From NCBI RefSeq assembly GCF_002934265.1, contig NZ_PTIX01000029.1, positions 1-64,000 of the forward strand: DNA of 64,000 nt, given 5' to 3'. Positions within the stretch are counted from its first letter, which is position 1. The number at the start of each line of letters is the position of its first letter. Below the pieces are notes generated by a model. It did no database searches, was not told the DNA's origin, and saw nothing but the letters and a program-made list of their open reading frames with translations. Of this stretch, positions 1 through 64,000 are shown piece by piece. The translations under genes were made by a program, and so were the position numbers. The DNA is from Actinokineospora auranticolor. Lineage in GTDB: Bacteria; Actinomycetota; Actinomycetes; Mycobacteriales; Pseudonocardiaceae.

Positions 1-165
1 CACCGGAGCTACCCGCGGGTGATCAAACGGAAAATGAGCAACTTCCCGGTCAAACGCGCACGACACCGACAACAACTCCGAAACAGCCGACCACCCCACT
101 CGAACATCACCCTCACCCCGCCCAGCAAGACCCGACACCGCCGCCGACCAGCCGAAACCACCTAA
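1..165 (+). pseudogene. C-terminal remnant of a transposase (IS4-like)
   Basis: An open frame runs from the window edge to a TAA at 163-165 and encodes 54 residues. It contains YPRVIKRKM followed by a basic, proline-rich tail, which I recall from the C-termini of actinobacterial IS4-type transposases. Only the tail is in the window, so I cannot tell whether the gene is complete to the left. The family call rests on memory of this tail motif alone. Confidence 0.45.
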
Positions 166-420
166 CCGACCGGCATTGCGGCTAGGCGGGGAGAACGCGG
201 CAGCGGTTGTACACGCGATCGGGGCGGTGGGTGGTGACTATCGTCGGTTGGTGGGATTGATGTGACGCCCGGGCAAGGTGCGCCTGCGGTCCTGCTCGCG
301 TGCCTGCCACCCAATCTTCCTCCCAGCGCGCTGGCAGCTGCCGAGGTAGTGAGGCCCATTGACCTTCGGGGAGTCGGAGCAGGCTTCAAGCCGACCCCCT
401 AACTCGGCTGGGCGCCACTA
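166..420. other. No gene seen (166-420)
   Basis: Between the transposase tail and the first integrase remnant I see no reading frame with a recognisable protein, and no convincing hairpin or repeat. Confidence 0.4.
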
Positions 421-540
421 CAGGTCGGGATGCACTTCCATGACCTACGCCACACCCGCCAGACCTAGCTGATCGAGGACGGCGTCCCCCCGCGTCCCGC
501 GCCTGTTCTGCCTAGCGACCCAACCATGCACGAGGTGGTC
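421..540 (+). pseudogene. Tyrosine integrase remnant with catalytic box
   Basis: Frame 1 here reads MHFHDLRHTRQT and then a TAG stop at 466-468, after which the frame continues LIEDGVPP. HDLRHT is the conserved His-Leu-Arg box of tyrosine recombinases (the second catalytic arginine region). The upstream domain and the terminal Tyr box are missing, so this is debris of an integrase. It is a separate copy from the one at 3264-3897, because both contain the same box. The right side is cut by the IS3 end at 541. Confidence 0.5.
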
Positions 541-575
541 TGCCATGGGTTTCTCGGACAGTGGTTAGTGGGGTT

Positions 576-860
576 TCAGGCTGCTGATGGTGTTGTGTGG
601 TAGAGGTTTTCGGCTTCGTTGGGGGTGATGTAGCCGAGGGTGGAGTGGAGTCGGGTGTGGTTGTAGAAGAGTTCGATATAGGCGGCTATTTCGTGGCGGG
701 CTTGCGTGTGGGTGTGATAGGTGGTGTGGTGAACGAGTTCGTTTTTGAGGGTGGCGAAAAATGATTCCGCGAGTGCGTTGTCCCAGCAGACGCCTGTGCG
801 TCCGAGTGATGGTGTGATGTTGTGCTCGTCGAGATGTTCGCGGAACTCGGCGGAAGTGTA
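576..860 (-). pseudogene. IS3 OrfB transposase, C-terminal part
   Basis: This is the C-terminal part of the DDE integrase core of IS3 OrfB. It reads YTSAEFREHLDEHNITPS, then DNALAESFFATLKNE, which carries the catalytic Glu of the DDE triad, and ends with the usual LHSTLGYITPNE tail. The N-terminal part is at 2325-2918; joining the two at the IS30 insertion restores the family sequence HSDRGTQYTSAEF. It is non-functional because of the insertion and an upstream nonsense codon. Confidence 0.85.
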
Positions 861-863
861 CTG

Positions 864-2321
864 GGTGGATTCAACCGGTCGTCGCAACACTTTGATCGTG
901 GAGGAGTGGTGTTGTGGCACAAGGGAGAGCGCGGGCGGCGATCGCGGCGGGTCGTCCGCCGTTGATGTCTCCGGGGCGGCCGCCGGTCAATCGTGATGAG
1001 GATCGACGTCGTTTCTGGGGGTTGATCGCTGGTGGACTGTCCAGTGAGGATGCGGCGGTCGCGTGTGGCGTGTCGATGCCGTTGGGGACGCGGTGGTTCC
1101 GGGAAGGTGGTGGTATGCCGTCGATCAGCCTGGCCCCGCCCTCGGGCAGATTTCTGTCGTTCGCCGAACGTGAAGAGATCGCGCTGTTGCGAGTGCGGGA
1201 ACTTGGCGTCCGGGAGATCGCTCGACGGATCGGCCGTTCTGCATCGACGATCTCACGGGAACTGCGACGCAACGCGGCCACCCGTGGTGGCGCGCTGGAC
1301 TATCGAGCCTCGGTTGCGCAGTGGCATGCCGACCGGCAAGCCCGACGCCCGAAGGCGTCCAGGCTGGTGGTGAACGAGCAACTACGCGCATATGTTCAGG
1401 AACGGCTGGCGGGGCGCGTTCGCCGCGCGGACGGAACGCCGGTTCCCGGACCCGCGACCGCGCCGTGGAAGGGAAGGAACAAGCCGCAGCGGCAAGACCG
1501 CCGATGGGCGTTGGCGTGGAGCCCGGAACAGATCTCTCGCCGGTTGATGGTCGATTTCCCGAATGACGAATCCATGAGAATCAGTCATGAAGCGATTTAC
1601 CAGGCGCTCTACATCCATGGTCGTGGCGCCTTGGAACGGGAGCTGGTTGCCTGCCTGCGAACCGGTCGCGCATTGCGAGTGCCCCGCGCTCGTGCTCGGC
1701 GGCGTCACGACGGCATGGTCACCCCCGAGGTGATGATCAGCCGGCGGCCCGCGGAAGCCGAGGACCGTGCCGTCCCCGGGCATTGGGAGGGAGATTTGAT
1801 CATCGGTCTGGACAAGTCCGCGATCGGCACCCTCGTGGAGCGCTCCACTCGTTACACGATGTTGCTGCACCTACCCCGCATGGAAGGTTACGGAACCGAG
1901 CCGAGAGTGAAGAACGGCCCGGCCCTGGCCGGACACGGAGCCGCGGCCGTCCGAGACGCCATCACTTCGACGATCACCACGCTGCCCGCGCGATTGCGGC
2001 GATCCCTGACCTGGGATCGGGGAAAAGAAATGGCTCAGCACGCCACCCTGCGCCTCGACACCGGCGTCGAGGTCTACTTCGCCGACCCGCACAGCCCATG
2101 GCAGCGCGGAACCAACGAGAACACGAATGGCTTGCTCCGTCAATACTTTCCCAAAGGAACAGACCTGGCCCGATGGAGCCTCAACGAACTCACCGCTATC
2201 GCCGCCGTACTGAACAGCCGACCTCGCAAGACACTCAATTGGAAGACGCCGACCGAAGCACTCAACCAACTGTTACTCTCCACACAACAGGACGGTGTTG
2301 CGACGACCGGTTGAATCCACC
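864..2321 (+). mobile_element. Complete IS30-family element inside the IS3 element
   Basis: Perfect 27-bp inverted repeats lie at 864-890 and 2295-2321, and a 3-bp target duplication CTG flanks them at 861-863 and 2322-2324. Excision restores the uninterrupted IS3 OrfB codons. The element is 1458 bp and has one long transposase frame. Intact ends, an intact gene and an exact duplication suggest a recent and possibly active insertion. Confidence 0.9.
914..2314 (+). CDS. IS30-family transposase
   Basis: This 466-residue DDE transposase catalyses movement of the surrounding IS30 element. An N-terminal HTH is visible at about residues 95-115 (REIARRIGRSASTISRELRR). The catalytic core holds WEGDLIIG (Asp near 293), TWDRGKEM (Asp near 365) and the Glu of NENTNGLLRQYFP near 402, which is the DDE spacing of the family. 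Length is slightly above the usual 320-450. The GTG start at 914 lies 23 bp inside the left inverted repeat, and the stop at 2312-2314 overlaps the right inverted repeat. No frameshift or missing catalytic residue is seen. Confidence 0.9.
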   Translation: MAQGRARAAIAAGRPPLMSPGRPPVNRDEDRRRFWGLIAGGLSSEDAAVACGVSMPLGTRWFREGGGMPSISLAPPSGRFLSFAEREEIALLRVRELGVREIARRIGRSASTISRELRRNAATRGGALDYRASVAQWHADRQARRPKASRLVVNEQLRAYVQERLAGRVRRADGTPVPGPATAPWKGRNKPQRQDRRWALAWSPEQISRRLMVDFPNDESMRISHEAIYQALYIHGRGALERELVACLRTGRALRVPRARARRRHDGMVTPEVMISRRPAEAEDRAVPGHWEGDLIIGLDKSAIGTLVERSTRYTMLLHLPRMEGYGTEPRVKNGPALAGHGAAAVRDAITSTITTLPARLRRSLTWDRGKEMAQHATLRLDTGVEVYFADPHSPWQRGTNENTNGLLRQYFPKGTDLARWSLNELTAIAAVLNSRPRKTLNWKTPTEALNQLLLSTQQDGVATTG

Positions 2322-2324
2322 CTG

Positions 2325-2918
2325 GGTGCCGCGGTCGGAATGGAAGATGGCGTCGAGGGCGAGCGTGGTGCGGGTGGCGGCCATGGTGATCGCGTCACGG
2401 ACGAGGCTGGTTTTCAGATGGTCTGCGCAGGACCAGCCGATGATTTTCCGGGTCGCGCAGTCGATCACGGTGGCCAGGTAGAGCCACCCTTGTCCGGTGG
2501 GGATATAGGTGATGTCGCCGACCAGTTTGTGTCCTGGGCGGTCCGCGGTGAAATCGCGACGGACGAGATCCGGCGTGGCGTGGGCATCGGGTGCCGGAAC
2601 CGTCGTGACCGGTCGACGTCGCCGCCCGACCGGGGCCAAGCCCAGCTCACGCATCATCATCCGCACGAGTTCGGCCCCGCACCTGTCGCCTCGGCGCGCC
2701 AACGCGGCGTGCACCCGCCGGTACCCGTAGGTGCGTCGGGATTCGGTGAATATCATCGCGATCCGCTTTTTGAGTGATTCCCGGCGCTCCACGGTGAACG
2801 ATACCGGCCGCGCGCGCCAGTCGTGGAAACCCGATCAGGACACGCCCATCCACGCGCACATCGATGCTACCGGGTAGCTGCCTTTTTCGCCGTCGATGAA
2901 CTCGTAGATCTCGCTCAC
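2325..2918 (-). pseudogene. IS3 OrfB transposase, N-terminal part (nonsense codon, IS-interrupted)
   Basis: The frame starts at a GTG (2918) overlapping the OrfA stop and reads VSEIYEFIDGEKGSYPVASM. It then hits TGA at 2835-2837 before resuming SGFHDWRARP. After the stop it carries the IS3 OrfB region RRTYGYRRVHAAL and the first part of the DDE core: LVGDITYIPTGQGWLYLATV with the first Asp, and IFHSDRGTQ with the second Asp. It ends at the IS30 insertion. A CGA-to-TGA change is the simplest explanation for the stop. Confidence 0.85.
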
Positions 2919-3217
2919 CGATAGTCGCGGGCGAAGAAGGCCGCGGCTTTTCCCAGGAACTCGTTCTTCATGCGAAGTTCATGGTTCTCGCGTTCCAGTT
3001 CCCGCAACCGCGCGCGCTCGTCCACACTCAACGGGGTGGCCGTGGTCGGGTTCTTCTTTCGGTGCGTCTCCACCCAATTTCGCAGGGTTTGCTCGATCAG
3101 GCCCAACTGGCGGGCCGCCTCCGCGACCGATACGCCGGACTCGACCAATTTCACGGCCTCGTCCTTGAACTCCGGCGAGAAACGACGACGACGTTGACCC
3201 ATGACATCTCCGATCAT
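2915..3217 (-). CDS. IS3 OrfA (transposase HTH subunit)
   Basis: This 100-residue protein is OrfA of the IS3 element. The N-terminal HTH reads RRRFSPEFKDEAVKLVESG and SVAEAARQLGLIEQTLRNWV, and it is followed by the usual leucine-zipper stretch LRELERENHELRMKNEFLGK. In active IS3 elements OrfA is joined to OrfB by a programmed frameshift. Here OrfA is intact, but its OrfB partner is dead. It lies just inside the right terminal repeat. Confidence 0.85.
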   Translation of the reverse strand: MIGDVMGQRRRRFSPEFKDEAVKLVESGVSVAEAARQLGLIEQTLRNWVETHRKKNPTTATPLSVDERARLRELERENHELRMKNEFLGKAAAFFARDYR

Positions 3218-3263
3218 CCAGGACCCATTCTACTTGGGTCTGATGTCCGAGAAATCCATGGCA

Positions 3264-3897
3264 CTCCAGAGGTCGTTAGTTGGGATGCCTTGACGCGGCT
3301 TGCGGATGGGTTGGTGGCGAGTCGGCCGGTGAGTTCGGTGGTTGGGGCGACGTCATCAAGTTCATGGGCTGCACTGCGGCGCGTATCGGTGAGGCGTCGG
3401 GGTGTCGGGTGAAGGACATCGATACCAAGTCGTGGATCTGGAATGTGCGGCGGCAGACGACTCCTGGGCCTGGTGGGTTGGCGGACAAGGGGACCAAGAG
3501 CAAGCGGGCGCGGGATGTGCCGATCATTGTCGAGATTCGGGACATGATCGAGCGGCGGATTTCGGAGTTGGACCGTGATCCGGAGGCGCGGTTGTTCACG
3601 GGGCCGCGGGGCGGTCGGATCACGACTGCTGTGCTGCGGGATGCGACGCATTGGGATGAGGTGGTGGGTGAACTGGGTTATGAGCATCTGCGTCGGCATG
3701 ATCTGCGCCACACGGGGATCACGTGGTTGGCCGATGCTGGTGTTCCGGTGCATGTCCTGCGGGTGATCGCGGGGCATGGGTCGCCGACCACAACGCAGCG
3801 GTACATCCACCCGGACAAGCAGTCGATCACGAACGCGGGCGACCTGCTCTCGGCGCACCTGCACGCGCCCCGGACGCCTCGGCTGCGGGTGGTCTAG
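3264..3897 (+). pseudogene. Tyrosine integrase, C-terminal catalytic domain (truncated and frameshifted)
   Basis: The catalytic half of a phage-type integrase is clear: CTAARIGEASG with the first Arg, RRHDLRHTGITWLADAGV with the His-x-x-Arg box, GHGSPTTTQRYIHPDKQS with the second His and the nucleophile Tyr. Upstream the frame shifts: WDALTRLADGLVAS is read in frame 2 and SAGEFGGWGDVIKF in frame 1, so a 1-bp change lies near 3316-3325. The N-terminal arm-binding domain is absent, cut off at the IS3 end. The gene is followed by a terminator and a tRNA-Pro 3' end, the usual position of int beside its attachment site. Confidence 0.8.
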
Positions 3898-3972
3898 GTG
3901 ATGTGGTCCCCAAATGGTCCCCAAGACCGTCTGAAGTGGATCAATGCATGATCAACACCAGGGGCAAGAAAA

Positions 3973-4010
3973 ACGCCCCTCACCTGCGAAAACTCGCTGG
4001 TGAGGGGCGT
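3973..4010. terminator. Hairpin terminator between integrase and tRNA-Pro fragment
   Basis: An 11-bp perfect stem (3974-3984 with 3999-4009) encloses a 14-nt loop. It is placed to end transcripts from the integrase side and from the tRNA side. Confidence 0.6.
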
Positions 4011-4021
4011 TGCTTCGACCG

Positions 4022-4063
4022 TCGGGCTGACAGGATTCGAACCTGCGACCCCTTGACCCCCAG
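4022..4063 (-). other. 3' half of tRNA-Pro(GGG), attachment-site remnant
   Basis: On the minus strand these 42 bases match the 3' part of an actinobacterial tRNA-Pro, from the GGG anticodon loop through the T-arm (GGTTCGAATCC) to the acceptor strand. The sequence further 5' does not form the D-arm or acceptor partner, so this is not a working tRNA. Together with the adjacent integrase it marks an att site of an element that integrated into tRNA-Pro. The switch away from tRNA sequence occurs at the anticodon loop, a common crossover point. Confidence 0.7.
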
Positions 4064-4192
4064 TGGCGGCCAAACGTGGCCCTGACCAGCGGAGACAGAG
4101 AATCCGCTGCGTGTGGGGGAGTGGTTCACGCAGGTTGAACGCACTTGACGATCGGTCAAGTAGGCACAAGTCTCCGGTTCCGCTCCGGCTCT
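4051..4192. repeat. Direct repeat A (att-associated, ~142 bp)
   Basis: This stretch recurs at 10608-10750 in the same orientation with roughly 85-90% identity by eye. It begins within the anticodon-loop part of the tRNA-Pro fragment (CCTTGACCCCCAG) and extends beyond it. Inside is a short inverted repeat ACTTGAC-5 nt-GTCAAGT at 4143-4161, whose arms are also present in the other copy. Such arms could be integrase or excisionase binding sites; that role is inferred. Confidence 0.75.
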
Positions 4193-4983
4193 AGTGCGTC
4201 CAAGCCCTGGGGCTGGTTTGTGCGGGATGCGCACTTCCTACTCGCCTGGTGGGGGCGCGCGCTGGCGGGTCAGTCGTCGGTTGTGGAGGCGCGAGGGGTT
4301 GATGGTGATATCGAGTCGCCCTCGGTGACGGGTCGTGTGTCTCCCTAGGTTCCGTTGTCCGCACGTGGAATTCGTGCCGGAGCCATCCGTTACGGGCTCG
4401 CTGTCGGCGACGGTGTTCACTGCGAGCGCGCTGTGGTCGACGCGGTGAAGTCGGTGGCGGTGCGAGGCAGGCGGCTCCCCCTGCCCGACACCTGCCGCAC
4501 AGGGTCCATTTCACTGCCCCTGCGTCGCCCGCGGCTCGGTGGAACGCTTACCGCCGCGCTCGCGGTGCCATCTCTAACCGGTTGCGGCTCCTCGACCAAC
4601 ACTGCGAACAGCCTGCTCGCAGGCGGCGGCAATACCGCCACCCACCGCTGCTGGCATCGTCGTGCCTGACCTGGCTCAAGGCGGTGCTGCAGCAGCGTGG
4701 GACCTCGTCGGTTCATCGTCGGCGAACCCCTTGGCGGGCGACCCTCGCCACCGCACTCTCCATCACCACTGAGGCCCGCACCACCTTTACCGAGCCTGTA
4801 CGCCCGCTTCTATCCGGCGACCACCCAACTGGGCGAGTTGGCCTGCACACCACAGCCGCCGCGGTTATCGCCTTCGCCGATAACCCGTTCACCGACCTGG
4901 CACTTCCTGCTCCTGCGGCTGGTGTTGGCTTTGGAGCTGGTCTGGCTACTCGCCATCGGCGGTTCCCGCGCTGAGCGCTTTCC
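4193..4983. other. No confident gene (4193-4983)
   Basis: Several frames are open here, but none gives a protein I recognise. One plus-strand frame near 4540-4600 reads TAALAVPSLTGCGSS, which resembles a lipoprotein signal with an LTGC lipobox, but it soon stops. At best this is a decayed lipoprotein gene. Confidence 0.35.
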
Positions 4984-5571
4984 TCAGGTTCGCGCGAGAA
5001 GCCGTTGCACCGCGTCGACAAGGTCCCACGGCTGGTCGACGACGGCACTTGCCCCGGGTACGACCCCGGCGGTTCCCGCGTCTCCCGTGTACACCACTAC
5101 CGGTAGTCGTCCTGCCAGTCTCGCTGCCAGGTCGCGCCCGGCGTCGGAGTCGTCTCCACGATGCAGGTCGGTGATGACAAGCGCGATATCGAGTTCCTTG
5201 AGGTAGTCGAGTGCCGCCCTGCTGTTGGTCGCCTTGACCACGAACCGGCCCAGCCGTTCCAGCGCGATCGTCTCGTGGACGTTGTTGTCCGGGTTGTCAT
5301 CCACCCACAGCACCCGAGCCGGGGTTTGTGCCCGGGGCGCGATCTCCCGCCGCTCCGGCTCGGTCCCGCGCTCGCTCGCGGCTGCTTCGACGGCCGTTGT
5401 GGCCCGCGCCGCCTCCGCCGCCGTCAAATTGACCTTCAGGCTGAACCAGTCGGCCACCGAGAGCTCCGCGAGCACGTCCGAGCCCCGAGCATGTGCTCGC
5501 ACCAGCGCCAGCCCGAGCCCGCCGATCACGACCGCTGCCACGACCACGACAACCAGTACGGTCACATCCAC
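4984..5571 (-). CDS. Membrane-anchored receiver-like (degenerate response regulator) protein
   Basis: This 195-residue protein starts with a transmembrane helix (VTVLVVVVVAAVVIGGLGLA, about residues 3-22), then a linker of about 60 residues, then a receiver-like fold from about residue 85. Typical receiver features are seen: LWVDDNPDNN with the acidic pair, VITDLHRGDD with the likely phosphoacceptor Asp, and VVYTGD with the conserved Thr. The invariant Lys after strand 5 is replaced: the equivalent segment reads SAVVDQPWDL. There is no output domain. It is the last gene of a minus-strand trio, 14 bp after its upstream neighbour. A membrane-tethered, possibly phosphorylation-independent receiver is inferred; signalling partners are unknown. 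Confidence 0.6.
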   Translation of the reverse strand: MDVTVLVVVVVAAVVIGGLGLALVRAHARGSDVLAELSVADWFSLKVNLTAAEAARATTAVEAAASERGTEPERREIAPRAQTPARVLWVDDNPDNNVHETIALERLGRFVVKATNSRAALDYLKELDIALVITDLHRGDDSDAGRDLAARLAGRLPVVVYTGDAGTAGVVPGASAVVDQPWDLVDAVQRLLART

Positions 5572-5585
5572 CGCCGACGTCTCCC

Positions 5586-6380
5586 TCAGGCCAGTTCGGC
5601 GAGCTCGAAGCCCGCTTCGATGATGAGCAGACCCCGGTACGGCACCTCGCCCGCTCGCAGCACCGCCGCCCGCACTTGCTCGGCACCGAACCGGCGGGCG
5701 GTCAGCGTGGCCATCCCGGCCAGGTCGAGATCACCGATGTCCACCGGCGCGGCTCCGTTGCGCCACAGGTACTCGTTGGTACTCGCCAGTTCCATCACCT
5801 CCGAGTAGCGCCGTGCGGTGGCGGTCAGCGCCTCTGCGACGGTGCGCGCGGCGGTTTCCCAGGAGCCGTGAAGGGCTTGGGCGAGCTGCCAGTACCGGCG
5901 GACGGGGATTCCCAGCGCGCCGACGAGCGCAACCTGTTCTTCCAGGTGTGGGCCATCCGGGTTCTGCCGGGTGTAAGACCGGCTCTGCGCGGCGTCGATC
6001 AGCCACTGGTAAGCCGATTGCTGCGGATTCCGGATCCGTACCACGTCGTACTCGACGTCGTCATTGCCGGCGATCGGCCGTCTCACCGCGCTGTCCATCC
6101 GTTCTCCAGATGCGACTGCGCTCAGGTAGTCCCCGTAGGCGTGGCCGATTCGCGCGTACAGCGATCCGGCTCGCCACATCGGATCGACGGCGCGCGCGGG
6201 CGCGTTGAGCAGTTCCCACTGCGCGGCTTCACGGTAGGCCGTCGCGGCCTCGGCCACACGCAGGTACTCGTCTTCGGCCTGCTCGGCCGCCACGGCGTCC
6301 GCGTATCGCCGGTGGAACCTCGCCGTTCGGAGGACCACCTCCCTGGACAGGCCGAAGTCCGCCAAGTCCTCCTCGTTCAC
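5586..6380 (-). CDS. Uncharacterised helical protein in receiver operon
   Basis: This 264-residue protein has no domain I can name. It is rich in Ala, Arg and Glu and is predicted mostly helical (for example VVLRTARFHRRYADAVAAEQ and VAEAATAYREAAQWELLNAP), with no signal peptide or membrane segment. I chose the GTG at 6380 because it overlaps the upstream gene's TGA as GTGA, a coupled start; a longer upstream frame exists but would overlap that gene more deeply. It sits between the possible ADP-ribosyltransferase-like gene and the receiver gene, so a role in the same unit is likely, but its function is unknown. Confidence 0.6.
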   Translation of the reverse strand: MNEEDLADFGLSREVVLRTARFHRRYADAVAAEQAEDEYLRVAEAATAYREAAQWELLNAPARAVDPMWRAGSLYARIGHAYGDYLSAVASGERMDSAVRRPIAGNDDVEYDVVRIRNPQQSAYQWLIDAAQSRSYTRQNPDGPHLEEQVALVGALGIPVRRYWQLAQALHGSWETAARTVAEALTATARRYSEVMELASTNEYLWRNGAAPVDIGDLDLAGMATLTARRFGAEQVRAAVLRAGEVPYRGLLIIEAGFELAELA

Positions 6381-7063
6381 GAGATCAGTCCACGTACGTT
6401 GGACAGCCGTTCCGGGCTGGTGAACCGGGGGTTGTCCAACCGCCACGCGACGCGGAGCCGACCGCGGTCAGAGAACTCCAGCCGCTCGCAGGACCGGATC
6501 TGGTTGTCCGGGACGCTGACCTTCGCGGTGATCTCGCCTTCGGTCTGCCAAGGGGAGAACCGCCGGTAGGTGTTCAGGTCACGCACCTCCTCGGCGACGC
6601 CTTCGATCTCGACCGCGCGCCGCGGGGCCAGCAGCACCCAGCAGGTGAACAGGTAGGCGTGGTCGACGGCGCCGAAACCGGTGCCGAAGTGGAACGCGGT
6701 CCGGCGGGCCCGGTGCGCGATATTGGTCTTCGCGATGGCGTCCCGTTCGACCACGCCCGCCGACAGCGAGATGAACGGACTGTTCGCCCCGTAAGTCTCA
6801 CCGGTGCCGGAGTCGGTGGCGTCGAAGTGATTGACGTGCCGCTCCAGGTCGTCCTCGGTCAGACGGGTCCGGATCCCGGCCGGGGTGATCGTCCCGACGC
6901 GGCGCCACCAGTTGCACAGCAGACCCTGACCGGTGTTGACGATGGCCGTCGCGGTTGCGTCGGACGGGAGGTGGAGGCCTTTGACGCACCACTGGACGAT
7001 CACTCTTCGGGCTCCCGGCTGTGGGCGGGTGTTTCCGGGGTGATCGGCCAGTGAGTCGTACAT
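6377..7063 (-). CDS. Uncharacterised protein with ADP-ribosyltransferase-like motifs
   Basis: This 228-residue protein heads the minus-strand trio. The ATG at 7063 (MYDSLADHPG) is preferred to a longer low-complexity extension. Two segments recall the R-S-E class of ADP-ribosyltransferases: GANSPFISLSAG resembles the Ser-Thr-Ser strand and QTEGEITAKVSVP resembles the catalytic Glu-x-Glu region followed by the usual hydrophobic strand. A clear N-terminal Arg motif is not obvious. If the reading is right it would transfer ADP-ribose from NAD to a target. A plain hypothetical protein is the alternative. Its stop overlaps the next gene by 4 bp. Confidence 0.5.
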   Translation of the reverse strand: MYDSLADHPGNTRPQPGARRVIVQWCVKGLHLPSDATATAIVNTGQGLLCNWWRRVGTITPAGIRTRLTEDDLERHVNHFDATDSGTGETYGANSPFISLSAGVVERDAIAKTNIAHRARRTAFHFGTGFGAVDHAYLFTCWVLLAPRRAVEIEGVAEEVRDLNTYRRFSPWQTEGEITAKVSVPDNQIRSCERLEFSDRGRLRVAWRLDNPRFTSPERLSNVRGLIS

Positions 7064-7603
7064 GTTACGCCTCGGTGCCGTTCGTGCTCGGATCACCCCG
7101 GAGACTTCGCACACCCGAACAGGGCGACCGGTGGACCCGGCTCCTGCTGGCCGTCTACGCCCAACTCCGCGTCGCTCGTGGCCTCGCGACCGATCTGCGG
7201 CAGTCCCAGGGTGAACCCACCCACCCGACCGGCTCTCCCCAGCCCGAGTCCGCAGAGGGTTTCGGAATCTCCGCCCACACACCACCTGCTCTGCACGTGT
7301 CCCGAAACCCTGCCGACCAGGCCCCGGCCGCCCACCCGGGATCCCCAACTAGCACCCCACCCCGCGCTATGACGTCCACACCCTCACCAGCACCAACAAG
7401 AAAGAGAAGCCCAGCAACCCACGACCCCGCCGAACAGGTTAAAACTCAAGTTAGCCGACGCGGGTGAATCGCCTGTTCCGAGGCGGTTCTCCCGACAGGT
7501 TCGTGTTCGTTGCCAGGACCGGGTGGATGGCGCTCCAGCTGAAGGTAGCTGAGTCGTTCGCCCTCATGGCGAGCGGCGGCCGGTTAGTCTGGTAGACGTC
7601 ACG
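7064..7603. other. Divergent intergenic region (7064-7603)
   Basis: No coding frame of recognisable quality lies between the divergent trio and the type VII cassette. Promoters for both directions should be here, but I cannot pick clear -35/-10 pairs. Confidence 0.35.
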
Positions 7604-8062
7604 GTGGGCGACCTGAAGAGGGACATGGACGGGGACATTCTCGATCCCGACGGGGCGCGGGAGCGGCTGGCGGCCTGGAAGGGCAGGATCGACGAACTGG
7701 CGGCCCACACTCAGGCGATGGGGGAGCGGCTGAAGGATCTGCGGGTCACCGCGAGAGATCCCGGCGGCATGGGCGAGGTCACGGTCGACTCCACCGGCGC
7801 GGTCGTTGACCTGGAGCTCACGGAGCAGATCCAGCGATCGGCGCCCTCTGCGGTGGCCCAGGCAATCCTCGCCACTATCAGGTCCGCTCGTGCGACGCTG
7901 GCCCAGCGGTCGCAGGAGGTCATCGCGGAGACGATGGGGGCCGAGTCGACAACCGGGCGGGCCATCGCAGAGAAGCTCGGCCGCCAGTTCGGCGGGGAGC
8001 CCGCCGAGCGATCCGACGACGATGAGCATTTCGACTCCCGATCCCCGCTCAGACGGGACTGA
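7604..8062 (+). CDS. YbaB/EbfC-family protein
   Basis: This 152-residue protein has the YbaB-like layout: a long N-terminal helix (GARERLAAWKGRIDELAAHT), the beta segment RDPGGMGEVTVDSTGAVVDL, and a C-terminal helix. YbaB/EbfC proteins bind DNA non-specifically. In actinobacteria, divergent members often open small ESX-type secretion-target operons, as here. The GTG at 7604 is used; an in-frame ATG at 7625 is an alternative. The next gene follows after 3 bp, so the two are co-transcribed. Confidence 0.7.
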   Translation: MGDLKRDMDGDILDPDGARERLAAWKGRIDELAAHTQAMGERLKDLRVTARDPGGMGEVTVDSTGAVVDLELTEQIQRSAPSAVAQAILATIRSARATLAQRSQEVIAETMGAESTTGRAIAEKLGRQFGGEPAERSDDDEHFDSRSPLRRD

Positions 8063-8065
8063 GGC

Positions 8066-8386
8066 ATGGGTGACGGTTTCCACGTCGGCGTCCAACAATT
8101 GCGTGTCCACGCGGCGAACGTCGAGGCGGTGCACGCGCGGTTCGCGGCGGTGCGGGCGGCCAGCTCGCACATCTCGGGCGACAACCAGGCGTACGGGCTG
8201 CTGTGCGGGTGGATCTCCGGCGTCCTCGAGGGCAAGCACCGTGAGGCCGATGAGCTCGTCTCGGGCGTCGAGTCGAACCTGGAGCTGGTCGCGCGAGCCC
8301 TGCGCGACTGCGCTGACGAGTACGAGGCCACCGAGGACACCAACTCGCTGATGATCCGCTCTGCGGATGGGGAAGGACTTAGGTGA
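8066..8386 (+). CDS. EspC-like type VII secretion target
   Basis: This 106-residue helical protein matches the EspC-like ESX-associated family in size and pattern: FHVGVQQLRVHAANVEAVHA, a central turn with Gly and Trp (LCGWISG), and a final YEATEDTN. This recalls the YxxxD/E export signal of type VII substrates (here Y-E-A-T-E). Such proteins pair with a larger substrate and are exported by an ESX system. It lies between the YbaB-like gene and the large WXG-type protein and overlaps the latter by 4 bp. Confidence 0.75.
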   Translation: MGDGFHVGVQQLRVHAANVEAVHARFAAVRAASSHISGDNQAYGLLCGWISGVLEGKHREADELVSGVESNLELVARALRDCADEYEATEDTNSLMIRSADGEGLR

Positions 8387-9084
8387 CGGACGGCTCCCTG
8401 GTGGCCCCGGTCCAGTCCACGCGGGAGGCGTGGACCGGGGCCGGGCTGGCGGACAGCATTGAGGGCTTGGTCGATGCCATCAAGAGCGAGGGTTGGGTCG
8501 ACGACGTCCTCGCGGGCGTCGGCCTCGGTGTCGAGGTCGCGGCGTCCGTGCTGGATCCGATCAGCGCGCTCCTGGCCAACGGGTTGGGCTGGGCGATGGA
8601 GTACTTCGAGCCACTGCGCGAGATGCTCGATGAGCTCACCGGGAAGCCTGATGTGGTCCGTGCGCATGCCGCGACCTGGACGAACATGGCGAACGAGATG
8701 GCCGAGGCGGCTGAGCAACTCGGTGCGTTCCTGACTGACGACATCCCGGACTGGTCGGGTCCGGCAGCCGACTCCTATCGCGCGCTGATGGTCAACAACG
8801 TGGACGCGGCCGCCGGGTTGGGCGCGATCGCCGCGGGCATGGCGGCGGCGACTGAGGGCGCGGGCGGTCTGGTCGAGATGACCCGCGAGATCGTCCGCGA
8901 CCTGATCGCCGACCTGGTGGCGCGGGTGATCGTGTGGGCGGTCGAGGCGATCTTCGTGGTGACGATCCCGGTGGTCGCGGCGCAGATCGTGGCGGCCGTG
9001 GTGAAGTGGGCGGGACGCATCCTCACCTACACCATGGGCCTGGTCAACAGTCTTACCAACCTGACGAAGCTGCTGAACGGGTAG
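8383..9084 (+). CDS. WXG100/PPE-like type VII secretion substrate domain protein
   Basis: This 233-residue helical protein contains IPDWSGPAADSYRALM, the W-x-G turn typical of WXG100-type substrates, at about residues 123-138. It has hydrophobic helices at the C-terminus (VIVWAVEAIFVVTIPVVAAQ). In many polymorphic-toxin loci this module is fused to the toxin; here toxin and carrier are separate genes. The GTG at 8383 overlaps the previous stop. The likely role is the secretion carrier for the deaminase toxin that follows 5 bp downstream. Confidence 0.7.
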   Translation: MTDGSLVAPVQSTREAWTGAGLADSIEGLVDAIKSEGWVDDVLAGVGLGVEVAASVLDPISALLANGLGWAMEYFEPLREMLDELTGKPDVVRAHAATWTNMANEMAEAAEQLGAFLTDDIPDWSGPAADSYRALMVNNVDAAAGLGAIAAGMAAATEGAGGLVEMTREIVRDLIADLVARVIVWAVEAIFVVTIPVVAAQIVAAVVKWAGRILTYTMGLVNSLTNLTKLLNG

Positions 9085-9089
9085 CGCTG

Positions 9090-9950
9090 GTGACTCCGAA
9101 ACCCAGGCACCCGGGAAGCGGCGGTACGGACGGCCCGAACCCGAAGAGGCCGTCGCGGTCACACGGCTCGGCGGGTTCGGGGATGAGCTCGGCGATCAGG
9201 GCGACCCGTGAGTCGATGGAGGCGGGCACGCCCGCGGGCCCGTCCGGCACGGCCCCGTCGAGCACGCCGACGTCGACCCGGCCGAACGTGCCGCCGATCC
9301 CGCGCGACCGGGCCACCCCGCAGGACCTCGGGGTGCTGGAGGGCAGCCTCACCCGCGACGCCGACAGTCTGATCACGCACGTCGACGGCGTTTCGGTCGA
9401 CCAACGCTTGCGTGACATCGCCGCCCAGCGCACCGACAACATCCGGCAGATGCGGGAGGAGGGCACGATCTCGGCCAAGGAGGCTGGCCCGGTCAACTCG
9501 GTCGGCATCGACTCCCGGACCGGCGCTGTGGTCGAGGGCGTCAACGGCAGACCGACCGACGTCATCCCCGACGACCGGCTGCACCCGGTGCTGCGGGAAA
9601 GAGTCGAACAGATGCGCGCGGCAGGCCCGTACCCGCAATACAACCGAGACGGCACACCGCTAATGCGCGACGGGCAGCAGGTCATGACGCCGTTCCCGCA
9701 CGGCGACAACCCGTTGAGGCACGCCGAGGTGAAGGTCGTGAACGAGTTGCTGTGGCGGCGCGGTCCCGACGCCGACTCGTCGGTGATGTCGGAGTTCCGG
9801 GTGGACAACAGGTTCCCGTTCCGGCAGGACGGACCGCAGCCCGCCCCGTGCTGCGCCAACTGCCATAGAATGCTCGCCGGTACCCCCAGCAACGCGGGTC
9901 GGCTTACCCAGGATGGCGGCCACCCCGACAGCCAGTTCATCCCGGAGTGA
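9090..9950 (+). CDS. Deaminase-family polymorphic toxin (YwqJ-like)
   Basis: This 286-residue protein has a Pro/Ser/Thr-rich, disordered first third and a C-terminal deaminase domain. The zinc signature of the cytidine deaminase-like fold is complete: NPLRHAEVKVVNELL (His-Ala-Glu, zinc ligand and catalytic Glu) and PCCANCHRMLAG (Cys-x-x-Cys ligands). This matches the YwqJ-type toxin deaminases of interbacterial conflict, which probably act on nucleic acid or nucleotides in the recipient. The GTG at 9090 follows the WXG-type carrier gene by 5 bp. The immunity gene overlaps or abuts the end. Secretion through an ESX system is inferred from the cassette. Confidence 0.8.
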   Translation: MTPKPRHPGSGGTDGPNPKRPSRSHGSAGSGMSSAIRATRESMEAGTPAGPSGTAPSSTPTSTRPNVPPIPRDRATPQDLGVLEGSLTRDADSLITHVDGVSVDQRLRDIAAQRTDNIRQMREEGTISAKEAGPVNSVGIDSRTGAVVEGVNGRPTDVIPDDRLHPVLRERVEQMRAAGPYPQYNRDGTPLMRDGQQVMTPFPHGDNPLRHAEVKVVNELLWRRGPDADSSVMSEFRVDNRFPFRQDGPQPAPCCANCHRMLAGTPSNAGRLTQDGGHPDSQFIPE

Positions 9951-9955
9951 TCAGC

Positions 9956-10303
9956 ATGCGAGTCGAGTTCGACGACGTCGACACCGAGGACGACCTGCAC
10001 GTCGTCTATCAGGGCGAGCCGTTCACCGGTGAGGTCGTCGAGCGCGCGCCCAATGGGCAGATCGTCGCGCTGACGACGTACTTCAACGGGATGGAGGACG
10101 GCCCCTCTGCGGAGTGGTACCCGTCCGGCGAGCCCAAGGCCGCGGGCGCTGTCCGCTACGGCACCGCGGTCGGCGTGCACGAGTTCTGGCACCGCGACGG
10201 CGGCCTTGCCGGGCGCGACGAGTTCGACGATTCAGGCAGATTGCTCCGCAGGCTGCGCTGGGCGGTGGACGGCACCGTGGTCGAGGACTACAGCGCGACG
10301 TAA
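9956..10303 (+). CDS. YwqK-like MORN-repeat antitoxin/immunity protein
   Basis: This 115-residue acidic protein is built from MORN-like repeats (GEPFTGEVVERAPNGQIVAL, NGMEDGPSAEWYPSGEPKA, GVHEFWHRDGGL, FDDSGRLLRR). In Bacillus the YwqK antitoxin, also a MORN protein, neutralises the YwqJ deaminase. The same pairing here supports an immunity role against the upstream toxin. The ATG at 9956 has a GGAG about 9 bases upstream; a GTG at 9947 overlapping the toxin stop is possible. It is the last gene of the cassette. Confidence 0.75.
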   Translation: MRVEFDDVDTEDDLHVVYQGEPFTGEVVERAPNGQIVALTTYFNGMEDGPSAEWYPSGEPKAAGAVRYGTAVGVHEFWHRDGGLAGRDEFDDSGRLLRRLRWAVDGTVVEDYSAT

Positions 10304-10607
10304 GGCGGGCTCGGCGATCGACCGAGCAGTTCCGGCTGGCACCGTGCTTGGTGGCCGAGCGAGCGAGCGGCGGACCCCAAACATGACCTGTGACCGGCCC
10401 GTGGTTCAAAACTCACTGCTTGCGGGCAGCGCATCATCAAGGGCATAGCGCGGGCGATCGCTCTCCCCATGTCCCCTCCACTCTTACGAACAAGTTTCTC
10501 CGGGATTAGCCGCGAGTACAGTGGACTCGTCGCCAACGCGCCACTGCTCGCCGAGAACGCACCAAAGCAGAGAAGATGACCCCATAACCTCGCGGAAAGA
10601 TACGTCT
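10304..10607. other. No gene seen (10304-10607)
   Basis: This short stretch lies between the antitoxin gene and direct repeat B. Reading frames on both strands look like noise. Confidence 0.4.
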
Positions 10608-10750
10608 CCTTGGCCCCCAGTGGCGGCCCAACGTGGCGCTGACCAGCGGAAACGGAGAATCCACTGCGTCTGGGGGAGTGGTTCACGCAGGTTAAGTGCA
10701 CTTGACGCACAGTCAAGTAGGCACAACTCTCCGGTTTCGCTCCTGCTCCT
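10608..10750. repeat. Direct repeat B (~143 bp)
   Basis: Second copy of the repeat at 4051-4192, same orientation. It shares the CCTTG-CCCCCAG core but lacks the tRNA-Pro T-arm on its left. The inverted-repeat arms CTTGAC and GTCAAG are kept with a different 5-nt centre. The two copies bound the 6.6-kb segment carrying the receiver trio and the toxin cassette. Confidence 0.75.
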
Positions 10751-10965
10751 GTGTGTCCCGGCTGTGCGATTGGTTGCCAGGGGGTGACGACAGTAGGCCG
10801 ACCATTGAGTATGGACCTGCCGCCTGTGATGTCCGGGGACGTTGTCCCGAGTTGAGGTGGCCGGTGACGGCCTGTCGTGCTGACAGGTGAAGACCTCCGG
10901 TTGTGAAGTGGATCTGTCGAGGAACCGCTTCTGAGGTTGTCCCCGATGACCGGACAACGGAGTTC

Positions 10966-11260
10966 ATGTCACGAGGGTGAGACCTTGACGATAGTCGACG
11001 CGGGCTTCGTGCGGGGTCCGGTAGTCGAGTGTCGAATGTAGACGGTCGTGGTTGTAGGAGTCGAGGTAGGCGAAACCTCGTGTCGGGCGTTGTCGCGGAT
11101 GTCGAAGACGGTGGTTCCGATCTCGGTCTTGAGGATGGCGAAGAACGATTCCGCGACCGCACTTTCGAAGCACGACCCGGTCCGCCCCACCGACGGACGC
11201 ATGCCGTGCCCTGCAAGCGCGGAGCGGAACAGCCTGGAGGTGTATTGAGACCCGCGATCG
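10966..11260 (-). pseudogene. IS3-family OrfB C-terminal remnant
   Basis: The minus strand encodes the end of an IS3 transposase in two frames: SVGRTGSCFESAVAESFFAI, with the last catalytic Glu, then after a frameshift FAYLDSYNHDRLHSTLDYRT. Only the last third of the gene remains and no terminal repeats are visible. It abuts IS481 debris on the right. Confidence 0.75.
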
Positions 11261-11790
11261 GCGGGAAAAACGCATTATCGCTGATCAGGACCCGTTTGAC
11301 AGCGAGGTCGAGGGCGTCTCGGACCAGCTCGGGCCTGTCCGCCTCGACCGTGCACGCGGTGCTGGTGCGTTGCCGGATCAACCGCCTGTCCCGCACCGAT
11401 CAGGTCGCCGGCGAACCGCTGCGCCGCTACGAACACGACCACCCCGGCTCGCTGATCCACGTCGATGTCACCAAGTTCGTCAACATCCCCGACGGCGGCG
11501 GACACCGCTACGTCGGCCGACAACAGGGCGACCGCAACCGGGCCGCGACACCGGGCAAGCCACGCAACGCCCACCGCAAAACAAGGATCGGGACCGCGGT
11601 TCGTCCACACCGTCATCGACGACCACTCCCGCGTCGCCTACGCCGAAATCCACACCTATGAAACCGCCGCGACCGCCATAGCGGTGCTGCGCCGGGCGGT
11701 GGCCCGGTTCGCCGACCTGGGCGTGACCGTCGAACGAGTCCTGTCCGACAACGGCTCGGCCTACCGATCCCACACTTGGTGAGACACCTG
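11255..11790 (+). pseudogene. IS481-family transposase remnant
   Basis: The plus strand reads VHAVLVRCRINRLSRTDQVA and HVDVTKFVNIPDGGGHRYVG (first catalytic Asp). After a frameshift near 11575 it reads FVHTVIDDHSRVAYAEIH and VERVLSDNGSAYRSH (second Asp), and then stops. This is the central part of an IS481 DDE transposase with both ends missing. Confidence 0.75.
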
Positions 11791-11843
11791 CACCGAGCTC
11801 GGCATCACCCCATCCGGCCAACCAACCTCTCCGGACATCGCAC

Positions 11844-12731
11844 CTAGCTGGAGGGGTCTCCTCGCTCCACACGCGGATTGGCCACGCACAGCGCGAGACT
11901 CGCCCCCGCAGATCCCTGGATCCGCAGCGGTGTGCCCGAGTGGATGCTCACATCCACCGGAATCCTCCGGCCATAGACGACACGCGTGTCGGGCAGGGGT
12001 TTGGGCGTGTGTCCAGTCCGCTGGTCGGTGCCACCGTCCTGGACGAAGATCGTGCCGTTGGGCGAGGTCCCGGTCGACGTCTCGACCAGTCCGATGGTGG
12101 CGACGAACCGGGTGGCGTCGGGGAGTTGGTAGTCCACCCGGGCGGCCTCGGACGCGGTGGGTGTGAGGAGGATCGAGTTCGGGTAGGCGTGGCCGTTGAT
12201 GACACAGGTGCGCGGATAACTTGCGAGGTGGAGGGCAACCGGGGCGATGCTGACCAGCGGCTCACCCGGTTCCGTGTCGGCCGGAGGAGCCGAGGGGTTG
12301 GACGTCGCGACTTTCTCGCCAGTGGGCGCCACCACATTGACTTCCGTCGAGCTCCTGCGCGGTGCGGCGGCCGACGTGGTCGGCTTCGTCGAGGTTGTCG
12401 TCATCCTCGTGATGGTGGTCGGTGTGCCGGTCTTCGTTGTTTCGATCGCCGGAGCGCAGCACGTGGCCTCCGGAACCGAGCCCTGCGGCAGCGCGGCTAC
12501 GATCATCATCACCCCTGCCGCACCCATCACCGTCGAGATTCGGCGTGCCCCGGTTGGATACCACCTACTACGCCGAGGGTGAGGTTTGTTTGCGACTTTT
12601 CCGCATGAAGGCGGATAAATGTGCAGCCCGCCACCAACCTCACCCGTCTGGGTGACGCATCCGCCTTTGACATCCGTGATCTCGTTGCGCACGAGGGCGT
12701 TGAACTGGTCTTCCTCGCTTGTCGTGGTCAT
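11844..12731 (-). CDS. Membrane-anchored NPCBM-like protein with N-terminal VQAG-type motif
   Basis: The 295 residues fall into four parts. Residues ~14-40 hold the motif RNEITDVKGGCVTQTGEVGG, which resembles a short N-x-I-x-G-x-V...Q-x-G-x-I-x-G-G-x-H element found at the start of many actinobacterial signalling proteins. A transmembrane helix follows (STVMGAAGVMMIVAALPQG, ~66-84), then a long Thr/Pro/Ser-rich stalk (~95-155). The C-terminal beta domain (YPNSILLTPTASEAARVDYQ, RFVATIGLVET) resembles NPCBM/NEW2 carbohydrate-binding modules. It is probably a surface-exposed sensor or wall-binding protein. The cytoplasmic partner is unknown. The neighbours are IS remnants, so its context gives little help. 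Confidence 0.6.
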   Translation of the reverse strand: MTTTSEEDQFNALVRNEITDVKGGCVTQTGEVGGGLHIYPPSCGKVANKPHPRRSRWYPTGARRISTVMGAAGVMMIVAALPQGSVPEATCCAPAIETTKTGTPTTITRMTTTSTKPTTSAAAPRRSSTEVNVVAPTGEKVATSNPSAPPADTEPGEPLVSIAPVALHLASYPRTCVINGHAYPNSILLTPTASEAARVDYQLPDATRFVATIGLVETSTGTSPNGTIFVQDGGTDQRTGHTPKPLPDTRVVYGRRIPVDVSIHSGTPLRIQGSAGASLALCVANPRVERGDPSS

Positions 12732-12957
12732 CGATCCGTCCGGTCAGCCGACGTTCTCGCGATGGTCAGAGTTCGGACAAATAGGCTCCGGCCCTTGCCT
12801 TCGCGACCCAATCAGGTCCAACATTGACGCTTCCTTCCGAACGAGGAACGACGGCGGCGTCGGCCGCCGGGCAAAATTCTGACATGGACGGTCGTAGGTC
12901 AAAATAGGAAAAACTTCCCTTTCGAGCAGCGGCCGGGACGTCATGAGGAGGACGTGC

Positions 12958-13971
12958 GTGCGAGAGGCCACCAACGCGGATCTGCGGCTCGCGCGGGAGA
13001 TCATCGACGCCATTGACCGGTCCAGCCCCGACGCGGTGCTCCCCTCCGTCATTGCCGGACTGATGGCGGCGGTGGACGCGGAGATAGGTACCAGCAACGT
13101 ATTCGAGCCGCGACGGATGCGCAACGACTTCCGCACATGGCCACCAGGGGCCATGGATACCGCCGACCACGAGGCCTACCGTGCGTACACCGGCCAGCAG
13201 CCGCTGTTGGAGTGGTACGCGCGGACCCGGCAACTGGTGCCCGTACGCTGGTCGGACATAGTCTCTCTGAAGGCACTGCGTGGTCGGGAGCTGTACGAGT
13301 ACTTCTATCGACCGGTCGGCATAGATCGGCAACTCGCCCTCGCACTGCCCTTGGGGTCCGGCGAGGTGCACGCCATCGCACTCAGTCGAGGCGGCTCGGA
13401 TTTCACCGATCGTGACGTGGTGCTCGTGTCCTGCCTCCAGGCCAGCCTGCTGGACTCCTTGTACGAGACAACCGAAGCAGCGCGCATTGCCGAGCTGGTG
13501 GATTCACTTTCTTGCTTGGAAAATCCCGCTATCCAAGCGTTCCTGGTCCATGTGGACGCCTCCGGCATAGTCCGCGTGACGGCGGGTAACCCGGAAGCGG
13601 TACCCGCAGGACACGAGTTCTCACCGGGAAAACCCCTCACCCCCACAACGTCACGTTTGGTGGCGACGGCCAGAAAATCCGACGTCCACCTCGGCAGGAT
13701 CACCGCAGGAGCCCGGGACGCTCGGCCAGGAACCATAATCCTGTTCCGCAGTGAACCAAACGAAAGCCAACAGATCCGTCAACTTGCCCCTGGCGAACGA
13801 GCCGCGTTGGAGGCGGTGGCCACGGGCGCGAGCATCGAGGAAGCGGCTCAGGAACTGTGCGTCAGCAAGCACACTGTAAAGAACCAGTTGGACCGCGTCC
13901 ACAAGAAGCTCAATGCCCGCAACCGAGCAGACGCAGTCGGCGTTCTCTGGCGAAGTGGATGGCGAGGCTAA
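12958..13971 (+). CDS. LuxR-family transcriptional regulator
   Basis: This 337-residue regulator has an N-terminal sensor region of about 260 residues, GAF-like in size and pattern but not confidently assigned, and a C-terminal LuxR HTH (LAPGERAALEAVATGASIEE, then HTVKNQLDRVHKKLNARNRA). I chose the GTG at 12958 because AGGAGGA lies about 7 bases upstream; the ATG at 12943 would overlap that ribosome binding site. The linker contains an RLVATARKSD segment. It is a stand-alone gene; the target is unknown. An IS5 remnant begins right after its stop. Confidence 0.8.
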   Translation: MREATNADLRLAREIIDAIDRSSPDAVLPSVIAGLMAAVDAEIGTSNVFEPRRMRNDFRTWPPGAMDTADHEAYRAYTGQQPLLEWYARTRQLVPVRWSDIVSLKALRGRELYEYFYRPVGIDRQLALALPLGSGEVHAIALSRGGSDFTDRDVVLVSCLQASLLDSLYETTEAARIAELVDSLSCLENPAIQAFLVHVDASGIVRVTAGNPEAVPAGHEFSPGKPLTPTTSRLVATARKSDVHLGRITAGARDARPGTIILFRSEPNESQQIRQLAPGERAALEAVATGASIEEAAQELCVSKHTVKNQLDRVHKKLNARNRADAVGVLWRSGWRG

Positions 13972-14620
13972 GACCCTGTCTCGCGTGGTTGATCTTGATG
14001 TGGGATGATCTTAGGTGTGGATGGGTTGTCGTTGCGGTTGGCGCCGGATGAGTTGTGGGCGTTGGTGGAGCCGTTGATTCCGGGGTTCGCGTCTCGCCCG
14101 CAGGCGGCGGAACGGCCCCGTTGGATGATCGGGCGGTGTTCACCGCGATCGTGTTCGTGGTGAACAGCGGGTGCGCGTGGCGGATGTTGCCGCGGTCGTT
14201 CGGGGTCACGGTACCGACTGCGCATCGGCGATTCACCAACTGGACCCATGGCCGGGCTCTGGACCCGGGTTCACCACGCCGTGCTCGACCGGCTCGGTGA
14301 ACAGGGTTTAGTGGACTGGTCGCGGGTCGTGGTCGACGCCGCCGCGGTGCGGGCGAAAAGGGTGGTCTCTGACCGGTCCCAGCCCGGTCGATCGGGCCAA
14401 GCCCGGCTCGAAGATCCACGTTGTGACCGACCGGGCCGGACTGCCGCTGGTCGGGGGCGTGTCGGCGGCCAACGCCAACGACCATCACGTCCCGCGCCCG
14501 CTGATCCACGCGATGCCCTCGATACGTCAACCGCCGGGTGGGCGGCGGTTCCGGCCCGACAAACTCCACCCGACAAAGCCTACGAGATTCAACCTCGTCC
14601 GCACCTCATTCCGCGCCTTG
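13972..14620 (+). pseudogene. IS5-family transposase remnant
   Basis: Pieces of an IS5-type transposase appear in several frames: LAPDELWALVEPLIPGFASR, DDRAVFTAIVFVVNSGCAWR, VTVPTAHRRFTNWT, VDWSRVVVDAAAVRAKR (first Asp) and KIHVVTDRAGLPLVGGVSAA (second Asp), ending near RRFRPDKLH. At least three frameshifts are needed to join them, and the C-terminal third with the catalytic Glu is missing. Confidence 0.75.
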
Positions 14621-14697
14621 GCTGGAGCCGTCGCCTTCAGGCATCAGCCTCCCCCATGCAGGGGTCAACTCGGAACACGTCAGTCGAATAAGGGCTG

Positions 14698-15626
14698 TCA
14701 TGCGCAGGGCGGCCGGTAGGTTAAATGGGATAGCCCGTACTCCCTCCATTCTGATGGGCTGATTCGCGGGGAGGCGTCGGTGCATAATTGTTCGGCGATG
14801 CGCTCGACGTCGATATTCCACTTCTGCAGCGTGTTGTCTCCGGCCGTGATGATGGACTTCCCGTCCGCGCTGAAGGTGATGGCCTTGGTCGAACTGTGCG
14901 CGCCCGTGAGTTCGCCGATCTTGGTGGGGAATGTCGGATCGGACAAGTTCCAGATCTGTGGTGGCCCTTCGTCGTCGGGGATCACAGCCAGGGTCAGACC
15001 GTCAGGGCTGATCGCCACCGACCGGATTTCGTTGTCACCGCGGCGGGGACTGACGAAAATCGTGCCGAGTTCGACTGGGTGGCGAGGATCGCTGACGTTC
15101 CACGGGCGCATGATGTCCCCATCGCCTGAAACGATGAGGACGTGGGCACTCGCGAACGCCACGACTCTGACGGGGGTGGGGAGGGAGGCCAATGGTGGAT
15201 CGTCGTGCTCGCGGCAGGTGTCCCAGAGGTGAACAGCGCCCGCCATGTCCAGTCGAGGTTCGACGGACGCCGCGAGGCGGCCGTCCGGACTGAACACGAC
15301 CGAGGCCGCTCGAGATGGCCTGCCAGGGAGTTGTCGTGGCCTGGTGGGATCTTCGAGGTCCCAGAATCGCCCGCTCCCGAACAACATCCGGCCGTTGACC
15401 GAGAGCGCCACCGGTCCCACCGTTTTGCCTTTCTCAGCCGCCATGTTGGCGATAGGGAACATGGATCCGTCGATGCCCGTTCGCCACAAGCGGACGTCCC
15501 CATCTGTCGTGGCGGAGGCAGCGAGATCGCGTTGGCTCGACGCCACCACCTCGGCCGCGGGTTCGGTGAGCACGGGAGCCACGACCTTGGTCACGCTCCT
15601 GCTCCCGGCGATGTCCCATATGGCTA
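14698..15626 (-). pseudogene. WD40-repeat protein, 5'-truncated by IS630
   Basis: About 308 codons remain, reading from the IS630 end: LAIWDIAGSRSVTKVVAP, then WD40 repeats with the usual S-P-D-G turns (VVFSPDGRLAASVEP, VAISPDGLTLAVIPDD, ITFSADGKSIITAGDN) and the C-terminal tail SEWREYGLSHLTYRPPC typical of actinobacterial NACHT/BTAD-WD40 proteins. The effector or NTPase N-terminus is absent. On the far side of the IS the sequence belongs to a BlaI gene, not to the rest of this one, so DNA was lost or inverted at the IS. Confidence 0.8.
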
Positions 15627-16816
15627 GTGGCTCGTCACGCGACCTTGGTCGGGTAATCGGTCCAGGTTCTGATGGGTGAGTCGGTGGCGAAGCCGGTCTT
15701 GGGTTGGGCTCGTGTGTTGCGCCAGCGGATGTAGTCGGCGATGGCTGTGTTCTGTTCGGTGTGGCCGCGGTGGTCGGTGTCGTTGAGGGCGAAGTAGCGC
15801 AGCGCGGCGAACTCGGCCTCGATCCAGTTGAGCCAGGACCCGTAGGTCGGCAGGAACACCGGTTCGACGTCGTTGGCCGCGGCCGAGGCCCGGACGGTGG
15901 GGTGGCGGTGCGGGGAGAGGTTGTCGCAGACGATGTAGAGCTTCTGGCCCGGCCATCGGGCGCGCAGGGCTTTGAGCAGGTCGCCGAACTCGCGGTGGCG
16001 TTTGCGTGGCCGGATCCGGTAAGTGATTCGGCCGGTGGCCAGGTCCAGGGCGGCGAGCATGTGCATGACGCCGTCGTTGCGGTTGTAGGTCGCTCGCAAC
16101 CGACGCGGCTTGGCTAGTGGGCGCCATGCCTTTCCCTTGCGGGTCATCAGATTCAGCGGCCCGAACTCGTCGACGTAGATCACCCGACCGTCAGCGGGCG
16201 GGTGGTCGTAGAGGTCGAGGATGCGGTGCATCTTGGTGATGAAGTCCGGGTCGGTCGAGGCTTCCAGGTGGTCGTGGTCTGCCACGAGACACCACCGTCG
16301 CGCAGGATCCGGCGCACCGTTTCCCGGCTGATCGCGACCACGGTGCCGCGGGCGACGAGGTGCTCGGACAGCGTGGACAGCGACCAAGTGGTGAACGCGG
16401 TGATGCCCCAGTCGGCGGGGGACATCCTGGCGATCAGGCAGATCCGCTCACGGATCTGCTTACCGATCGTCGGTGGCCGTCCCCCGCTCCATTTTGGGTC
16501 CAGCGCGTCGAACCCCCGATCGTTGAACGCATGAATCGCCACGCACGTAATCGTCGCTGACCTGCATCAACGAACTGATGTCCTTGACCGTCCGGCCTTG
16601 GCCGCACATCAACACCACGATCGCCCGCCGCAACCGGACCGGGTCCTTCGCGGTCCGGCTGACCTTGGCCAGCTTCCGGCCCTCATCCATCGACAAGGGC
16701 CGGACGAACGCATCTGGACGACGAGCCACAACCACCTCCCGCATCGACATGCGGGACCAGCCTGACCGGTCAACCAAGAAGATCAATTACCGGGTCAACG
16801 TTCCGTGCTGAGCCAC
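15627..16816 (-). mobile_element. IS630-family element
   Basis: Imperfect inverted repeats start GTGGCTC at both ends (15627 and, reversed, 16816) and TA dinucleotides flank the element at 15625-15626 and 16817-16818, as expected for IS630. Length is 1190 bp. The left end cuts a WD40 gene. The right end forms the stop codon of the BlaI gene. Confidence 0.8.
15635..16786 (-). pseudogene. IS630 transposase, frameshifted
   Basis: Three overlapping minus-strand frames give one IS630 transposase: N-terminal HTH part (LAKVSRTAKDPVRLRRAIVV, GRTVKDISSLMQVSDDYVR), middle (FDALDPKWSGGRPPTIGKQI, ITAFTTWSLSTLSEHLVA) and the DDE core (YVDEFGPLNLM with the first Asp, LYIVCDNLSPHRHP with the second Asp, GSWLNWIEAEFAAL with the Glu). 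Two frameshifts, near 16500 and 16280, break the gene, so it needs help to move unless the shifts are programmed. Confidence 0.8.
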
Positions 16817-17202
16817 TAGCTCTCGCCGAGTAGGCGGCGCAGGGTTTCCTCGTCTTGCTTGTCCAGTCCGGACACGAAGCGGGTGAGTATGGAGGTGTGG
16901 TCGGTCTCGGATTCGAGCAGTTTGCTCATCCGCCAGGCGACCAGGGCTGGGGGGTCGGTGAGGGCGGTGTAGTGGTAGGCGCGGCCGATGCGTTGGCGGG
17001 TCACCGCCTTCTTCTCGTGCAGGCGGGTCAGTGTGGTGACGACCGCACTGTAGGACAGGGCCCCGGACGGGTCGAGCAGCTCGAGCACCTCGCCCGGGGA
17101 CAGCGGCCTGCCCGCCTCGACGAGGGTGTTCAGCACGTGGGAGGCCAGTTCACCCGGTCTGCGCCGTGGCGCTGGGTCTCCGCTCTCGTCCGCTGTCCGC
17201 AC
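16816..17202 (-). CDS. BlaI/MecI-type repressor
   Basis: This 128-residue winged-helix repressor of the BlaI/MecI family has RRPGELASHVLNTLVEAGRP, SYSAVVTTLTRLHEKKAVTR (recognition helix) and RAYHYTAL (wing), followed by the dimerisation tail LTRFVSGLDKQDEETLRRLL. These repressors are inactivated when a partner M56 membrane peptidase senses cell-wall damage. The partner is divergently transcribed 60 bp away. The GTG at 17202 gives the usual family length. The stop TAG (16816-16818) lies exactly at the IS630 junction, so the native C-terminus may have been slightly different. Confidence 0.85.
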   Translation of the reverse strand: MRTADESGDPAPRRRPGELASHVLNTLVEAGRPLSPGEVLELLDPSGALSYSAVVTTLTRLHEKKAVTRQRIGRAYHYTALTDPPALVAWRMSKLLESETDHTSILTRFVSGLDKQDEETLRRLLGES

Positions 17203-17262
17203 GCGGGGGATGCTACCCAGCCTTTCGGCGCACATGGACTTCCACGCTGGTCGACCGGCAGG

Positions 17263-18210
17263 ATGACCGTGTCGTCCGCCGAGGGGAACACCGTGTTCGA
17301 CCACTTCGCCTGGTCCATGGTTGCCACACCGCTGTTGGTACTGGGGGTGTCCTGGCTGCTGGTCGACCGGCTGCGTCCGGGCCTGGCCGCGCGGGTCTTC
17401 GCGGGGTCTGCGCTCGTCGCGGCGGTCGCGTCCACGGTCAACCTCGCCGCGTTCGCGCTCAAGGCGCTCGCGGAACTGCCGGTCGTGGCGAGCTGGGGTG
17501 GCTGGTCGCACCAGCGTGTGGTCGACGACACGGCCCATGTCCCCTGGGTGTCGTGGGTCTCCCTCGGCTGGCTGGTCGTGGTGGTGGCCGCGGGGCTGCG
17601 GGCCTGGGCGCGGCGCAGGCGCGAGTTGCGCGTGGCGAGCGGTGGCTGGGCGGGCGGCGGCGCCGTCGTGCTCCTCGACGACCCGCGGGTGGACGCCTTC
17701 GCGGTGCCCGGGCGGCCCGGTCGGATCGTCGTCACCAGGGGGTTGCGCGACCTGCTCGACGAGCGCCAGTTCGACGCCGTGATCGCCCACGAACGCGCCC
17801 ACCTCGACGGCGGCCACCACCGGCTGCTGTGGTGGGCGCGCGTCGCCGCGGTCGCGCACCCGCTGCTGCGGCCGGTCGCCGGACAGGTCGAGTACCTGGT
17901 GGAGCGGGCCGCCGACGAGGCGGCCGCGGTGGCGATCGGCGACCGCGAACGGGTCGGGCGGGCGATCGGGCACGCCGCGCTGGCCGCCGCGGGCAGCCGC
18001 GCCGAACGGCCCGCCGGGTCGCTGATGGCCCTGGGCGCCGCGCCCGGCATCGTGCCGCGGCGGGTCGCCGCGCTGTTCGCACCCGGCCGCGAGGGCCGCT
18101 GGTGGGGAGTCCTCTTGCCACTGTTGGCGATCGGCACCGCGGTGTGGACCGGTGAGTGCGTTTACGACCTGTTCGAGCTGCTGGGTGTGGCCGGTTGGGA
18201 CGCGTTCTGA
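17263..18210 (+). CDS. M56-family membrane metallopeptidase (BlaR1-like)
   Basis: This 315-residue membrane protein belongs to peptidase family M56. Helices are visible at VATPLLVLGVSWLLV, VFAGSALVAAVASTVNLAAF, WVSLGWLVVVVAAGL and near the C-terminus. The zinc motif HERAH (HExxH, ~residue 176) and the downstream ERAADEAA, with its Glu and Asp ligands, are intact. It lacks a penicillin-binding sensor domain, as in most actinobacterial members. It pairs with the divergent BlaI-type repressor; signal-induced cleavage of that repressor is known for the family. Confidence 0.85.
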   Translation: MTVSSAEGNTVFDHFAWSMVATPLLVLGVSWLLVDRLRPGLAARVFAGSALVAAVASTVNLAAFALKALAELPVVASWGGWSHQRVVDDTAHVPWVSWVSLGWLVVVVAAGLRAWARRRRELRVASGGWAGGGAVVLLDDPRVDAFAVPGRPGRIVVTRGLRDLLDERQFDAVIAHERAHLDGGHHRLLWWARVAAVAHPLLRPVAGQVEYLVERAADEAAAVAIGDRERVGRAIGHAALAAAGSRAERPAGSLMALGAAPGIVPRRVAALFAPGREGRWWGVLLPLLAIGTAVWTGECVYDLFELLGVAGWDAF

Positions 18211-18238
18211 GGCCCTTGCTTCTACACATCAGTAGAAG

Positions 18239-18257
18239 ATAGGCTAGGCTAACCTCA
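18239..18257. promoter_or_regulatory. IdeR/DmdR-type iron box
   Basis: The 19 bases match the IdeR consensus (TTAGGTTAGSCTAACCTAA) at 16 of 19 positions and form an interrupted palindrome around GGCTAACCT. It lies about 190 bp before the mbtH-like gene. It implies repression of the siderophore genes when iron is plentiful. Confidence 0.7.
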
Positions 18258-18448
18258 GGTGGTGGCGCGTCGCTCGACGACCGTGCGCGGTTCGCGGGGA
18301 ACGACGTCCGACACCTGACGCGCCACGGTGATCGCACTGTCCTCTTGGGACGATTTCGTCGGCGTGGCCAACCCCAGGTGCCTGCCGTGCGTGCCGCGCT
18401 CGGCGGATGCCGCCTGCCCGCAGCCGGGACCGTTCGAGGAGCACGCCG

Positions 18449-18670
18449 ATGTCCACCAATCCGTTCGACAACGAGGACGGGACGTTCCTCGTCCTGGTCA
18501 ACGCCGAGGACCAGCACTCCCTGTGGCCGGTGTTCGCCGACGTCCCGGCGGGCTGGACCGCCGTGTACGGCCCCGCGGACCGGGCGTCTTGTGTGGACTA
18601 CGTCGACCGCGTCTGGACCGACCTGCGCCCGCTGAGCCTGGTCGAGCGCATGGCATCGGGGCAGGACTAG
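18449..18670 (+). CDS. MbtH-like NRPS accessory protein
   Basis: This 73-residue protein has the MbtH signature: [33 protein letters not shown] and [12 protein letters not shown], with the conserved Trp and Pro residues in place. MbtH proteins bind and activate adenylation domains of non-ribosomal peptide synthetases. No adenylation domain survives in the window, so its partner is lost or elsewhere. A GAGGAG lies about 9 bases before the ATG. Its stop overlaps the next start as TAGTG, so it is co-translated with the salicylate synthase. Confidence 0.9.
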
Positions 18671-19962
18671 TGACCGCGATCCCGCAGGCGGTCGCCACGG
18701 CGGTGGCCGACCCCTTACTCGTCGCCGCGGTGGCGGCGAGCCGCGCCGAGCCGCCGTTCGTGCTCTACGAGCGCGATGCCCGGTGGGTCCTGGCCGCGGG
18801 CTCCCGCGCCCGGTTGCGGATGGACGGCGCGGGCATCACGTGGACCACCTCGGCAGGGGAGTGGCGCGTCCCGCTGGGCTCAGACCCCTTGCGCCAAGTG
18901 GCGGAGCTGCTGGCCGACACCGGTCTGCCGACCTGGCGCGCCTACGGCTGGGCCGCGTTCGAACTCGCCCGCCTGCTGCACCTCGGCCACGCCGACGGCC
19001 CGCTGCTCGACCTGGTGATCCCCACCCACGAGCTGCCCATCGGCCGGGACGGCGAGCACGACGCCGTCCCGGCGGGACCGCCCGCGGTCGACGACCGGCC
19101 GTGGCCCGCCCCGGCCGCCGGTCTGGCCGACCCGGAGGCGCCGGACCCGGCCTACCTGGCCGCGATCGCCGAGACCGTCCGCGACATCCGGGCGGGCGGG
19201 CCGGACAAGGTCATCCTGTCCCGGGTCGTCCCGGTGTCCACGGAGATCGATTTCCCGGCCACCTACCTCGCCGGGCGGCGTGGCAACACCCCGGCCCGCT
19301 CGTTCCTGCTCGACCTCGGTGGCCTGCGCGCGACCGGGTTCAGCCCGGAGACCGTGGTCGAGGTGGACCCGTCAGGGCGGGTGTCCACCCGGCCGCTGGC
19401 CGGGACCCGCGCCCTGGTCGGCGATCCCGCGCGCGACCAGGCCACCCGCCGGGAGCTGCTCGCCGACCCCAAGGAGATCTTCGAGCACGCGATCTCGGTC
19501 AAGCTCGCCCAGGAGGAGCTGTCCGGGGTGTGCGTGCCCGCGTCGGTGCGGGTCGAGGAGTTCATGACCGTGCGCGAGCGCGGCAGCGTGCAGCACCTGG
19601 CCTCCCGCGTGCGCGGCGAACTGGCCGCCGGGCGCACCGCCTGGGACGCGTTCGCCGCGCTCTTCCCGTCCATCACCGCCTCCGGCAGCCCCAAGGCCGC
19701 CGCGGTCGAGACCATCGGCAGGCACGAGCCGCGCTGCGGCCTCTACAGCGGCGCCGTGCTGACCGTCGGCTCCGACGGCGCCCTCGACGCCGCCCTGGTG
19801 CTGCGCACCGTGTTCAGCGCGGGCGGCCGGACCCGGCTGCGCGCGGGCGCGGGCGTCATCGCACTGTCCACACCGGAACGCGAGTGGACGGAGACCTGCG
19901 AGAAGCTGCGCAGCGTCTCCCGGTTCCTCGTGCCCGCCGAGCCGAGGGGAGCCGCGAGGTGA
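18670..19962 (+). CDS. mbtI: Salicylate synthase (MbtI/Irp9 type)
   Basis: This 430-residue chorismate-using enzyme converts chorismate to salicylate through isochorismate, supplying the aryl cap of mycobactin-type siderophores. Family motifs are intact: DKVILSRVV with the catalytic Lys, RSFLLDLGGLRATGFSPE, ISTRPLAGTRA-like (VSTRPLAGTRALVGD), KEIFEHAISVKLA with the catalytic Glu, MTVRERGSVQHLAS, and SGSPKAAAVETI followed by RAGAGVI. The GTG at 18670 overlaps the MbtH stop. It is downstream of an iron box and upstream of the truncated aryl carrier gene. The enzyme looks functional although the assembly line behind it is gone. Confidence 0.9.
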   Translation: MTAIPQAVATAVADPLLVAAVAASRAEPPFVLYERDARWVLAAGSRARLRMDGAGITWTTSAGEWRVPLGSDPLRQVAELLADTGLPTWRAYGWAAFELARLLHLGHADGPLLDLVIPTHELPIGRDGEHDAVPAGPPAVDDRPWPAPAAGLADPEAPDPAYLAAIAETVRDIRAGGPDKVILSRVVPVSTEIDFPATYLAGRRGNTPARSFLLDLGGLRATGFSPETVVEVDPSGRVSTRPLAGTRALVGDPARDQATRRELLADPKEIFEHAISVKLAQEELSGVCVPASVRVEEFMTVRERGSVQHLASRVRGELAAGRTAWDAFAALFPSITASGSPKAAAVETIGRHEPRCGLYSGAVLTVGSDGALDAALVLRTVFSAGGRTRLRAGAGVIALSTPEREWTETCEKLRSVSRFLVPAEPRGAAR

Positions 19963-20642
19963 GCGCCGTGGACTACGCCGCCCTGCTGGCCGCGGTCGCC
20001 GAGTCGACGGAGGAGGAGCCCGAGGACATCACCGCGGACACCAACCTGTTCGAGCTGGGCCTGGACTCGATCGCGCTGATGAGGTTGGTCGGCACGTGGC
20101 GCCGGGCGGGTTTCGCCGTCGACTTCGCCGAACTGGCCGCGAACCCGACCCTCGGCGCGTGGGCCGCGCTGCTGGCCGACCGCGCGGGCACCGCCGCCGA
20201 GCCCGCGGCGCCCGCCCGCGAACCCGATCCGGACGGCTCGTTCCCGTTGGCCGTGCTGCAGCACGCCTACTGGTTCGGCCGAGCCCCCGGCCAGCGCCTT
20301 GGCGGGGTCGCCGCGCACCTGCACAACGGTGTCACGCGCAGCAGGCGGTTCCTGGAGTCGTACGGGCACCGGAAGGCGATCGTGCTGGCCCGGTTCATTC
20401 CGGTGGTGCGGACGGTGCTGAACCCGCTCGCCGGGCTCACCGGGGTGCCCGCGAAGGTGTTCACCCGCTGGCAGGTCCTCGGCGGACTGCTGTGGACGCT
20501 CGGTGTCACGATCGCGGGTTGCCTGCTTGGCAGCGCCATCCCGAACGTCGACACCTACCTGCTGCCGATCACCGCGGCCATCGTCGTGGTGTCCCTGCTG
20601 CCCATCGCCATCCGGCTGGTCCGGCCGGGGAACCGCGCGTGA
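19959..20642 (+). CDS. Chimeric ORF: NRPS aryl-carrier/cyclization start fused to DedA C-terminal half
   Basis: One 227-residue frame joins two unrelated proteins. Residues 1-80 are a carrier domain with the phosphopantetheine site FELGLDSIALMRL (Ser near 37). Residues 95-117 are the first motif of a condensation/cyclization domain (PLAVLQHAYWFGRAPGQRLG), as in MbtB or PchE. From about residue 127 it is the C-terminal half of a DedA membrane protein (SRRFLESYGHRKAIVLARF, PVVRTVLNPLAGLTGVP, then two or three hydrophobic helices). The junction falls near 20310-20340. An in-frame deletion that removed the rest of the NRPS and the start of the DedA gene explains it. The product is probably useless. 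Confidence 0.8.
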   Translation: MSAVDYAALLAAVAESTEEEPEDITADTNLFELGLDSIALMRLVGTWRRAGFAVDFAELAANPTLGAWAALLADRAGTAAEPAAPAREPDPDGSFPLAVLQHAYWFGRAPGQRLGGVAAHLHNGVTRSRRFLESYGHRKAIVLARFIPVVRTVLNPLAGLTGVPAKVFTRWQVLGGLLWTLGVTIAGCLLGSAIPNVDTYLLPITAAIVVVSLLPIAIRLVRPGNRA

Positions 20643-21181
20643 CCACGACGATGCTGGGGTTCGCCGAACGCACCCCGTGGCTGCACACGATCGCGTCGCT
20701 CTACACGAACGGGGCGCTCGTGCTGCTGGCCCTGCTGATGGTGGTGGCCTGGCGGCGGGCCCGAAACCGGTCCCCGGCGGCAGGCGCGACGGCGGTCTGG
20801 GCGCCGGTGGCCGTCCTGCTGGCCTACGGGGTGAGCAACCTGGTGAAGGTGCTGGTGCGCGAACCCCGACCGTGTCAGGTCCTGCACCTGCCCACCGTCG
20901 CACCGTGCGACTACGTCACCGACTTCTCGATGCCCAGCAACCACGCCACGATCGCCGCCGCGGCAGCCGCGGCGATTCTGCTGACCGACCGAGCCCTGGG
21001 CCTGACCGCCACCGCCATCACCGTGCTGGTCGGCGTTTCCCGCGTCTACCTGGGTGCGCACTACCCGCATGACGTCCTCATCGGATTCCTCATCGGCGCC
21101 GCGATCGGCGTGACCGGCCGGTGGGCCCACCGCTTCCTGGTCGACCGGATTCCCCGCCCGCTCGTCACCACCCGGGACTGA
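20639..21181 (+). CDS. PAP2-family membrane phosphatase
   Basis: This 180-residue integral membrane phosphatase carries the three PAP2 motifs: KVLVREPRP, SMPSNHATI (a Pro-Ser-Asn-His variant) and SRVYLGAHYPHDV. PAP2 enzymes remove phosphate from lipid phosphates such as undecaprenyl or phosphatidyl phosphates at the outer face of the membrane. The GTG at 20639 overlaps the stop of the chimeric gene; DedA and PAP2 genes are often neighbours, so this gene probably belonged to the original dedA operon. Confidence 0.85.
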   Translation: MTTTMLGFAERTPWLHTIASLYTNGALVLLALLMVVAWRRARNRSPAAGATAVWAPVAVLLAYGVSNLVKVLVREPRPCQVLHLPTVAPCDYVTDFSMPSNHATIAAAAAAAILLTDRALGLTATAITVLVGVSRVYLGAHYPHDVLIGFLIGAAIGVTGRWAHRFLVDRIPRPLVTTRD

Positions 21182-21302
21182 CACACCGAGGCGACCCGGA
21201 TCGCACGGCCGAACCCGTGGCCGAACCGGCGCCTCCGGCGATTGGCCGTGATGCAGTCGATCAGCGGGGCATAGCGCGGCCAACGCCGTGGAATATTCCG
21301 TC

Positions 21303-22109
21303 CTATTGCCGGGAATCCCCGGATCCGGGCCGAGTGGCGTCCGCCGCGGACTCCCGGTCGGCCGCGGGCCGCGGTTCGGGGAGCGCTGCCGGGGTGAGCC
21401 GAGCGGCGTCCTCCGGGGCCAGGCCCTCGCTCGGCCGCACCCCGTTCCGGCCACGCTCCCGGCGCCACGCGCTGAACGTCGCGGTCATCGCGATCACCCA
21501 CGCGGCACCCAGGATGTAACCCGCCAGGACATCGGAAGCGTAGTGCGCCGAGAGCGCCACCCGCGACACGCCGATGCCCAGCACCATGACCACCGCGACC
21601 CCCGCGGCGATCCGGCGCCAGGAGATGCTCATCGCGGGGAGGAACACCAGCAGCAGGAACGAATACGACACGACAGCGGACTGCGCGTGTCCACTCGGGA
21701 AGCTCATGCCGGAGAAGTGCGCGACCGGGTCCACCACGATCGGCCGGGCCCGGTGCACCAGGGTCTTGACCACCTGGTTGAGCACCGCCCCACCGACCTC
21801 GGCGACGACGGCGAACGCGGCCAGGCGGGGGAGTCGCCGGTACAGCAGCCATCCGGTCACGACCGCGAACACGACGAAGTACACCGGGGCCGAGCCAACC
21901 GTGCTCAGGAACCGCATCACCCCGGCGAACCACGGGTGTTCCGTGGTGAACCGGTGCAGACCGTCACGGAGCCCGTTGTCCGCCGACAGCAAGGGCGACC
22001 ACTTGTCCTGGACGAGGAACAACACCAGGCCGAACGGGATGGCGACCAGTGTCAGGGACATCAGCGCCAACACCGTCCGCACGCCGAACCTGGCATCGGA
22101 CCCACCCAT
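21303..22109 (-). CDS. PAP2-family membrane phosphatase
   Basis: This 268-residue protein has about six hydrophobic helices and the PAP2 motifs KTLVHRARP, SFPSGHAQS and SRVALSAHYASDV in order. The C-terminal ~45 residues are polar and disordered. The ATG at 22109 is chosen (MGGSDARFG); a GTG 12 bases upstream is possible. It converges with the previous PAP2 gene. The substrate is not evident from sequence; undecaprenyl diphosphate is common in the family. Confidence 0.85.
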   Translation of the reverse strand: MGGSDARFGVRTVLALMSLTLVAIPFGLVLFLVQDKWSPLLSADNGLRDGLHRFTTEHPWFAGVMRFLSTVGSAPVYFVVFAVVTGWLLYRRLPRLAAFAVVAEVGGAVLNQVVKTLVHRARPIVVDPVAHFSGMSFPSGHAQSAVVSYSFLLLVFLPAMSISWRRIAAGVAVVMVLGIGVSRVALSAHYASDVLAGYILGAAWVIAMTATFSAWRRERGRNGVRPSEGLAPEDAARLTPAALPEPRPAADRESAADATRPGSGDSRQ

Positions 22110-22357
22110 CGCGCCCTTCACCCCCTCGGAGTGCCCACGCCCCCGGCCCAACAGACCCACCTTCACCCGAAAGGTCGACAAACAATGCCCCGGCGCAGGG
22201 AACACAGAAGTTCCCAACGCGTCGGCGTGAGCAACACCGCGCTGGTTGATGACAGCCTGACCCGCACGACGATGTGTCCAAAGTGGCCTCAGAAAGCACG
22301 AGGATCGACTTGATCGCGAGTCCAGGTGGTCAAGGGCCTGACACGCCGACAGGGTTC

Positions 22358-22657
22358 TCAGACCTGGACGAGATCACGAATGGTCCGCAACCGGGCGGCT
22401 TCAAAGTGGTGTGCAGTCGCCCCGGCGTGGTTCGTGTTGTCCTCAGCCGACACCGCGAAATCGATCGACCGGAACTGCTCCGGAACCGAGAACGACAACG
22501 GAAGATCACCGGAGGGCGCGTTCGTCTCCGACACCAGAACCAACTCTCCAACCACCGACATCAACGTCCACCGTGCACTCTGGCCGCACACAGCGAACAA
22601 CCCACCCAGCAAGACATCCAGTTCACCCGATCCCACAGCGAAGACCCCCCTTTCCAT
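22358..22657 (-). CDS. Short hypothetical protein
   Basis: A 99-residue frame (MERGVFAVGSGELDVLLGGL to RTIRDLVQV) has plausible codon use and alternating hydrophobic stretches, but no domain I know. It may be genuine or the tail of a decayed gene. It lies between a PAP2 gene and a broken prenyl synthase. Confidence 0.3.
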   Translation of the reverse strand: MERGVFAVGSGELDVLLGGLFAVCGQSARWTLMSVVGELVLVSETNAPSGDLPLSFSVPEQFRSIDFAVSAEDNTNHAGATAHHFEAARLRTIRDLVQV

Positions 22658-22931
22658 CGACGCACAGCACTGCTCCGACGGCTTGCGAGTGCGCCAGCGG
22701 CTATGATCGGTCACCGAGCACCCGGACGCTTGTCGCGCCCAGCTCTCCGCAGGCAGAGGCAGGACCAATACACCGGCAGGGAAACGGGTGTGGCGCCATC
22801 GCCGCGCATCGCGGTGTTCTCCGCACTCCGGCTCGGCAATCACCGCCACGCGTTCGACACCCCGGGCCAAACACGACACCCGGTTCCCCAGGCCGGTAGA
22901 CCGATGTCCGTAAGAAACCGCGGGAGAGGCG

Positions 22932-23477
22932 ATGTCCGACCAGTCCACCGATGTCGGCGACCGGGTAGGGACACTCATCGACCGGTTCCTCCGCCAGCAC
23001 GTGCGGGTGTTCACCCGGTTCGGGCTGACCGAACACTTCGACCCGGCGCGGGACCTGGTCGCCAACCCCGTCGGGAAGCGGCCTCGGTCCCGGTTCTGCT
23101 ACTAGGGGTGGCGCGCGGCAGGCGGTACGGGCGACCCGCACACCGTCGACACCATGGGCGGGGCCCTGGAGGTCATCCAGACCGTCCGCATGCTCTACGA
23201 CGACGTGATGGACGGCGGCCTGACGCGGCGCGGCAGGCCCACCGCGCGAGCCCGGCTGGCCGCGCACCACAAGCGGGCAGGATGGTATGGCGAACCCACC
23301 CGCTACAGCGATGTCTGCTCGATCGCCCTTTGGGGTGCTGTGCCAAGGCTGGTCGACCGCGTTGTTGACGGTCTGCCGGACACCGCGGAACTGCGGATCG
23401 CGCGGTACAAGAACGGCGCCTACTACATCGCCACGCCGCTGCGCATGGGCCTCGCGCCGCTCGACGTCCTGCCCTAG
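22932..23477 (+). pseudogene. Polyprenyl diphosphate synthase, decayed
   Basis: The frame starts MSDQSTDVGDRVGTLIDRFL, meets TAG after RPRSRFCY, then continues with GGALEVIQTVRMLYDDVMDG (first Asp-rich region, here DDVMD), RRGRPTARA and ends near NGAYYIATPLRMGLAP. These are landmarks of trans-isoprenyl diphosphate synthases, but the total is only about 180 codons against a usual 320-350. The second DDxxD region is absent. The gene is broken by a stop and internal deletions. Confidence 0.75.
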
Positions 23478-23552
23478 GCGGGCAGGCACCTGGTCACGCC
23501 GCCCGGTGACCGGTCGCGAGGGGTCACCGGGCGGTCGGGTTCACGTGGTGGG

Positions 23553-24182
23553 CTACTTGGGGCCGTGTCCGGTCTCTTCGCCGGTGATGGTGAAGTTCTT
23601 GTCCATCTCGACGGTCACGTGCTTGCCGTCGGTGGTGGTGATGTGGGCCTCGTAGACGCCGTCGGAATCGGTTTCCACGCGGTCGACGGTCGCGCCGGGG
23701 TACTTCGCCAGGGCGGCGGCCTTTGCCTTGTCGGCGTCGGCGCCGGTGAGCGGGGTCTCGTTGGCGTTCCCACGACCGCCGTGACCACCGCCGTGTCCGG
23801 TCTCCTCGCCGGTGATGGTGAAGTTCTTGTCCATCTCGACGGTCACGTGCTTGCCGTCGGTGGTGGTGATGTGGGCTTCGTAGACGCCGTCGGAATCGGT
23901 TTCGACGCGGTCGACGGTCGCGCCGGGGTACTTCGCCAGGGCGGCGGCCTTTGCCTTGTCGGCGTCGGCGCCGGTGAGCGGGGTCTCGTTGGAGCGGTTG
24001 CCCTTGCCATCGTGGTCGAAGCTGTCGGTGGACTGGGGCGCTGCCGAGGTCGTCGTGGGCGCGGTGGTCTCGTTCTGGGCACTGGCGGTGCTGATGATGC
24101 CGAGCAGGAGACCGCCTGTGATGACAGTGCCCGCGGCGACGATGCCGGTCCATCGGCGGATTCCACGACGGGGTAGGTTCAT
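23553..24182 (-). CDS. Secreted protein with two near-identical PepSY-like repeats
   Basis: This 209-residue protein begins with a signal or anchor (GIVAAGTVITGGLLLGIIST, ~14-33) ending ASAQ, then a Thr-rich spacer and two PepSY-like domains of about 70 residues each. Each domain carries LTGADADKAKAAALAKYPGA and YEAHITTTDGKHVTVEMDKN. PepSY domains are thought to inhibit or modulate secreted peptidases. The two repeats are encoded by DNA copies differing at only about 3 of 202 positions. The ATG at 24182 has GAGGAG seven bases upstream. Confidence 0.8.
   Translation of the reverse strand: MNLPRRGIRRWTGIVAAGTVITGGLLLGIISTASAQNETTAPTTTSAAPQSTDSFDHDGKGNRSNETPLTGADADKAKAAALAKYPGATVDRVETDSDGVYEAHITTTDGKHVTVEMDKNFTITGEETGHGGGHGGRGNANETPLTGADADKAKAAALAKYPGATVDRVETDSDGVYEAHITTTDGKHVTVEMDKNFTITGEETGHGPK
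23563..23764. repeat. Tandem gene-internal repeat, copy 1
   Basis: A 202-bp stretch repeats at 23791-23992 with about three mismatches, offset 228 bp (76 codons). It encodes the second PepSY-like domain of the protein. Confidence 0.85.
23791..23992. repeat. Tandem gene-internal repeat, copy 2
   Basis: Partner of 23563-23764; it encodes the first PepSY-like domain. Near identity at synonymous positions indicates recent duplication or gene conversion. Confidence 0.85.
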
Positions 24183-24427
24183 TTCGGGCTCCTCCATGTG
24201 CGGCTGCTGTCGAGCCGATGACACCATCCTGAGGACCTTGGCTGTGGTGGTGCTGTGCGCGGCCTGGGAACCGCCTACGAGCCGACCGGCGTCGATGTCA
24301 CCCTTCCGGGTGGTCCTCCACGCCGTGCGCAGCGGCCGCACACGATCGCTTCCTACATTGGATGTCGCGCTTCCTCTTGGATACCGCGCAGCGGACGAGC
24401 CGAGCGAACCCGGCTGGAGGAGATCCT

Positions 24428-25660
24428 GTGTCGACTCGACATCCAGGTATCGATGGGCCGGTGCCGGCGATCGGGTACCAGGAGTTGGTGCCGAAAGTCC
24501 GGACGGGTCGTCGTGGCCGGGGGGTCGTGGTGACCACGGCGGGGTTGGCGGTGGCGGCCCTCGTGTTGACCGCGTGCGGCACCGACAGTTCGACAGGGAC
24601 CACGGCGACCACGTCGTCGGGTGCGCGGGGACCCGGCGGCGCCGGGGGCGGTGGTGGTGGGCAGCAGACGTTCACCGCGGTGGACCTGGATACCGACGGC
24701 GAGAACGCCTCCGGTGCCAACACCGCCGAAGTGGTGACCGCGGTGCAGTCGTTCCTGTCGACGCTGAGCGACGAGCAGAAGGACACCGCGACGTTCGACT
24801 TCACCGACAACGTGTCACGGCAGACCTGGTCGAACTTCCCGGCGTCGAACGTACCGCGCAAGGGAATCGCGTTGACCGACCTGAGCGAGGCGTCGAAGTC
24901 CGCGGCGATGGCCGTGGTGAAGACGATGTTGTCGGCCAAGGGCTACGCGCAGGTCGAGGCGATCCAGCGGGCCGATGACTGGTTGCAGGCCAACAGCACC
25001 AGCGGCAACGACAGTTTCGGTGACGGGAACTACTACGTCGCCGTGTACGGGACACCGTCGGCGACCGAGCCGTTCATGGTCCAGTTCGGCGGTCACCACC
25101 TGGCCCGCAACTACACCTACAAGTCCGGCACGGCCAGCGTCACCCCGGCTTTCACCGGCACCGAACCGAAGGCTTTCACCATCGACAACACCGCCGTCGA
25201 GCCGATGAAGGAGAAGGCGGGTACGGCGTTCGCGGTGTTCGACTCGCTCACCGACGCCCAAGACGCCAAAGCCAAGCTGTCGGCCACCGTCAACGACATC
25301 ATGATGGGCCCCGGCGTGGACAGCGGCAAGTTCCCCACCCCCGAGGGACTTGCGGTCAGCGAGCTGTCGGCCGACCAGAAACCGTTGGTGCGGGCCGCGA
25401 TCGCCGCCTGGGTCGAGGACGCCGCGCCCGGCGAGGCCGCGTCGCTGCTGTCGACCTACGAGTCGGCGCTGGAGCAGACCCACCTCGCCTACGCCAACAA
25501 CACCAGCGTCGACGGCGAGAGCACCTACTTGCGCGTCGACGGCCCCCGGGTGTGGATCGAGCTGGTCAACACCCGCAGCCGCAGCACCCCCGACGTGCAC
25601 TACCACGGTGTGCTCCGCGACAAGAACGACGACTACGGCAGCTCCAACCCCAGCTCCTGA
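24428..25660 (+). CDS. DUF3500 lipoprotein
   Basis: This 410-residue protein has a lipoprotein signal (VVVTTAGLAVAALVLTACGT, lipobox LTAC near residue 50) and a Gly-rich spacer. The large domain matches the DUF3500 pattern: VQSFLSTLSDEQKDTATFDF, RKGIALTDLSEASKSAAM, FGGHHLARNYTY (paired His), and the C-terminal RVWIELVNTRSRSTPDVHYH with HGVLRDKNDDYG. The domain's function is unknown; conserved His residues suggest metal binding. The GTG at 24428 is preceded by GGAGGAG. The HupE-like gene follows after 1 bp, so the two are one operon. Confidence 0.8.
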   Translation: MSTRHPGIDGPVPAIGYQELVPKVRTGRRGRGVVVTTAGLAVAALVLTACGTDSSTGTTATTSSGARGPGGAGGGGGGQQTFTAVDLDTDGENASGANTAEVVTAVQSFLSTLSDEQKDTATFDFTDNVSRQTWSNFPASNVPRKGIALTDLSEASKSAAMAVVKTMLSAKGYAQVEAIQRADDWLQANSTSGNDSFGDGNYYVAVYGTPSATEPFMVQFGGHHLARNYTYKSGTASVTPAFTGTEPKAFTIDNTAVEPMKEKAGTAFAVFDSLTDAQDAKAKLSATVNDIMMGPGVDSGKFPTPEGLAVSELSADQKPLVRAAIAAWVEDAAPGEAASLLSTYESALEQTHLAYANNTSVDGESTYLRVDGPRVWIELVNTRSRSTPDVHYHGVLRDKNDDYGSSNPSS

Positions 25661-25661
25661 C

Positions 25662-27020
25662 ATGCCCGCACCGATCCGGCCGCTCGGGCCGGTGACCGTC
25701 GCCCGCAGGCTCCTGCCGGTACTCGGCACGCTGATCGCGTTGCTGCTGTTCGCAACCGTGCGGGCGTCGGCGCACCCCTTGAGCACCAGCGCCGTCCTGC
25801 TCGACGTCGACACCGACGAAGTCACCGCCACGGTCCAGCTGCCGATCGACCAGCTCGACGTCGCCCTCGGCACCACCTACACCGCCGATACCGTGCTCGC
25901 CCCGGACACGATCGCCCACCTGCGCGCCTACGTCCAACACCACATGTCGGCCACCGGCACCGACGGGCAGACCTGGAGCACCGGTGTGGGCGGCGGCCGG
26001 GTCGAGAGCGTCGACGGCGTCGACCACCTCCTCCTCGACGCCACCCTCACCCCCGCCACCGGCACGGTGGGCGAGTTCACCTTCGCCTACGACGCGGTCA
26101 TCGACCAGCTCGTCTCCCACCGCGCGTTCGTCTCGGCCCGCGACGGGCACGCCGGCGACTACACCACGCTGGCGATGCTGTCCTGGCAGACCACCAGCGT
26201 CGTGGTCACCGCCGCCGAGCCCGTCGCCGCGACCGGGTTCCTCTCCTCGGTCGAACTCGGTGTCGAGCACATCGGCGGGGGCAGCGACCACCTGCTGTTC
26301 CTCATCATGCTGTTGCTGCCCGCCCCGCTCGTCGCGGGCGGCAGGCGCTGGACCCGCCGCGCCGACCCGCGCCGCGCCGCCCTGCGGGTGGTGCACGTCG
26401 TCACCGCGTTCGCCGCGGGCCACTCCATCACCCTCGTGCTCGGCGCCACCGGCTTGATCCACCTGCCGACCCGGCTGGTGGAGAGCGGGATCGCGCTGTC
26501 GGTGCTGGTCTCGGCGATCCACGCCATCCGGCCGATCGTGCGTCGCGGCGAGGTGTTCATCGCAGGGTCGTTCGGCCTGCTGCACGGCCTCGCGTTCGCC
26601 GCGCTGCTCGCCGAGCTTGATCTCACCCGCGCCAACCTCGTGCTCACCCTGCTCGGGTTCAACGTCGGCATCGAACTCACCCAGCTCCTCGTGGTCGCTC
26701 TCGTCATGCCGTCGCTGGTACTGCTCAGCCGCACCACCCTCTACACCCACGCGCGCGTCACAGCCGCCACCGTCGGCGCCCTGCTGGCCGCCGCGTGGTT
26801 CGCCGAACGCTCCGGACTGCTCGCGGGCAACCCGCTCGAACCACTCGGGGACCTTCTCGTCGACCACCCCGTGCCGCTGGCAGGCGGACTCATCGCGCTG
26901 TCCGTCGGCGCGTACGCGGTCAAGCGCCTGCGCCTGCCCGCGACCACGCCGACGCTCACAGCAGGCACACAGGAACCGTCCATGACCGGCACAGGCCGAG
27001 CAGTGACAGTTGACCCATGA
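25662..27020 (+). CDS. HupE/UreJ-family membrane protein
   Basis: This 452-residue protein has a signal helix, an extracytoplasmic domain (residues ~35-200), then about seven membrane helices with the HupE/UreJ hallmarks: GVEHIGGGSDHLLFLIMLLL and FAAGHSITLVLGATG, with SFGLLHGLAFAALLAELDL. The His/Asp-rich helices suggest metal (nickel, cobalt or similar) handling, as for HupE. It is coupled to the DUF3500 gene and overlaps the following flippase-like gene by 4 bp (ATGA). Confidence 0.8.
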   Translation: MPAPIRPLGPVTVARRLLPVLGTLIALLLFATVRASAHPLSTSAVLLDVDTDEVTATVQLPIDQLDVALGTTYTADTVLAPDTIAHLRAYVQHHMSATGTDGQTWSTGVGGGRVESVDGVDHLLLDATLTPATGTVGEFTFAYDAVIDQLVSHRAFVSARDGHAGDYTTLAMLSWQTTSVVVTAAEPVAATGFLSSVELGVEHIGGGSDHLLFLIMLLLPAPLVAGGRRWTRRADPRRAALRVVHVVTAFAAGHSITLVLGATGLIHLPTRLVESGIALSVLVSAIHAIRPIVRRGEVFIAGSFGLLHGLAFAALLAELDLTRANLVLTLLGFNVGIELTQLLVVALVMPSLVLLSRTTLYTHARVTAATVGALLAAAWFAERSGLLAGNPLEPLGDLLVDHPVPLAGGLIALSVGAYAVKRLRLPATTPTLTAGTQEPSMTGTGRAVTVDP

Positions 27021-28180
27021 CAACGCCCGCCCTCGCATCGCCGCCCGCGCCGCGCCCCGTGACGAGCGTCCTCGGGCCGATGTCGATCCCCACCCCCGCC
27101 ACCCGCCCGGAGCCATGTGCCTCCAGCCAGGAGTCCGAGGAGTCGCGACCGACCTCGGGCGAGCCCCACTCCCGACCGCGCGCCCTCGCCGGGGCGGTGC
27201 GGTCGACTCTTGTGGTCCTTGCCCTGGTGGCCGCGGGGTGGTTCGCCGTGCGGAGCCTGCCATCGTGGTCGAGCCTGGTGGAGGCGTTCACCGCGGTCGA
27301 CCTACCGCTGATCCTGCTGGCCGCCTGCTTGCAGGTAGGTTCGCTGTGGATGTTCGCCAAGCAGCAGCAGGCACTGCTCGCCGGGTTCGGGGTGCGCGTG
27401 CCGACCGGGTCGATGCTGGCCATCACCTACAGCCGGTCCGCGATGTCGATGACGTTGCCCGCGGGCACGGTCGTCTCCGCACTGTTCGCCGTCGAGCAAT
27501 ACCGCCGATTCGGTGCGAGCCGGACGACCACCGCCACCGTCACCGTCGCCTCCGGGGTGGTGTCCGCACTGGGACTCGCGAGCATCTACCTCGGCGGGCT
27601 CGCGGTCCGCTGGACCCTCGCTCAACCCTGGCACACCCTCCTGCCCGCCCTGCTGGCCATCGGCGCGGCAGCCGCGGTCGCCGTCCACAACAGCCGCACC
27701 CGAGGACCGGCCCGGCCACCCGTGCGGGAGAACGACAGCAGCCCCACCCCGCCGGACGCCACGCGCACCCACCGCGCGCTCGTCTCGGTCCGGGCCGCGC
27801 TACGCGGCATGCGCTCGGTCCCGCTCCGGTCGTGGCTGTCCGGACTCGGCTACGCCTCCGCCAACTGGACCGCCGACCTGCTCTGCCTCATCACCGTCAC
27901 CGCGGCCTTCGACGTCACCATGTCACCCGTCGACCTCGGCCTGCTCTACCTCGGCATCCAGCTCGTCCGGCAGATCCCAATGAGCCCCGGCGGAATCGGC
28001 GTGATCGAGGTCAGCCTCATCGCGGGCCTCGGCCTCCTCGGCACAGGCATCGCCACCGCCGCCGCGATCACCCTCGTCTACCGGCTCCTGTCCTGCTGGC
28101 TCGTCATCCCACCCGGCCTCGCCACCTGGTTCACCCTCAACACCAAACCTGCCGCACACAACGGCAACAACGCTCCCTGA
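27017..28180 (+). CDS. UPF0104/AglD-type membrane protein (LPG synthase TM-like)
   Basis: This 387-residue protein has a polar N-terminus of about 55 residues and then eight or so helices with motifs of the lysylphosphatidylglycerol synthase TM/UPF0104 family: SRSAMSMTLPAGTVVSALFA (the conserved Pro-Ala-Gly loop) and QIPMSPGGIGVIEVSLIAGL (the P-G-G-I-G-xx-E motif). Family members move or modify membrane lipids. It is the third gene of the DUF3500-HupE unit. No aminoacyl-transfer domain is attached. Confidence 0.8.
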   Translation: MTTPALASPPAPRPVTSVLGPMSIPTPATRPEPCASSQESEESRPTSGEPHSRPRALAGAVRSTLVVLALVAAGWFAVRSLPSWSSLVEAFTAVDLPLILLAACLQVGSLWMFAKQQQALLAGFGVRVPTGSMLAITYSRSAMSMTLPAGTVVSALFAVEQYRRFGASRTTTATVTVASGVVSALGLASIYLGGLAVRWTLAQPWHTLLPALLAIGAAAAVAVHNSRTRGPARPPVRENDSSPTPPDATRTHRALVSVRAALRGMRSVPLRSWLSGLGYASANWTADLLCLITVTAAFDVTMSPVDLGLLYLGIQLVRQIPMSPGGIGVIEVSLIAGLGLLGTGIATAAAITLVYRLLSCWLVIPPGLATWFTLNTKPAAHNGNNAP

Positions 28181-28199
28181 CCAACAAGCGGTCGCAGCG

Positions 28200-28884
28200 T
28201 TATCCACCATCTCGACTCCATAACCGCCGTGCGCACCACCATGGGGCCAGCCACCGCTCCAGCAGGAGCACAAGTCGCGCTCAACCGAGACACAAGTCCC
28301 GGCCCTTCCCGACACCGTCGGCGTCCACAAGGACAAACTCCATGGTTCCGCGCCGCCTCCGTGCTCAACCGGACGGCCTGCTCGGCGTGCCGGACGAGGT
28401 GCTCGGACTGCTGGGTCCGCCGGATCAACTCGTGAGGATCGCTGGGGTGGTCGCCAGCATGCAGGATGTCAGCGAGTCCGGACAGGACCGCGCGGAGTTC
28501 GCCCGCGAGTTCGGCGGTGGTGGTACGTGCCCAGCGGTCGTACGTCGGTGGCAGCACGAGGGCGCTGATCAGGCTGCCAATCACCGCGCCCATCGCGGTC
28601 TCGACCAAGCGGCCCAACAGCATCACTTCGCGGGTGGCCCCGCCGATGGTCAGTACGAGTACGGCGGAGACGCCGATTCACTTGCCGCTCTCGCCGAAGA
28701 CCGACAACTTCCCGATCAACAGCCCGGCCAACACCGCCACCCCGAGGGCCACCGCGGGCGCGGGGACCAGCCGTACGGCGAAGAACGCCAGCAGGACCGC
28801 GGTGCCCGCAGCGATGACCTGCTGCGCGGAGCCCTTCATCGACCGGTACACGACGAATCCAAGCCATCGAACAAGTCCTTTCAC
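28200..28884 (-). pseudogene. FUSC-type exporter, broken
   Basis: The minus strand reads SMKGSAQQVIAAGTAVLLAF and LGVAVLAGLLIGKLSVFGES, hits a TGA near 28680, then continues IGVSAVLVLTIGG, GRLVETAMGAVIGSLISALV and LPPTYDRWARTTTAELAGEL. This is the pattern of fusaric-acid-resistance (FUSC) exporters of aromatic acids. The nonsense codon and a ragged C-terminus mean it is not functional. Confidence 0.7.
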
Positions 28885-29229
28885 GCCGGCGCATGAACGC
28901 GCCGACCAAACCGAATACTGCCTGCCGGGCGCATTATAGGCGCGAGGGGATACACCGCCACGACGCCACAAAAGACAAACACCCAACCGAGTGAACCGGC
29001 CACCGGGACGGGCGATAATCGGCTCCACCCGGGCTTCGTAAAGGAATTCGGCTGGGTTCTCCGTCCTTCAGCACGAGGCATCGACTACCGCAAGTCAGAG
29101 GTTCGTAGCGGACACACATCACCCGCCGAGAAGTATTTCTATTGCCCTCGCGCAAAGCCGAACAACCGCATCGCGAACCAACTAACAATGTGAATCGCAG
29201 TCGAGGGCGGAGTTGAGGGGATCAAATGC
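28885..29229. other. No gene seen (28885-29229)
   Basis: No convincing frame, RNA or repeat on either strand. Confidence 0.4.
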
Positions 29230-29600
29230 CTGGGCTACCTCGCCTGGAGAAAGGCGCTCAGGGCGGTGGCGCGTTCGGTGAGGGCTTCCTCGACCAAGTG
29301 GTAACCGGAGTCGATCCCGCAGCCGCGGACGTCGCCCGCCCAGTCGCGCCGGATGGCCAGGGGGCGTCGCACAGGTCTTCCAAGTCGTCGCGAGCGGACC
29401 AGGGAACCAAGACCGGGCGAAGCAGGCGACCACCGGCGACGCGGCCGGCCTCCTCGTGGACGCGGTCGGTGATCAGGCCCACGCGGTGGTCCTCCAGCAC
29501 GGCCCGGGCCGCGTTCCGCTCGCGGCGGCCGTGCGCCATCGGTGTGGTTGTCGGCGCCCGTGATCGCGGGGGCACCGTACCAGCGGATGGGTCGAATCTC
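29230..29600 (-). pseudogene. Alpha/beta-hydrolase C-terminal remnant
   Basis: Two frames combine into NAARAVLEDHRVGLITDRVH and RPVLVPWSARDDLEDLCDAP, then RRDWAGDVRGCGIDSGYHLV and EEALTERATALSAFL. This matches the end of haloacetate-dehalogenase-type alpha/beta hydrolases, where a His in a DSGHxxxEE motif is catalytic. Here that His is Tyr (DSGYHLVEE), and the frame shifts midway. It is a decayed fragment. Confidence 0.6.
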
Positions 29601-29765
29601 CGACCAGGCGTGTCGGCAGTGGCACCGACCGCGACTCGCGGCTAGGGAACCGAGGCACCGCCGCCGCCAGTCATGCATCGCGAAACGTGAATGGATAAAC
29701 TCAGGTCACCTATCCGGGCGGTTGAGCAGCCAGCTGCCCTCACCGCACGGAGTGGAGGCACCGGC

Positions 29766-30122
29766 ATGTCCATCCTGTTCACGGTGTCGATCGAGCAGAC
29801 GCCGGACCGAACCGTCCTGCACGCTCGCGGTGAGGTCGACATGGGCACCGTGTCGACCTTGACCGACGCCCTTGACACCGCCCTGACCCATGACCCGGCG
29901 CCCCCGGTGGTGGTCGTCGACTTCACCGAGGTCACTTTCCTTGCCTCAGCCGGACTCGCCGCCCTGGTCTCAGCCAACCAGCGGGCCCGGACAACCGGCA
30001 GCGGACTCGTCGTGGTCACCCCGAAGGGCAGCGTGACGCGGCGTGCCATCACCGTCAGCAGCCTGGAACATGTACTCACCCTCGCCGAGGAACACGCCGC
30101 CGTGGATGTCGAACGGGGTTGA
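29766..30122 (+). CDS. STAS-domain anti-anti-sigma factor
   Basis: This 118-residue single-domain protein has the STAS fold of SpoIIAA-type antagonists: RTVLHARGEVDMGTVSTL, VVVVDFTEVTFLASAGLAAL (the phosphorylatable Ser of LASAG) and GSGLVVVTPKG. In the dephosphorylated form such proteins capture an anti-sigma kinase and free its sigma factor. No kinase or sigma gene lies nearby, so the partner is unlinked. The length is typical. Confidence 0.9.
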   Translation: MSILFTVSIEQTPDRTVLHARGEVDMGTVSTLTDALDTALTHDPAPPVVVVDFTEVTFLASAGLAALVSANQRARTTGSGLVVVTPKGSVTRRAITVSSLEHVLTLAEEHAAVDVERG

Positions 30123-30488
30123 TTCTATGCGTGAGTGACGTCGATCAGGTACCGACGCCTACGAACGCGACCGCGCCACGTCAATCACACCTAGGCGCAT
30201 AAGATCATGATCTGCATCACAGTTCACCACGTTAGGTCGATCCGGGCCAGCGCGACCCTCGACGTCTGCGGCTGACCGATTCCGTCAGGGATGGCGCCAG
30301 CCACCATGGCATCATCGGCCGATAGCTCGAGAACGCGCTGGTCGCGCCCGTGATCATCTGCCGCGAGCAGGAGGTGTGCTGGCTGCGACCCGGAAACGAC
30401 GCTGTGCCAACGAAAACGGCCTGACCCCTTCGGTATGGCGATTGGGGTCAGATCACGCAGCTCCCCACGTGCTCCCCGAAACGATCAA
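30123..30488. other. No gene seen (30123-30488)
   Basis: Apart from a 12-bp perfect palindrome at 30202-30213 I see no structure and no plausible coding frame. Confidence 0.4.
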
Positions 30489-30519
30489 CGCCCCACCAAC
30501 GTGATCCGTTGGCGGGGCG
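30489..30519. terminator. Hairpin terminator beside tRNA-Val fragment
   Basis: Arms 30490-30501 and 30507-30518 pair at 11 of 12 positions around a 5-nt loop. Its position relative to the tRNA fragment parallels the terminator beside the tRNA-Pro fragment at 3973-4010. Confidence 0.6.
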
Positions 30520-30540
30520 CTGACCTGCAAATATAACCAG

Positions 30541-30582
30541 TGGGCGATACTGGGATCGAACCAGTGACCCCTTCGGTGTGAA
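30541..30582 (-). other. 3' half of tRNA-Val(CAC), attachment-site remnant
   Basis: Read on the minus strand, these bases give a CAC anticodon loop (TTCACAC), the 3' side of its stem, a T-arm with GGTTCGATCCC and an acceptor strand ending CGCCCA. The sequence 5' of the loop cannot form the other stem strand, so this is only the 3' half. It marks the end of an integrated element, next to repeat R1. Confidence 0.7.
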
Positions 30583-30728
30583 CTATGTACGGCATATCGT
30601 GTTGACCTGCGGATGTGATGCTTCCGCAGGTCAACACGGTTTCGTTCAGAGTCGTTGAATGTAGTTGAAGGCCGTTTATGGCGCATACTTGCTCCCCGTT
30701 TGCTCCCCATTTTGCTCCCGCATGGGGC
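30576..30728. repeat. Att-associated direct repeat R1
   Basis: The first 22 bases (30576-30597) are identical to 37603-37624, and similarity continues to the T-GCTCCC-rich end. The start overlaps the anticodon loop of the tRNA-Val fragment. The rest, read on the minus strand, looks like the tail of an integrase gene (GEQ-G-type residues). It is the left boundary of the first accretion module. Confidence 0.75.
30599..30637. other. 14-bp perfect inverted repeat inside R1
   Basis: Arms 30599-30612 and 30624-30637 are exact reverse complements separated by 11 bases. The structure is decayed in R2. It could be a recombinase-binding site or a terminator; there is no U-run. Confidence 0.55.
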
Positions 30729-30752
30729 ACGTCTCGCAAGGACCGGAAGAGG

Positions 30753-31401
30753 TCACAGTTGGTTCAGGTTGGCTCGGTAGGGGTGGAGAGCTGGGCAGGC
30801 AAGGAGGCGAGGAGCGTGGCGATGCGTTGTATCGCTTCGGCGGAGAGGCTTGTATGCGCGGCCATGCTGCTGGGGATGGTGTCGGTGGGCAAGCCGAGGT
30901 GGTGGAGGTCGGTGAGGATTCGGCGGGCGTCGCGAAGGCCTGGCTTGTCGGCCTAGCCGTTGTTCCCGGCGAACACCAGTTGGTCAAGGTGCTCCTCGAG
31001 GGTTTGGTTTGTGGTACTAGGCAGCCCGGTGGTCAGGTCGACCGCTCCGACCTGGCCTGCCCAGTCCTAAATCGGGGTGTCTCTGTGTTCCCACACGCAG
31101 ATGGCCGACGATGCCGTTCGTTGGGCTGCGCGAAGGGCCTTGAATGTCGGTCGGTATGCCAAGACGGGGCCCGTGGTCTGCGGGCCGCTGCGGAGGCTGA
31201 AGTGGGTGGTACCGCGCGTGAACGTGTCCAGCAAGCCGTCGAACCGATTCGCAGTTCGTCGGTGAACAGCACTGGCGGCGCACCGGTGCGCCGCTGCTGC
31301 GTGTCGAGCCACTGCGCGACCAGTCGCCGTCCGGCCTGGTGGGTCTCGGGTGAGACGGGTTGCGGCAGCCATGCTGCGGCGTCGGATCGTGGGATCGTCA
31401 T
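30753..31401 (-). pseudogene. Broken copy of the 217-residue module gene
   Basis: This is homologous to the intact gene at 37781-38434: it starts MTIPRSDAAAWLPQPVSPET and shares VLFTDELRIG, GPVLAYRPTFKALRAAQR and SAICVWE. It is broken by a 1-bp deletion after LRIG (near 31250) and by a TAC-to-TAG change in the NNGY motif near 30957. It has the same position relative to R1 as the intact gene has to R2. Confidence 0.75.
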
Positions 31402-31658
31402 GGCAGCTCCTTTGCTACTTGCCCGCCGTGTTGAGGTAACCAGAGTAGGCGATGAGACCGACAGTTCACGGGTGCCCTGTGGCGTGACACGGGGTGTCCC
31501 AGCGCGCGCTGATCGTCCCTGTTGGAGGTGCCGGTGAGGCGCCCGCCCTACTCCCCTCCCAGACAAAGTCCGCCCGATTGGGGATTCGCTAGTTGTTGCC
31601 ACACCCTTCGTGCTCGGCTCCTCCTGGATAGGCTGGGCCAGTCGGTCGGGACAACAGG

Positions 31659-32771
31659 GTGGGGCGCGAGGTGGCTACGGAGCAACGGCAGGTAGGCGCG
31701 CGGGTGGCGCTCAGTGCTATGGCTGTGCCCGCGGACCCGATCCCGTCGGTGGCCTTGGAGGGCGCTCCTGTCCCGCCGGGGATGCGCATGCGGATGTTCT
31801 CGCCCGATGAGTGGGAGGAGTTTATCCGCGAGTGGGCTACCGCGCTGGACGTGGACTACGTCCAGATCAAGCGGCTGGGGGGTGCGGGGGACAGGGGCGC
31901 GGACGTCGTCGGGTTCAAGACCGACCGGCAGTTCGAGGGGCCGTGGGACTGCTTTCAAGCCAAGCACTACGAGACGCCGATCAATTTCAGCGTGGCCGCC
32001 GGTGAGATCTTGAAGGTCTTCGTGTCGGTGATTGACGGGGCGTACTCCCTGCCCGACACCTATCAGTTTCTGGCTCCCCGAGGGGTGTCAACTCCGTTCA
32101 ACATGCTGCTCGGTAACCCTACCGACCTGCGGAACAAGTTCCTAGCTCGACTCGTCGAAGGCGATGCGCTGGTGAAAGGCTTGGATGGGGGCGCGCTTGC
32201 TGCTGTGCGAGCGTTGGCGGCGGACACTGAGTTCTGCATGTTCAAGTCGGTCGAGGTCCAGGATGCTCTGATCACACACGGCCGGACGAGGTGGCACGCG
32301 GCCAGGTTCGGCACCTCGCTCCCTGTGAGGGGTGACAGCGCCGCTCCTCCGGAGCAGTACACGCCCGAGGAGACTCGCTACCTGCAGCAACTGCTGGAGG
32401 TTTACACGGAACGTCACCCGGACCGGATCACCACGCTGGAGTCGGTGGCCAGTGTGCCGAAGGTGGCCAGGCACCTGCAACGGCAGCGGGTGAGCTTCTT
32501 CAGGGCGGAGTCGTTGCGGGCCTACTCTGCCGGGGCAGTGCCCGAGGGCACCTTCGAGAAGCTCCAGGACGACATCCATGACGGGGTCATCGACGTTGCC
32601 GACAGCGACCATAAGGACGGCTACACGCGGCTGGGCCAGGTGCTGATCCAGGTGGGCACCCTCGACCTCAGCCGCCACAAGCTCATCGACGTAGCCGACA
32701 TCGATGACCGCAAAGGCGTCTGCCACCAGCTGGCCAACGACGACCGGCTGACCTGGGTGGAGGACTCGTGA
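31659..32771 (+). CDS. ABC-3C system effector component with nuclease-like N-terminus
   Basis: This 370-residue protein starts a three-gene operon. The N-terminal half has a PD-(D/E)xK-type pattern: WEEFIREWATAL, then GAGDRGADVVGFKTD (Asp) and WDCFQAKHYETP (Gln-x-Lys), as in restriction-type endonuclease domains. The C-terminal part, ending TRLGQVLIQVGTLDLSRHKL, is of the kind that accompanies ABC-three-component systems. The expected role is the DNA-cutting effector released or guided by the ABC ATPase during phage attack. The start is uncertain (GTG at 31659 or 31671, ATG at 31719). It overlaps the next gene by 4 bp. Confidence 0.7.
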   Translation: MGREVATEQRQVGARVALSAMAVPADPIPSVALEGAPVPPGMRMRMFSPDEWEEFIREWATALDVDYVQIKRLGGAGDRGADVVGFKTDRQFEGPWDCFQAKHYETPINFSVAAGEILKVFVSVIDGAYSLPDTYQFLAPRGVSTPFNMLLGNPTDLRNKFLARLVEGDALVKGLDGGALAAVRALAADTEFCMFKSVEVQDALITHGRTRWHAARFGTSLPVRGDSAAPPEQYTPEETRYLQQLLEVYTERHPDRITTLESVASVPKVARHLQRQRVSFFRAESLRAYSAGAVPEGTFEKLQDDIHDGVIDVADSDHKDGYTRLGQVLIQVGTLDLSRHKLIDVADIDDRKGVCHQLANDDRLTWVEDS

Positions 32772-33256
32772 GAACTCCGCTTAACGGCCCGCTGGAATAC
32801 GGGGTCCGAGTCCTGGTGATGCTGACCGAGGCGTATCCAGGGCAACTAGACATCAACCACTTGGTCCTGCTCGACCACAGTGTGCTGCATACAGCCGATC
32901 TCGGCGGCCCGCCGAGCATCCACCCTGCTCATGCTCTGCATGCTGGTGAGTTGGGTATGCGACGCGCCAGCGTCGAGCAGGGGCTGCAGGTGATGGTGCG
33001 CGCCGGGCTGGTCACCATGCGCGCGTCGACCGTGGGCATCCGCTACGAGGCAGGGGACGAGGCTCATAGCTTCGTCTCAGCGCTTGCTTCGAGTTACATC
33101 GTCGGGCTACGCGACCGCAGTCGATGGGTAGTGCAGCAGCTCGGGACACTCACGGAAAGCGAGATCCGCAGCCAGACCGCAGCGATCTTCGGCGTCCGGC
33201 CCGACGGCGGCGGGCCAGACGACCACGGGAGAGGGACAGGTACATGGAACGGCTGA
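32768..33256 (+). CDS. ABC-3C middle component
   Basis: This 162-residue protein lies between effector and ATPase genes, overlapping both. It is winged-helix-like (ALHAGELGMRRASVEQGLQV, MVRAGLVTMRASTVGIRYEA) and contains LLDHSVLHTADLGG. Small proteins of this kind form the middle component of ABC-three-component systems and are thought to link the ATPase to the effector. No catalytic residues are seen. The assignment depends largely on operon position. Confidence 0.65.
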   Translation: MRTPLNGPLEYGVRVLVMLTEAYPGQLDINHLVLLDHSVLHTADLGGPPSIHPAHALHAGELGMRRASVEQGLQVMVRAGLVTMRASTVGIRYEAGDEAHSFVSALASSYIVGLRDRSRWVVQQLGTLTESEIRSQTAAIFGVRPDGGGPDDHGRGTGTWNG

Positions 33257-35100
33257 CTCTGCTGCACCTGACCTTTGTTGGCCCGGGGGTCGTTCCCGCC
33301 ACGGTCGAGTTCGGGCCGAAACTAACCGTGGTTCGCGGCCCGTCGGACACGGGGAAGTCGTACATCGCCGACAGCATTGACTTCATGCTCGGTGCTTCGG
33401 CTCTGAAGGAGATACCGGAGCGCGATGGCTACGACACCGTGCTGCTGGGCATCCATCTCCCGGACGGCAAGGACGTCACCTTGGCGCGGGCTGTACAGGG
33501 CGGGGCATTCCGGTTGCTCCGCGGTGACCATCGCACCAATCCGCTGCCTGCGGGAGGCGACTCCCTGTCGGCCACGCACGACAAGAAGAAGACCGACAGC
33601 GTCTCGCGCTATGTGCTGGGCAAGATCGGCCTGGATGGCAAGGTTGTCCGCAAGGACGGCGCGGGCAGGACGATTTCGCTGAGCCTGCGGAAGCTGCTTC
33701 CCTTCTTTCTGGTCAACGAGACCAAGATCCAAGCCAGGACCCCGCCTGTCGAGACCGGGCAGCATGCGGATCGGACCGGAGAGATCTCCACGTTCCGCTT
33801 GCTTCTCCAGGGCGAGGACGACTCGGCGCTCGAGCCAAACGAGTCGCCGACCGAGCGCCGTCGGTCCAAGGCAGCCAAGCACGATGTCATCGACAAGTTG
33901 CTGGCCGAGGCCCGCAGAGAACTCAAGACCGATGAGACGCTCGAGCAGGTCACCGAGCGGATCGGTCGGTTGCGAGCGGCCATCGCCGAGTCAACTGGTA
34001 CCATCGAGCAGACGGCCGCGGCACGGCAGCAGTGGGGACATCATCTGTCCAACAGCGAGCGGCTGGTGACAGCCGGGCGGCGCAGTATCGCCGAGCTCGA
34101 CGCGCTCGACGCGAGGTTCGCGTTGCTCCATGACCAATACACGTCGGACTTGGATCGGCTCGACGCTGTCGGCGAAGCCGGGTCGCTGCTGGGCTATTTC
34201 ACGCCGGGTCGCTGCGTGTTCTGCGGGGCCGAGCCCGAGCACCAGCACCTCAACGCAGACTGCACCGAGGACACGACCGCCTTCTCCCAGTCCGTACGCG
34301 AGGAGCAACGCAAGACGACCGCCTTGCGCGAAGACCTCCTCCAGGCCATCGCCGGGCTGCGTGACGAACGTGCCGGGAAGGCAGAGCGGCTCCAGAACTA
34401 CACCGGGCGAGCTGCCGAGGCCGCGGCGCAGATCGCCCGACTCGACTCTCTGCTCAACCCCCGCCAGCACGAGTTGCGTGACCTGCTCGCCACAGCCACC
34501 CAGCTCGAACGCGACGCAGACACCATCCGTCGCGTCCAGCGGCTGGAGGCCCTCCGCTCCGAAGTCACGAAGGCACCGAAGCCGAAACCAATCAAGCCCA
34601 CCGCAGGACTGCAACGTAGCGCCGTCGACGCTCTCTCTCACATGATCGCGAGCCGTTTGCGTGCCTGGGGCTTCCACGACGCCGACAGCGCAAGCTACAG
34701 CTTCGCTGAACAAGATGTAGTGTCAGGCAACCAGTTGCGCACCGCGCACGGTAAAGGCGTCCGAGCCGTTCTACACGCCGCGTTCACAATCTCCCTCGCC
34801 CAGTACTGCTTCGACAACAATCTTCCTCATCCCGGCGTCGTCGTGCTCGACTCTCCCTTGGTGGTCTACCGTCCCCCGGACCCAGGTGCCGAGCCTGATG
34901 ATAGTGGCAGTGTCCTGGACACCACGAGCCTCGCCAGCCGGTTCTTCGCTGACGTCCACACAAACTTCTCCGGACAGATCATCATCCTTGAGAACGAGGA
35001 CCTCCCGGACTCACTGGGCGCTGGATGGCGAGACATTACCTTCACCAAGAACATAGACCGCGGTCGATACGGTCTGTTCCCTCACCCCCGATCACGTTAG
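33244..35100 (+). CDS. ABC-3C system SMC/Rad50-like ATPase
   Basis: This 618-residue ABC ATPase has Walker A GPSDTGKSYIADSI (near residue 35), a long coiled-coil middle interrupted by a zinc-hook-like CVFCGAEPEHQHLNADC, a signature region near AVLHAAFTISLAQYC, and Walker B GVVVLDSPLVVY, followed by a D-loop-like segment and FSGQIIILENEDLP. This is the Rad50/RecF-like architecture used as the sensor motor of ABC-3C conflict systems. It probably recognises invading or abnormal DNA ends. It overlaps the middle-component gene by 13 bp. Confidence 0.8.
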   Translation: MERLTLLHLTFVGPGVVPATVEFGPKLTVVRGPSDTGKSYIADSIDFMLGASALKEIPERDGYDTVLLGIHLPDGKDVTLARAVQGGAFRLLRGDHRTNPLPAGGDSLSATHDKKKTDSVSRYVLGKIGLDGKVVRKDGAGRTISLSLRKLLPFFLVNETKIQARTPPVETGQHADRTGEISTFRLLLQGEDDSALEPNESPTERRRSKAAKHDVIDKLLAEARRELKTDETLEQVTERIGRLRAAIAESTGTIEQTAAARQQWGHHLSNSERLVTAGRRSIAELDALDARFALLHDQYTSDLDRLDAVGEAGSLLGYFTPGRCVFCGAEPEHQHLNADCTEDTTAFSQSVREEQRKTTALREDLLQAIAGLRDERAGKAERLQNYTGRAAEAAAQIARLDSLLNPRQHELRDLLATATQLERDADTIRRVQRLEALRSEVTKAPKPKPIKPTAGLQRSAVDALSHMIASRLRAWGFHDADSASYSFAEQDVVSGNQLRTAHGKGVRAVLHAAFTISLAQYCFDNNLPHPGVVVLDSPLVVYRPPDPGAEPDDSGSVLDTTSLASRFFADVHTNFSGQIIILENEDLPDSLGAGWRDITFTKNIDRGRYGLFPHPRSR

Positions 35101-35247
35101 ATCGCGCCATAGGCGGTCACCTAGGATTCCATCGTCCGTTGTCTGCCGCGCGAGCTTCCGGCCTGGCGGGTTCACAGACTACATGAAACTTCGATTTGAA
35201 GCCGCCACGGCAAAGGTCCCGTGGCCGACAAGTCTAGGAGTATTGCA

Positions 35248-36357
35248 GTGCCTTCGGACCGCAAAAATTTTGGTACCTCGATCTTTGAGCTGCGTTGGCC
35301 GATTGAGATCTTGGTTGAGGAAGTTCGGCGGTTGCTCGACTCGGACCCGCCGAAGTTCGCGAATTGGTCCGAGGAATGCGAGCGTCTGCTCGAGGAGGCA
35401 TTTCGGTCCCAAGAACCGGCTGTCGAGTTCCGGGCTGAGTCTGACAAGGGCGAATGGCTGGCCGCACTTGTCGAGCACGCTCAGCGTCTCCCGCGTGCGA
35501 CCAAGCCCAAACCGTACTTCTCTCAGCGCGGCCGTGAGCGCGTCGAGCCCAGCCGGTTGAGCCTCGGGGAGACCGCCCGGCGGGTTCGCGATCTGATCTC
35601 TGACCTGGAGCGCCGCGGATACCTCGTTCAGGCTCTCGGGCAGAACTGCGTCGACACGGGCGAGCAATTCGGGACGTTAGGCTCGGCCCCGTGGGATGAA
35701 CTGCACAGGCGCTTAGGGCGCAACGACTTGTTGCCGATCGAGCGTTGGTGGTCTGAATACGTACTCGATGACCTTTGCGACGTCATCGAGATTATACATG
35801 ACGTCATCGCTAGGCCGGCGAGAGCCTACTTTCACAACTACGGGGCGTGCGGCTGGCACTATCAGGACTTCCGTACCGGCGTTGCGCAGAGGCTCTATCG
35901 GGCCCTTGTTAACGAGATCCTCGGCGAGAGCAACTTGGGCGTCGCCCTCGGTGAAGGTGGCCGATGCGAGGAGGTCGCCGGGGGTGACGAACTTGAACCA
36001 CTGATCGCCAATGCCCGGGCCGACGGCAACTCGGGAGGAGCCCAACACGACGACTTCTTAGACGCGCTCGACTTGTTTCGCCGACGAAGGGCGACGGAGA
36101 CCGAGAAGCGAGCGGCCATTGTGACCTTGGCCGGGGTACTCGAGGAACGTCGTGACCTCATCAGGGAAAACTTCCTCCAGAAAGACGATCGAGCGTTGTT
36201 CGAGATCGCGAACAAGTTCAACCTCCATCACCGGAAGGTTGACCAACATAACAAGTATGATGTTGAGCTCTACTTTCAGTGGATCTTCTACTGGTATGTC
36301 TCGACGATCCGACTCACAGACAAAATTCTTGAGCGGCAGGCAGTGTCAGGGCTCTAA
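35248..36357 (+). CDS. Unknown protein in defence module 1
   Basis: This 369-residue mostly helical, charged protein has no domain I can name. The C-terminal part (DRALFEIANKFNLHHRKVDQ, then YFQWIFYWYVSTIRLTDKIL) is rich in His and aromatics and looks conserved-family-like. The middle has AYFHNYGACGWHYQDFRTGV. No signal or membrane segment is seen. The GTG at 35248 has GGAG seven bases upstream, better than the GTG at 35221. It follows the ABC-3C operon by 147 bp, and its base composition is less GC-rich than the flanks, in line with transfer. A conflict role is inferred only from location. Confidence 0.6.
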   Translation: MPSDRKNFGTSIFELRWPIEILVEEVRRLLDSDPPKFANWSEECERLLEEAFRSQEPAVEFRAESDKGEWLAALVEHAQRLPRATKPKPYFSQRGRERVEPSRLSLGETARRVRDLISDLERRGYLVQALGQNCVDTGEQFGTLGSAPWDELHRRLGRNDLLPIERWWSEYVLDDLCDVIEIIHDVIARPARAYFHNYGACGWHYQDFRTGVAQRLYRALVNEILGESNLGVALGEGGRCEEVAGGDELEPLIANARADGNSGGAQHDDFLDALDLFRRRRATETEKRAAIVTLAGVLEERRDLIRENFLQKDDRALFEIANKFNLHHRKVDQHNKYDVELYFQWIFYWYVSTIRLTDKILERQAVSGL

Positions 36358-36364
36358 GCACCTG

Positions 36365-37342
36365 TCAAATCCACATGACAATCTCGGCCGGAATGTATTC
36401 CGCACCGAGCCCCTGATGTGGAGGCGTGGCGCTCAGCGCTTTTTTCAGCTCTTCGTTTAAGGTCTTGCCGTCGGGACATACGATAAGGCAGTTAAATGGG
36501 AAGTTGTCGGGTTGGCCGTAGTCGATAAAGTCGTCGCGCTGGTCGAGCGGCGGCCGGTTAGCCATCCCTTCAACAAACTGATGTTGATGACGCAAAAGTA
36601 CGACGGCGTCGACGTTCGGGTACGTCCGTCGCTTACCATCGGGCAATTTGTCAAAGCTGTTCGATGTCAGGAGTCCCGAACTCGGGGACAGTAGTGCACT
36701 GATCGGCTCATTAACGAAGTCATCCCACACGATTACTAAAACAGACCTAAAGTTGGGATCGGCGACGCGGAAACCGGCGAACTTATTATCAGCACTGCGC
36801 AGGAAGTCCTTGACCGGGTTGTCCCGTGGCAAGATCATTTCGCCCGATAGCGCCTCCTTCATGCCGGGCATGCGGTCTAAGAGCTGCCAGTCTGCGGTCT
36901 CGCGCCCTTCTGAGAGGGAGCGCAGGTCGGGTGTCTTTACCTCGATGCCCAGCCGGAAGCCTGAGGCGTTCACAGTCATCTCTGGGTTCTGCTTTGAACC
37001 GTCGGCCACCGGCTCGTGATCGAAGGTGACCGGGACGGGCCAAGGGTAGCTGACGAAGTGATGCACGACCAGCAACTCGCCGAGCCATTGCTTGATCTGC
37101 TCGTAGTCGTCCAGGTTCTTGTGTCGACCGCCGATGCGTTCAAGGCGGCCAAGCATGTCGTCCGCGAACCCGCTCATCATCCGGTCGCAGGTCAGTAGGG
37201 CCTCCAGAGTGACTTGCGCGAACGGCGGCTCATGGGCGTGGTGCGGCGAGAAGTTCCACTGCAGCCAGTGCCACTTCTCGAACATGGGCCCTGAACGCAG
37301 GCGCTCGAGGAGCGGCTGCCAGCCCTGCTTGTTGCCCGCCAC
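36365..37342 (-). CDS. Unknown protein with PD-(D/E)xK-like core
   Basis: This 325-residue protein converges on the previous gene with a 7-bp gap. A nuclease-like strand pattern is visible: NPEMTVNASGFRLGIEVKTP carries Glu-x-Lys, preceded by KQWLGELLVVHHFV, where a Glu could complete the site. Downstream RSVLVIVWDDFV and NVDAVVLLRHQHQF are beta-rich. If real, it is a nuclease paired with the unknown neighbour. Local GC is lower than in the chromosome around it. No family name is offered. Confidence 0.55.
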   Translation of the reverse strand: MAGNKQGWQPLLERLRSGPMFEKWHWLQWNFSPHHAHEPPFAQVTLEALLTCDRMMSGFADDMLGRLERIGGRHKNLDDYEQIKQWLGELLVVHHFVSYPWPVPVTFDHEPVADGSKQNPEMTVNASGFRLGIEVKTPDLRSLSEGRETADWQLLDRMPGMKEALSGEMILPRDNPVKDFLRSADNKFAGFRVADPNFRSVLVIVWDDFVNEPISALLSPSSGLLTSNSFDKLPDGKRRTYPNVDAVVLLRHQHQFVEGMANRPPLDQRDDFIDYGQPDNFPFNCLIVCPDGKTLNEELKKALSATPPHQGLGAEYIPAEIVMWI

Positions 37343-37499
37343 GTGCTACCTCCATATAGATAGCGATGTCTGCCAAGGTGTCGAGGGCGCCAGGCGCGCC
37401 GTCTGCGTTCGCCGTCGCGACGAGCTTGCCACCTCCACCAGACTTTCGAAGCACCGCGCCAGCTGTGGCCGTCGGCACCTGATGGTCTGGCAGAACCAC
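37230..37499 (-). CDS. Possible small ORF before the nuclease-like gene
   Basis: An 89-residue frame (VVLPDHQVPTATAGAVLRKS, GGGGKLVATANADGAPGALD, TLADIAIYMEVARGG) overlaps the start of the next gene by about 113 bp. The first 55 residues look protein-like; the rest is a shadow of the downstream gene. It may be a short regulator or leader peptide, or noise. Confidence 0.25.
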   Translation of the reverse strand: MVLPDHQVPTATAGAVLRKSGGGGKLVATANADGAPGALDTLADIAIYMEVARGGQQAGLAAAPRAPAFRAHVREVALAAVELLAAPRP

Positions 37500-37602
37500 G
37501 TAAAACTGAGATGGCGGACAGCAAGCTGGCCGCCGTACGATGTCGTCGACCTGCGGTTGGTCGCTGTTGTAGGTCGTTAAGCGCTGCTTAGAGAGCTTTT
37601 AA

Positions 37603-37752
37603 GTGTGAACTATGTACGGCATATTGTGTAGACCCGCGGAATTCGAGTTTTGTAGGTCAACACGAGTTCGTTCAACGTCGTCGAGTGCGATTCGCGGCTG
37701 TTCTGGGCGCATTCTTGCTCCCGTTTGCTCCCCATCGTGCTCCCGACTGGGA
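37603..37752. repeat. Att-associated direct repeat R2
   Basis: Shares a 22-bp identical core (37603-37624) with R1 and clear similarity for another ~130 bp, including the repeated TTGCTCCC segments. No tRNA sequence precedes it. The interval between R1 and R2 is one 7.0-kb module. Confidence 0.75.
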
Positions 37753-37780
37753 TGTGGTTTCGCGGGGCCGCCGGACGAGG

Positions 37781-38434
37781 TCACAGTTGGTCCAGGTCGG
37801 CTTGGTAGGGCTGGAGGGGTGGGGCCGGCAGGGAGGTGAGGAGTGCGGCGATGCGTTGGATCGCTTCGGTGGAGAGGTCTGTGTGGGCAGCCAGGCTGCT
37901 GGGGATGGTGTCGGTGGGCAGGCCGAGGTCGTGTAGTTCGGTGAGGATGCGGCGGGCGTCGCGGAGGCCGGGCTTGTCGGCGTAGCCGTTGTTGCCTGCG
38001 AACACCAAGTGGTCGAGGTGTTCTTGCACCGCTTGGTCGGCCGGGGTGGGGAGCCCGGTGGTCAGGTCGATCGCTCCGACCTGGCCTGCCCAGCCCCGGA
38101 TCGGTGCGTCTCCGAGTTCCCACACGCAGATGGCCGACGTTGCCATCCGTTGGGCTGCGCGCAGTGCCTTGAAGGTCGGGCGGTACGCCAGAACGGGTCC
38201 CGGGGTCGGTGGGCCGGCGCTGCGGAGGCTGAAGTGGGTGGTGCCGTGGGTGAAGGTGTCCAGCAAGCCGTCGGATCCGATTCGTAGTTCGTCGGTGAAC
38301 AGGACGGCTGGTGCGCCGGTTCGTCGCTGTTGGGCGTCGAGCCAGTGCGATACCAGTTGCCACCCCGCCTGGTGGGTTTCGGGGGAGGTGGGCTGCGGTA
38401 GCCATGCTGCGGCGTCGAACCGCGCGATTGTCAC
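37781..38434 (-). CDS. 217-residue module-associated protein, unknown function
   Basis: This intact 217-residue protein starts at a GTG with AGGAG about seven bases upstream. Visible blocks are WLPQPTSPETHQAGWQLVSH, RRTGAPAVLFTDELRIGSDG, RPTFKALRAAQRMATSAICV and HLDHLVFAGNNGYADKPGLR. No known domain, signal or membrane segment is seen. It lies immediately inside repeat R2, just as its broken homologue lies inside R1, so it belongs to the mobile module itself and not to the variable cargo. A role in integration, excision or module upkeep is a guess. Confidence 0.65.
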   Translation of the reverse strand: MTIARFDAAAWLPQPTSPETHQAGWQLVSHWLDAQQRRTGAPAVLFTDELRIGSDGLLDTFTHGTTHFSLRSAGPPTPGPVLAYRPTFKALRAAQRMATSAICVWELGDAPIRGWAGQVGAIDLTTGLPTPADQAVQEHLDHLVFAGNNGYADKPGLRDARRILTELHDLGLPTDTIPSSLAAHTDLSTEAIQRIAALLTSLPAPPLQPYQADLDQL

Positions 38435-38558
38435 CTGCCTGCTCCTTCGCCTCGGACCATCGGGTAAGCGACCAGAGTAGATGACGGTGCCGACACTTCA
38501 TGGAGCCGTGCGTGCCGGGTAGGCGAGCGGTCTCTGCTCGTGCTGGTAGTAGAAGCGG

Positions 38559-41054
38559 TCATCCCAACAGAGCTCGCCACATGTCGATGGCTTCGCGGGT
38601 GATGAGCGTGGTGGGGTGTTCAGGTCCGAGAACGCGCTGTTGGTCAGGTTGCAGGGTTTCCAGGGTGGCTATGGCTCCCGGCAAGTCGCCTGTCTCCTTG
38701 CGCCAGAGGGCGATGGTGCCGCGGATGTCGAGGGTTTGCGGGTGGTCGGCGCCGAAGACGCGCTTTTGGTCGTGGAGGAGCTCCTCGAACGCCGCGATGG
38801 CGCCGTTCGGGTCGCCTGCCTGCCCGCGGACGGTGGCCAGTGCGTAGCGGCTGGCCAGTGTGTAGGGGTGGTCCGCGCCGAGAACTCTGAGCATGTCGGG
38901 TAGCAGGTAGTCGAGGGCCTGAGTGGCTTCTGCCGGGTCGCCTGCCTCGGCTGTCCAATGGGCGATGTTGTGTCGGGTCATCAGTGTCTTGGGGTGGTCG
39001 GGGCCGAGCACTCGAAGGTGGTCGGCCAGCAGGTCCTCGAACCCCGCGGCGGCACCGGCCGGGTCTCCTGCCTGTCCTCGTGCGGCGGCCGCGGCCAGTT
39101 GGCCGTCGAGGGCGGTGGGGTGGTCGGGCCCGAGGACACGCACGAGATTGGGCAGCAGTTCGTCGAACAGGGGGATCGCCAGTGACGGGTCGTCCGACTC
39201 GGCGAGTGTGATGGCGTGGTTGGCCTGGGTCTTCAGTGTGAGTTCATGATCGGCGCCCAGGACTCGCAGCAGGTCGTCCAGTAGGTCGTCAAACGTGTCG
39301 GGCACGTGTGTCGCTTGATCTGTGTGCCGCAGCCAGGTGGTGAGGTTGGCGCGGGTGACCAGGGTGGCGTGGGCGTCGGCTCCCAGCAGCCTGGTCTGGT
39401 CGAGCACCAGCTCCTGGGCAGTACGGATCGCGTCGTGCACGTTGCCTGCGCGGGCTTGCCAGTGGGCCAGGTCGTTACGGGTCGTCAATGCGTCGGGGTG
39501 GTCCGGACCCAGGACTCGTGTCCGGTCGGAGAGCAGCTCCGTCAACGCGCGCACCGCGCCGGTGCTGTCACCGGCCTCCCCTTGCCAGTGGGCGGCCTCG
39601 GATCGCGTCGCCAAGGTGTCGGCGTGGTCAGGTCCCAGGCGGTGATTCGCGGCGGAGTGCAACAGGCGAAATCGGCTGACCGCGGAGGTGACCATGCCGG
39701 TCGCGCCGAGGCTGCTCGCTGCCCGGAACAGCACCTCGTGCGCACCGTCGTGCCAGAGGTGGTCGTCGCAGTTGGTCGCCAGGGAGTCTGCGTTCGCTCG
39801 GAGTACCTGGGTGAGCGGCGAGTTCCGCACCAGGTCTGGCCACAAGTGCAGGAGCCCGTCGGCCGCCACGCGTGCCAACGTCGGGAGCTTGTCCGGGGCC
39901 ACGTCGTCTCGCGCGGCTCGCTGCACCAAACCGTGGACGCGTACGACCGGCCCGTCCAAGACGGCCAGACTCACCCGATGCAAGCACCGCAGACCATCCT
40001 GGACGTCCTGACCATTGACGGCCCATCCGGCCTGCTCGCCCAGGTAGCTGACCACGCTCGGCGTGCTGAACAGGTCCACCGGAATCCCGTCGGGGCTCAG
40101 GAGCGCAGCTACGTCCAGCAGAGGACTCGCCAGGCCCGCGGGTGCGAGTCGGTCGGCGAGCTCGATGGACAGCGACCATGTCGCGGCGACGGTCGCTTGA
40201 TGCGCGTCCGGCAGGGCCTCCCTTTCCGGCAACACGGTTGCCAGTCGTACGCGATGATCGGCCAACCGTTTCATGTAGGCGGTGCAGGACAGTTCTCGAT
40301 CGAGCATGTACGTGGCGGCCTGAGCCAGGGCCAGCGGCAAGCATCCCAGGGCTGTGATCAGATCAATGCCGCCGTCCAACAGATGCCGTCGCCCCTCCAC
40401 GACACTGGCCAGATACGCCTCGGCTTCCGCGCTCGTGAACGGCTCCACCTCGACGACCCGGCCTTGGGTCTGCAGCGCGGCGTCGCGACGCCGGGTCGTC
40501 ACCACCACTTGCCCCGTCGTGGAGGACGCGGGCCATAGCTCCACGAGGTCCGCCGGTATCCGGACATCGTCGAGGACGACCAACCATCGCATCGACGTGC
40601 TGGCCAACCAGTCGAGGAACCGTCGCGCGCCGTCGTCCGGACGGGCGTCCTCGACGCCTGTCACATCGGCCGCGACACGCGCGTAGCCGGAGATCACCGC
40701 GTCCCGCGTCCCCGCGCTGACCCACACCAGCAGGTCGACCTCACCAGCCGTCCACGCACGTTCGGCATACTCGGCCGCGAGTTGGGTCTTGCCCGTGCCC
40801 CCCATCCCCGACAACACGATGGTGTCCACGAGCGGGGCAAGGGAACCCGACAGCGCACGGCGCTGGAACGACGCCGCTCGCAGGGGAAGGGGACCCGCTC
40901 GGTGAGGAAAACTCACCGTCGCCCTGGCTGCCGCGTGGTGATGCTGGTGCACCCCGCCCTCGATTCGCCCAGCCTGCACCAGCAACCCGGACACCTCGCC
41001 CATGACCGAGTTGACTACGCCGATCCGCGGCGAGTCCTGCCTCGGCTCCGTCAC
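38559..41054 (-). CDS. STAND NTPase (NB-ARC-like) with C-terminal TPR array
   Basis: This 831-residue protein contains, in order, a short N-terminal motif (VVNSVMGEVSG, LLVQAGRIEGGVHQ, residues ~13-36), an NTPase with Walker A SGMGGTGKT (~82-90) and Walker B WLVVLDDV (~157-164) followed by VVVTTRRRD (sensor 1), a winged-helix-like region, and from about residue 480 at least seven TPRs each ending like RVLGPDHPTTLITR. STAND proteins of this layout act as signal-sensing switches, many in phage defence or programmed death. No N-terminal effector domain is fused; the effector may be a neighbour. The GTG at 41054 has GGAGG eight bases upstream. Confidence 0.8.
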   Translation of the reverse strand: MTEPRQDSPRIGVVNSVMGEVSGLLVQAGRIEGGVHQHHHAAARATVSFPHRAGPLPLRAASFQRRALSGSLAPLVDTIVLSGMGGTGKTQLAAEYAERAWTAGEVDLLVWVSAGTRDAVISGYARVAADVTGVEDARPDDGARRFLDWLASTSMRWLVVLDDVRIPADLVELWPASSTTGQVVVTTRRRDAALQTQGRVVEVEPFTSAEAEAYLASVVEGRRHLLDGGIDLITALGCLPLALAQAATYMLDRELSCTAYMKRLADHRVRLATVLPEREALPDAHQATVAATWSLSIELADRLAPAGLASPLLDVAALLSPDGIPVDLFSTPSVVSYLGEQAGWAVNGQDVQDGLRCLHRVSLAVLDGPVVRVHGLVQRAARDDVAPDKLPTLARVAADGLLHLWPDLVRNSPLTQVLRANADSLATNCDDHLWHDGAHEVLFRAASSLGATGMVTSAVSRFRLLHSAANHRLGPDHADTLATRSEAAHWQGEAGDSTGAVRALTELLSDRTRVLGPDHPDALTTRNDLAHWQARAGNVHDAIRTAQELVLDQTRLLGADAHATLVTRANLTTWLRHTDQATHVPDTFDDLLDDLLRVLGADHELTLKTQANHAITLAESDDPSLAIPLFDELLPNLVRVLGPDHPTALDGQLAAAAARGQAGDPAGAAAGFEDLLADHLRVLGPDHPKTLMTRHNIAHWTAEAGDPAEATQALDYLLPDMLRVLGADHPYTLASRYALATVRGQAGDPNGAIAAFEELLHDQKRVFGADHPQTLDIRGTIALWRKETGDLPGAIATLETLQPDQQRVLGPEHPTTLITREAIDMWRALLG

Positions 41055-41229
41055 CGCCCGGTCCTCCGCCGAATCGGAGGCGGAGTCGAGTCGATCGGCA
41101 CCTTCGCGTGCGGAGTCATCCGAGGACACAAGCCGGACCCTATCCTGTGCGGCGAGACACTGGACTCTACGCGCGCTCGCCACGGTGAACGACGGCATCA
41201 TGGTGTGTTCGCCGCGATAGCCTCAACGC

Positions 41230-42072
41230 GTGGTGAACTCGGTTGGGCTTGATGGATGGCCGGAAGGACGGAGGAGGAACCTCCTGTGGAGGATGGCGTT
41301 GAAGCTGGACTACGACGCGGTCGACCGCCATGTCCGCGACGCCATTGGAACCGAGTGTTCTCTGCGTCGGCGCCGGTGGGGCGGTATGGCACTCCGGGCG
41401 GTGTTGGGTGATGACGGGCGCTACCACCTGCTCGAGGGCACGTTTCCGTTGTGCTCGGGCGGTCGCAAGCCGGACTTGCTGACTCCGGCCCTTTTACCGC
41501 TCGACAACGTCCACACCCGTCGATTCCGCTGGTACACCGATGGAACCCACTATCGGGAGCTTCCTCCACGCCGCCGCCGCGGGCTCGGCAACTTCGACAC
41601 ACCCTGGGATCAGGAAGGGACCTACTCCGAACGGACACGAGAAGTCACCTGGACAGTTCAATTCCAGGACAAGGAAGTCGATCCCGCACATGTCCCGGCG
41701 AACGTGCGATGCTACTTCCTTGGTGGACGTGCCGCCTGGCCACCGGATCTCGACACATCCACCCCGCTCGGACGCATCCGAGCGACACTGGTGGACTTGG
41801 CGGGATCGGCCTGCCACGCATGCGGCCGCGACTTCGGCACGGTGGTGGACCACGACCACTTCACCGGGGCCGTCCGCGGTCTCCTGTGCACGCACTGCAA
41901 CAACAACATCGACAAGTGCCCGCACCTGTCCGCGTGTAGGTGGGCCGACTACCTCAACAGCCCACCCGCGGAGCATCTCGGCATCCGGCACCCCGACGCG
42001 ACCAAGGCACGCTCGTGGAGTAAGGACAGAATAGAGCTGATGGGCTTCGACCCATTCCCCAAAGGCCCATAA
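41230..42072 (+). CDS. Endonuclease VII-like HNH nuclease
   Basis: This 280-residue protein has a C-terminal zinc-bound HNH core of the recombination endonuclease VII family: SACHACGRDFGTVVDHDHFT, GAVRGLLCTHCNNNID. Two Cys-x-x-Cys pairs, the catalytic DHDH and the Asn of CNNN are all present. Endo VII enzymes resolve branched DNA. The N-terminal 190 residues are not a known domain. The start at 41230 (GTG) is uncertain; an ATG at 41293 is possible. It is divergent from the STAND gene with a 175-bp gap, so it may be its nuclease partner. Confidence 0.75.
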   Translation: MVNSVGLDGWPEGRRRNLLWRMALKLDYDAVDRHVRDAIGTECSLRRRRWGGMALRAVLGDDGRYHLLEGTFPLCSGGRKPDLLTPALLPLDNVHTRRFRWYTDGTHYRELPPRRRRGLGNFDTPWDQEGTYSERTREVTWTVQFQDKEVDPAHVPANVRCYFLGGRAAWPPDLDTSTPLGRIRATLVDLAGSACHACGRDFGTVVDHDHFTGAVRGLLCTHCNNNIDKCPHLSACRWADYLNSPPAEHLGIRHPDATKARSWSKDRIELMGFDPFPKGP

Positions 42073-42293
42073 CTGTCTCATGCGCCACTGTGCATCGTCG
42101 CAGCTACCCAGACGCCATTGCTCCGACGCCAACGCCGAGCGACTGGTGCTGCTGCACGGGAGGATGTCGCCCTACGGCTGGCTGGCGACCAAGAGGCGAC
42201 GCCGACGCGTTGAGCACGGCCTTGATTCCGAGCGCGTCGTGCGTCCGGCCGGTGTCGAGTTGAGTAGGCTTCGAAGTCACAAGGGCGGTTTTA

Positions 42294-44711
42294 CTATCGC
42301 TTGCGTCGCGGTTTGTGTGTCTTCTTTGGCGGTGGGGGTGCGCTTACGAACGCGCCGGGACTTCTGAGTGAAAGTCTGGCGCAGAGGATATCTAGCGAGG
42401 TGTCATGCGCTGGAGTTCGATTGTCATACCAGGTGTCAATGAGCTCTCCCCGGTCGTCGTAGAGTAGCCCGAATCCTCGGTCGAGTTGCATTTGGTGTTT
42501 CTTGGCGGCCGTGTAGTCCCTCAGACGTTGCCGCGATGGCCCCAGTGGGGCCGTGGTGGGCGTGGTTATCCATATGATGAGTGCGCTGTCGCGCTGGTGT
42601 GTGCCTACTGGCATGGCGATGCTGTGCGGGAGCCCGTCGGACCGAGTTTGCTTGGCCAGGCGGGGTCCGTTGACCGCGCAGCGGCGCTGTCCGGCGTCGT
42701 CGAAGCTCAGGAGGGTGGCGGTCATGGCGAGCCAGCCGGGTTCGCGTCGGGCGGTCAGGTCGTCGATGAGCTGTAGAAGCGCTGGGTTCGCCTTCATGCG
42801 TGGTTTGTCCGCAGGTGTGGTGCGAAGGCCGAGTTGGTGGAAGTACCAGGCGTCAAGGGGGTCGGTGCGGCTGATGATCAGTTCAAGGTGCTGCTCGCGG
42901 TATCGACGTCGGTTCTTGGTGCGAGGGGCGCCGAGCTGGGGTAGCGCCTGGTGGGTGCTGTCCGGGTCCGGCTCGACATAGAGTTGGGCAGCGTAGAAGT
43001 GCAGGAAGAAGTCGAGTTCGTCGGAGGCGTGGAAGCGGCGTGTGGTGTCGGGTTCGGTGCGGCGCCTCAGGTAGAGCAGCAGTTCGGCGGGGCGGTCGAC
43101 GAGTTCACTGATGACCCGCAGGTCGTGCAGGGAGACCGTCCACGGTAGCGCGTCGGTGGTCAGCAGTCCGCTTCTCACCAGCTCGCTGGTGATGGTGGCG
43201 ATGCTGGACAAGTCCTCCAGGCTCACCGCGATCGAGTGGATCTCGCGTACGGGTTCAAGGTCCAGCCAGGTGCCGTCTCTGAGGCGCAGTCCGCGGTCCT
43301 GGATGATTCGTTGGCGGAGGCGGTCGGCTTGCTCGGCGGCGTCGGTGACGATGCGACGCAGATCCTGGCGTAGCCGGAGCGGGTCGCCGGTGCGGGAGCG
43401 TGCGCGTAGCGCTACGGCTTTGGCTTCGATGATGATCGCGATGTCATCGACCAGAAGCAGCCCGTCGCCTTCGGCCAACTTGGTGTAGGAGCTGGGGATG
43501 GTCTCGGAGTCGTTGGCAGGGACGAAATACTCGAAACCGAGATGCTGCACCTGACCGGGAAGATGTCTGGCCACAAGGCGAGCGGCCTCCGTTTCGAGGT
43601 ACACGCCCCGGTGCTTGCTGTAGATGTCCCAGGCGCCACCATCCACGCGCAGGGCATCCTCGACGCGCTCGCGTACCGCCGGAATTAGCAGCGCATGATG
43701 TACGACCATGTACTCACCGTCGTCAGCGGCGAGGATCGGGCGAGTCCGGAACGGCGAGCTACCCGCCAGAAACTCCAGCACGGCGTCGGCCGCTGATCGG
43801 GCGCGCATCGGTGTCGAGAACAGGTCAAGCACGGCTGACACTGTTTCGCCATCCACGCCGGCCGCAGTCGCGGTTCTCTCAGCGGTACGTCCTCTGCCGG
43901 TGTCGAGAACGTGCTCTAGCAGCGCTCTGATCCCATCAACGTCTGCCAGGTCCGACACATCATCGTGTGTGTTACTGACGAACTCGGCTAGTAGGTCGAA
44001 ATCGCCAGTTTGATCGCTGATGGCCGTCTGCTGGAAGGAGGTGAGCACTTGACGAATCTGTGAGACGGTGCACCCCAGCACTGAGCGACACGCCTCTTCC
44101 ATGGAGGGGTCGTCGAAGAGTGCGGTGAGCGTGTCCTCCACCATGTGGGGATAGGAGGTGTTACGCACCGCTGCCTCGCGTAGGCGTGTGCCAAAGCTGA
44201 CGCGGTGCATCGGGTCGTCGCGATCGACACCGAACATGGTCAACACTTGGCCTGCGTCCATCAGCTCCTGAAGATGGCTCTGTAGCGCACGGAGGACCAC
44301 ACCGGGATTGGGCTCGACGTGGCCCGTTGGGGAGTCGCCTGTTCGGGTACCTCGGGCCGCGAGGATCACCGCGAGCAACTCGGTCGTCGCGACGGTGGCC
44401 CCATGGTCACTCTCGCAATAGGTCTCTGGATCAACCAGTGTCAGCTGCGTCTTGACCGTGCCCAGCACGTCGAACGCATCAACGTGCGCAAGAACGGCGA
44501 GGACCTCATCCACCGCCTCGCTGACGCGCTGCCGGGCCAGTGCGATCACCACCGCGGGATCTCCGGCGAGTGTGAGGTAAGGCTCGAGCCGCATCGCGCC
44601 ACCGAGAAGTCCGGAGACAGTGGAGGACAGGTCTGCGACCCCATCAGCCCCCCTGGCCGCGCGCTCCCGCTTCCTGCGCTTGGCGGTCCGCTTGCGCTGC
44701 TGCTTGGACAT
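42294..44711 (-). CDS. Large uncharacterised protein with nuclease-like (PD-(D/E)xK) segment
   Basis: This 805-residue protein starts with a lysine/arginine-rich tail (SKQQRKRTAKRRKRERAARG). The middle contains YLETEAARLVARHLPGQVQH and EGDGLLLVDDIAIIIEAKAV, the Asp...Glu-x-Lys strand pattern of PD-(D/E)xK nucleases, followed by basic helices (RLRQDLRRIVTDAAEQADRL). The C-terminus is basic and proline-rich. No helicase motifs are seen. The ATG at 44711 is the first reasonable start. It converges with the endonuclease VII-like gene, leaving a 221-bp gap with nothing recognisable. Role in conflict is inferred from the fold and neighbours. Confidence 0.65.
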   Translation of the reverse strand: MSKQQRKRTAKRRKRERAARGADGVADLSSTVSGLLGGAMRLEPYLTLAGDPAVVIALARQRVSEAVDEVLAVLAHVDAFDVLGTVKTQLTLVDPETYCESDHGATVATTELLAVILAARGTRTGDSPTGHVEPNPGVVLRALQSHLQELMDAGQVLTMFGVDRDDPMHRVSFGTRLREAAVRNTSYPHMVEDTLTALFDDPSMEEACRSVLGCTVSQIRQVLTSFQQTAISDQTGDFDLLAEFVSNTHDDVSDLADVDGIRALLEHVLDTGRGRTAERTATAAGVDGETVSAVLDLFSTPMRARSAADAVLEFLAGSSPFRTRPILAADDGEYMVVHHALLIPAVRERVEDALRVDGGAWDIYSKHRGVYLETEAARLVARHLPGQVQHLGFEYFVPANDSETIPSSYTKLAEGDGLLLVDDIAIIIEAKAVALRARSRTGDPLRLRQDLRRIVTDAAEQADRLRQRIIQDRGLRLRDGTWLDLEPVREIHSIAVSLEDLSSIATITSELVRSGLLTTDALPWTVSLHDLRVISELVDRPAELLLYLRRRTEPDTTRRFHASDELDFFLHFYAAQLYVEPDPDSTHQALPQLGAPRTKNRRRYREQHLELIISRTDPLDAWYFHQLGLRTTPADKPRMKANPALLQLIDDLTARREPGWLAMTATLLSFDDAGQRRCAVNGPRLAKQTRSDGLPHSIAMPVGTHQRDSALIIWITTPTTAPLGPSRQRLRDYTAAKKHQMQLDRGFGLLYDDRGELIDTWYDNRTPAHDTSLDILCARLSLRSPGAFVSAPPPPKKTHKPRRKR

Positions 44712-44852
44712 GACGCGCACCGTACATCCAGCTACCGATGGAAACGCGCCGCCACCGGCGCTTCGGTTCGCGTGCCCGCACCACGTGGCGATGACACAGG
44801 TCACTGACCGGCACCGATCTATGGGCTGATCTGGGGTCCAATCTAGACTCGA

Positions 44853-45095
44853 TGGCTCTGACCTGCGGGGTGGGCTGCTGGGGAGACCCTGGTGTGATCG
44901 GAAGGGGTAGTGAATGGGCGTCGGTGGTTTCTGCGGCTGGTGGAGGGACACCGCTGGGTCGTCGAACGCACCCTGGCCTGGCTCACCAACGGCTACCGCC
45001 GACTCACCACCCGCCGGGAACGCCACGCCCGCAACTACCTCGCCTTCACCACCCTCGCCGCCGCACTCACCTGCTTCAAGAAACTCCCCACATGA
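44853..45095 (+). pseudogene. IS5-family transposase C-terminal remnant
   Basis: The fragment encodes RRWFLRLVEGHRWVVERTLA and LAWLTNGYRRLTTRRERHAR, then AFTTLAAALTCFKKL and TGA. This is the last catalytic Glu region and tail of IS5-type transposases. The rest is missing. GACACACTCTC after the stop may be the element end. Confidence 0.7.
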
Positions 45096-45108
45096 GACAC
45101 ACTCTCAG

Positions 45109-45205
45109 GCAGGTCAACGCGTGTGCATTTGGAAATGCTCGGTGCAGTTCGGGGCAGTTCAATGAGCATTTGCTCCCGCTTGCTTCCCGTTTGCTCTCCG
45201 TCGCA
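45109..45205. repeat. Diverged repeat R3
   Basis: Starting at CAGGTCAAC it follows R1 and R2 base by base with many changes and ends with the same run of GCTCCC-like words (TTTGCTCCCGCTTGCTTCCCG). The 22-bp core is not present. It marks an older boundary between module 2 and the helicase region. Confidence 0.5.
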
Positions 45206-45384
45206 GGCGGTGGTGCGCTTGTCGGCGTGTGCCTTGGGGGCGAACTCGTCAGAGATTGGCCGAGCAGGTAGCGTCGGAGAGTTGGCGAGCGAGGTGTGCG
45301 CAGCTTCCGGTCGGCTCGCGGTGGTCGGTAGTGGGTGAGGGGATGGTGTACTTGCCCGGGACAGACGCGGATCGATTGATGTTG

Positions 45385-48300
45385 TCAGGTGTTGCAGAGT
45401 ACTTCGAAGTCGCCGCCGGTTGCGGTGCGGACGTAGACGTCTGTGCCTGCGAGCAGCATGAGTTGGTCGTCGCTGGCTGCTGCGGCTTGTAGTCCGGGTT
45501 GGGCGATGATGGTGCGAAACTGGACGCGTAGTTGCGGTGCGATGGTCATAATGTTGAACAGAGCGTTTATGTCTCCAACGAGATAGGGAGACACCTGGGT
45601 CCGAGCGTGGTAGCGCTGTGCTCGTTTGTCGAGGTGCCGAAGCAGGGGGTATGCGCCGTTGCGGCTCCACTTGGCACCGCGGACTGCCTGACCGCACACC
45701 TCGTAGAGGTCCTCAACCCGTACTCCCGGCTTTGCTTGGGTGAACTTGCAGTGGACCAGGGTGATGTGGAGCGTGGAGTCGATGACCTTGAGACCGACGA
45801 GGTCGGCTGCCTCGTAGGAGCCGTCGTCGTCGAGGAGGACGTCGTAGTCCGCTGTGTCCATGAGGTGTGCCGCTACGTGGGCCTGGATGGAGTCTGGTCG
45901 TCGCTCGGGTCCTTGGGATTCCGCTCGGAGGTCAATGCCGGTCCAGTCGAGTGGTGTCAGCTTCTCGATAGGGAATGGCGGGTCGTTGCGGGGTTTGAGG
46001 AGGCGGTCCTGTGGGGTGATCATGCGGTTGCCCTCGAGGAAGAGGGTGAGCTTGTGCTCGGGATTGTTGACCCACTGCTGCAGAGTCAGGGTCGAGCGGG
46101 TCGTGCTCGCGGTCGCATCGCGGCCAAGGGGGGTGTACCGCAGTCCGGTGTCGGTGAAGTCCGCGCGGTAGGGCACGCGCCATGACCCGGTGACGAAGGA
46201 GATCATGAACGGCCCTGTGGGCGAGTAGTCGTCAACCTCGATTCCGACCTCGGTGAGCGCGAACGACTTGCCGTCAACCTCCAAGTGCACCCCAGTGCCG
46301 GTGCCCGCGTAGTACTCCCACGGCCACTCCGCGCCGATAAGGACGAACTCGGGGCGGGCGGTCAGGTCTTCCGGGATGATGAAGCCTGCGAAGATCCCTT
46401 CGAGATCGATGGTGCCGTCCAGCAACCTCGTTCCTTGCCGGTCGCACCAGTCTCGCCAGGTGCGCAAGTCCGGGGCTGTGGACATCGACCAGAAGCGTCC
46501 GGAGAGGGCTGCGCTGATGGTGATGTGTTGGCCCGCGTCGAAGCCGGAGGTCGCGATGTGCGTCTGGCTTTGCCCTTCCGTCTCTGCGGTGGTGAGCGCT
46601 TTGAGGACGTCGCTGCCGACGTGCATGGAGAAGCGGTTGAAGTGGTTGCGGGAGTCGAGGAGGCCCACGTTGGTGGGGATGAGCCGGTCCACTCGGCCGA
46701 GTACCCGGAAGGTCGCCGCTCCCTTGATGCCGCGTGTTCCAGGTCCGAGTACGGCGTTGGCCAGGTCGGCGTAGTCGCCGCCGTTGGCGGAGCCGTGGAT
46801 GAAGAGGAGCTGCTGGCCCTTGTCGAAGTACATGACGATCAGCTCGTAGTCGACGACCTGCAGCGCTCGCTGGTCGACCCACTTGAGGTGACGGTGGTGT
46901 TCGATCACGAACCAAGCGACCTGCCCATCGTGTCCAACGGCCACCACGTCGTCGAGGATCCGGGCGCCGTAGACACCGCGGGCACGTTCCGGTTCCCACG
47001 CGGGAACGACGGAGCGGTAGGCGACGGCGCTCATCGTGGGCCGTAGGGATGCCGTCGAGACCTCGTCCGGTCCGTCGGAGAAGGAGGCGTCGAACGCCTT
47101 GGTGTCCTCCGTGGCTTGGGCGACACGCTCGGTGATGTCGTGCAACAGCAAGTTCCAGTCCGCGTCTTCGCGGAGCAAGTCGCGCAAGGGAGATAGCGCC
47201 GCCGCAGGGTCTCTGGCCACGAACGCGCTCGCTGTTCCGATGGTCGACGTCTCCGAGCGTGAACGGGTGAACCGCCCGATGAGCTGGATCATCGGCCCCA
47301 AGCTCTTCCTCACATCGTGCAGAGCGGCGACCTTCAAGGCGGGAAGATCGAATCCCTCGCCCAGCATGTCGACGCACACGATGATGCGGCAGCTGCGGTC
47401 GTCGAGTCCCTTGAAGACCGCCTTGCGCGCCGGTGTCGACAGCTTGTCGTAAAGGACTGCCGGACCCAGGTCCGGCGCCTCCTGCTCGTAGAGGGCCAGC
47501 AGCTCCTTGGCGCGTTTGATCGACTCTCCTCTGGCCATCAAGATGTGGTCGAATCCCGCCGCCAGGTCGGACCGCAGCCGCGCCACGGCCTGTTGGGCGA
47601 TCGCCAGGTCCGTCCCCTCCATACCGAACACAGCCTTATAGTCGATCGAGGTGAAGTAGTTCTCCTTCTGCGCCTCTCGCAGCGGAAACCGAAAGATCAA
47701 ACGACCCGGAAGAGGCTTCCCGTCCTCCCGGAACGGCGTCGCCGTGAACAGCAAGACCTTACGGTCGGCGAACGCGTCGATGACGCTGATCCACTTCGAC
47801 GCGGGCGCGTGGTGCGCCTCGTCCACCATCAAGTGCGAGAAGGCGCCGAGGAGGTCAGCCCGAGCCTCCTCGCCGCAGGCAGCCACGGCGTAAGGAGTCG
47901 CGACCACAACGTTGCACGCCTCGGCGAAGCGGCGGACCTCCGCCGGGTCGGAGATGCCGTGCTCGAGCCTACCTACCACAGGGCGCTGGGCTCCGGGAGC
48001 AACGATCTGGTACCTATGCAAAACGCCGAGGCTCTCGAACTTGCCTGCGATCTGATCCCGCAACGCTATGGTCGGAACCAGTACGAGGACGCGCTGAGGT
48101 CTCGCCGCCACCAGCAATGCGAGCATGGTCTCGGTCTTGCCCGTCCCGGTCGGCATGACCACGACCCCCGGATCGCCGACCCCGGACGCCCAATGCCCCA
48201 GCACCGAGTGCAACGCGCCGATCTGGGGGCGCCGGAGGCTGTTCTCCTCGGTGTGATCCCGAAAGCCGAGAGCCCCCGCGTACGACTTCGTGACCTCGTC

Positions 48301-48561
48301 GGGTTCCCATCGACGTTTGCTGCCAGACCACTGAACCCTGGATCCGCTCGGCGAGACCAGCGGCACGACGGCAGTCAAGGGAGCCGAGAGGTCGGATTGC
48401 GCAGTCCGGTGCGCTGGCCATCGCCCAGACGAGTTGGCGACCCACAACTCCTCCTCATCCTTGCTTACCTCGAGCGTCCCAGCGGGTACGAGAAGCTGCC
48501 GGACATCGTTCCCCACGACCCGCTCGACATCCGCCCATACGTGGGACGTCTTCACCTTCAC
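45385..48561 (-). CDS. SF2 (DEAH) helicase fused to a C-terminal nuclease-like domain
   Basis: This 1058-residue protein has an N-terminal region of ~100 residues, then an SF2 helicase: VVVMPTGTGKTETML (Walker A, ~133-147), LMVDEAHHAPA (DEAH, 247-250), LLFTATPF (motif III), VDMLGEGFDLP (motif V) and QLIGRFTRSR (motif VI). A long middle is unassigned. Near residues 925-960, DSTLHITLVHCKFTQAKPG followed by VRVEDLYEVCGQA shows a beta strand with Cys-x-Lys resembling PD-(D/E)xK cores with an altered Glu. The GTG at 48561 has GGGAGG six bases upstream. Helicase-nuclease fusions of this size are frequent in antiphage systems. The RusA-like gene is divergent. Confidence 0.75.
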   Translation of the reverse strand: MKVKTSHVWADVERVVGNDVRQLLVPAGTLEVSKDEEELWVANSSGRWPAHRTAQSDLSAPLTAVVPLVSPSGSRVQWSGSKRRWEPDEVTKSYAGALGFRDHTEENSLRRPQIGALHSVLGHWASGVGDPGVVVMPTGTGKTETMLALLVAARPQRVLVLVPTIALRDQIAGKFESLGVLHRYQIVAPGAQRPVVGRLEHGISDPAEVRRFAEACNVVVATPYAVAACGEEARADLLGAFSHLMVDEAHHAPASKWISVIDAFADRKVLLFTATPFREDGKPLPGRLIFRFPLREAQKENYFTSIDYKAVFGMEGTDLAIAQQAVARLRSDLAAGFDHILMARGESIKRAKELLALYEQEAPDLGPAVLYDKLSTPARKAVFKGLDDRSCRIIVCVDMLGEGFDLPALKVAALHDVRKSLGPMIQLIGRFTRSRSETSTIGTASAFVARDPAAALSPLRDLLREDADWNLLLHDITERVAQATEDTKAFDASFSDGPDEVSTASLRPTMSAVAYRSVVPAWEPERARGVYGARILDDVVAVGHDGQVAWFVIEHHRHLKWVDQRALQVVDYELIVMYFDKGQQLLFIHGSANGGDYADLANAVLGPGTRGIKGAATFRVLGRVDRLIPTNVGLLDSRNHFNRFSMHVGSDVLKALTTAETEGQSQTHIATSGFDAGQHITISAALSGRFWSMSTAPDLRTWRDWCDRQGTRLLDGTIDLEGIFAGFIIPEDLTARPEFVLIGAEWPWEYYAGTGTGVHLEVDGKSFALTEVGIEVDDYSPTGPFMISFVTGSWRVPYRADFTDTGLRYTPLGRDATASTTRSTLTLQQWVNNPEHKLTLFLEGNRMITPQDRLLKPRNDPPFPIEKLTPLDWTGIDLRAESQGPERRPDSIQAHVAAHLMDTADYDVLLDDDGSYEAADLVGLKVIDSTLHITLVHCKFTQAKPGVRVEDLYEVCGQAVRGAKWSRNGAYPLLRHLDKRAQRYHARTQVSPYLVGDINALFNIMTIAPQLRVQFRTIIAQPGLQAAAASDDQLMLLAGTDVYVRTATGGDFEVLCNT

Positions 48562-48825
48562 GCGACCTCCCGTCCGGCCCACGGTCGACTTGCTGTCCTG
48601 CAGTGCGCATCAGAATGACACCTGACCAGCCAGAACAAGGCTATGTGTCACGCGCACTCCGGCGTGTCGCAAAGCGAGCCAGCCTCACGATCGCGTTCGT
48701 CGGTCGCAGATCCACCGTGAACTCGGTGACCTGAAGTCAGTCTTCAACTGGTCATGGGCGCATGTCACGGTGACCCGGCGTCGGCGGAGACACTGTCGGA
48801 GTGACGGCTGAGGAATCGAGGCTCG

Positions 48826-50049
48826 GTGAGTGATGACTTCTGGAGCGAGCCAGAGGGCGTGCGGATCCAATGGCGACGGGGGTGGCTGCGCGCACGTCGA
48901 CTTCGAATCGATGGAGAACCTGAGCAGAAGGGACGTCGAGGCGCAACTCATCGAATCACACGCGCCCAGATCGCGCTGCTGGACCAGATGACCACATTCC
49001 GACAGTTCCCGTTGACCGGTCCCGTCGCACTCGATGTGTGCTTCGTTTCCGGCAGGTCCCAGCCACCGGGGGTGCACCGGCTTGCCAAGCACCTTCTCGA
49101 CGTGCTCGGCGCGTTGCGGACCCGCGGCCACACATGTGGCCGCCACCACGCCCTCTACCGCGACGACCGCCAAGTGAAACTACTGCACGTTCATCTCTCA
49201 TCGCGCCATCCAGCCGCTGACGCCTCGGCCTCGCCATGCACGCACGTCACGGCGCGGCCCCTGCGTGATGTGGTGGACGATCTCAGGCGGTTCTCCTCCG
49301 TCCACGACGACGCACGCTGCGATGACGACTCCCCTGACTGTCCGGTCCACAGCCCGCCGATTCCTGAGCCCGAGACCCACCCTGCCTTCGACCCATGCCA
49401 CGCCGAGTCGCCTGAGCAAGCCGAACGCCGGCGCGAACTCAACGACTGGCTCGCGAGCTACAACCGCGGCTGCCTGCAACAGGCTCTGCTGGCCCGGTCC
49501 GATGCGCGGCTCACCCTCATGTTCACCCAGTGGCCTCACTGGATCTCCGGCGCGCGTCCACCAGGCCGCCCGCTCGCCGACGATCCGCGCCTGCTTGCGA
49601 TCCACGAGCAGCTTGACCGCAGCCGCGAACGCAGTCGAATGATGCTGCTGTCCGAACCGTTCACCTTCACGCTGCCTGTGCTGCCCCAGACCCGTGGTGA
49701 CGGCGTGAACTTCGGAAGGGCAATCGGTCAGGCCGTCGATGAACTGACAGCCAGGTATCCCATCCTGACCTCCATGCAAACACCCGTGAAGGTCATCCTC
49801 CTCGTCGTCCCGCCATCCCAGGGCAAGGACCTCGACAACGTCGCGCTCGCTGTCATGCCCGCAGTGCGCCAGGCCGTGGCCCCTGGGGAGATCTCCTCGT
49901 ACGAGGTCATCGAACTCGCCAGAACTCCTGGCGATCCACCGGAAGGACTGCTACGTCTCGCCTTCGGCGACGGGCTCAATCCACAAAGCACCTGGGAACG
50001 CGCGACCGATTACATCGAGGAGCACATGGATAGCGACGACCACTGGTAG
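48826..50049 (+). CDS. RusA-like protein with two resolvase-type halves
   Basis: This 407-residue protein has two segments that each recall RusA Holliday-junction resolvases. The first is QPPGVHRLAKHLLDVLGALR followed by YRDDRQVKLLHVHL (Asp-Asp metal site). The second, near the C-terminus, is VKVILLVVPPSQGKDLDNVA followed by VMPAVRQAV (Asp-x-Asp-Asn). Standard RusA has about 120 residues, so this would be a tandem with a linker. The second half lacks an obvious Asp-Asp pair. It is divergent from the helicase gene with a 264-bp gap. Assignment is from pattern only. Confidence 0.5.
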   Translation: MSDDFWSEPEGVRIQWRRGWLRARRLRIDGEPEQKGRRGATHRITRAQIALLDQMTTFRQFPLTGPVALDVCFVSGRSQPPGVHRLAKHLLDVLGALRTRGHTCGRHHALYRDDRQVKLLHVHLSSRHPAADASASPCTHVTARPLRDVVDDLRRFSSVHDDARCDDDSPDCPVHSPPIPEPETHPAFDPCHAESPEQAERRRELNDWLASYNRGCLQQALLARSDARLTLMFTQWPHWISGARPPGRPLADDPRLLAIHEQLDRSRERSRMMLLSEPFTFTLPVLPQTRGDGVNFGRAIGQAVDELTARYPILTSMQTPVKVILLVVPPSQGKDLDNVALAVMPAVRQAVAPGEISSYEVIELARTPGDPPEGLLRLAFGDGLNPQSTWERATDYIEEHMDSDDHW

Positions 50050-50572
50050 CCGTCATTTCGACCGTATGTCAAGGTCTGGAGTGATCGGACCTCGGCAGCC
50101 ATGGGCGTTCCTCGACCGTCAAGGTCGGCACTCGGGACCTCCCGGCGGCCCCACATGCCCTCGCGCATGAGATCGGGTCGGTGGCCGAGCCTGTCAGAAC
50201 ATGTCGATTAACCGAGCAAGAAGGCCGTCGTCTGCTGAACAACATGCGTCGGGGCAAGCAGGGCGCGATCCGGGTGGGCGGACGATGATCGTTCTGGCTC
50301 CGTCGTCCGGCCGGCCGCATCTGCTGCTACGAGAGTGGATGTTGAGGCAGACGCCAGCGCCGAGGAAGTCCTGGGCTTGGACGTGGGAGAGCCGGACCTG
50401 CGCAACCGGCGCTCCATGGTGTGGCAAGGATACCCAGCTGCCACTACTTCGCGCAGCTCCTGTTCGTTGAGGCCGACCTGTGAGCTGGACGACGTTCCTG
50501 CAAGTACTGGTAGTGGCGCGGGTCAGGTTACGTCAGGTGGGGATTGTCGTATGGTTGCGGCAAGCTGTGGCG
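50050..50572. other. No confident gene (50050-50572)
   Basis: Several short frames are open, but none resembles a protein I know. The promoter of the following HNH gene should be in its right end. Confidence 0.35.
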
Positions 50573-51286
50573 GTGACTCCACCCAAGGTTCCCCCAGCTG
50601 GAGCTGGCACTCGACAGAAGATCCAGGCTGCGATCGAGGCTGCGCTATGGACGCTGAGCAACGGACGCTGCTACGAGCCTCACTGCACTGCACCTGTCGT
50701 GGTGGAAACCCGCCCCGGGGTTTATCGCAAGAACGTCCAGATCTCGCATATCTATGGTGTCAAGCCCGACGCCCCGCGTCATGTTAAAACCATGTCGCCA
50801 GAGGAACGTGACTCCTTTAAGAATCTTCTGCTGTTGTGCACACCGCATCACGCGGATGTCGATGACAAGAAGACAGGAGCTACCGACTTTCCCCCAGATT
50901 TGCTTAAAGAGTGGAAGATCAAGCGAGAGGGTGTCGCCGGGCCTCCGCTGGCTAAGCTCCGCATCGACGACGCAGAGAAGTTGCTGGATGTACTGACCCG
51001 CATGTTCTCTCCGCCTCTGGACCGCCTGGAAGCCATCACAGATCGTTTGGAGCGCACCGGCGAGGTTACCGAACGCACCGTCGACGAGCTTAGGGATGTG
51101 CTCCGTACTTTGGGTGCGAACCAGGGTGTGGATCATCAGTCGATAAGACGACTCGCGCTCGCGGCCGAGATGCTTGAACATCAAAACATAAACCGAGCGG
51201 CTACTCTACTTGCGGCCAGCGTAGAAGCGCTTCCCGGATTGATTAGTGACCTCGATAAGGCGACGAGAAGGCTGCCTGAGTATTGA
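50573..51286 (+). CDS. HNH-type nuclease with coiled C-terminus
   Basis: This 237-residue protein has an HNH-like core: SNGRCYEPHCTAPVVVETRP with a Cys-x4-Cys pair, VQISHIYGVKPDAPRH (His), FKNLLLLCTPHHADVDDKKT (Asn and His-His). The C-terminal 110 residues are helical (LLDVLTRMFSPPLDRLEAIT, TVDELRDVLRTLG) and less GC-rich. HNH domains of this type act as DNA-cutting effectors. The GTG at 50573 is chosen because the upstream part is hydrophobic noise. It is a single gene with no clear partner. Confidence 0.65.
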   Translation: MTPPKVPPAGAGTRQKIQAAIEAALWTLSNGRCYEPHCTAPVVVETRPGVYRKNVQISHIYGVKPDAPRHVKTMSPEERDSFKNLLLLCTPHHADVDDKKTGATDFPPDLLKEWKIKREGVAGPPLAKLRIDDAEKLLDVLTRMFSPPLDRLEAITDRLERTGEVTERTVDELRDVLRTLGANQGVDHQSIRRLALAAEMLEHQNINRAATLLAASVEALPGLISDLDKATRRLPEY

Positions 51287-51363
51287 CCGGTGCGGACCTC
51301 GCTCCATGCCACACCGGAGACGTCCGCACAAGCGAAGTGTTGTGAGGGGACGTGGGCGAGGCG

Positions 51364-51630
51364 ATGAAGTGTCAGATTGCAGCCCCAGCTCAGACGGAAC
51401 TGTCCTTCGTCAACGTCCCCTTCGACGCCCTGACGGTCCTCGACCAAGTCAGAAACTGCTTGATCTCCTTGGGCCCGGCGTTCGATGAGCGCAATTACGG
51501 CTGCCGTAGCTTCCGCGACTTCCTGGGGTGCCTGGCGCACCGGGTGGCCGCAGTGGGCTCCTGGGGTGGAGACGTCACGCTGGCGCTTACCGACGGCGCC
51601 CTTCCTGGTCCTGCGGACGGAGGGCGGTGA
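51364..51630 (+). CDS. LOTUS/OST-HTH-like fragment or small protein
   Basis: The 88 residues include SFVNVPFDALTVLDQVRNCL and FDERNYGCRSFRDFLGCLAH, ending VTLALTDGA. The N-Y-G-x-x-S-F-R-D-F-L pattern is that of OST-HTH (LOTUS) domains, which usually follow an NYN nuclease domain and bind RNA. No NYN domain is upstream, so this is either a stand-alone domain or the tail of a lost gene. Confidence 0.45.
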   Translation: MKCQIAAPAQTELSFVNVPFDALTVLDQVRNCLISLGPAFDERNYGCRSFRDFLGCLAHRVAAVGSWGGDVTLALTDGALPGPADGGR

Positions 51631-51913
51631 AGGGCACGAGCTGGTCCTTGAGGTGGAGTTGGTCGCGTCGGCCGTCGGCGTAGTTGATCTCGTAGTCGAC
51701 GACGCCGCACCAATTCCCGTCGGCGCTGGGGAAGCGGCCGTGCAGGCGGGCGGGGACCGCGCCGGTGAGGTCCAGGCCGGTCTCGATGACCCGGCGTGGG
51801 AGTCCGTCCGGGCGGGGGAAGAGGGTGTCGAGTCGGATCCAGGCCGGGGTGAGGACGCGGTTGTGTCCGTGTAGGGCGTCGCCGTCCCAGGAGGTGTACG
51901 GGCTGATGATCAT
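51587..51913 (-). CDS. Small hypothetical protein
   Basis: This 108-residue protein (MIISPYTSWDGDALHGHNRV, TGLDLTGAVPARLHGRFPSA, GNWCGVVDYEINYADGRRDQ) is beta-rich with no known domain. Its ATG overlaps the stop of the preceding gene (ATGA), so the two are translated together. It reads across the end of the LOTUS-like frame on the other strand by 44 bp. Confidence 0.6.
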   Translation of the reverse strand: MIISPYTSWDGDALHGHNRVLTPAWIRLDTLFPRPDGLPRRVIETGLDLTGAVPARLHGRFPSADGNWCGVVDYEINYADGRRDQLHLKDQLVPFTALRPQDQEGRRR

Positions 51914-52245
51914 GGCTCGCCCGGTTCCCGCCGCTTCGTCATCGTGGGGTGGCGGAAGGGGCTGTGGCCGTAGAACCGCTCGTCCAACTCGACGCGGTCC
52001 GGATAGGGTCGATCGCCGGTCAAGCGCCAGCCGGTGTCGCGTGCTGTTGTCGCGCAGGTCGGGCAGTCGACCCGGAGTTCGTCGCCCGCGGCGATCACGG
52101 TGGTGATGCCGGGGACGAGTGGGTGTCGTCCGCTCTTGCATCTGGTGGGAAGGATGGCGATCACCGCTCCCGTGCGGTCGATCCGGTACCGCAGCGCACC
52201 GTCCGGCGGGGGAGGCGTGGAGGGTGGCGTCATGTCCGGCAACAT
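51910..52245 (-). CDS. Small hypothetical protein with Cys pairs
   Basis: This 111-residue protein contains LPTRCKSGRHPLVPG and ELRVDCPTCATTARDTGW, a possible zinc knuckle, and ends with a basic tail (TMTKRREPGEP). The ATG at 52245 (MLPDMTPP) is used; a second ATG is four codons downstream. First gene of a two-gene unit. Function unknown. Confidence 0.55.
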   Translation of the reverse strand: MLPDMTPPSTPPPPDGALRYRIDRTGAVIAILPTRCKSGRHPLVPGITTVIAAGDELRVDCPTCATTARDTGWRLTGDRPYPDRVELDERFYGHSPFRHPTMTKRREPGEP

Positions 52246-52427
52246 ACCATCCGATCGCACATATGTTCGATGTGGACGTTGATCGATGGCCGGTCCCCCT
52301 GGCGGGGTCGCGTGGTGGCGTTGATCGAGGGGAAACCTCCGCCCAAAGCTCCGTGTCATCGCGTTAGTGATCTTGCTACACCTGTCCGTGTCCGTATGAC
52401 GACAGGCTGTCAGCGCGAAGGAAACCG

Positions 52428-53057
52428 ATGCCCCGCACCAAATCCCGCTTGCTCCTCCCTGTTCTGGCTCTCGCTGGGGTCGTGGCCTATGTCGGTCCGG
52501 CCGCGGTGATCGACACCGTGACCGGTGTCTTCGAGAGCCGGGACCCGGTGTTGATCGAGGACGAGGGCCATCAACTCCTGGTTGGTGGTGACGGGGAGAC
52601 CAAGGCTCGGCAGTGCACCGTTCTGGTGGCGTTGACCACGCGGCGGTGCGGTGACGCGAAGGTGGTGGTGATCGACGCGGCCAAGATGCCCTTCATCGCC
52701 CGCAACATCCACCTGGCCTGGGGTGAGGGGCAGCCGTCGATCCTGACCCGCAACTCCGCCAAGCAGGCCGCCAACCGGGCCGCAGCGTGCGGCAAGTTCG
52801 TGCCGAAGAACGGGGGCAGTTGCGACGAGTACAGCTTCGCGACCACGGACGAGGGCGGTTCCGGAGCGCGGACGGAGGAGGTTCCGCTGCGTGAGCAACG
52901 TTGCCAGGGTGGGGCGATCAGCGCCGGGTACGCCAAGGCCAAGGTGGGCCAGGGGGACAGTTTTCTGGTGGTGATCGCCAGCCCGGCCCAGGTTGCCACG
53001 GCCGGGTTTGCCGGGGCGGACGTTGCTGACGTGCAGGTGGAACAATGTGCGCTGTGA
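52428..53057 (+). CDS. Secreted NucA/NucB-type DNase
   Basis: This 209-residue protein has an N-terminal signal or anchor helix (LLLPVLALAGVVAYVGPAAV, residues ~8-27) and a NucA/NucB DNase domain whose signature SCDEYSFATTDEGG is clear near residue 131. NucA/NucB enzymes are exported, metal-dependent DNases. Four or more Cys residues may form disulfides (CGKFVPKNGGSC). The next gene overlaps it by 4 bp and may protect the producer, giving a toxin-immunity arrangement. Confidence 0.8.
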   Translation: MPRTKSRLLLPVLALAGVVAYVGPAAVIDTVTGVFESRDPVLIEDEGHQLLVGGDGETKARQCTVLVALTTRRCGDAKVVVIDAAKMPFIARNIHLAWGEGQPSILTRNSAKQAANRAAACGKFVPKNGGSCDEYSFATTDEGGSGARTEEVPLREQRCQGGAISAGYAKAKVGQGDSFLVVIASPAQVATAGFAGADVADVQVEQCAL

Positions 53058-53605
53058 CCCGCTACGCGTGGGCGGACACCGCCTTCGACCTGGCCTGGAC
53101 CCTGGCCGTGACCACCGGCCGGACCGAGCAGGAGGTGCTCGCCGCCTACGGCGTCCGCGACGACGCCCAGCCCACCGACCTGACCTTCGAGGCCGCGCTG
53201 GAGCAGCGCAACGAGCACTTCGACGACTACGGCCTGCTCCAGCTCACCCGCCGCGGGCAGCACCTACTGGCCATCGAGCCCAACGGCTGGGTCGGCAACG
53301 CCCCAGAGGTTGCCCGAACGTTGTCTCGCCCGAGCGGGGTATTCCTGTCGGTCTACTGGAGCGCCAACGGCGACCACCAGATCGTCCAGGCACGGGACGG
53401 GCAGCTCACCGCCCGCTTCGATCCCACCTTCATCGGCCAGCCCGCGGGCGCCAACGACATGCTCCCCGGCTGGTGCGAACCCGAGGACTTCCCCCTCGAC
53501 CACCTCAAGTCCGCCAGCCTCGCCGCCGTCGAACGCGTGACCGGGCTGGCCTTCGACGACTCGTGGCTCACCGCCCCGGTGCCCACCTACCGGCTTCCGG
53601 TCTGA
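53054..53605 (+). CDS. DUF6461-like protein, probable immunity partner
   Basis: This 183-residue acidic protein (VTRYAWADTAFDLAWTLAVT, LLQLTRRGQHLLAIEPNGWV, ARTLSRPSGVFLSVYWSANG, VERVTGLAFDDSWL) resembles the DUF6461 family common next to actinobacterial secreted toxins. The GTG at 53054 overlaps the DNase stop (GTGA); an ATG at 53045 is possible. Coupling to the DNase suggests an immunity role; no direct evidence for binding is visible. Confidence 0.6.
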   Translation: MTRYAWADTAFDLAWTLAVTTGRTEQEVLAAYGVRDDAQPTDLTFEAALEQRNEHFDDYGLLQLTRRGQHLLAIEPNGWVGNAPEVARTLSRPSGVFLSVYWSANGDHQIVQARDGQLTARFDPTFIGQPAGANDMLPGWCEPEDFPLDHLKSASLAAVERVTGLAFDDSWLTAPVPTYRLPV

Positions 53606-53958
53606 GCCAACCGCTGCAGGCCGTGCAGCACCCGTTCCAACACGCCCAGGTCATCCTGTACCCACATCGGATTGGACGGATCGCTAGAGGGTAAGGCGGT
53701 GTGCCAAGAGCGCCGAGCCGGTGGTGAGTGGAGGCCCTTTGCGCTGTCCTCGACTGCGGCGGTCGATGGGGCCAGCTCCGGCGTGACTCGCGGCAAGAGA
53801 GCAGTCGGCCAGTCCCCGCCGTGGGCTGGGTCGACCAAACCGTCGACTCCGACATCACTCTCGCGCCAGTGCAGGCGCAGCGCTCTGCCCGCAGCGGTTT
53901 CCCGCTTGACCAGCTCGGCAACCGACACCATCCTGGCTTCCAGGGTGTGCCTAGGCAT
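53587..53958 (-). CDS. Hypothetical protein
   Basis: This 123-residue frame begins MPRHTLEARMVSVAELVKRE and ends DDLGVLERVLHGLQRLAQTG, so its ends look helical and real while the middle is less convincing. It overlaps the 3' end of the previous gene by 19 bp. No domain recognised. Confidence 0.4.
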   Translation of the reverse strand: MPRHTLEARMVSVAELVKRETAAGRALRLHWRESDVGVDGLVDPAHGGDWPTALLPRVTPELAPSTAAVEDSAKGLHSPPARRSWHTALPSSDPSNPMWVQDDLGVLERVLHGLQRLAQTGSR

Positions 53959-54017
53959 AGGGCTGAACTCGTCGGTTCACAAGTCGCTCTGGGCGAGCCG
54001 CACGTCGGTGCTCGTGC

Positions 54018-54356
54018 TCACAGTGAATCGCCTGGTCGCTCGCCATCGCTAGCCCCCTCGGCGGTGAAGGGCGGCGAGAGCAGGTCGTCGGGCAGGCTCT
54101 TGATCACTCGTCCGGCGAGGGCGTTGCCGACCTCGACCATGGAGGTACCGAGGCTGGCCACCACCCGCGCGGGCAGCGGTTGAGCCACGCCTTGGTGCAC
54201 GTCGACGATGTTCTCCAAGTACATCTCCAACCCTCGGTAGATCACCGTCAGGCCATGCAGCAGCACCTGACCGTTTCGCCACGGGTTCTCGGGAATGTCG
54301 TCTTCAGCAGGCACCGAGCCCGCCCTTCCGCTCGTGCGTTCGCCAGCCGCGGCCAT
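54018..54356 (-). CDS. Hypothetical protein
   Basis: This 112-residue protein (ENPWRNGQVLLHGLTVIYRG, LEMYLENIVDVHQGVAQPLP, RVVASLGTSMVEVGNALAGR) is helical with no known domain. It lies 37 bp after a gene of similar size and is probably co-transcribed with it. Confidence 0.5.
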   Translation of the reverse strand: MAAAGERTSGRAGSVPAEDDIPENPWRNGQVLLHGLTVIYRGLEMYLENIVDVHQGVAQPLPARVVASLGTSMVEVGNALAGRVIKSLPDDLLSPPFTAEGASDGERPGDSL

Positions 54357-54393
54357 CACCGTCCATGCCCCCCGGTGGTCGCTCCCGCGCGCA

Positions 54394-54735
54394 TCAGGGC
54401 AACCACAACGCGCTGGAGCGGATCACCAACGACGGCGCGCCTGGCTCCCCCGGGGCCGGCAGGTCCAGGAGGTCTTGGATGACCTCCTGGATGTCGGTTC
54501 CTTCCTTCATCCAGACGATTCCGTCATCCAGGAGTCGGTTGGCGAGGATGTGCGTGCGGTCGAAGACGAAAATGGCGTCGGTGAATTGTTTTTGGCTGTA
54601 GCTGGCGGCTACCGCCGCCAGGTCGTCGTTCTCGTGCAACAGGTGGAAGTTCCATCCGGCTTGGCGGATGGACAGGAGATGGACAAGTTCGGGAAAACGG
54701 CGCAGAGCATCCTCTGGGGTGATGTGCTTGTTCAC
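54394..54735 (-). CDS. Hypothetical protein
   Basis: This 113-residue protein (ITPEDALRRFPELVHLLSIR, AGWNFHLLHENDDLAAVAAS, KQFTDAIFVFDRTHILANRL) is compact and well formed but matches no domain I know. The GTG at 54735 is preferred to an upstream start. First gene of a minus-strand pair. Confidence 0.55.
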   Translation of the reverse strand: MNKHITPEDALRRFPELVHLLSIRQAGWNFHLLHENDDLAAVAASYSQKQFTDAIFVFDRTHILANRLLDDGIVWMKEGTDIQEVIQDLLDLPAPGEPGAPSLVIRSSALWLP

Positions 54736-55036
54736 GATGCTGGTGCTCCGCGTCCACTGGCTCCGGTGGGTGACACCCCACGCCGGAGACACGCGGCGCC
54801 GGCGGGGTCGGGGGTCCTACCAGCGCGTCATCCGGCGCGGGGTGCCATGAACCGAGCTTCGCTCTGGATCATGAGCAGCGGAACAGAGCCGAAGGGGCAG
54901 GTCAGGGCCGCAGGCGGGCCCGGCCATTCGGCCGCCGTCCACCCGGAGGATTACCCGGAGGATTGGACAAGATCACCAGGTCAGCGTCCTGCCGCCGGTT
55001 ACACTGGGCACAGCGGCGAACACGGATCGAGGACCG

Positions 55037-56377
55037 GTGACGACCACCCCGAACGACCGGTTGCGTGCGGCGCGGGAGGCCGCCGACCTGACCCAGGAGC
55101 AACTGGCCGAGCGCACGAACGCCCAAGTCCAGGCGGCAACGGGCAAGCCGGGCGCGATGGACGCCGACTACGTCAGCAAGCTCGAACGCGGCATCCACCG
55201 CTGGCCCAACAAGACCTATCGGGCGGCCTTCCGCGAGGTCCTGGAGACCGGCGCGGACCGTGATCTCGGCTTCTACAGCACCCGTGCCCGTGCGGTTACC
55301 GTGGAGAGGACAAGCCCTCGCTACCGTGAAGGAGGGGACGACGTGGAGCGGCAGGCGTTCCTCCGGGTGCTGGCCGGATCAGTGGCTGGCCTGACCTTCG
55401 CCGACCCTCTCGGCGAGTTCGCGGCCCGAGCCCAAGCCGGTAGCGGACGGCAGATCGGCCAGGCCGACGTCGACCAGGTACGCGAACTCGCTCGCATGTT
55501 CGCCAGCCAGGACCATCAGTACGGAGGACAACTCTCCTCCCGCGCGGTCATCGCGCAGCTTGGCGCGACCGCGGAACTCATCGACAGCCCGTTCGCCGGT
55601 TCTCGTGTGCGCGACAACTGGTTCTCCGCAGTTGCCGAACTCGCCGATACCGCGGCGGGGGTGTGCTTCGACGCCGGAGAACACTCACAGGCCGAGCGTG
55701 CCTTCCGGTTCAGTGTCGGTTGCGCCATCAAGTCCGGCGACTGGGCCATGAAAGCCAAGGCACTCTCCGGCCTGGCTAACCTCTCGGTTCACTTGGACCG
55801 CAAAGACGACGCCTTGAGCTTCGCCGAGGAAGCCTTGGTCCGGGCTGACCGACTCAGTCCCAAAGTCGGCGCGATGATCCACACCCGTCACGCCCGCGCG
55901 CTGGGCCTGGTCGGCGCATCCCGCGCCGCAGACTGCCGCACCGCAGTGGCCAAGGCGGAGGACCTGTTCGCCACATCCACACCCGACAACGAACCCACCT
56001 GGCTGGCGCACTACGGCCAGGCGCACCTCGACCGCGACGCCGGGCGGGCCTTGTTCTTCCTCGCACTCAACGGTGGCGGCCACGAACAAGCACGCCAGCG
56101 ACTCGAAGCAGCCATCACCCGCTTCCCCGATGGCCACTCCCGCGGCAAGGCGTTGGCGAAGGCCAACCTCGCCGCCTTGGTGATGGCCTGCGACGACCCG
56201 CGCGAAGCCGTCGTCCTCGGCAACGACGCACTCGACGCCGTCGGCACCGTCCGCTCCGACCGGGTCAACGACGCGCTCAACCGGCTGGCCGAGGCCGCCC
56301 GCGGACACCGCACCGTCCCGGAGGTGCGCGAGCTGGCTCATCGCGTGCGACGAACTCTCCGCAGTCAGGCTGGATGA
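55037..56377 (+). CDS. XRE-family regulator with TPR-like C-terminus
   Basis: This 446-residue protein has an N-terminal XRE HTH (LRAAREAADLTQEQLAERTN, ADYVSKLERGIHRWPNKTYR) and a long helical repeat region (RVRDNWFSAVAELADTAAGV, MKAKALSGLANLSVHLDRKD, LAKANLAALVMACDDPREAV), the usual design of actinobacterial TPR-containing regulators that sense small peptides or ligands. The GTG at 55037 is preceded by GAGGA. It is monocistronic, next to a GntR-type regulator on the other strand. Confidence 0.85.
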   Translation: MTTTPNDRLRAAREAADLTQEQLAERTNAQVQAATGKPGAMDADYVSKLERGIHRWPNKTYRAAFREVLETGADRDLGFYSTRARAVTVERTSPRYREGGDDVERQAFLRVLAGSVAGLTFADPLGEFAARAQAGSGRQIGQADVDQVRELARMFASQDHQYGGQLSSRAVIAQLGATAELIDSPFAGSRVRDNWFSAVAELADTAAGVCFDAGEHSQAERAFRFSVGCAIKSGDWAMKAKALSGLANLSVHLDRKDDALSFAEEALVRADRLSPKVGAMIHTRHARALGLVGASRAADCRTAVAKAEDLFATSTPDNEPTWLAHYGQAHLDRDAGRALFFLALNGGGHEQARQRLEAAITRFPDGHSRGKALAKANLAALVMACDDPREAVVLGNDALDAVGTVRSDRVNDALNRLAEAARGHRTVPEVRELAHRVRRTLRSQAG

Positions 56378-56398
56378 CGCGCAACCCACCGAATGGTT

Positions 56399-57148
56399 CT
56401 ACGTGGACGCTGGCAGTGCGTTGGACGGCTCGTTTGCCGTGTCTTGGCGGTATAGCAGCTCGTAGAGGTGCGCGCCTTTGATCAAGACGGATGCCTCGAC
56501 CGGGTGGTCGTTGTAACTGTAGATGACGCGCAACTGCCGGATCACCGGAGTGCCGTCAGGCAGGTCAAGCGTCTCGATCTCCTCGGTAGTGGGAGGACGG
56601 GCCGAGATGCGGTCGACGAAGTGCTGCTGGGGATAACCAAGGTCTGCCAGTGCTCGGGGAGCGCCGCCGCGGATCTTCGTCGTGCCCGCCAGGCTTGTGC
56701 CCGCGGCGATGTCGGCCGGGTAGTACGAGAAGGACAGCTCCACGGGGTGCCCGTCGTGCAGGAGGAGTCTGGCGCGGACCACGGCGGCGGCCTGGGGCGC
56801 CAGTCGAAGGCTCTCGATGACGTCTCGGGGCGGGACGACGCTGTCGACCGAGAGCAGCCGGTAGCGGAACCGGCCCGGCTCCGGCACGATGTAGGCTGCG
56901 GCGTCGATCACGAAAGGTCGGCGGTCGCGGACGAAGACTCCCTTGCCGACGTGGCTGTCGAGGAACCCCTCGTCCTTCAACGCCTTGAGCGCGTGCTGGA
57001 TGGTGGCGTTGGCCGCGCCGTATCGTTCGACGAGCTGCGCGGTGGACGGCAGGCGCTCGCCGGGCGTTAGCTCGCCGCGCATGATCAGGTCGCGGATCTC
57101 CGCGGCGATCTGCTGGTGGCGCGGCCGTGGGTCACGGGCGCGGGGCAC
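56399..57148 (-). CDS. GntR-family regulator with UTRA ligand domain
   Basis: This 249-residue regulator has the GntR winged helix (RHQQIAAEIRDLIMRGELTP, PSTAQLVERYGAANATIQHA, LKDEGFLDSHVGKGVFVRDR) and a UTRA/UbiC-like ligand domain (DGHPVELSFSYYPADIAAGT, HFVDRISARPPTTEEIETLD, DHPVEASVLIKGAHLYELLY). It is on the opposite strand from the 7-deazaguanine operon and is a candidate to control it. Its neighbour is a UTRA protein without HTH, sharing the same ligand-domain motifs. Confidence 0.85.
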   Translation of the reverse strand: MPRARDPRPRHQQIAAEIRDLIMRGELTPGERLPSTAQLVERYGAANATIQHALKALKDEGFLDSHVGKGVFVRDRRPFVIDAAAYIVPEPGRFRYRLLSVDSVVPPRDVIESLRLAPQAAAVVRARLLLHDGHPVELSFSYYPADIAAGTSLAGTTKIRGGAPRALADLGYPQQHFVDRISARPPTTEEIETLDLPDGTPVIRQLRVIYSYNDHPVEASVLIKGAHLYELLYRQDTANEPSNALPAST

Positions 57149-57175
57149 GACCGGCTCCCGGGGGCGTCGTCACGG

Positions 57176-57709
57176 TCATGGGGTCAGCTCGTAGCGCAAC
57201 CGCCGCCCGTCGGCGACCATCGTCATCACACTCGCCTCGACAGGCCGGTCCTCATCGGTCAGCAGCACCCGGGCGAGCAGCAGCACGCAGGCCGCGGCAT
57301 CCAGTCGCAGGGCGTCCTGCTCGTCCGGTGTGGCCAGGCGCGCGCTGACGTCCTCGCGAAGGCGCCGCGGCGGGTGGCCGAGGTCGGCCAGGAGGGCGAC
57401 GGCTCCGCCGCGGATCTTGCGTGGTTCAGCCAGTTTGGTTCCGCGGGCGATGGCCGCGGGGTAGTAGGAGTCGGTCAGCTCGACCGGGTGGTCGTTGAAC
57501 AACATCACCCGGCGACGGAGGACCACCGCCTCGCCCGGCTCGACGCCGAGCATGTCGGCCACCATCTCCGGCGCGGGCACCTCCTCGACACCCAGCAACT
57601 TCTGCGTGCCGGAACCGCCATGCTCCGCAGCCTCCACGGCCCACGCATCACTGCGGTGGCCGCTCACGTACGGCATCGACACGCTCGTCCACAGGCGGGC
57701 ATCGGCCAT
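57176..57709 (-). CDS. Free-standing UTRA-domain protein (no HTH)
   Basis: This 177-residue protein matches the ligand half of the GntR/UTRA regulator (FNDHPVELTDSYYPAAIARG, KIRGGAVALLADLGHPPRRL, REDVSARLATPDEQDALRLD, DRPVEASVMTMVADGRRLRY) but has only about 40 unrelated residues in front and no winged helix. It could be a co-sensor that pairs with the downstream regulator or the relic of a second regulator. The gene starts 96 bp before the promoter of the operon on the other strand. Confidence 0.7.
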   Translation of the reverse strand: MADARLWTSVSMPYVSGHRSDAWAVEAAEHGGSGTQKLLGVEEVPAPEMVADMLGVEPGEAVVLRRRVMLFNDHPVELTDSYYPAAIARGTKLAEPRKIRGGAVALLADLGHPPRRLREDVSARLATPDEQDALRLDAAACVLLLARVLLTDEDRPVEASVMTMVADGRRLRYELTP

Positions 57710-57803
57710 CGCTCACCTCCTTGGATCTCGCGGGTCGCCGGGTGCCTACACCCATTGACCTTAGTCGTAGGGCAGCAAGGCCACCTTCGCCCCGGACGGA
57801 ATC

Positions 57804-57832
57804 TTGCCACCTTTCGGATATCGCAGTAAGGT
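57804..57832 (+). promoter_or_regulatory. Sigma-A-like promoter of the 7-deazaguanine operon
   Basis: TTGCCA at 57804-57809 and TAAGGT at 57827-57832 are spaced by 17 bases, matching the housekeeping promoter pattern. It lies about 115 bp upstream of the QueD start. Confidence 0.6.
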
Positions 57833-57834
57833 TG

Positions 57835-57856
57835 GCTGTAGCTAGATCGCTACAGC
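57835..57856. promoter_or_regulatory. Palindromic operator over the transcription start
   Basis: GCTGTAGC and GCTACAGC (8-bp perfect arms) flank the centre TAGATC. The site starts two bases after the -10 box, so a bound repressor would block initiation. A GntR-type dimer is the likely binder given the adjacent regulator gene. Confidence 0.65.
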
Positions 57857-57946
57857 TCGTCACCGGCCGCATCGGAGGCCGAGAACCCCACTACCGCCGC
57901 TGGCACGTCAGGGCGGCCATTCGCAGGTCCGAGACCGGAGGGGCAC

Positions 57947-58612
57947 ATGCAGACCACCCACGACGCGTTACCGGCGACAGGGCAGGTCACCATCACGCGA
58001 ACGTTCGGCTTCAGCGCCAGCCACGAGCTGCGGCTGCTGCCCGAAGGCCACAAGTGCCAGCGCAACCACGGCCACAACTACACGGTCACCGCCACCGCGC
58101 GCATGGACGGCGACGGCCCGATCGACTGGTCCCCGCTGGCGGATTACCTGGCGTCGACCTTCGACCACCGCCTGATCAACGACCAGGTCACCTTCCACCC
58201 GACAAGCGAACTGCTCGTCAATCACCTCGTCGAGTGGGTTCGGACCAACGTTGAGACAGGCTCGCCCATCACCCTGGTGGCGATGGCGGTGTCGGAGACG
58301 CCTTCCACCTCGGCACGCTGGGATGGCGCGACCAACGGGATCACCATCTCGAAGACCTTCGACTACGGCCAGGGTGAGATCACGCTGATCCTGGGAGCCG
58401 ACGAGTTCGACGAGTTCGGGTTCGTCACCGATTTCGGCGACCTGAAGCCGTTCTCGACGTACCTGCGCAAGGCCGACACGGTGTCCTCCGCCGCGGCTCT
58501 GGCCCACTGGTTTGCCACCAACGTGGAGCCGATGATCCAGGGGCGCCTGGTATCCGTACAGATCGCCTCGGCGACGGCGACCGAGCGGTGGGAACGAGGC
58601 GACACGCTGTGA
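57947..58612 (+). CDS. queD: 6-carboxytetrahydropterin synthase, tandem-domain QueD
   Basis: This 221-residue protein is about twice the usual QueD length. The first half has the active-site set: FSASHELRLLPEGHKCQRNH (zinc His and catalytic Cys), NHGHNYTVT (His-x-His), STFDHRLIND and VSETPSTS (Glu). The second half (ISKTFDYGQGEITLIL, FGFVTDFGDLKPF, ADTVSSAAALAHWFATNVEP) resembles a second QueD/PTPS domain without the catalytic residues. QueD makes 6-carboxytetrahydropterin from dihydroneopterin triphosphate in the preQ0 route. GGAGG precedes the ATG by seven bases. First gene of the operon. Confidence 0.85.
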   Translation: MQTTHDALPATGQVTITRTFGFSASHELRLLPEGHKCQRNHGHNYTVTATARMDGDGPIDWSPLADYLASTFDHRLINDQVTFHPTSELLVNHLVEWVRTNVETGSPITLVAMAVSETPSTSARWDGATNGITISKTFDYGQGEITLILGADEFDEFGFVTDFGDLKPFSTYLRKADTVSSAAALAHWFATNVEPMIQGRLVSVQIASATATERWERGDTL

Positions 58613-59313
58613 GCGCTTTGGTGATTCCGGTTGGCCGAGCCGAGAGCACGGCGATCCTCGCGGAGAAGTTCGAGTCGTTCCAGGGTGAGGGCCCGTGGAT
58701 GGGACAGCGCTGTGTGTTCCTCCGGCTCTCGCGCTGCAACCTGCGGTGCGGGTTCTGCGACACCCCGGAGACGTGGGACTGGAGCCGGTACAACTCCTCC
58801 GAGGTCAGCAGGAGGGTTCCGATCGCGGATTTGGTGTCCTGGGTGCGTGAACGCGCTGTCGACCTGGTGGTGATCACCGGCGGCGAGCCGATGTTGCAGC
58901 AGCTCGCGATTGGCACGCTTGCCCGCGACCTGCCGGGCGTGCGGGTGCAGATCGAGACCAACGGCACGATGGAGCCGATCCCGGAGTTGGCCGACCGGGT
59001 AGATCTCTGGGTGGTGAGCCCGAAGCTCGCCAACTCCGGCATGGACTATCCCGCCCGGATCAAGCCGCAGGCGCTCGCGGCCTTGTCCGCCACGGGCCGT
59101 GCGGTGTTCAAGTTCGTCGTCTCCGACCCCGCGAACGACCTGGACGAGATCGCCGAACTGGTCGAGGAGTACGGCCTGACCCCGGTATGGGCGATGCCCG
59201 AGGGAACGACCCGGGAAGCGGTTCTCGCTGGTATGGACTCGCTCTACGGCCCCGCGATCGACCGCGGCTGGAACGTCTCCACGCGCCTGCACATCCTGAC
59301 CGGCGCTCGCTGA
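58609..59313 (+). CDS. queE: 7-carboxy-7-deazaguanine synthase QueE
   Basis: This 234-residue radical SAM enzyme has the cluster motif CNLRCGFC (Cys-x3-Cys-x2-Cys), the substrate loop FESFQGEGPWMGQRCVFLRL, the SAM-binding ITGGEPMLQQ and IETNGTMEPI. It rearranges 6-carboxytetrahydropterin to 7-carboxy-7-deazaguanine. The GTG at 58609 overlaps the QueD stop, so the two are co-translated. All expected residues are present. Confidence 0.9.
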   Translation: MSALVIPVGRAESTAILAEKFESFQGEGPWMGQRCVFLRLSRCNLRCGFCDTPETWDWSRYNSSEVSRRVPIADLVSWVRERAVDLVVITGGEPMLQQLAIGTLARDLPGVRVQIETNGTMEPIPELADRVDLWVVSPKLANSGMDYPARIKPQALAALSATGRAVFKFVVSDPANDLDEIAELVEEYGLTPVWAMPEGTTREAVLAGMDSLYGPAIDRGWNVSTRLHILTGAR

Positions 59314-59403
59314 CCCGAGCTGATCGCACGGTTCTGCACGTCAGCAACACATTTCGACGATTCGCGATGACGCACGCTCTTGACAGGAAGCGAGGCATTC
59401 GCC

Positions 59404-60018
59404 ATGACCGACGTCCTTGACAGCACGGTGCTCAACGGGAGCCAGGCCCCGCCCGGACGAGTCGACAGCGACCGCGTCGCCGATCTCGTCGGCCAGCTCT
59501 TGGTCGTGATCGGCGAGGACCCCGCCCGTGAGGGCTTGGCGGACACTCCGGCCCGGGTCGCCGCCTGGTGGGGAGAGTTCTTTTCCGCGGACGCGGCGGT
59601 GCCGACCTGTTTCACCGAGCAGTACCTCAGTGATCAGTTGGTTGTCGTCGGGGGCGTCAGTGTGTGGTCGTTGTGCGAGCATCACCTTCTGCCCATGAAC
59701 CTGAACGTCACCGCGGGCTACGTGCCGGACGGGCAGGTGATCGGCCTGTCGAAGTTCGGGCGAGTCGCGCAGCGGTATGCCGGTCGTCTCCAGGTGCAGG
59801 AGCGCTTCACTCGGCAGGTCGCCGACGAGATCGCCCTCGCGATCGGTGGCAGCAACGTCGCGGTCGCGGTCCACGGTACACACCTGTGCATGAGCGCGCG
59901 GGGTGTCCGCATGGAGGCGGCACGCACGACCACAGTGGATACCCGCGGCCGGTTTGGAGCCGATCCGGTTCTCTCCCAACAGTTCCTCGCCATCGCCACT
60001 GATCGGAGGAACCTCTGA
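59404..60018 (+). CDS. folE: GTP cyclohydrolase I
   Basis: This 204-residue enzyme converts GTP to dihydroneopterin triphosphate, the entry step to preQ0. Zinc and active-site motifs are intact: SVWSLCEHHLLPMNLNVTAG (Cys and His-His), GLSKFGRVAQRYAGRLQVQE, and HGTHLCMSARGVR (second Cys). The ATG at 59404 gives the normal length. As a dedicated copy next to QueD and QueE it probably supplies this pathway and not folate. Its stop overlaps the next start (TGATG). Confidence 0.9.
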   Translation: MTDVLDSTVLNGSQAPPGRVDSDRVADLVGQLLVVIGEDPAREGLADTPARVAAWWGEFFSADAAVPTCFTEQYLSDQLVVVGGVSVWSLCEHHLLPMNLNVTAGYVPDGQVIGLSKFGRVAQRYAGRLQVQERFTRQVADEIALAIGGSNVAVAVHGTHLCMSARGVRMEAARTTTVDTRGRFGADPVLSQQFLAIATDRRNL

Positions 60019-60830
60019 TGGCCATTGAGTTCTCGGTGATCGCCCCGCCCGACTATTTGGACGCGTTCGTCGCCCAAGCTCCCGCTCGCGTTCACCACGT
60101 TGCCGCGCAGCATGTTCTGAACGACCCGTTGTACCGGGACTTCTTCCACCGTGAGGCCGGACGCGGTGCCGAGATCATCATCGACAACGGCGTGTTCGAC
60201 CTAGGCGAGGCGCTGCCCGCCGAGGACTTGGTCGCCGCGGCTCGCGCGGTGAACGCCAAGGAGATCATCCTGCCGGACGTGATGGGCGACGGACCGGCGA
60301 CCATCCAGGCCAGCGACGAGGCCGCCCGCGAGATCCAAGACCTCAGCGACGAGTTCCGGTTGTGCGTGGTGCTGCACGCGGCGACCGACAAGGAATGGCT
60401 GCGCACCTACGACTACTTTGCCTCCAGCGCCTACGTCGGCGCCATCGCGTTACCCGCGTCCCGCAAGCCCGCGTCCGACGAGCTGTTGTGTCGGACCCGG
60501 TGGACGGCGACCCGCTTCCTGGAGAACCACGGCCTCGTCGAGGACCGGATCACGTACCGACTGCTCGGACTCGGCCGCACCGGGCACCTGGAGCTGGCCG
60601 AGCAGCGCGAGCACGAGTGGATCGCCTCGGTCGACGGTGCCGCGCCGGTCATCCTCGGCGCGATGGGCATTCCCATGCTGCCCGACGGACCGTATGAGAA
60701 GCGACCGACGCCGCGGATCGAGAACCTTGGCCTCATCCCCGAGGAACGGTTCGGCCTGATCCGCCGCAACATCGACGTGGTCCGTGAGGCCGCGGGCAGC
60801 ACCGTGCGCATCCCGGAGGCCATCCGATGA
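60018..60830 (+). CDS. TGT/DpdA-like TIM-barrel protein
   Basis: This 270-residue protein resembles the tRNA-guanine transglycosylase/DpdA barrel. Two landmark strands are seen: EIIIDNGVFDLG (Asp of the nucleophile or base-binding loop) with EIILPDVMGDGPATI, and RLLGLGRTGHLELAEQREHE followed by SVDGAAPV (second Asp). Classical TGT zinc ligands are absent, as in DpdA-type DNA enzymes. Coupled to folE-queE-queD, it could insert or exchange a 7-deazaguanine base in DNA or RNA. A different TIM-barrel enzyme cannot be excluded. The next start overlaps its stop (ATGA). Confidence 0.65.
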   Translation: MAIEFSVIAPPDYLDAFVAQAPARVHHVAAQHVLNDPLYRDFFHREAGRGAEIIIDNGVFDLGEALPAEDLVAAARAVNAKEIILPDVMGDGPATIQASDEAAREIQDLSDEFRLCVVLHAATDKEWLRTYDYFASSAYVGAIALPASRKPASDELLCRTRWTATRFLENHGLVEDRITYRLLGLGRTGHLELAEQREHEWIASVDGAAPVILGAMGIPMLPDGPYEKRPTPRIENLGLIPEERFGLIRRNIDVVREAAGSTVRIPEAIR

Positions 60831-61858
60831 GCCTGCTGGCCGGGTCCGCGCTGCGCGCGGACCCCATCGAAGTGAACGGGCACACGATGCCCCCGGACCG
60901 CCTGCTGCGCTACCTCCAGATCAAGGCCCACCACCTGATCCAGGACCACGACTGGGACAGCATCCACGTCGTCGGCGGCTACGACCGCGGCGCGGTGATC
61001 TCCGCCCACGAGAAGACCGGCAAGCTGTTCAACATCGAGCGCCCCACCGCCGACGCCCACGGCCGCGATCTGATCGTCAAGGCGTTCCCCGGCGTCGACT
61101 ACGTCCACCACTACGGCCTGATCATCGCCACCTACCTGGAGATGGTCGGCAAGGACGCGAGCATCGTCAGCTACGAGCCGCCCACTCCCGCAGTATCCAC
61201 CGACGCGGTGAGACGGCTCGAACTCGACCTCAACGGCGATCTCGTGGTGGTCGGCTGGGGCCTGGCCCACCTCGTCCCGCCGGACGGCGTGTGGAACCGC
61301 GGACACGGCTACGCCTGGCAACGCACCCGCATCCACGGCCGCGACGTGGTCTTCCTCGGCTACCAGCACAGCATCTGGGGCGACGTCGCCGGACGAGTCG
61401 TCACCCGCCTGGCCAGACTCGGCGCCGGCGACGTCGTCTACGTCGGCAAGGTCGGCGCGCTGAACCCGGCGATCGAGCCCAACACCCTGCTCGCCACCGG
61501 CAACACCAGCTTGATCGACGGCGCCCCGGTCACCTGGAACGACTTCTTCGCCGACTTCGCCGTCTCCCAGCCGGGCGTGCACACCGGCATCCACGTCACC
61601 TCGCCGTCGATCCTGCTGGAGAACCGCGCCTGGCTGGCCGAGCACGCCGACCACGCTTTCGTCGACCCGGAGATCGGCCCCATGGGCGCGGCAGCCCGCG
61701 ACGCGGACATCGGGTTCGGCTACCTGCACGTCATCTCCAACAACCTCGCCCGGCACTACCCCGCCGACCTGTCCAACGAGCGCAATCACGACGTGCTCCA
61801 GCGCCGCGCCGCCCTGATCACCCAGATCCGCGACATCATCACCGCCCGCCTGACCTGA
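60827..61858 (+). CDS. Unknown enzyme, phosphorylase/nucleosidase-like
   Basis: This 343-residue protein has no motif I can assign with certainty. Segments VYVGKVGALNPAIEPNTLLA, TGIHVTSPSILLENRAWLAE and AFVDPEIGPMGAAARDADI, ending GYLHVISNNLARHYPADLSN, have the alternating strand-loop pattern of purine nucleoside phosphorylases, with an acidic residue placed to bind ribose. The N-terminal part (DSIHVVGGYDRGAVISAHEK) is separate. In this operon it might cleave or form an N-glycosidic bond of a 7-deazaguanine nucleoside. Cytoplasmic; no signal or membrane segment. Confidence 0.5.
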   Translation: MSLLAGSALRADPIEVNGHTMPPDRLLRYLQIKAHHLIQDHDWDSIHVVGGYDRGAVISAHEKTGKLFNIERPTADAHGRDLIVKAFPGVDYVHHYGLIIATYLEMVGKDASIVSYEPPTPAVSTDAVRRLELDLNGDLVVVGWGLAHLVPPDGVWNRGHGYAWQRTRIHGRDVVFLGYQHSIWGDVAGRVVTRLARLGAGDVVYVGKVGALNPAIEPNTLLATGNTSLIDGAPVTWNDFFADFAVSQPGVHTGIHVTSPSILLENRAWLAEHADHAFVDPEIGPMGAAARDADIGFGYLHVISNNLARHYPADLSNERNHDVLQRRAALITQIRDIITARLT

Positions 61859-61877
61859 ACCCCACGGAGGAACACCC

Positions 61878-62573
61878 ATGCCGGACACGGCACCGCCCGA
61901 CGCCCCGACCCGCGGGCGCGAGATCACGATCGTCGGCATCGACGGCGCGGGCAAGTCCACCCTCGCCACCCGCCTGCACCAGGCCCTCAACGACGCGGGC
62001 CACAAGACCATCCTGGTCGGCAAACACACCACCGACGTGCCCGCCGACCTGGAGCTGGCCGCGTACGTCGACCAGCTCAACACGTTGGTATACCGCCGCG
62101 ACGCCCGCATCGCCCAGGAGTGCGGCGACCACTACTGGCTACTCGCACTGGCCGCCTGGTACACCCTGCAGGACAAGCTCGTCATCCAACCCGCGCTCGC
62201 CGCGGGCACCCACGTCATCCTCGACAACGCCCACCACAAGATCCTCGCCCGCTACGCGGTCAACCCCGACGTCGACACCGAGCTGGCCGAGCGGGTCTTC
62301 GCTCACCTCACCGAGCCCGACCTGATGTTCTTCCTGCACATCGACGCCCACACCGCGCTGGCCCGCAAGGGCGAGTTCAGCTCCCTGGAGACCGGCCACT
62401 CCGGTGGCGGCGACGAGGACTTCATCCGGTACCAGGACACTGTCCTGGCGACGCTGCGCGAGCACGCCGACCGCGGCGGCTGGCTGTCGATGGACGTTAC
62501 CGACATGGACCGCGACGCGGTCTTCGACACCGCCGCCCAGGCCCTGACCGACCGCCTCCAGCTCTCCCTCTGA
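61878..62573 (+). CDS. Thymidylate-kinase-like NMP kinase
   Basis: This 231-residue P-loop kinase has Walker A TIVGIDGAGKSTLATRLHQA (near residue 24), typical of thymidylate kinases, then a DR-x-like region replaced by HVILDNAHHKILARY, and a lid-like LARKGEFSSLETGHSGG. The altered DRY/substrate motif suggests a substrate other than dTMP. In this operon it may phosphorylate a modified nucleotide. GGAGG lies eight bases before the ATG. Confidence 0.7.
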   Translation: MPDTAPPDAPTRGREITIVGIDGAGKSTLATRLHQALNDAGHKTILVGKHTTDVPADLELAAYVDQLNTLVYRRDARIAQECGDHYWLLALAAWYTLQDKLVIQPALAAGTHVILDNAHHKILARYAVNPDVDTELAERVFAHLTEPDLMFFLHIDAHTALARKGEFSSLETGHSGGGDEDFIRYQDTVLATLREHADRGGWLSMDVTDMDRDAVFDTAAQALTDRLQLSL

Positions 62574-62585
62574 AGGATTCCGTCC

Positions 62586-63506
62586 ATGCCAGTGACCCGA
62601 CCGACCGACGGCGAGTACGTGTGCCACGGCATCACCTGGGCGACCGGAGACCCCCGACTGCTCCTCGCCCCGCTACCCGACGGGCCACTGGTCTACGCCG
62701 AGATCATGAACCAACGACTCGGCTTCGCGTCCGGTACCGGCAGGTGGTGCACCGGCCGGTACCGGTTCGTCGACACCGTGCGCGTGGAAGCCCTCGCCTG
62801 CCCCGACCGCGCGCAGGCCGGGCAGAACGACCAATGCCCGCGATGCCTCGGCCAGGACGAGTTCCGATTCGCCCACCAGTACCACCGCGACGGCAACGTC
62901 CCCGACGCTCTGCGCCGGTACATGGACCAGCCGCACTGGCTCTACCTGGCCACCTTCGCCGACGGAGCCACCAAGGTCGGCACCGCGGCTGAACCACGCA
63001 AGCACTCCCGCCTCAACGAACAGGGAGCCCTGTTCGCCACCTACCTCACCACCACCCCCGACGGCCGCACCGTGCGCTTCCTCGAAGACGCCATCACCCG
63101 CGACCTCCGGATGCCCCAAACCGTCCGGGCCACCACCAAACTCAAAGCCCTGGCCAACCTCACCAACCTGGCCGCCGCGGGCGCGGCCCACGACCAGCAC
63201 GTCACCCGCGCCGCCGACGCCCTCACCGCGACCGGCAACCAAACGGTCCTGGAGAAGTGGGCCCCTCCTGCTGAAGGCGCGCGACTGCGCGTCGCCGGTC
63301 GAGCCCGAGCGTTGTACCCGCACGACCTACAGGACGGCGAACACGGCTTCACCGTGACCTCCTGCGTCGGCACCCAGGTACTCACCACGTTGACCGGCGA
63401 CGACGAGACCGACTACGTGCTCGATCTCGGCACGCTCAAGGGCCGTCGCATCGCCCTTGGCCCCTTCACCTCGCCGGGCGCCGCTGTCCAAAGCTCCTTG
63501 TTCTGA
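62586..63506 (+). CDS. DUF2797-family protein
   Basis: This 306-residue protein shows the DUF2797 pattern: a Cys pair NDQCPRCLGQDEF, then HWLYLATFADGATKVGTAAE and RLNEQGALFATYL, which echo GIY-YIG-like folds, and LEDAITRDLRMPQ. Function is unknown; a nucleic-acid role is plausible. It follows the kinase by 12 bp in the same operon, an unusual partner for deazaguanine genes. Confidence 0.7.
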   Translation: MPVTRPTDGEYVCHGITWATGDPRLLLAPLPDGPLVYAEIMNQRLGFASGTGRWCTGRYRFVDTVRVEALACPDRAQAGQNDQCPRCLGQDEFRFAHQYHRDGNVPDALRRYMDQPHWLYLATFADGATKVGTAAEPRKHSRLNEQGALFATYLTTTPDGRTVRFLEDAITRDLRMPQTVRATTKLKALANLTNLAAAGAAHDQHVTRAADALTATGNQTVLEKWAPPAEGARLRVAGRARALYPHDLQDGEHGFTVTSCVGTQVLTTLTGDDETDYVLDLGTLKGRRIALGPFTSPGAAVQSSLF

Positions 63507-63530
63507 CCACCCGAAAACGAGGCACCCACC

Positions 63531-64000
63531 ATGGCACCCCTCGACGCCGTGCTCGGCTGGGACGAGGACACCACCGCCGAGGCGTACGCCGCCTTCACCC
63601 GCGACTTCCCCATGTACTCCGCCACCAGCCGCGACCTGGCCCACCGCGCCAACCTCTCCAACGCCGACCTGGTCATCGACCTCTGCGGCGGAGCAGGCGC
63701 CACCGCGGAGGCCATCCTCGACCTCGCCCCACCGCACACCCGGGTCATCTCCCTGGACAACGCCGCCGCGATGCAACGCGTCGGCCGACGCGCCCTCACC
63801 GACCCACGCCTGACCTGGATCACCGCCGCGGCCGAAGACCTCGCCGACCACGTCCCCGGGTCAGTTGACGCCGTCATCTGCAACAGCGCGATCTGGAAGA
63901 CGAACGTCCCCGCGGTGCTCCACGCCGTCCACCAAGTGCTCCGCCCCGGCGGCCGGTTCGTGTTCAACATCGGCGGCGGCTTCGCCGGAGTCCGCCACCC
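63531..64000 (+). CDS. Class I SAM-dependent methyltransferase (cut by window end)
   Basis: The first 156 residues show a class I methyltransferase: motif I LVIDLCGGAGATAEAILDL, the acidic end of strand 2 (VISLDNAAAM), strand 4 (VDAVICNSAIWKTNVP) and the post-motif HQVLRPGGRFVFNIGGG. The methyl acceptor cannot be told. It may modify the product of the upstream enzymes. The gene continues beyond 64000. Confidence 0.8.
   Translation, partial: MAPLDAVLGWDEDTTAEAYAAFTRDFPMYSATSRDLAHRANLSNADLVIDLCGGAGATAEAILDLAPPHTRVISLDNAAAMQRVGRRALTDPRLTWITAAAEDLADHVPGSVDAVICNSAIWKTNVPAVLHAVHQVLRPGGRFVFNIGGGFAGVRH

Follow-up and report, generated by a model that had tools for sequence, protein, structure and literature searches.

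An eight-gene set for 7-carboxy-7-deazaguanine in soil actinobacteria, likely to yield a new nucleotide or DNA modification

Introduction

What is made by a gene set that couples the synthesis of a 7-deazaguanine to a transglycosylase-like protein, a phosphorylase-like protein and an altered nucleotide kinase? This question is raised by eight same-strand open reading frames (ORFs) at positions 57947-64000 of the window, i.e., the whole 64,000-nucleotide stretch of Actinokineospora auranticolor DNA analysed here. According to the ORF list, they are arranged as an earlier note on this DNA had described: queD, queE and folE, then the barrel, phosphorylase-like, kinase, DUF2797 and methyltransferase genes. 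queD-queE-folE and the five downstream genes look like one operon. This eight-gene set of soil actinobacteria is apparently undescribed; it should make a modified guanine, which it probably joins to a sugar or to nucleic acid.

Results

The first three genes account for the supply of 7-carboxy-7-deazaguanine (CDG). The queD gene (57947..58612, plus strand, 221 residues) encodes a predicted 6-carboxytetrahydropterin synthase with a PTPS domain at residues 15-125 and an extra C-terminal stretch. Its PTPS/QueD Pfam match is clear (5.3e-19), and the QueD model is its best NCBIfam match, yet under the curated cut-off (56.4 vs 89.25 bits). The window's queD is longer than most, 13 of 47 relatives exceeding 200 residues. 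The product of queE (58588..59313, plus strand), a radical SAM CDG synthase with the cluster motif CNLRCGFC, matches the radical SAM family in Pfam (1.2e-11) and has QueE models as its best NCBIfam matches, yet again under the curated cut-off (93.7 vs 260.1 bits). Finally, folE (59404..60018, plus strand) is assigned to GTP cyclohydrolase I by Pfam (3.5e-50) and by NCBIfam, where it clears a cut-off (174.3 vs 162 bits); its start was set at ATG 59404, the ORF itself opening at TTG 59380. Conversion of GTP to CDG by FolE, QueD and QueE is established chemistry of these families, and the three enzymes would perform it here. The CDG supply proposed earlier is supported.

The fourth gene (60018..60830, plus strand, 270 residues) encodes a protein assigned by sequence comparison to the DpdA-like TGT type, hereafter the barrel protein. 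A Pfam search gave no match for it, and the canonical TGT model PF01702 matched neither this protein nor anything in genome G000. Judged by homology, the barrel is kin to phage DNA-guanine transglycosylases (DpdA), with 21-27% identity to phage relatives over most of its length. It shares 27% identity with the DpdA of phage immuto (E 3e-12, tblastn), and single blastp comparisons gave E 5e-8 with CP220 and E 5e-17 with Youna2. This homology to annotated phage DpdA sustains the TGT/DpdA-type identity suggested beforehand. Residues D56, D87 and D206 do not vary among the 21 sequences aligned, of which two are from phages. An hhalign comparison with canonical TGT was weak (E 0.0056, probability 6.5); in it, D206 paired with the Asp of FDC, which we take to be the TGT nucleophile, and D87 with the Asp of LDE, and D56 did not pair with the expected TGT aspartate, the Asp of DSGG. 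An epimerase relationship, indicated by a single weak PDB profile match (E 0.034), was rejected.

The phosphorylase-like gene (60827..61858, plus strand, 343 residues) overlaps the barrel gene by 4 bp, which is also the median overlap across related loci. Its product appears to be of the NP-I (uridine/purine nucleoside phosphorylase) type, with an altered phosphate site. It just misses the Pfam PNP_UDP_1 (PF01048) cut-off (23.1 vs 25.1 bits), and its closest PDB relatives are uridine phosphorylases (E 0.014). The phosphorylase-like character proposed in the earlier note is supported. Throughout the family, invariant Tyr and Lys (YVGKVG) replace the Arg and Thr of uridine phosphorylase RVGTTG, the Arg being presumably the phosphate-binding residue. 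Inspection by eye also places an Asn at the position of the usual base-site Asp, a change that might suit a base without N7. The following gene (61878..62573, plus strand, 231 residues) encodes a thymidylate-kinase-like P-loop protein. It matches the thymidylate kinase family PF02223 (4.8e-12; 46.4 bits vs cut-off 27) and stays below the NCBIfam dTMP kinase cut-off (47.5 vs 83.25 bits). Its description as an altered thymidylate kinase is supported; the P-loop is intact and LDN-x-HHKI sits at the position of the DR region, which we take to be a dTMP kinase motif.

The DUF2797 protein (62586..63506, plus strand, 306 residues; PF10977, 2e-7, 31.5 bits vs cut-off 25) has conserved Cys and His and, by eye only, a GIY-YIG-like segment. 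The tempting reading as a GIY-YIG nuclease was unsupported by hhalign against the GIY-YIG/T5orf172 fold (E 0.33 over 27 columns), and a gingipain domain match of the DUF2797 profile in the PDB (E 0.0009) was taken for chance. Of 298 genomes of the order, six have DUF2797 matches. Three of these six carry the set; in the sequence retrieved for the other three, no further gene of the set was found. The last gene encodes a class I SAM methyltransferase (Pfam, 9.8e-13), with 156 of its 279 residues in the window (63531..64000, plus strand). Reading on beyond position 64000, as had been advised, completed it at contig position 64370 and placed next to it, on the opposite strand, a NUDIX gene (Pfam). 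Inspection by eye of the ORFs listed as far as contig position 76000 revealed no further pathway gene. In one Streptomyces lineage, the set has downstream of it a third NUDIX gene and a DNA-glycosylase-like gene, the latter scoring under the Pfam cut-off.

Divergent to queD, a UTRA-domain protein without the GntR DNA-binding half (57176..57709, minus strand, 177 residues) is encoded beside a GntR/UTRA regulator (56399..57148, minus strand, 249 residues); both genes are present in 9 of 48 relatives. Two operator-like boxes, GACCTTAGTCGTAGGGCAGCAAGG (57757..57780) and ACCTTTCGGATATCGCAGTAAGGT (57809..57832), show few changes across all 7 aligned start regions, the window's among them, and an inverted repeat GCTGTAGC-N6-GCTACAGC (57835..57856) is kept only partly by relatives. 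The boxes, the repeat and the adjoining regulator genes agree with control by a putative repressor.

To what extent is this grouping conserved? All eight genes occur together in 44 of 48 related loci, with tblastn coverage of at least 70% for each gene across the 44 loci, except for queD in 6 of them, and the order of the last five genes is constant. Since the eight genes stay together in so many loci, their grouping is not chance, and the set is a conserved unit. The co-conservation anticipated earlier is thus observed, and the relatives do not show queD-queE-folE apart from the other five genes. The set is also a mobile unit of sporadic distribution, found in many actinomycete genera, with S. 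hygroscopicus (L040) among the carriers, and on four Streptomyces plasmids, one of them phage-plasmid-like. Of the 298 genomes of the order, three have the phosphorylase-like gene, exactly those with the full barrel gene, and it is present on the same four plasmids. It was not found in phages, nor in viral contigs, where five distant barrel relatives turned up. A divergent set of Amycolatopsis saalfeldensis carries added guanylate-kinase-like and HIT proteins. No transporter was seen among the conserved neighbour families checked, nor a phosphoribosyltransferase among the eight genes (Pfam) or the neighbour families checked by Pfam, a check that took in part of the neighbour clusters. In the set and in those conserved neighbours that were tested, Pfam and PADLOC revealed no restriction or dpd-type partners (dpdB/dpdC, dpdD-K); PADLOC returned weak or general class matches only, and a defence system was not retained.

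QueC is absent from the window, as noted before, and lies outside the set in standard-type relatives too; a QueC-family gene is present elsewhere in the window's genome (C15). The family cut-off is passed in 38 of the 43 genomes tested, by 27 partial matches below 30 bits and by 11 matches above 120 bits, the window's own genome being among these 11 and one of them (G309) being a fusion that belongs to a variant set. A strong match is accordingly missing in 32 of the 43. Four of five plasmids have no match above 120 bits, and QueC is present on one of the four full-set plasmids. The TGT family gives a match over the cut-off in a single genome of the 43. Because strong QueC is missing in 32 genomes and TGT over the cut-off in 42, the product most likely derives from CDG, as in tubercidin, rather than from preQ0 or queuosine, and the queuosine and preQ0 routes were set aside on these counts. 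The rarity of TGT, together with TGT-type chemistry and CDG supply, could also suit a tRNA modification pathway standing in for queuosine in organisms without Q. We hold this to be highly improbable, as the distribution is sporadic and mobile, most relatives live without the set, the phage relatives are tied to DNA, and the kinase and phosphorylase-like proteins would be left unexplained.

Without QueC, CDG is the expected base, and the set might be a biosynthetic cluster whose product is a free CDG nucleoside antibiotic like cadeguomycin, which is 7-carboxy-7-deazaguanosine, ribose being added by the phosphorylase-like protein. The carrier S. hygroscopicus bears what we take to be the species name of the cadeguomycin producer, and regulator genes adjoin the set. 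A 2025 review lists cadeguomycin among the nucleosides without identified clusters (PMC12648386). Against this, four enzymes would be enough for cadeguomycin, which would leave the barrel, kinase, DUF2797 and methyltransferase proteins idle yet constant; the Arg at the phosphate site of uridine phosphorylase has given way to another residue, and the eight genes hold no phosphoribosyltransferase, unlike the described tub cluster. Such an antibiotic cluster thus seems quite unlikely.

The barrel has phage relatives that annotations or reports describe as DNA-modifying; they adjoin queD/queE/folE genes and often DNA polymerase genes too. In 9 of the 11 phage or viral contexts, the barrel has a small kinase-like P-loop gene in its vicinity, identified by Pfam over the cut-off in six (phiST, MA9V-3, Ahp1, CP220, immuto and L068) and by motif only in three (BSTP12, Youna2 and L069). 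The neighbour adjoins the barrel in CP220 and is a dNMP-kinase family match in Ahp1; the immuto protein was the only route to the barrels of MA9V-3 and Ahp1. The link does not hold for L065, L066 or the S. chartreusis plasmid. It was noticed first and counted afterwards: by a strict P-loop motif, which missed phiST, Ahp1 and L068 (all recovered by Pfam), 6 of the 10 small P-loop ORFs are no more than two listed ORFs away from the barrel (12 contexts, 317 ORFs; post hoc Fisher p 0.0014, neighbour slots taken as 48). Both phiST and immuto also have NTP-pyrophosphohydrolase-type genes in the vicinity. Phage genomes cluster nucleotide genes anyway.

These relatives are what favours DNA, and the set could be a cellular and plasmid form of the phage systems: in finished DNA, the barrel would replace guanine by CDG or by the methyl ester of CDG, the kinase, phosphorylase-like and NUDIX proteins would only manage the base or nucleotide pool, and DUF2797 would act on DNA. 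Like the set, phiST and MA9V-3 have no QueC match, one copy of the set rides on the phage-plasmid-like element, and the glycosylase-like and third NUDIX genes of the Streptomyces lineage would fit. Nevertheless, this glycosylase is confined to one close lineage, no restriction or dpd-type partner emerged from Pfam or PADLOC among the proteins tested, and the constant phosphorylase-like and kinase genes have no plain role in post-replicative exchange. Overall, we consider modification of finished DNA rather doubtful.

Discussion

Our tentative preference, held at just short of even confidence, is that the eight genes form a QueC-independent CDG nucleotide pathway, in which CDG would be installed on, and then phosphorylated as, a (deoxy)nucleotide. 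We judge action on free nucleotides, giving a nucleotide or nucleoside, to be more likely than a post-replicative DNA mark, because of the kinase neighbourhood and the tubercidin precedent as described for the tub cluster (PMC6112128). In this pathway, the DpdA-like barrel would work with the phosphorylase-like protein to place CDG onto (deoxy)ribose, replacing guanine, and the two would fill the slot held by TubE in tubercidin synthesis. The thymidylate-kinase-like protein would phosphorylate CDG monophosphate, and the methyltransferase would complete the product, perhaps by forming a methyl ester at the carboxyl group. The NUDIX proteins may either hydrolyse the nucleotide to the product, like TubG, or keep a modified triphosphate in check.

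A bolder proposal, possible although we would not count on it, is that short DpdA-type barrels swap the base of free guanine (deoxy)nucleotides and not of finished DNA, giving here a phosphorylated, methylated CDG nucleotide that serves as a new natural product or signal, or as a precursor polymerised into cellular DNA. If true, such exchange would explain the complete replacement of guanine in phages such as CP220; insertion is reportedly post-replicative according to a 2023 paper on further phage deazaguanines. A new nucleotide or DNA modification is likely to come from this set. In one mobile unit it unites a tubercidin-like CDG supply with a protein of the DpdA type, a type known from the modification of phage DNA, and its phosphorylase-like and kinase partners are found in neither in this form. 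It thus offers a compact, cultivable system for learning whether short DpdA-type enzymes work on DNA or on free nucleotides, and a starting point for finding a new nucleoside, nucleotide or DNA base in a group of bacteria from which many drugs come.

The earlier conclusion that the locus fits neither the queuosine nor the dpd nor the toyocamycin pathway is upheld by the lack of QueC and TGT, of dpd partners among the proteins tested and of a phosphoribosyltransferase in the set. With queuosine synthesis it shares the first three enzymes, whereas genes for QueC and the TGT family are missing from it. Bacterial dpd islands (dpdA-C, dpdD-K) likewise combine a TGT-type protein with 7-deazaguanine supply genes; the set differs by its constant kinase and phosphorylase-like genes. 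Toyocamycin and huimycin clusters have the same FolE-QueD-QueE supply in actinobacteria, and huimycin also a methyltransferase, but in the accounts available both have QueC and proceed via preQ0, huimycin has a glycosyltransferase, and a barrel or phosphorylase-like gene is not reported.

In tubercidin synthesis by Streptomyces tubercidicus, as far as the cluster is described, CDG supplied by TubA-C is itself joined to a sugar, being coupled to ribose phosphate by the phosphoribosyltransferase TubE; as in the set, no QueC is listed among tubA-I, and the cluster includes a Nudix hydrolase (TubG) and a kinase-family gene (PMC6112128). In contrast, the PRPP transferase TubE, the reductase, the UbiD-type decarboxylase and the MFS transporter have no counterpart among the eight genes, and the described tub genes include no barrel, phosphorylase-like, DUF2797 or methyltransferase gene.

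The short phage DpdA systems (Flavobacterium phage immuto, Campylobacter phage CP220, Cellulophaga phage phiST and Bacillus phage BSP7), which are probably the DpdA3 of the 2023 paper, share the homologous barrel, the invariant aspartates in the phage sequences aligned, the queD-queE-folE supply in several cases and often a close kinase-like gene. The actinobacterial set differs in that its kinase belongs to another family and no DNA polymerase gene adjoins it; it adds phosphorylase-like, DUF2797 and methyltransferase genes and rides on cellular chromosomes and plasmids.

Organization of the eight-gene set

The eight-gene set with its own supply of 7-carboxy-7-deazaguanine (CDG) is a conserved, mobile unit, and most of the genomes that carry it lack a strong match to QueC or TGT. 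In the window, it consists of eight closely spaced ORFs on the + strand from 57947. The first three genes encode QueD, QueE and FolE. For the first two, QueD and QueE are the best-matching NCBIfam families, yet the scores fall below the NCBIfam cut-offs; CxxxHGH of QueD, CNLxCxxC of QueE and CEHH and HLCM of FolE are conserved among relatives. The fourth gene encodes the barrel (270 aa, without Pfam match). It is followed on the + strand by the gene of a phosphorylase-like protein (343 aa) and then by three genes whose products are, in order, thymidylate-kinase-like, of the DUF2797 family and a methyltransferase. The last is truncated by the window end and stops at contig position 64370, the contig itself extending to 90779. 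A NUDIX gene on the - strand comes next in the ORF listing, beyond which no other pathway gene was recognised by eye in the ORFs up to contig position 76000. Upstream of the set, domain matches reveal a GntR/UTRA regulator gene and a UTRA-domain-only gene, both on the - strand. When the start region of the window was aligned with those of six relatives, two boxes showed few changes in all seven sequences. The region also has an inverted repeat, which is only partially conserved in the relatives.

Conservation and mobility

One profile search of genome contigs, using the aligned barrel sequences, found 44 loci, and tblastn against a plasmid collection gave five plasmids, four with the full set; these 44 genome loci and four plasmids make up the 48 loci counted. 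All eight genes are present at 44 of the 48. Of the other four, L034 is a broken set in a metagenome-assembled genome, L053 lies at a contig edge, L063 is a divergent variant and L064 has a fragment of the barrel. Among the 44 complete loci, 36 share the window's order, five have folE first and three place queE ahead of queD, while the five downstream genes keep an identical order in every one. The tblastn coverage there is at least 70% for every gene, save queD in six loci; at L050, the phosphorylase-like ORF is short. Barrel sequences fall into 41, 33 and 25 groups at 99%, 95% and 90% identity, respectively, so part of the locus count represents close kin. Left out of the count were L018-L020, second copies of L025, L033 and L063, and the S. 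chartreusis plasmid, which holds only queD-queE-folE, a barrel gene (25% identity) and a NUDIX gene (L015:5961-9356) and is a smaller relative of the set. A NUDIX gene accompanies 43 of the 48 loci and a second one 30.

The barrel occurs in 3 of 396 sampled genomes of the phylum. In the order (298 genomes), three genomes have the full barrel, and these are also the three with the phosphorylase-like protein; two more show weak partial barrel matches. On the Streptomyces plasmid NZ_CP107821, portal and major capsid genes lie near the set, and this plasmid is a phage-plasmid-like element. It is circular (132.6 kb; stretch 25000-66000, L087) and also carries ParAB and a 15.7-kb gene annotated as helicase.

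Several neighbours recur. A 404-aa protein without Pfam match is encoded at 21 of the 48 loci (e.g. L012:13071-14285); its ExExK pattern, judged by eye, resembles that of triphosphate tunnel enzymes. Downstream of the set, one Streptomyces lineage (L042:16365-17923 and kin) has a gene resembling DNA glycosylases, with an HhH-GPD score below the Pfam cut-off, as well as a third NUDIX gene, the latter present at 8 of the 48 loci. In about 12 close Streptomyces/Kitasatospora loci (L039-L061), HATPase, Roadblock and DUF742 genes are shared upstream, together with GTPase-like, GAF and acyl-CoA dehydrogenase genes, a block resembling a conservon.

The barrel and its phage relatives

The barrel matches, at 27% (E 3e-12), a Flavobacterium phage immuto protein whose annotation is DNA guanine transglycosylase, and it also matches proteins of Cellulophaga phage phiST and Bacillus phage BSP7; single comparisons gave E 5e-17 for Youna2 and E 5e-8 for Campylobacter phage CP220. 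D56, D87 and D206 are invariant in 21/21 aligned barrel sequences. Profile comparison with eight canonical TGTs was weak (E 0.0056, probability 6.5); in this weak alignment D206 stands opposite the Asp of FDC and D87 opposite the Asp of LDE, and D56 is not paired with the Asp of DSGG. A 2023 paper reportedly named a DpdA3 subfamily, said to allow complete guanine replacement, and is also said to report 2'-deoxy-7-carboxy-7-deazaguanine in phage DNA.

PMC6884629 (2019) groups dADG-modified Campylobacter phages among those without recognised DpdA and mentions a proposal that their polymerase uses a modified dGTP. CP220 gp056 (L118:6995-7771), annotated as hypothetical, shares 43.9% identity with immuto DpdA and directly precedes a kinase-like gene. 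This protein could be the transglycosylase of these Campylobacter phages.

Such P-loop genes recur around barrel-family members in the 11 phage or viral contexts inspected. In six of them a small P-loop protein near the barrel exceeds the Pfam cut-off: its gene is immediately downstream in CP220, the third annotated gene downstream in immuto and immediately upstream in phiST, MA9V-3 and the L068 context, and Ahp1 has a dNMP-kinase family gene immediately downstream. In BSTP12, Youna2 and L069, a small P-loop ORF immediately upstream was recognised by motif only, and none was found near the barrel in L065 or L066, the other two contexts, nor on the S. chartreusis plasmid. By a strict motif count, 6/10 small P-loop ORFs lie at most two listed ORFs from the barrel (Fisher p 0.0014, post hoc, the pattern having been noticed ahead of the count). 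The CP220 and immuto proteins are related to each other but show no visible kinship with the window's kinase, the P-loop alone aligning. Since the AAA families matched are general P-loop families, the phage proteins are only putative kinases. Furthermore, phiST and immuto have NTP-pyrophosphohydrolase-type genes near the barrel, comparable to the NUDIX genes of the actinobacterial set.

The other downstream proteins

Alignment of the phosphorylase-like family with uridine phosphorylase is weak (E 0.014); it sets an invariant YVGKVG against RVGTTG of the latter. Judged by eye, these proteins have an invariant Asn (SNN) where the phosphorylase family has its base-site Asp. The phosphorylase-like protein may be a nucleosidase or transferase instead of a phosphorylase. 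The thymidylate-kinase-like protein retains its P-loop and the DUF2797 protein has conserved Cys and His residues and a segment that by eye resembles GIY-YIG, a likeness that profile comparison did not support.

Base used by the set

QueC and TGT were sought in 43 genomes, including one with a barrel fragment only and one with a broken set. A QueC-family match exceeds the Pfam cut-off in 38 and 120 bits in 11, the other 27 matches being partial, below 30 bits and mostly within long ORFs. One of the 11 strong matches is the fusion gene of a variant set and another belongs to the window's own genome. The latter gene (L004:9285-10378) adjoins a 162-aa gene, and in the listed ORFs surrounding it no queD, queE or other supply gene was recognised. 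Several genomes being drafts, some QueC absences may be gaps. One full-set plasmid carries QueC about 22 kb before queD; it was not found on the other three or on the S. chartreusis plasmid. The TGT family exceeds the cut-off in 1/43 genomes. In A. diospyrosa (genome of L021), QueC-family and TGT-family matches are adjacent, away from the set (G298:C3:439080-440839).

On the simplest reading, CDG is the base from which the set works. Amycolatopsis saalfeldensis carries, besides a standard set (L033), a second, divergent one (L063:6894-14210), where amidotransferase-QueC fusion, guanylate-kinase-like and HIT genes lie alongside the barrel and phosphorylase-like genes, together with kinase, QueE, QueD and DUF2797 genes. 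Given this amidotransferase-QueC, guanylate-kinase-like and HIT content, the module may be able to accept bases other than CDG.

Proposed pathway and known systems

Starting from CDG, the barrel would exchange the base, the thymidylate-kinase-like protein would phosphorylate and the methyltransferase would methylate; the product may be a free molecule or may end up in DNA. No description of the eight-gene set turned up in the portions of the literature searched on the topic, including PMC11888242, which surveys dpdAB islands, PMC12648386, which places cadeguomycin among compounds without identified clusters, and PMC6884629, PMC13329287, PMC7439116, PMC8713573, PMC12804078 and PMC6112128. According to PMC6112128, it is CDG itself that the tubercidin enzyme TubE joins to PRPP; a Nudix hydrolase and a kinase-family gene are part of the tub cluster, with QueC absent among tubA-I. 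The tubercidin pathway is thus a precedent for working from CDG without QueC.
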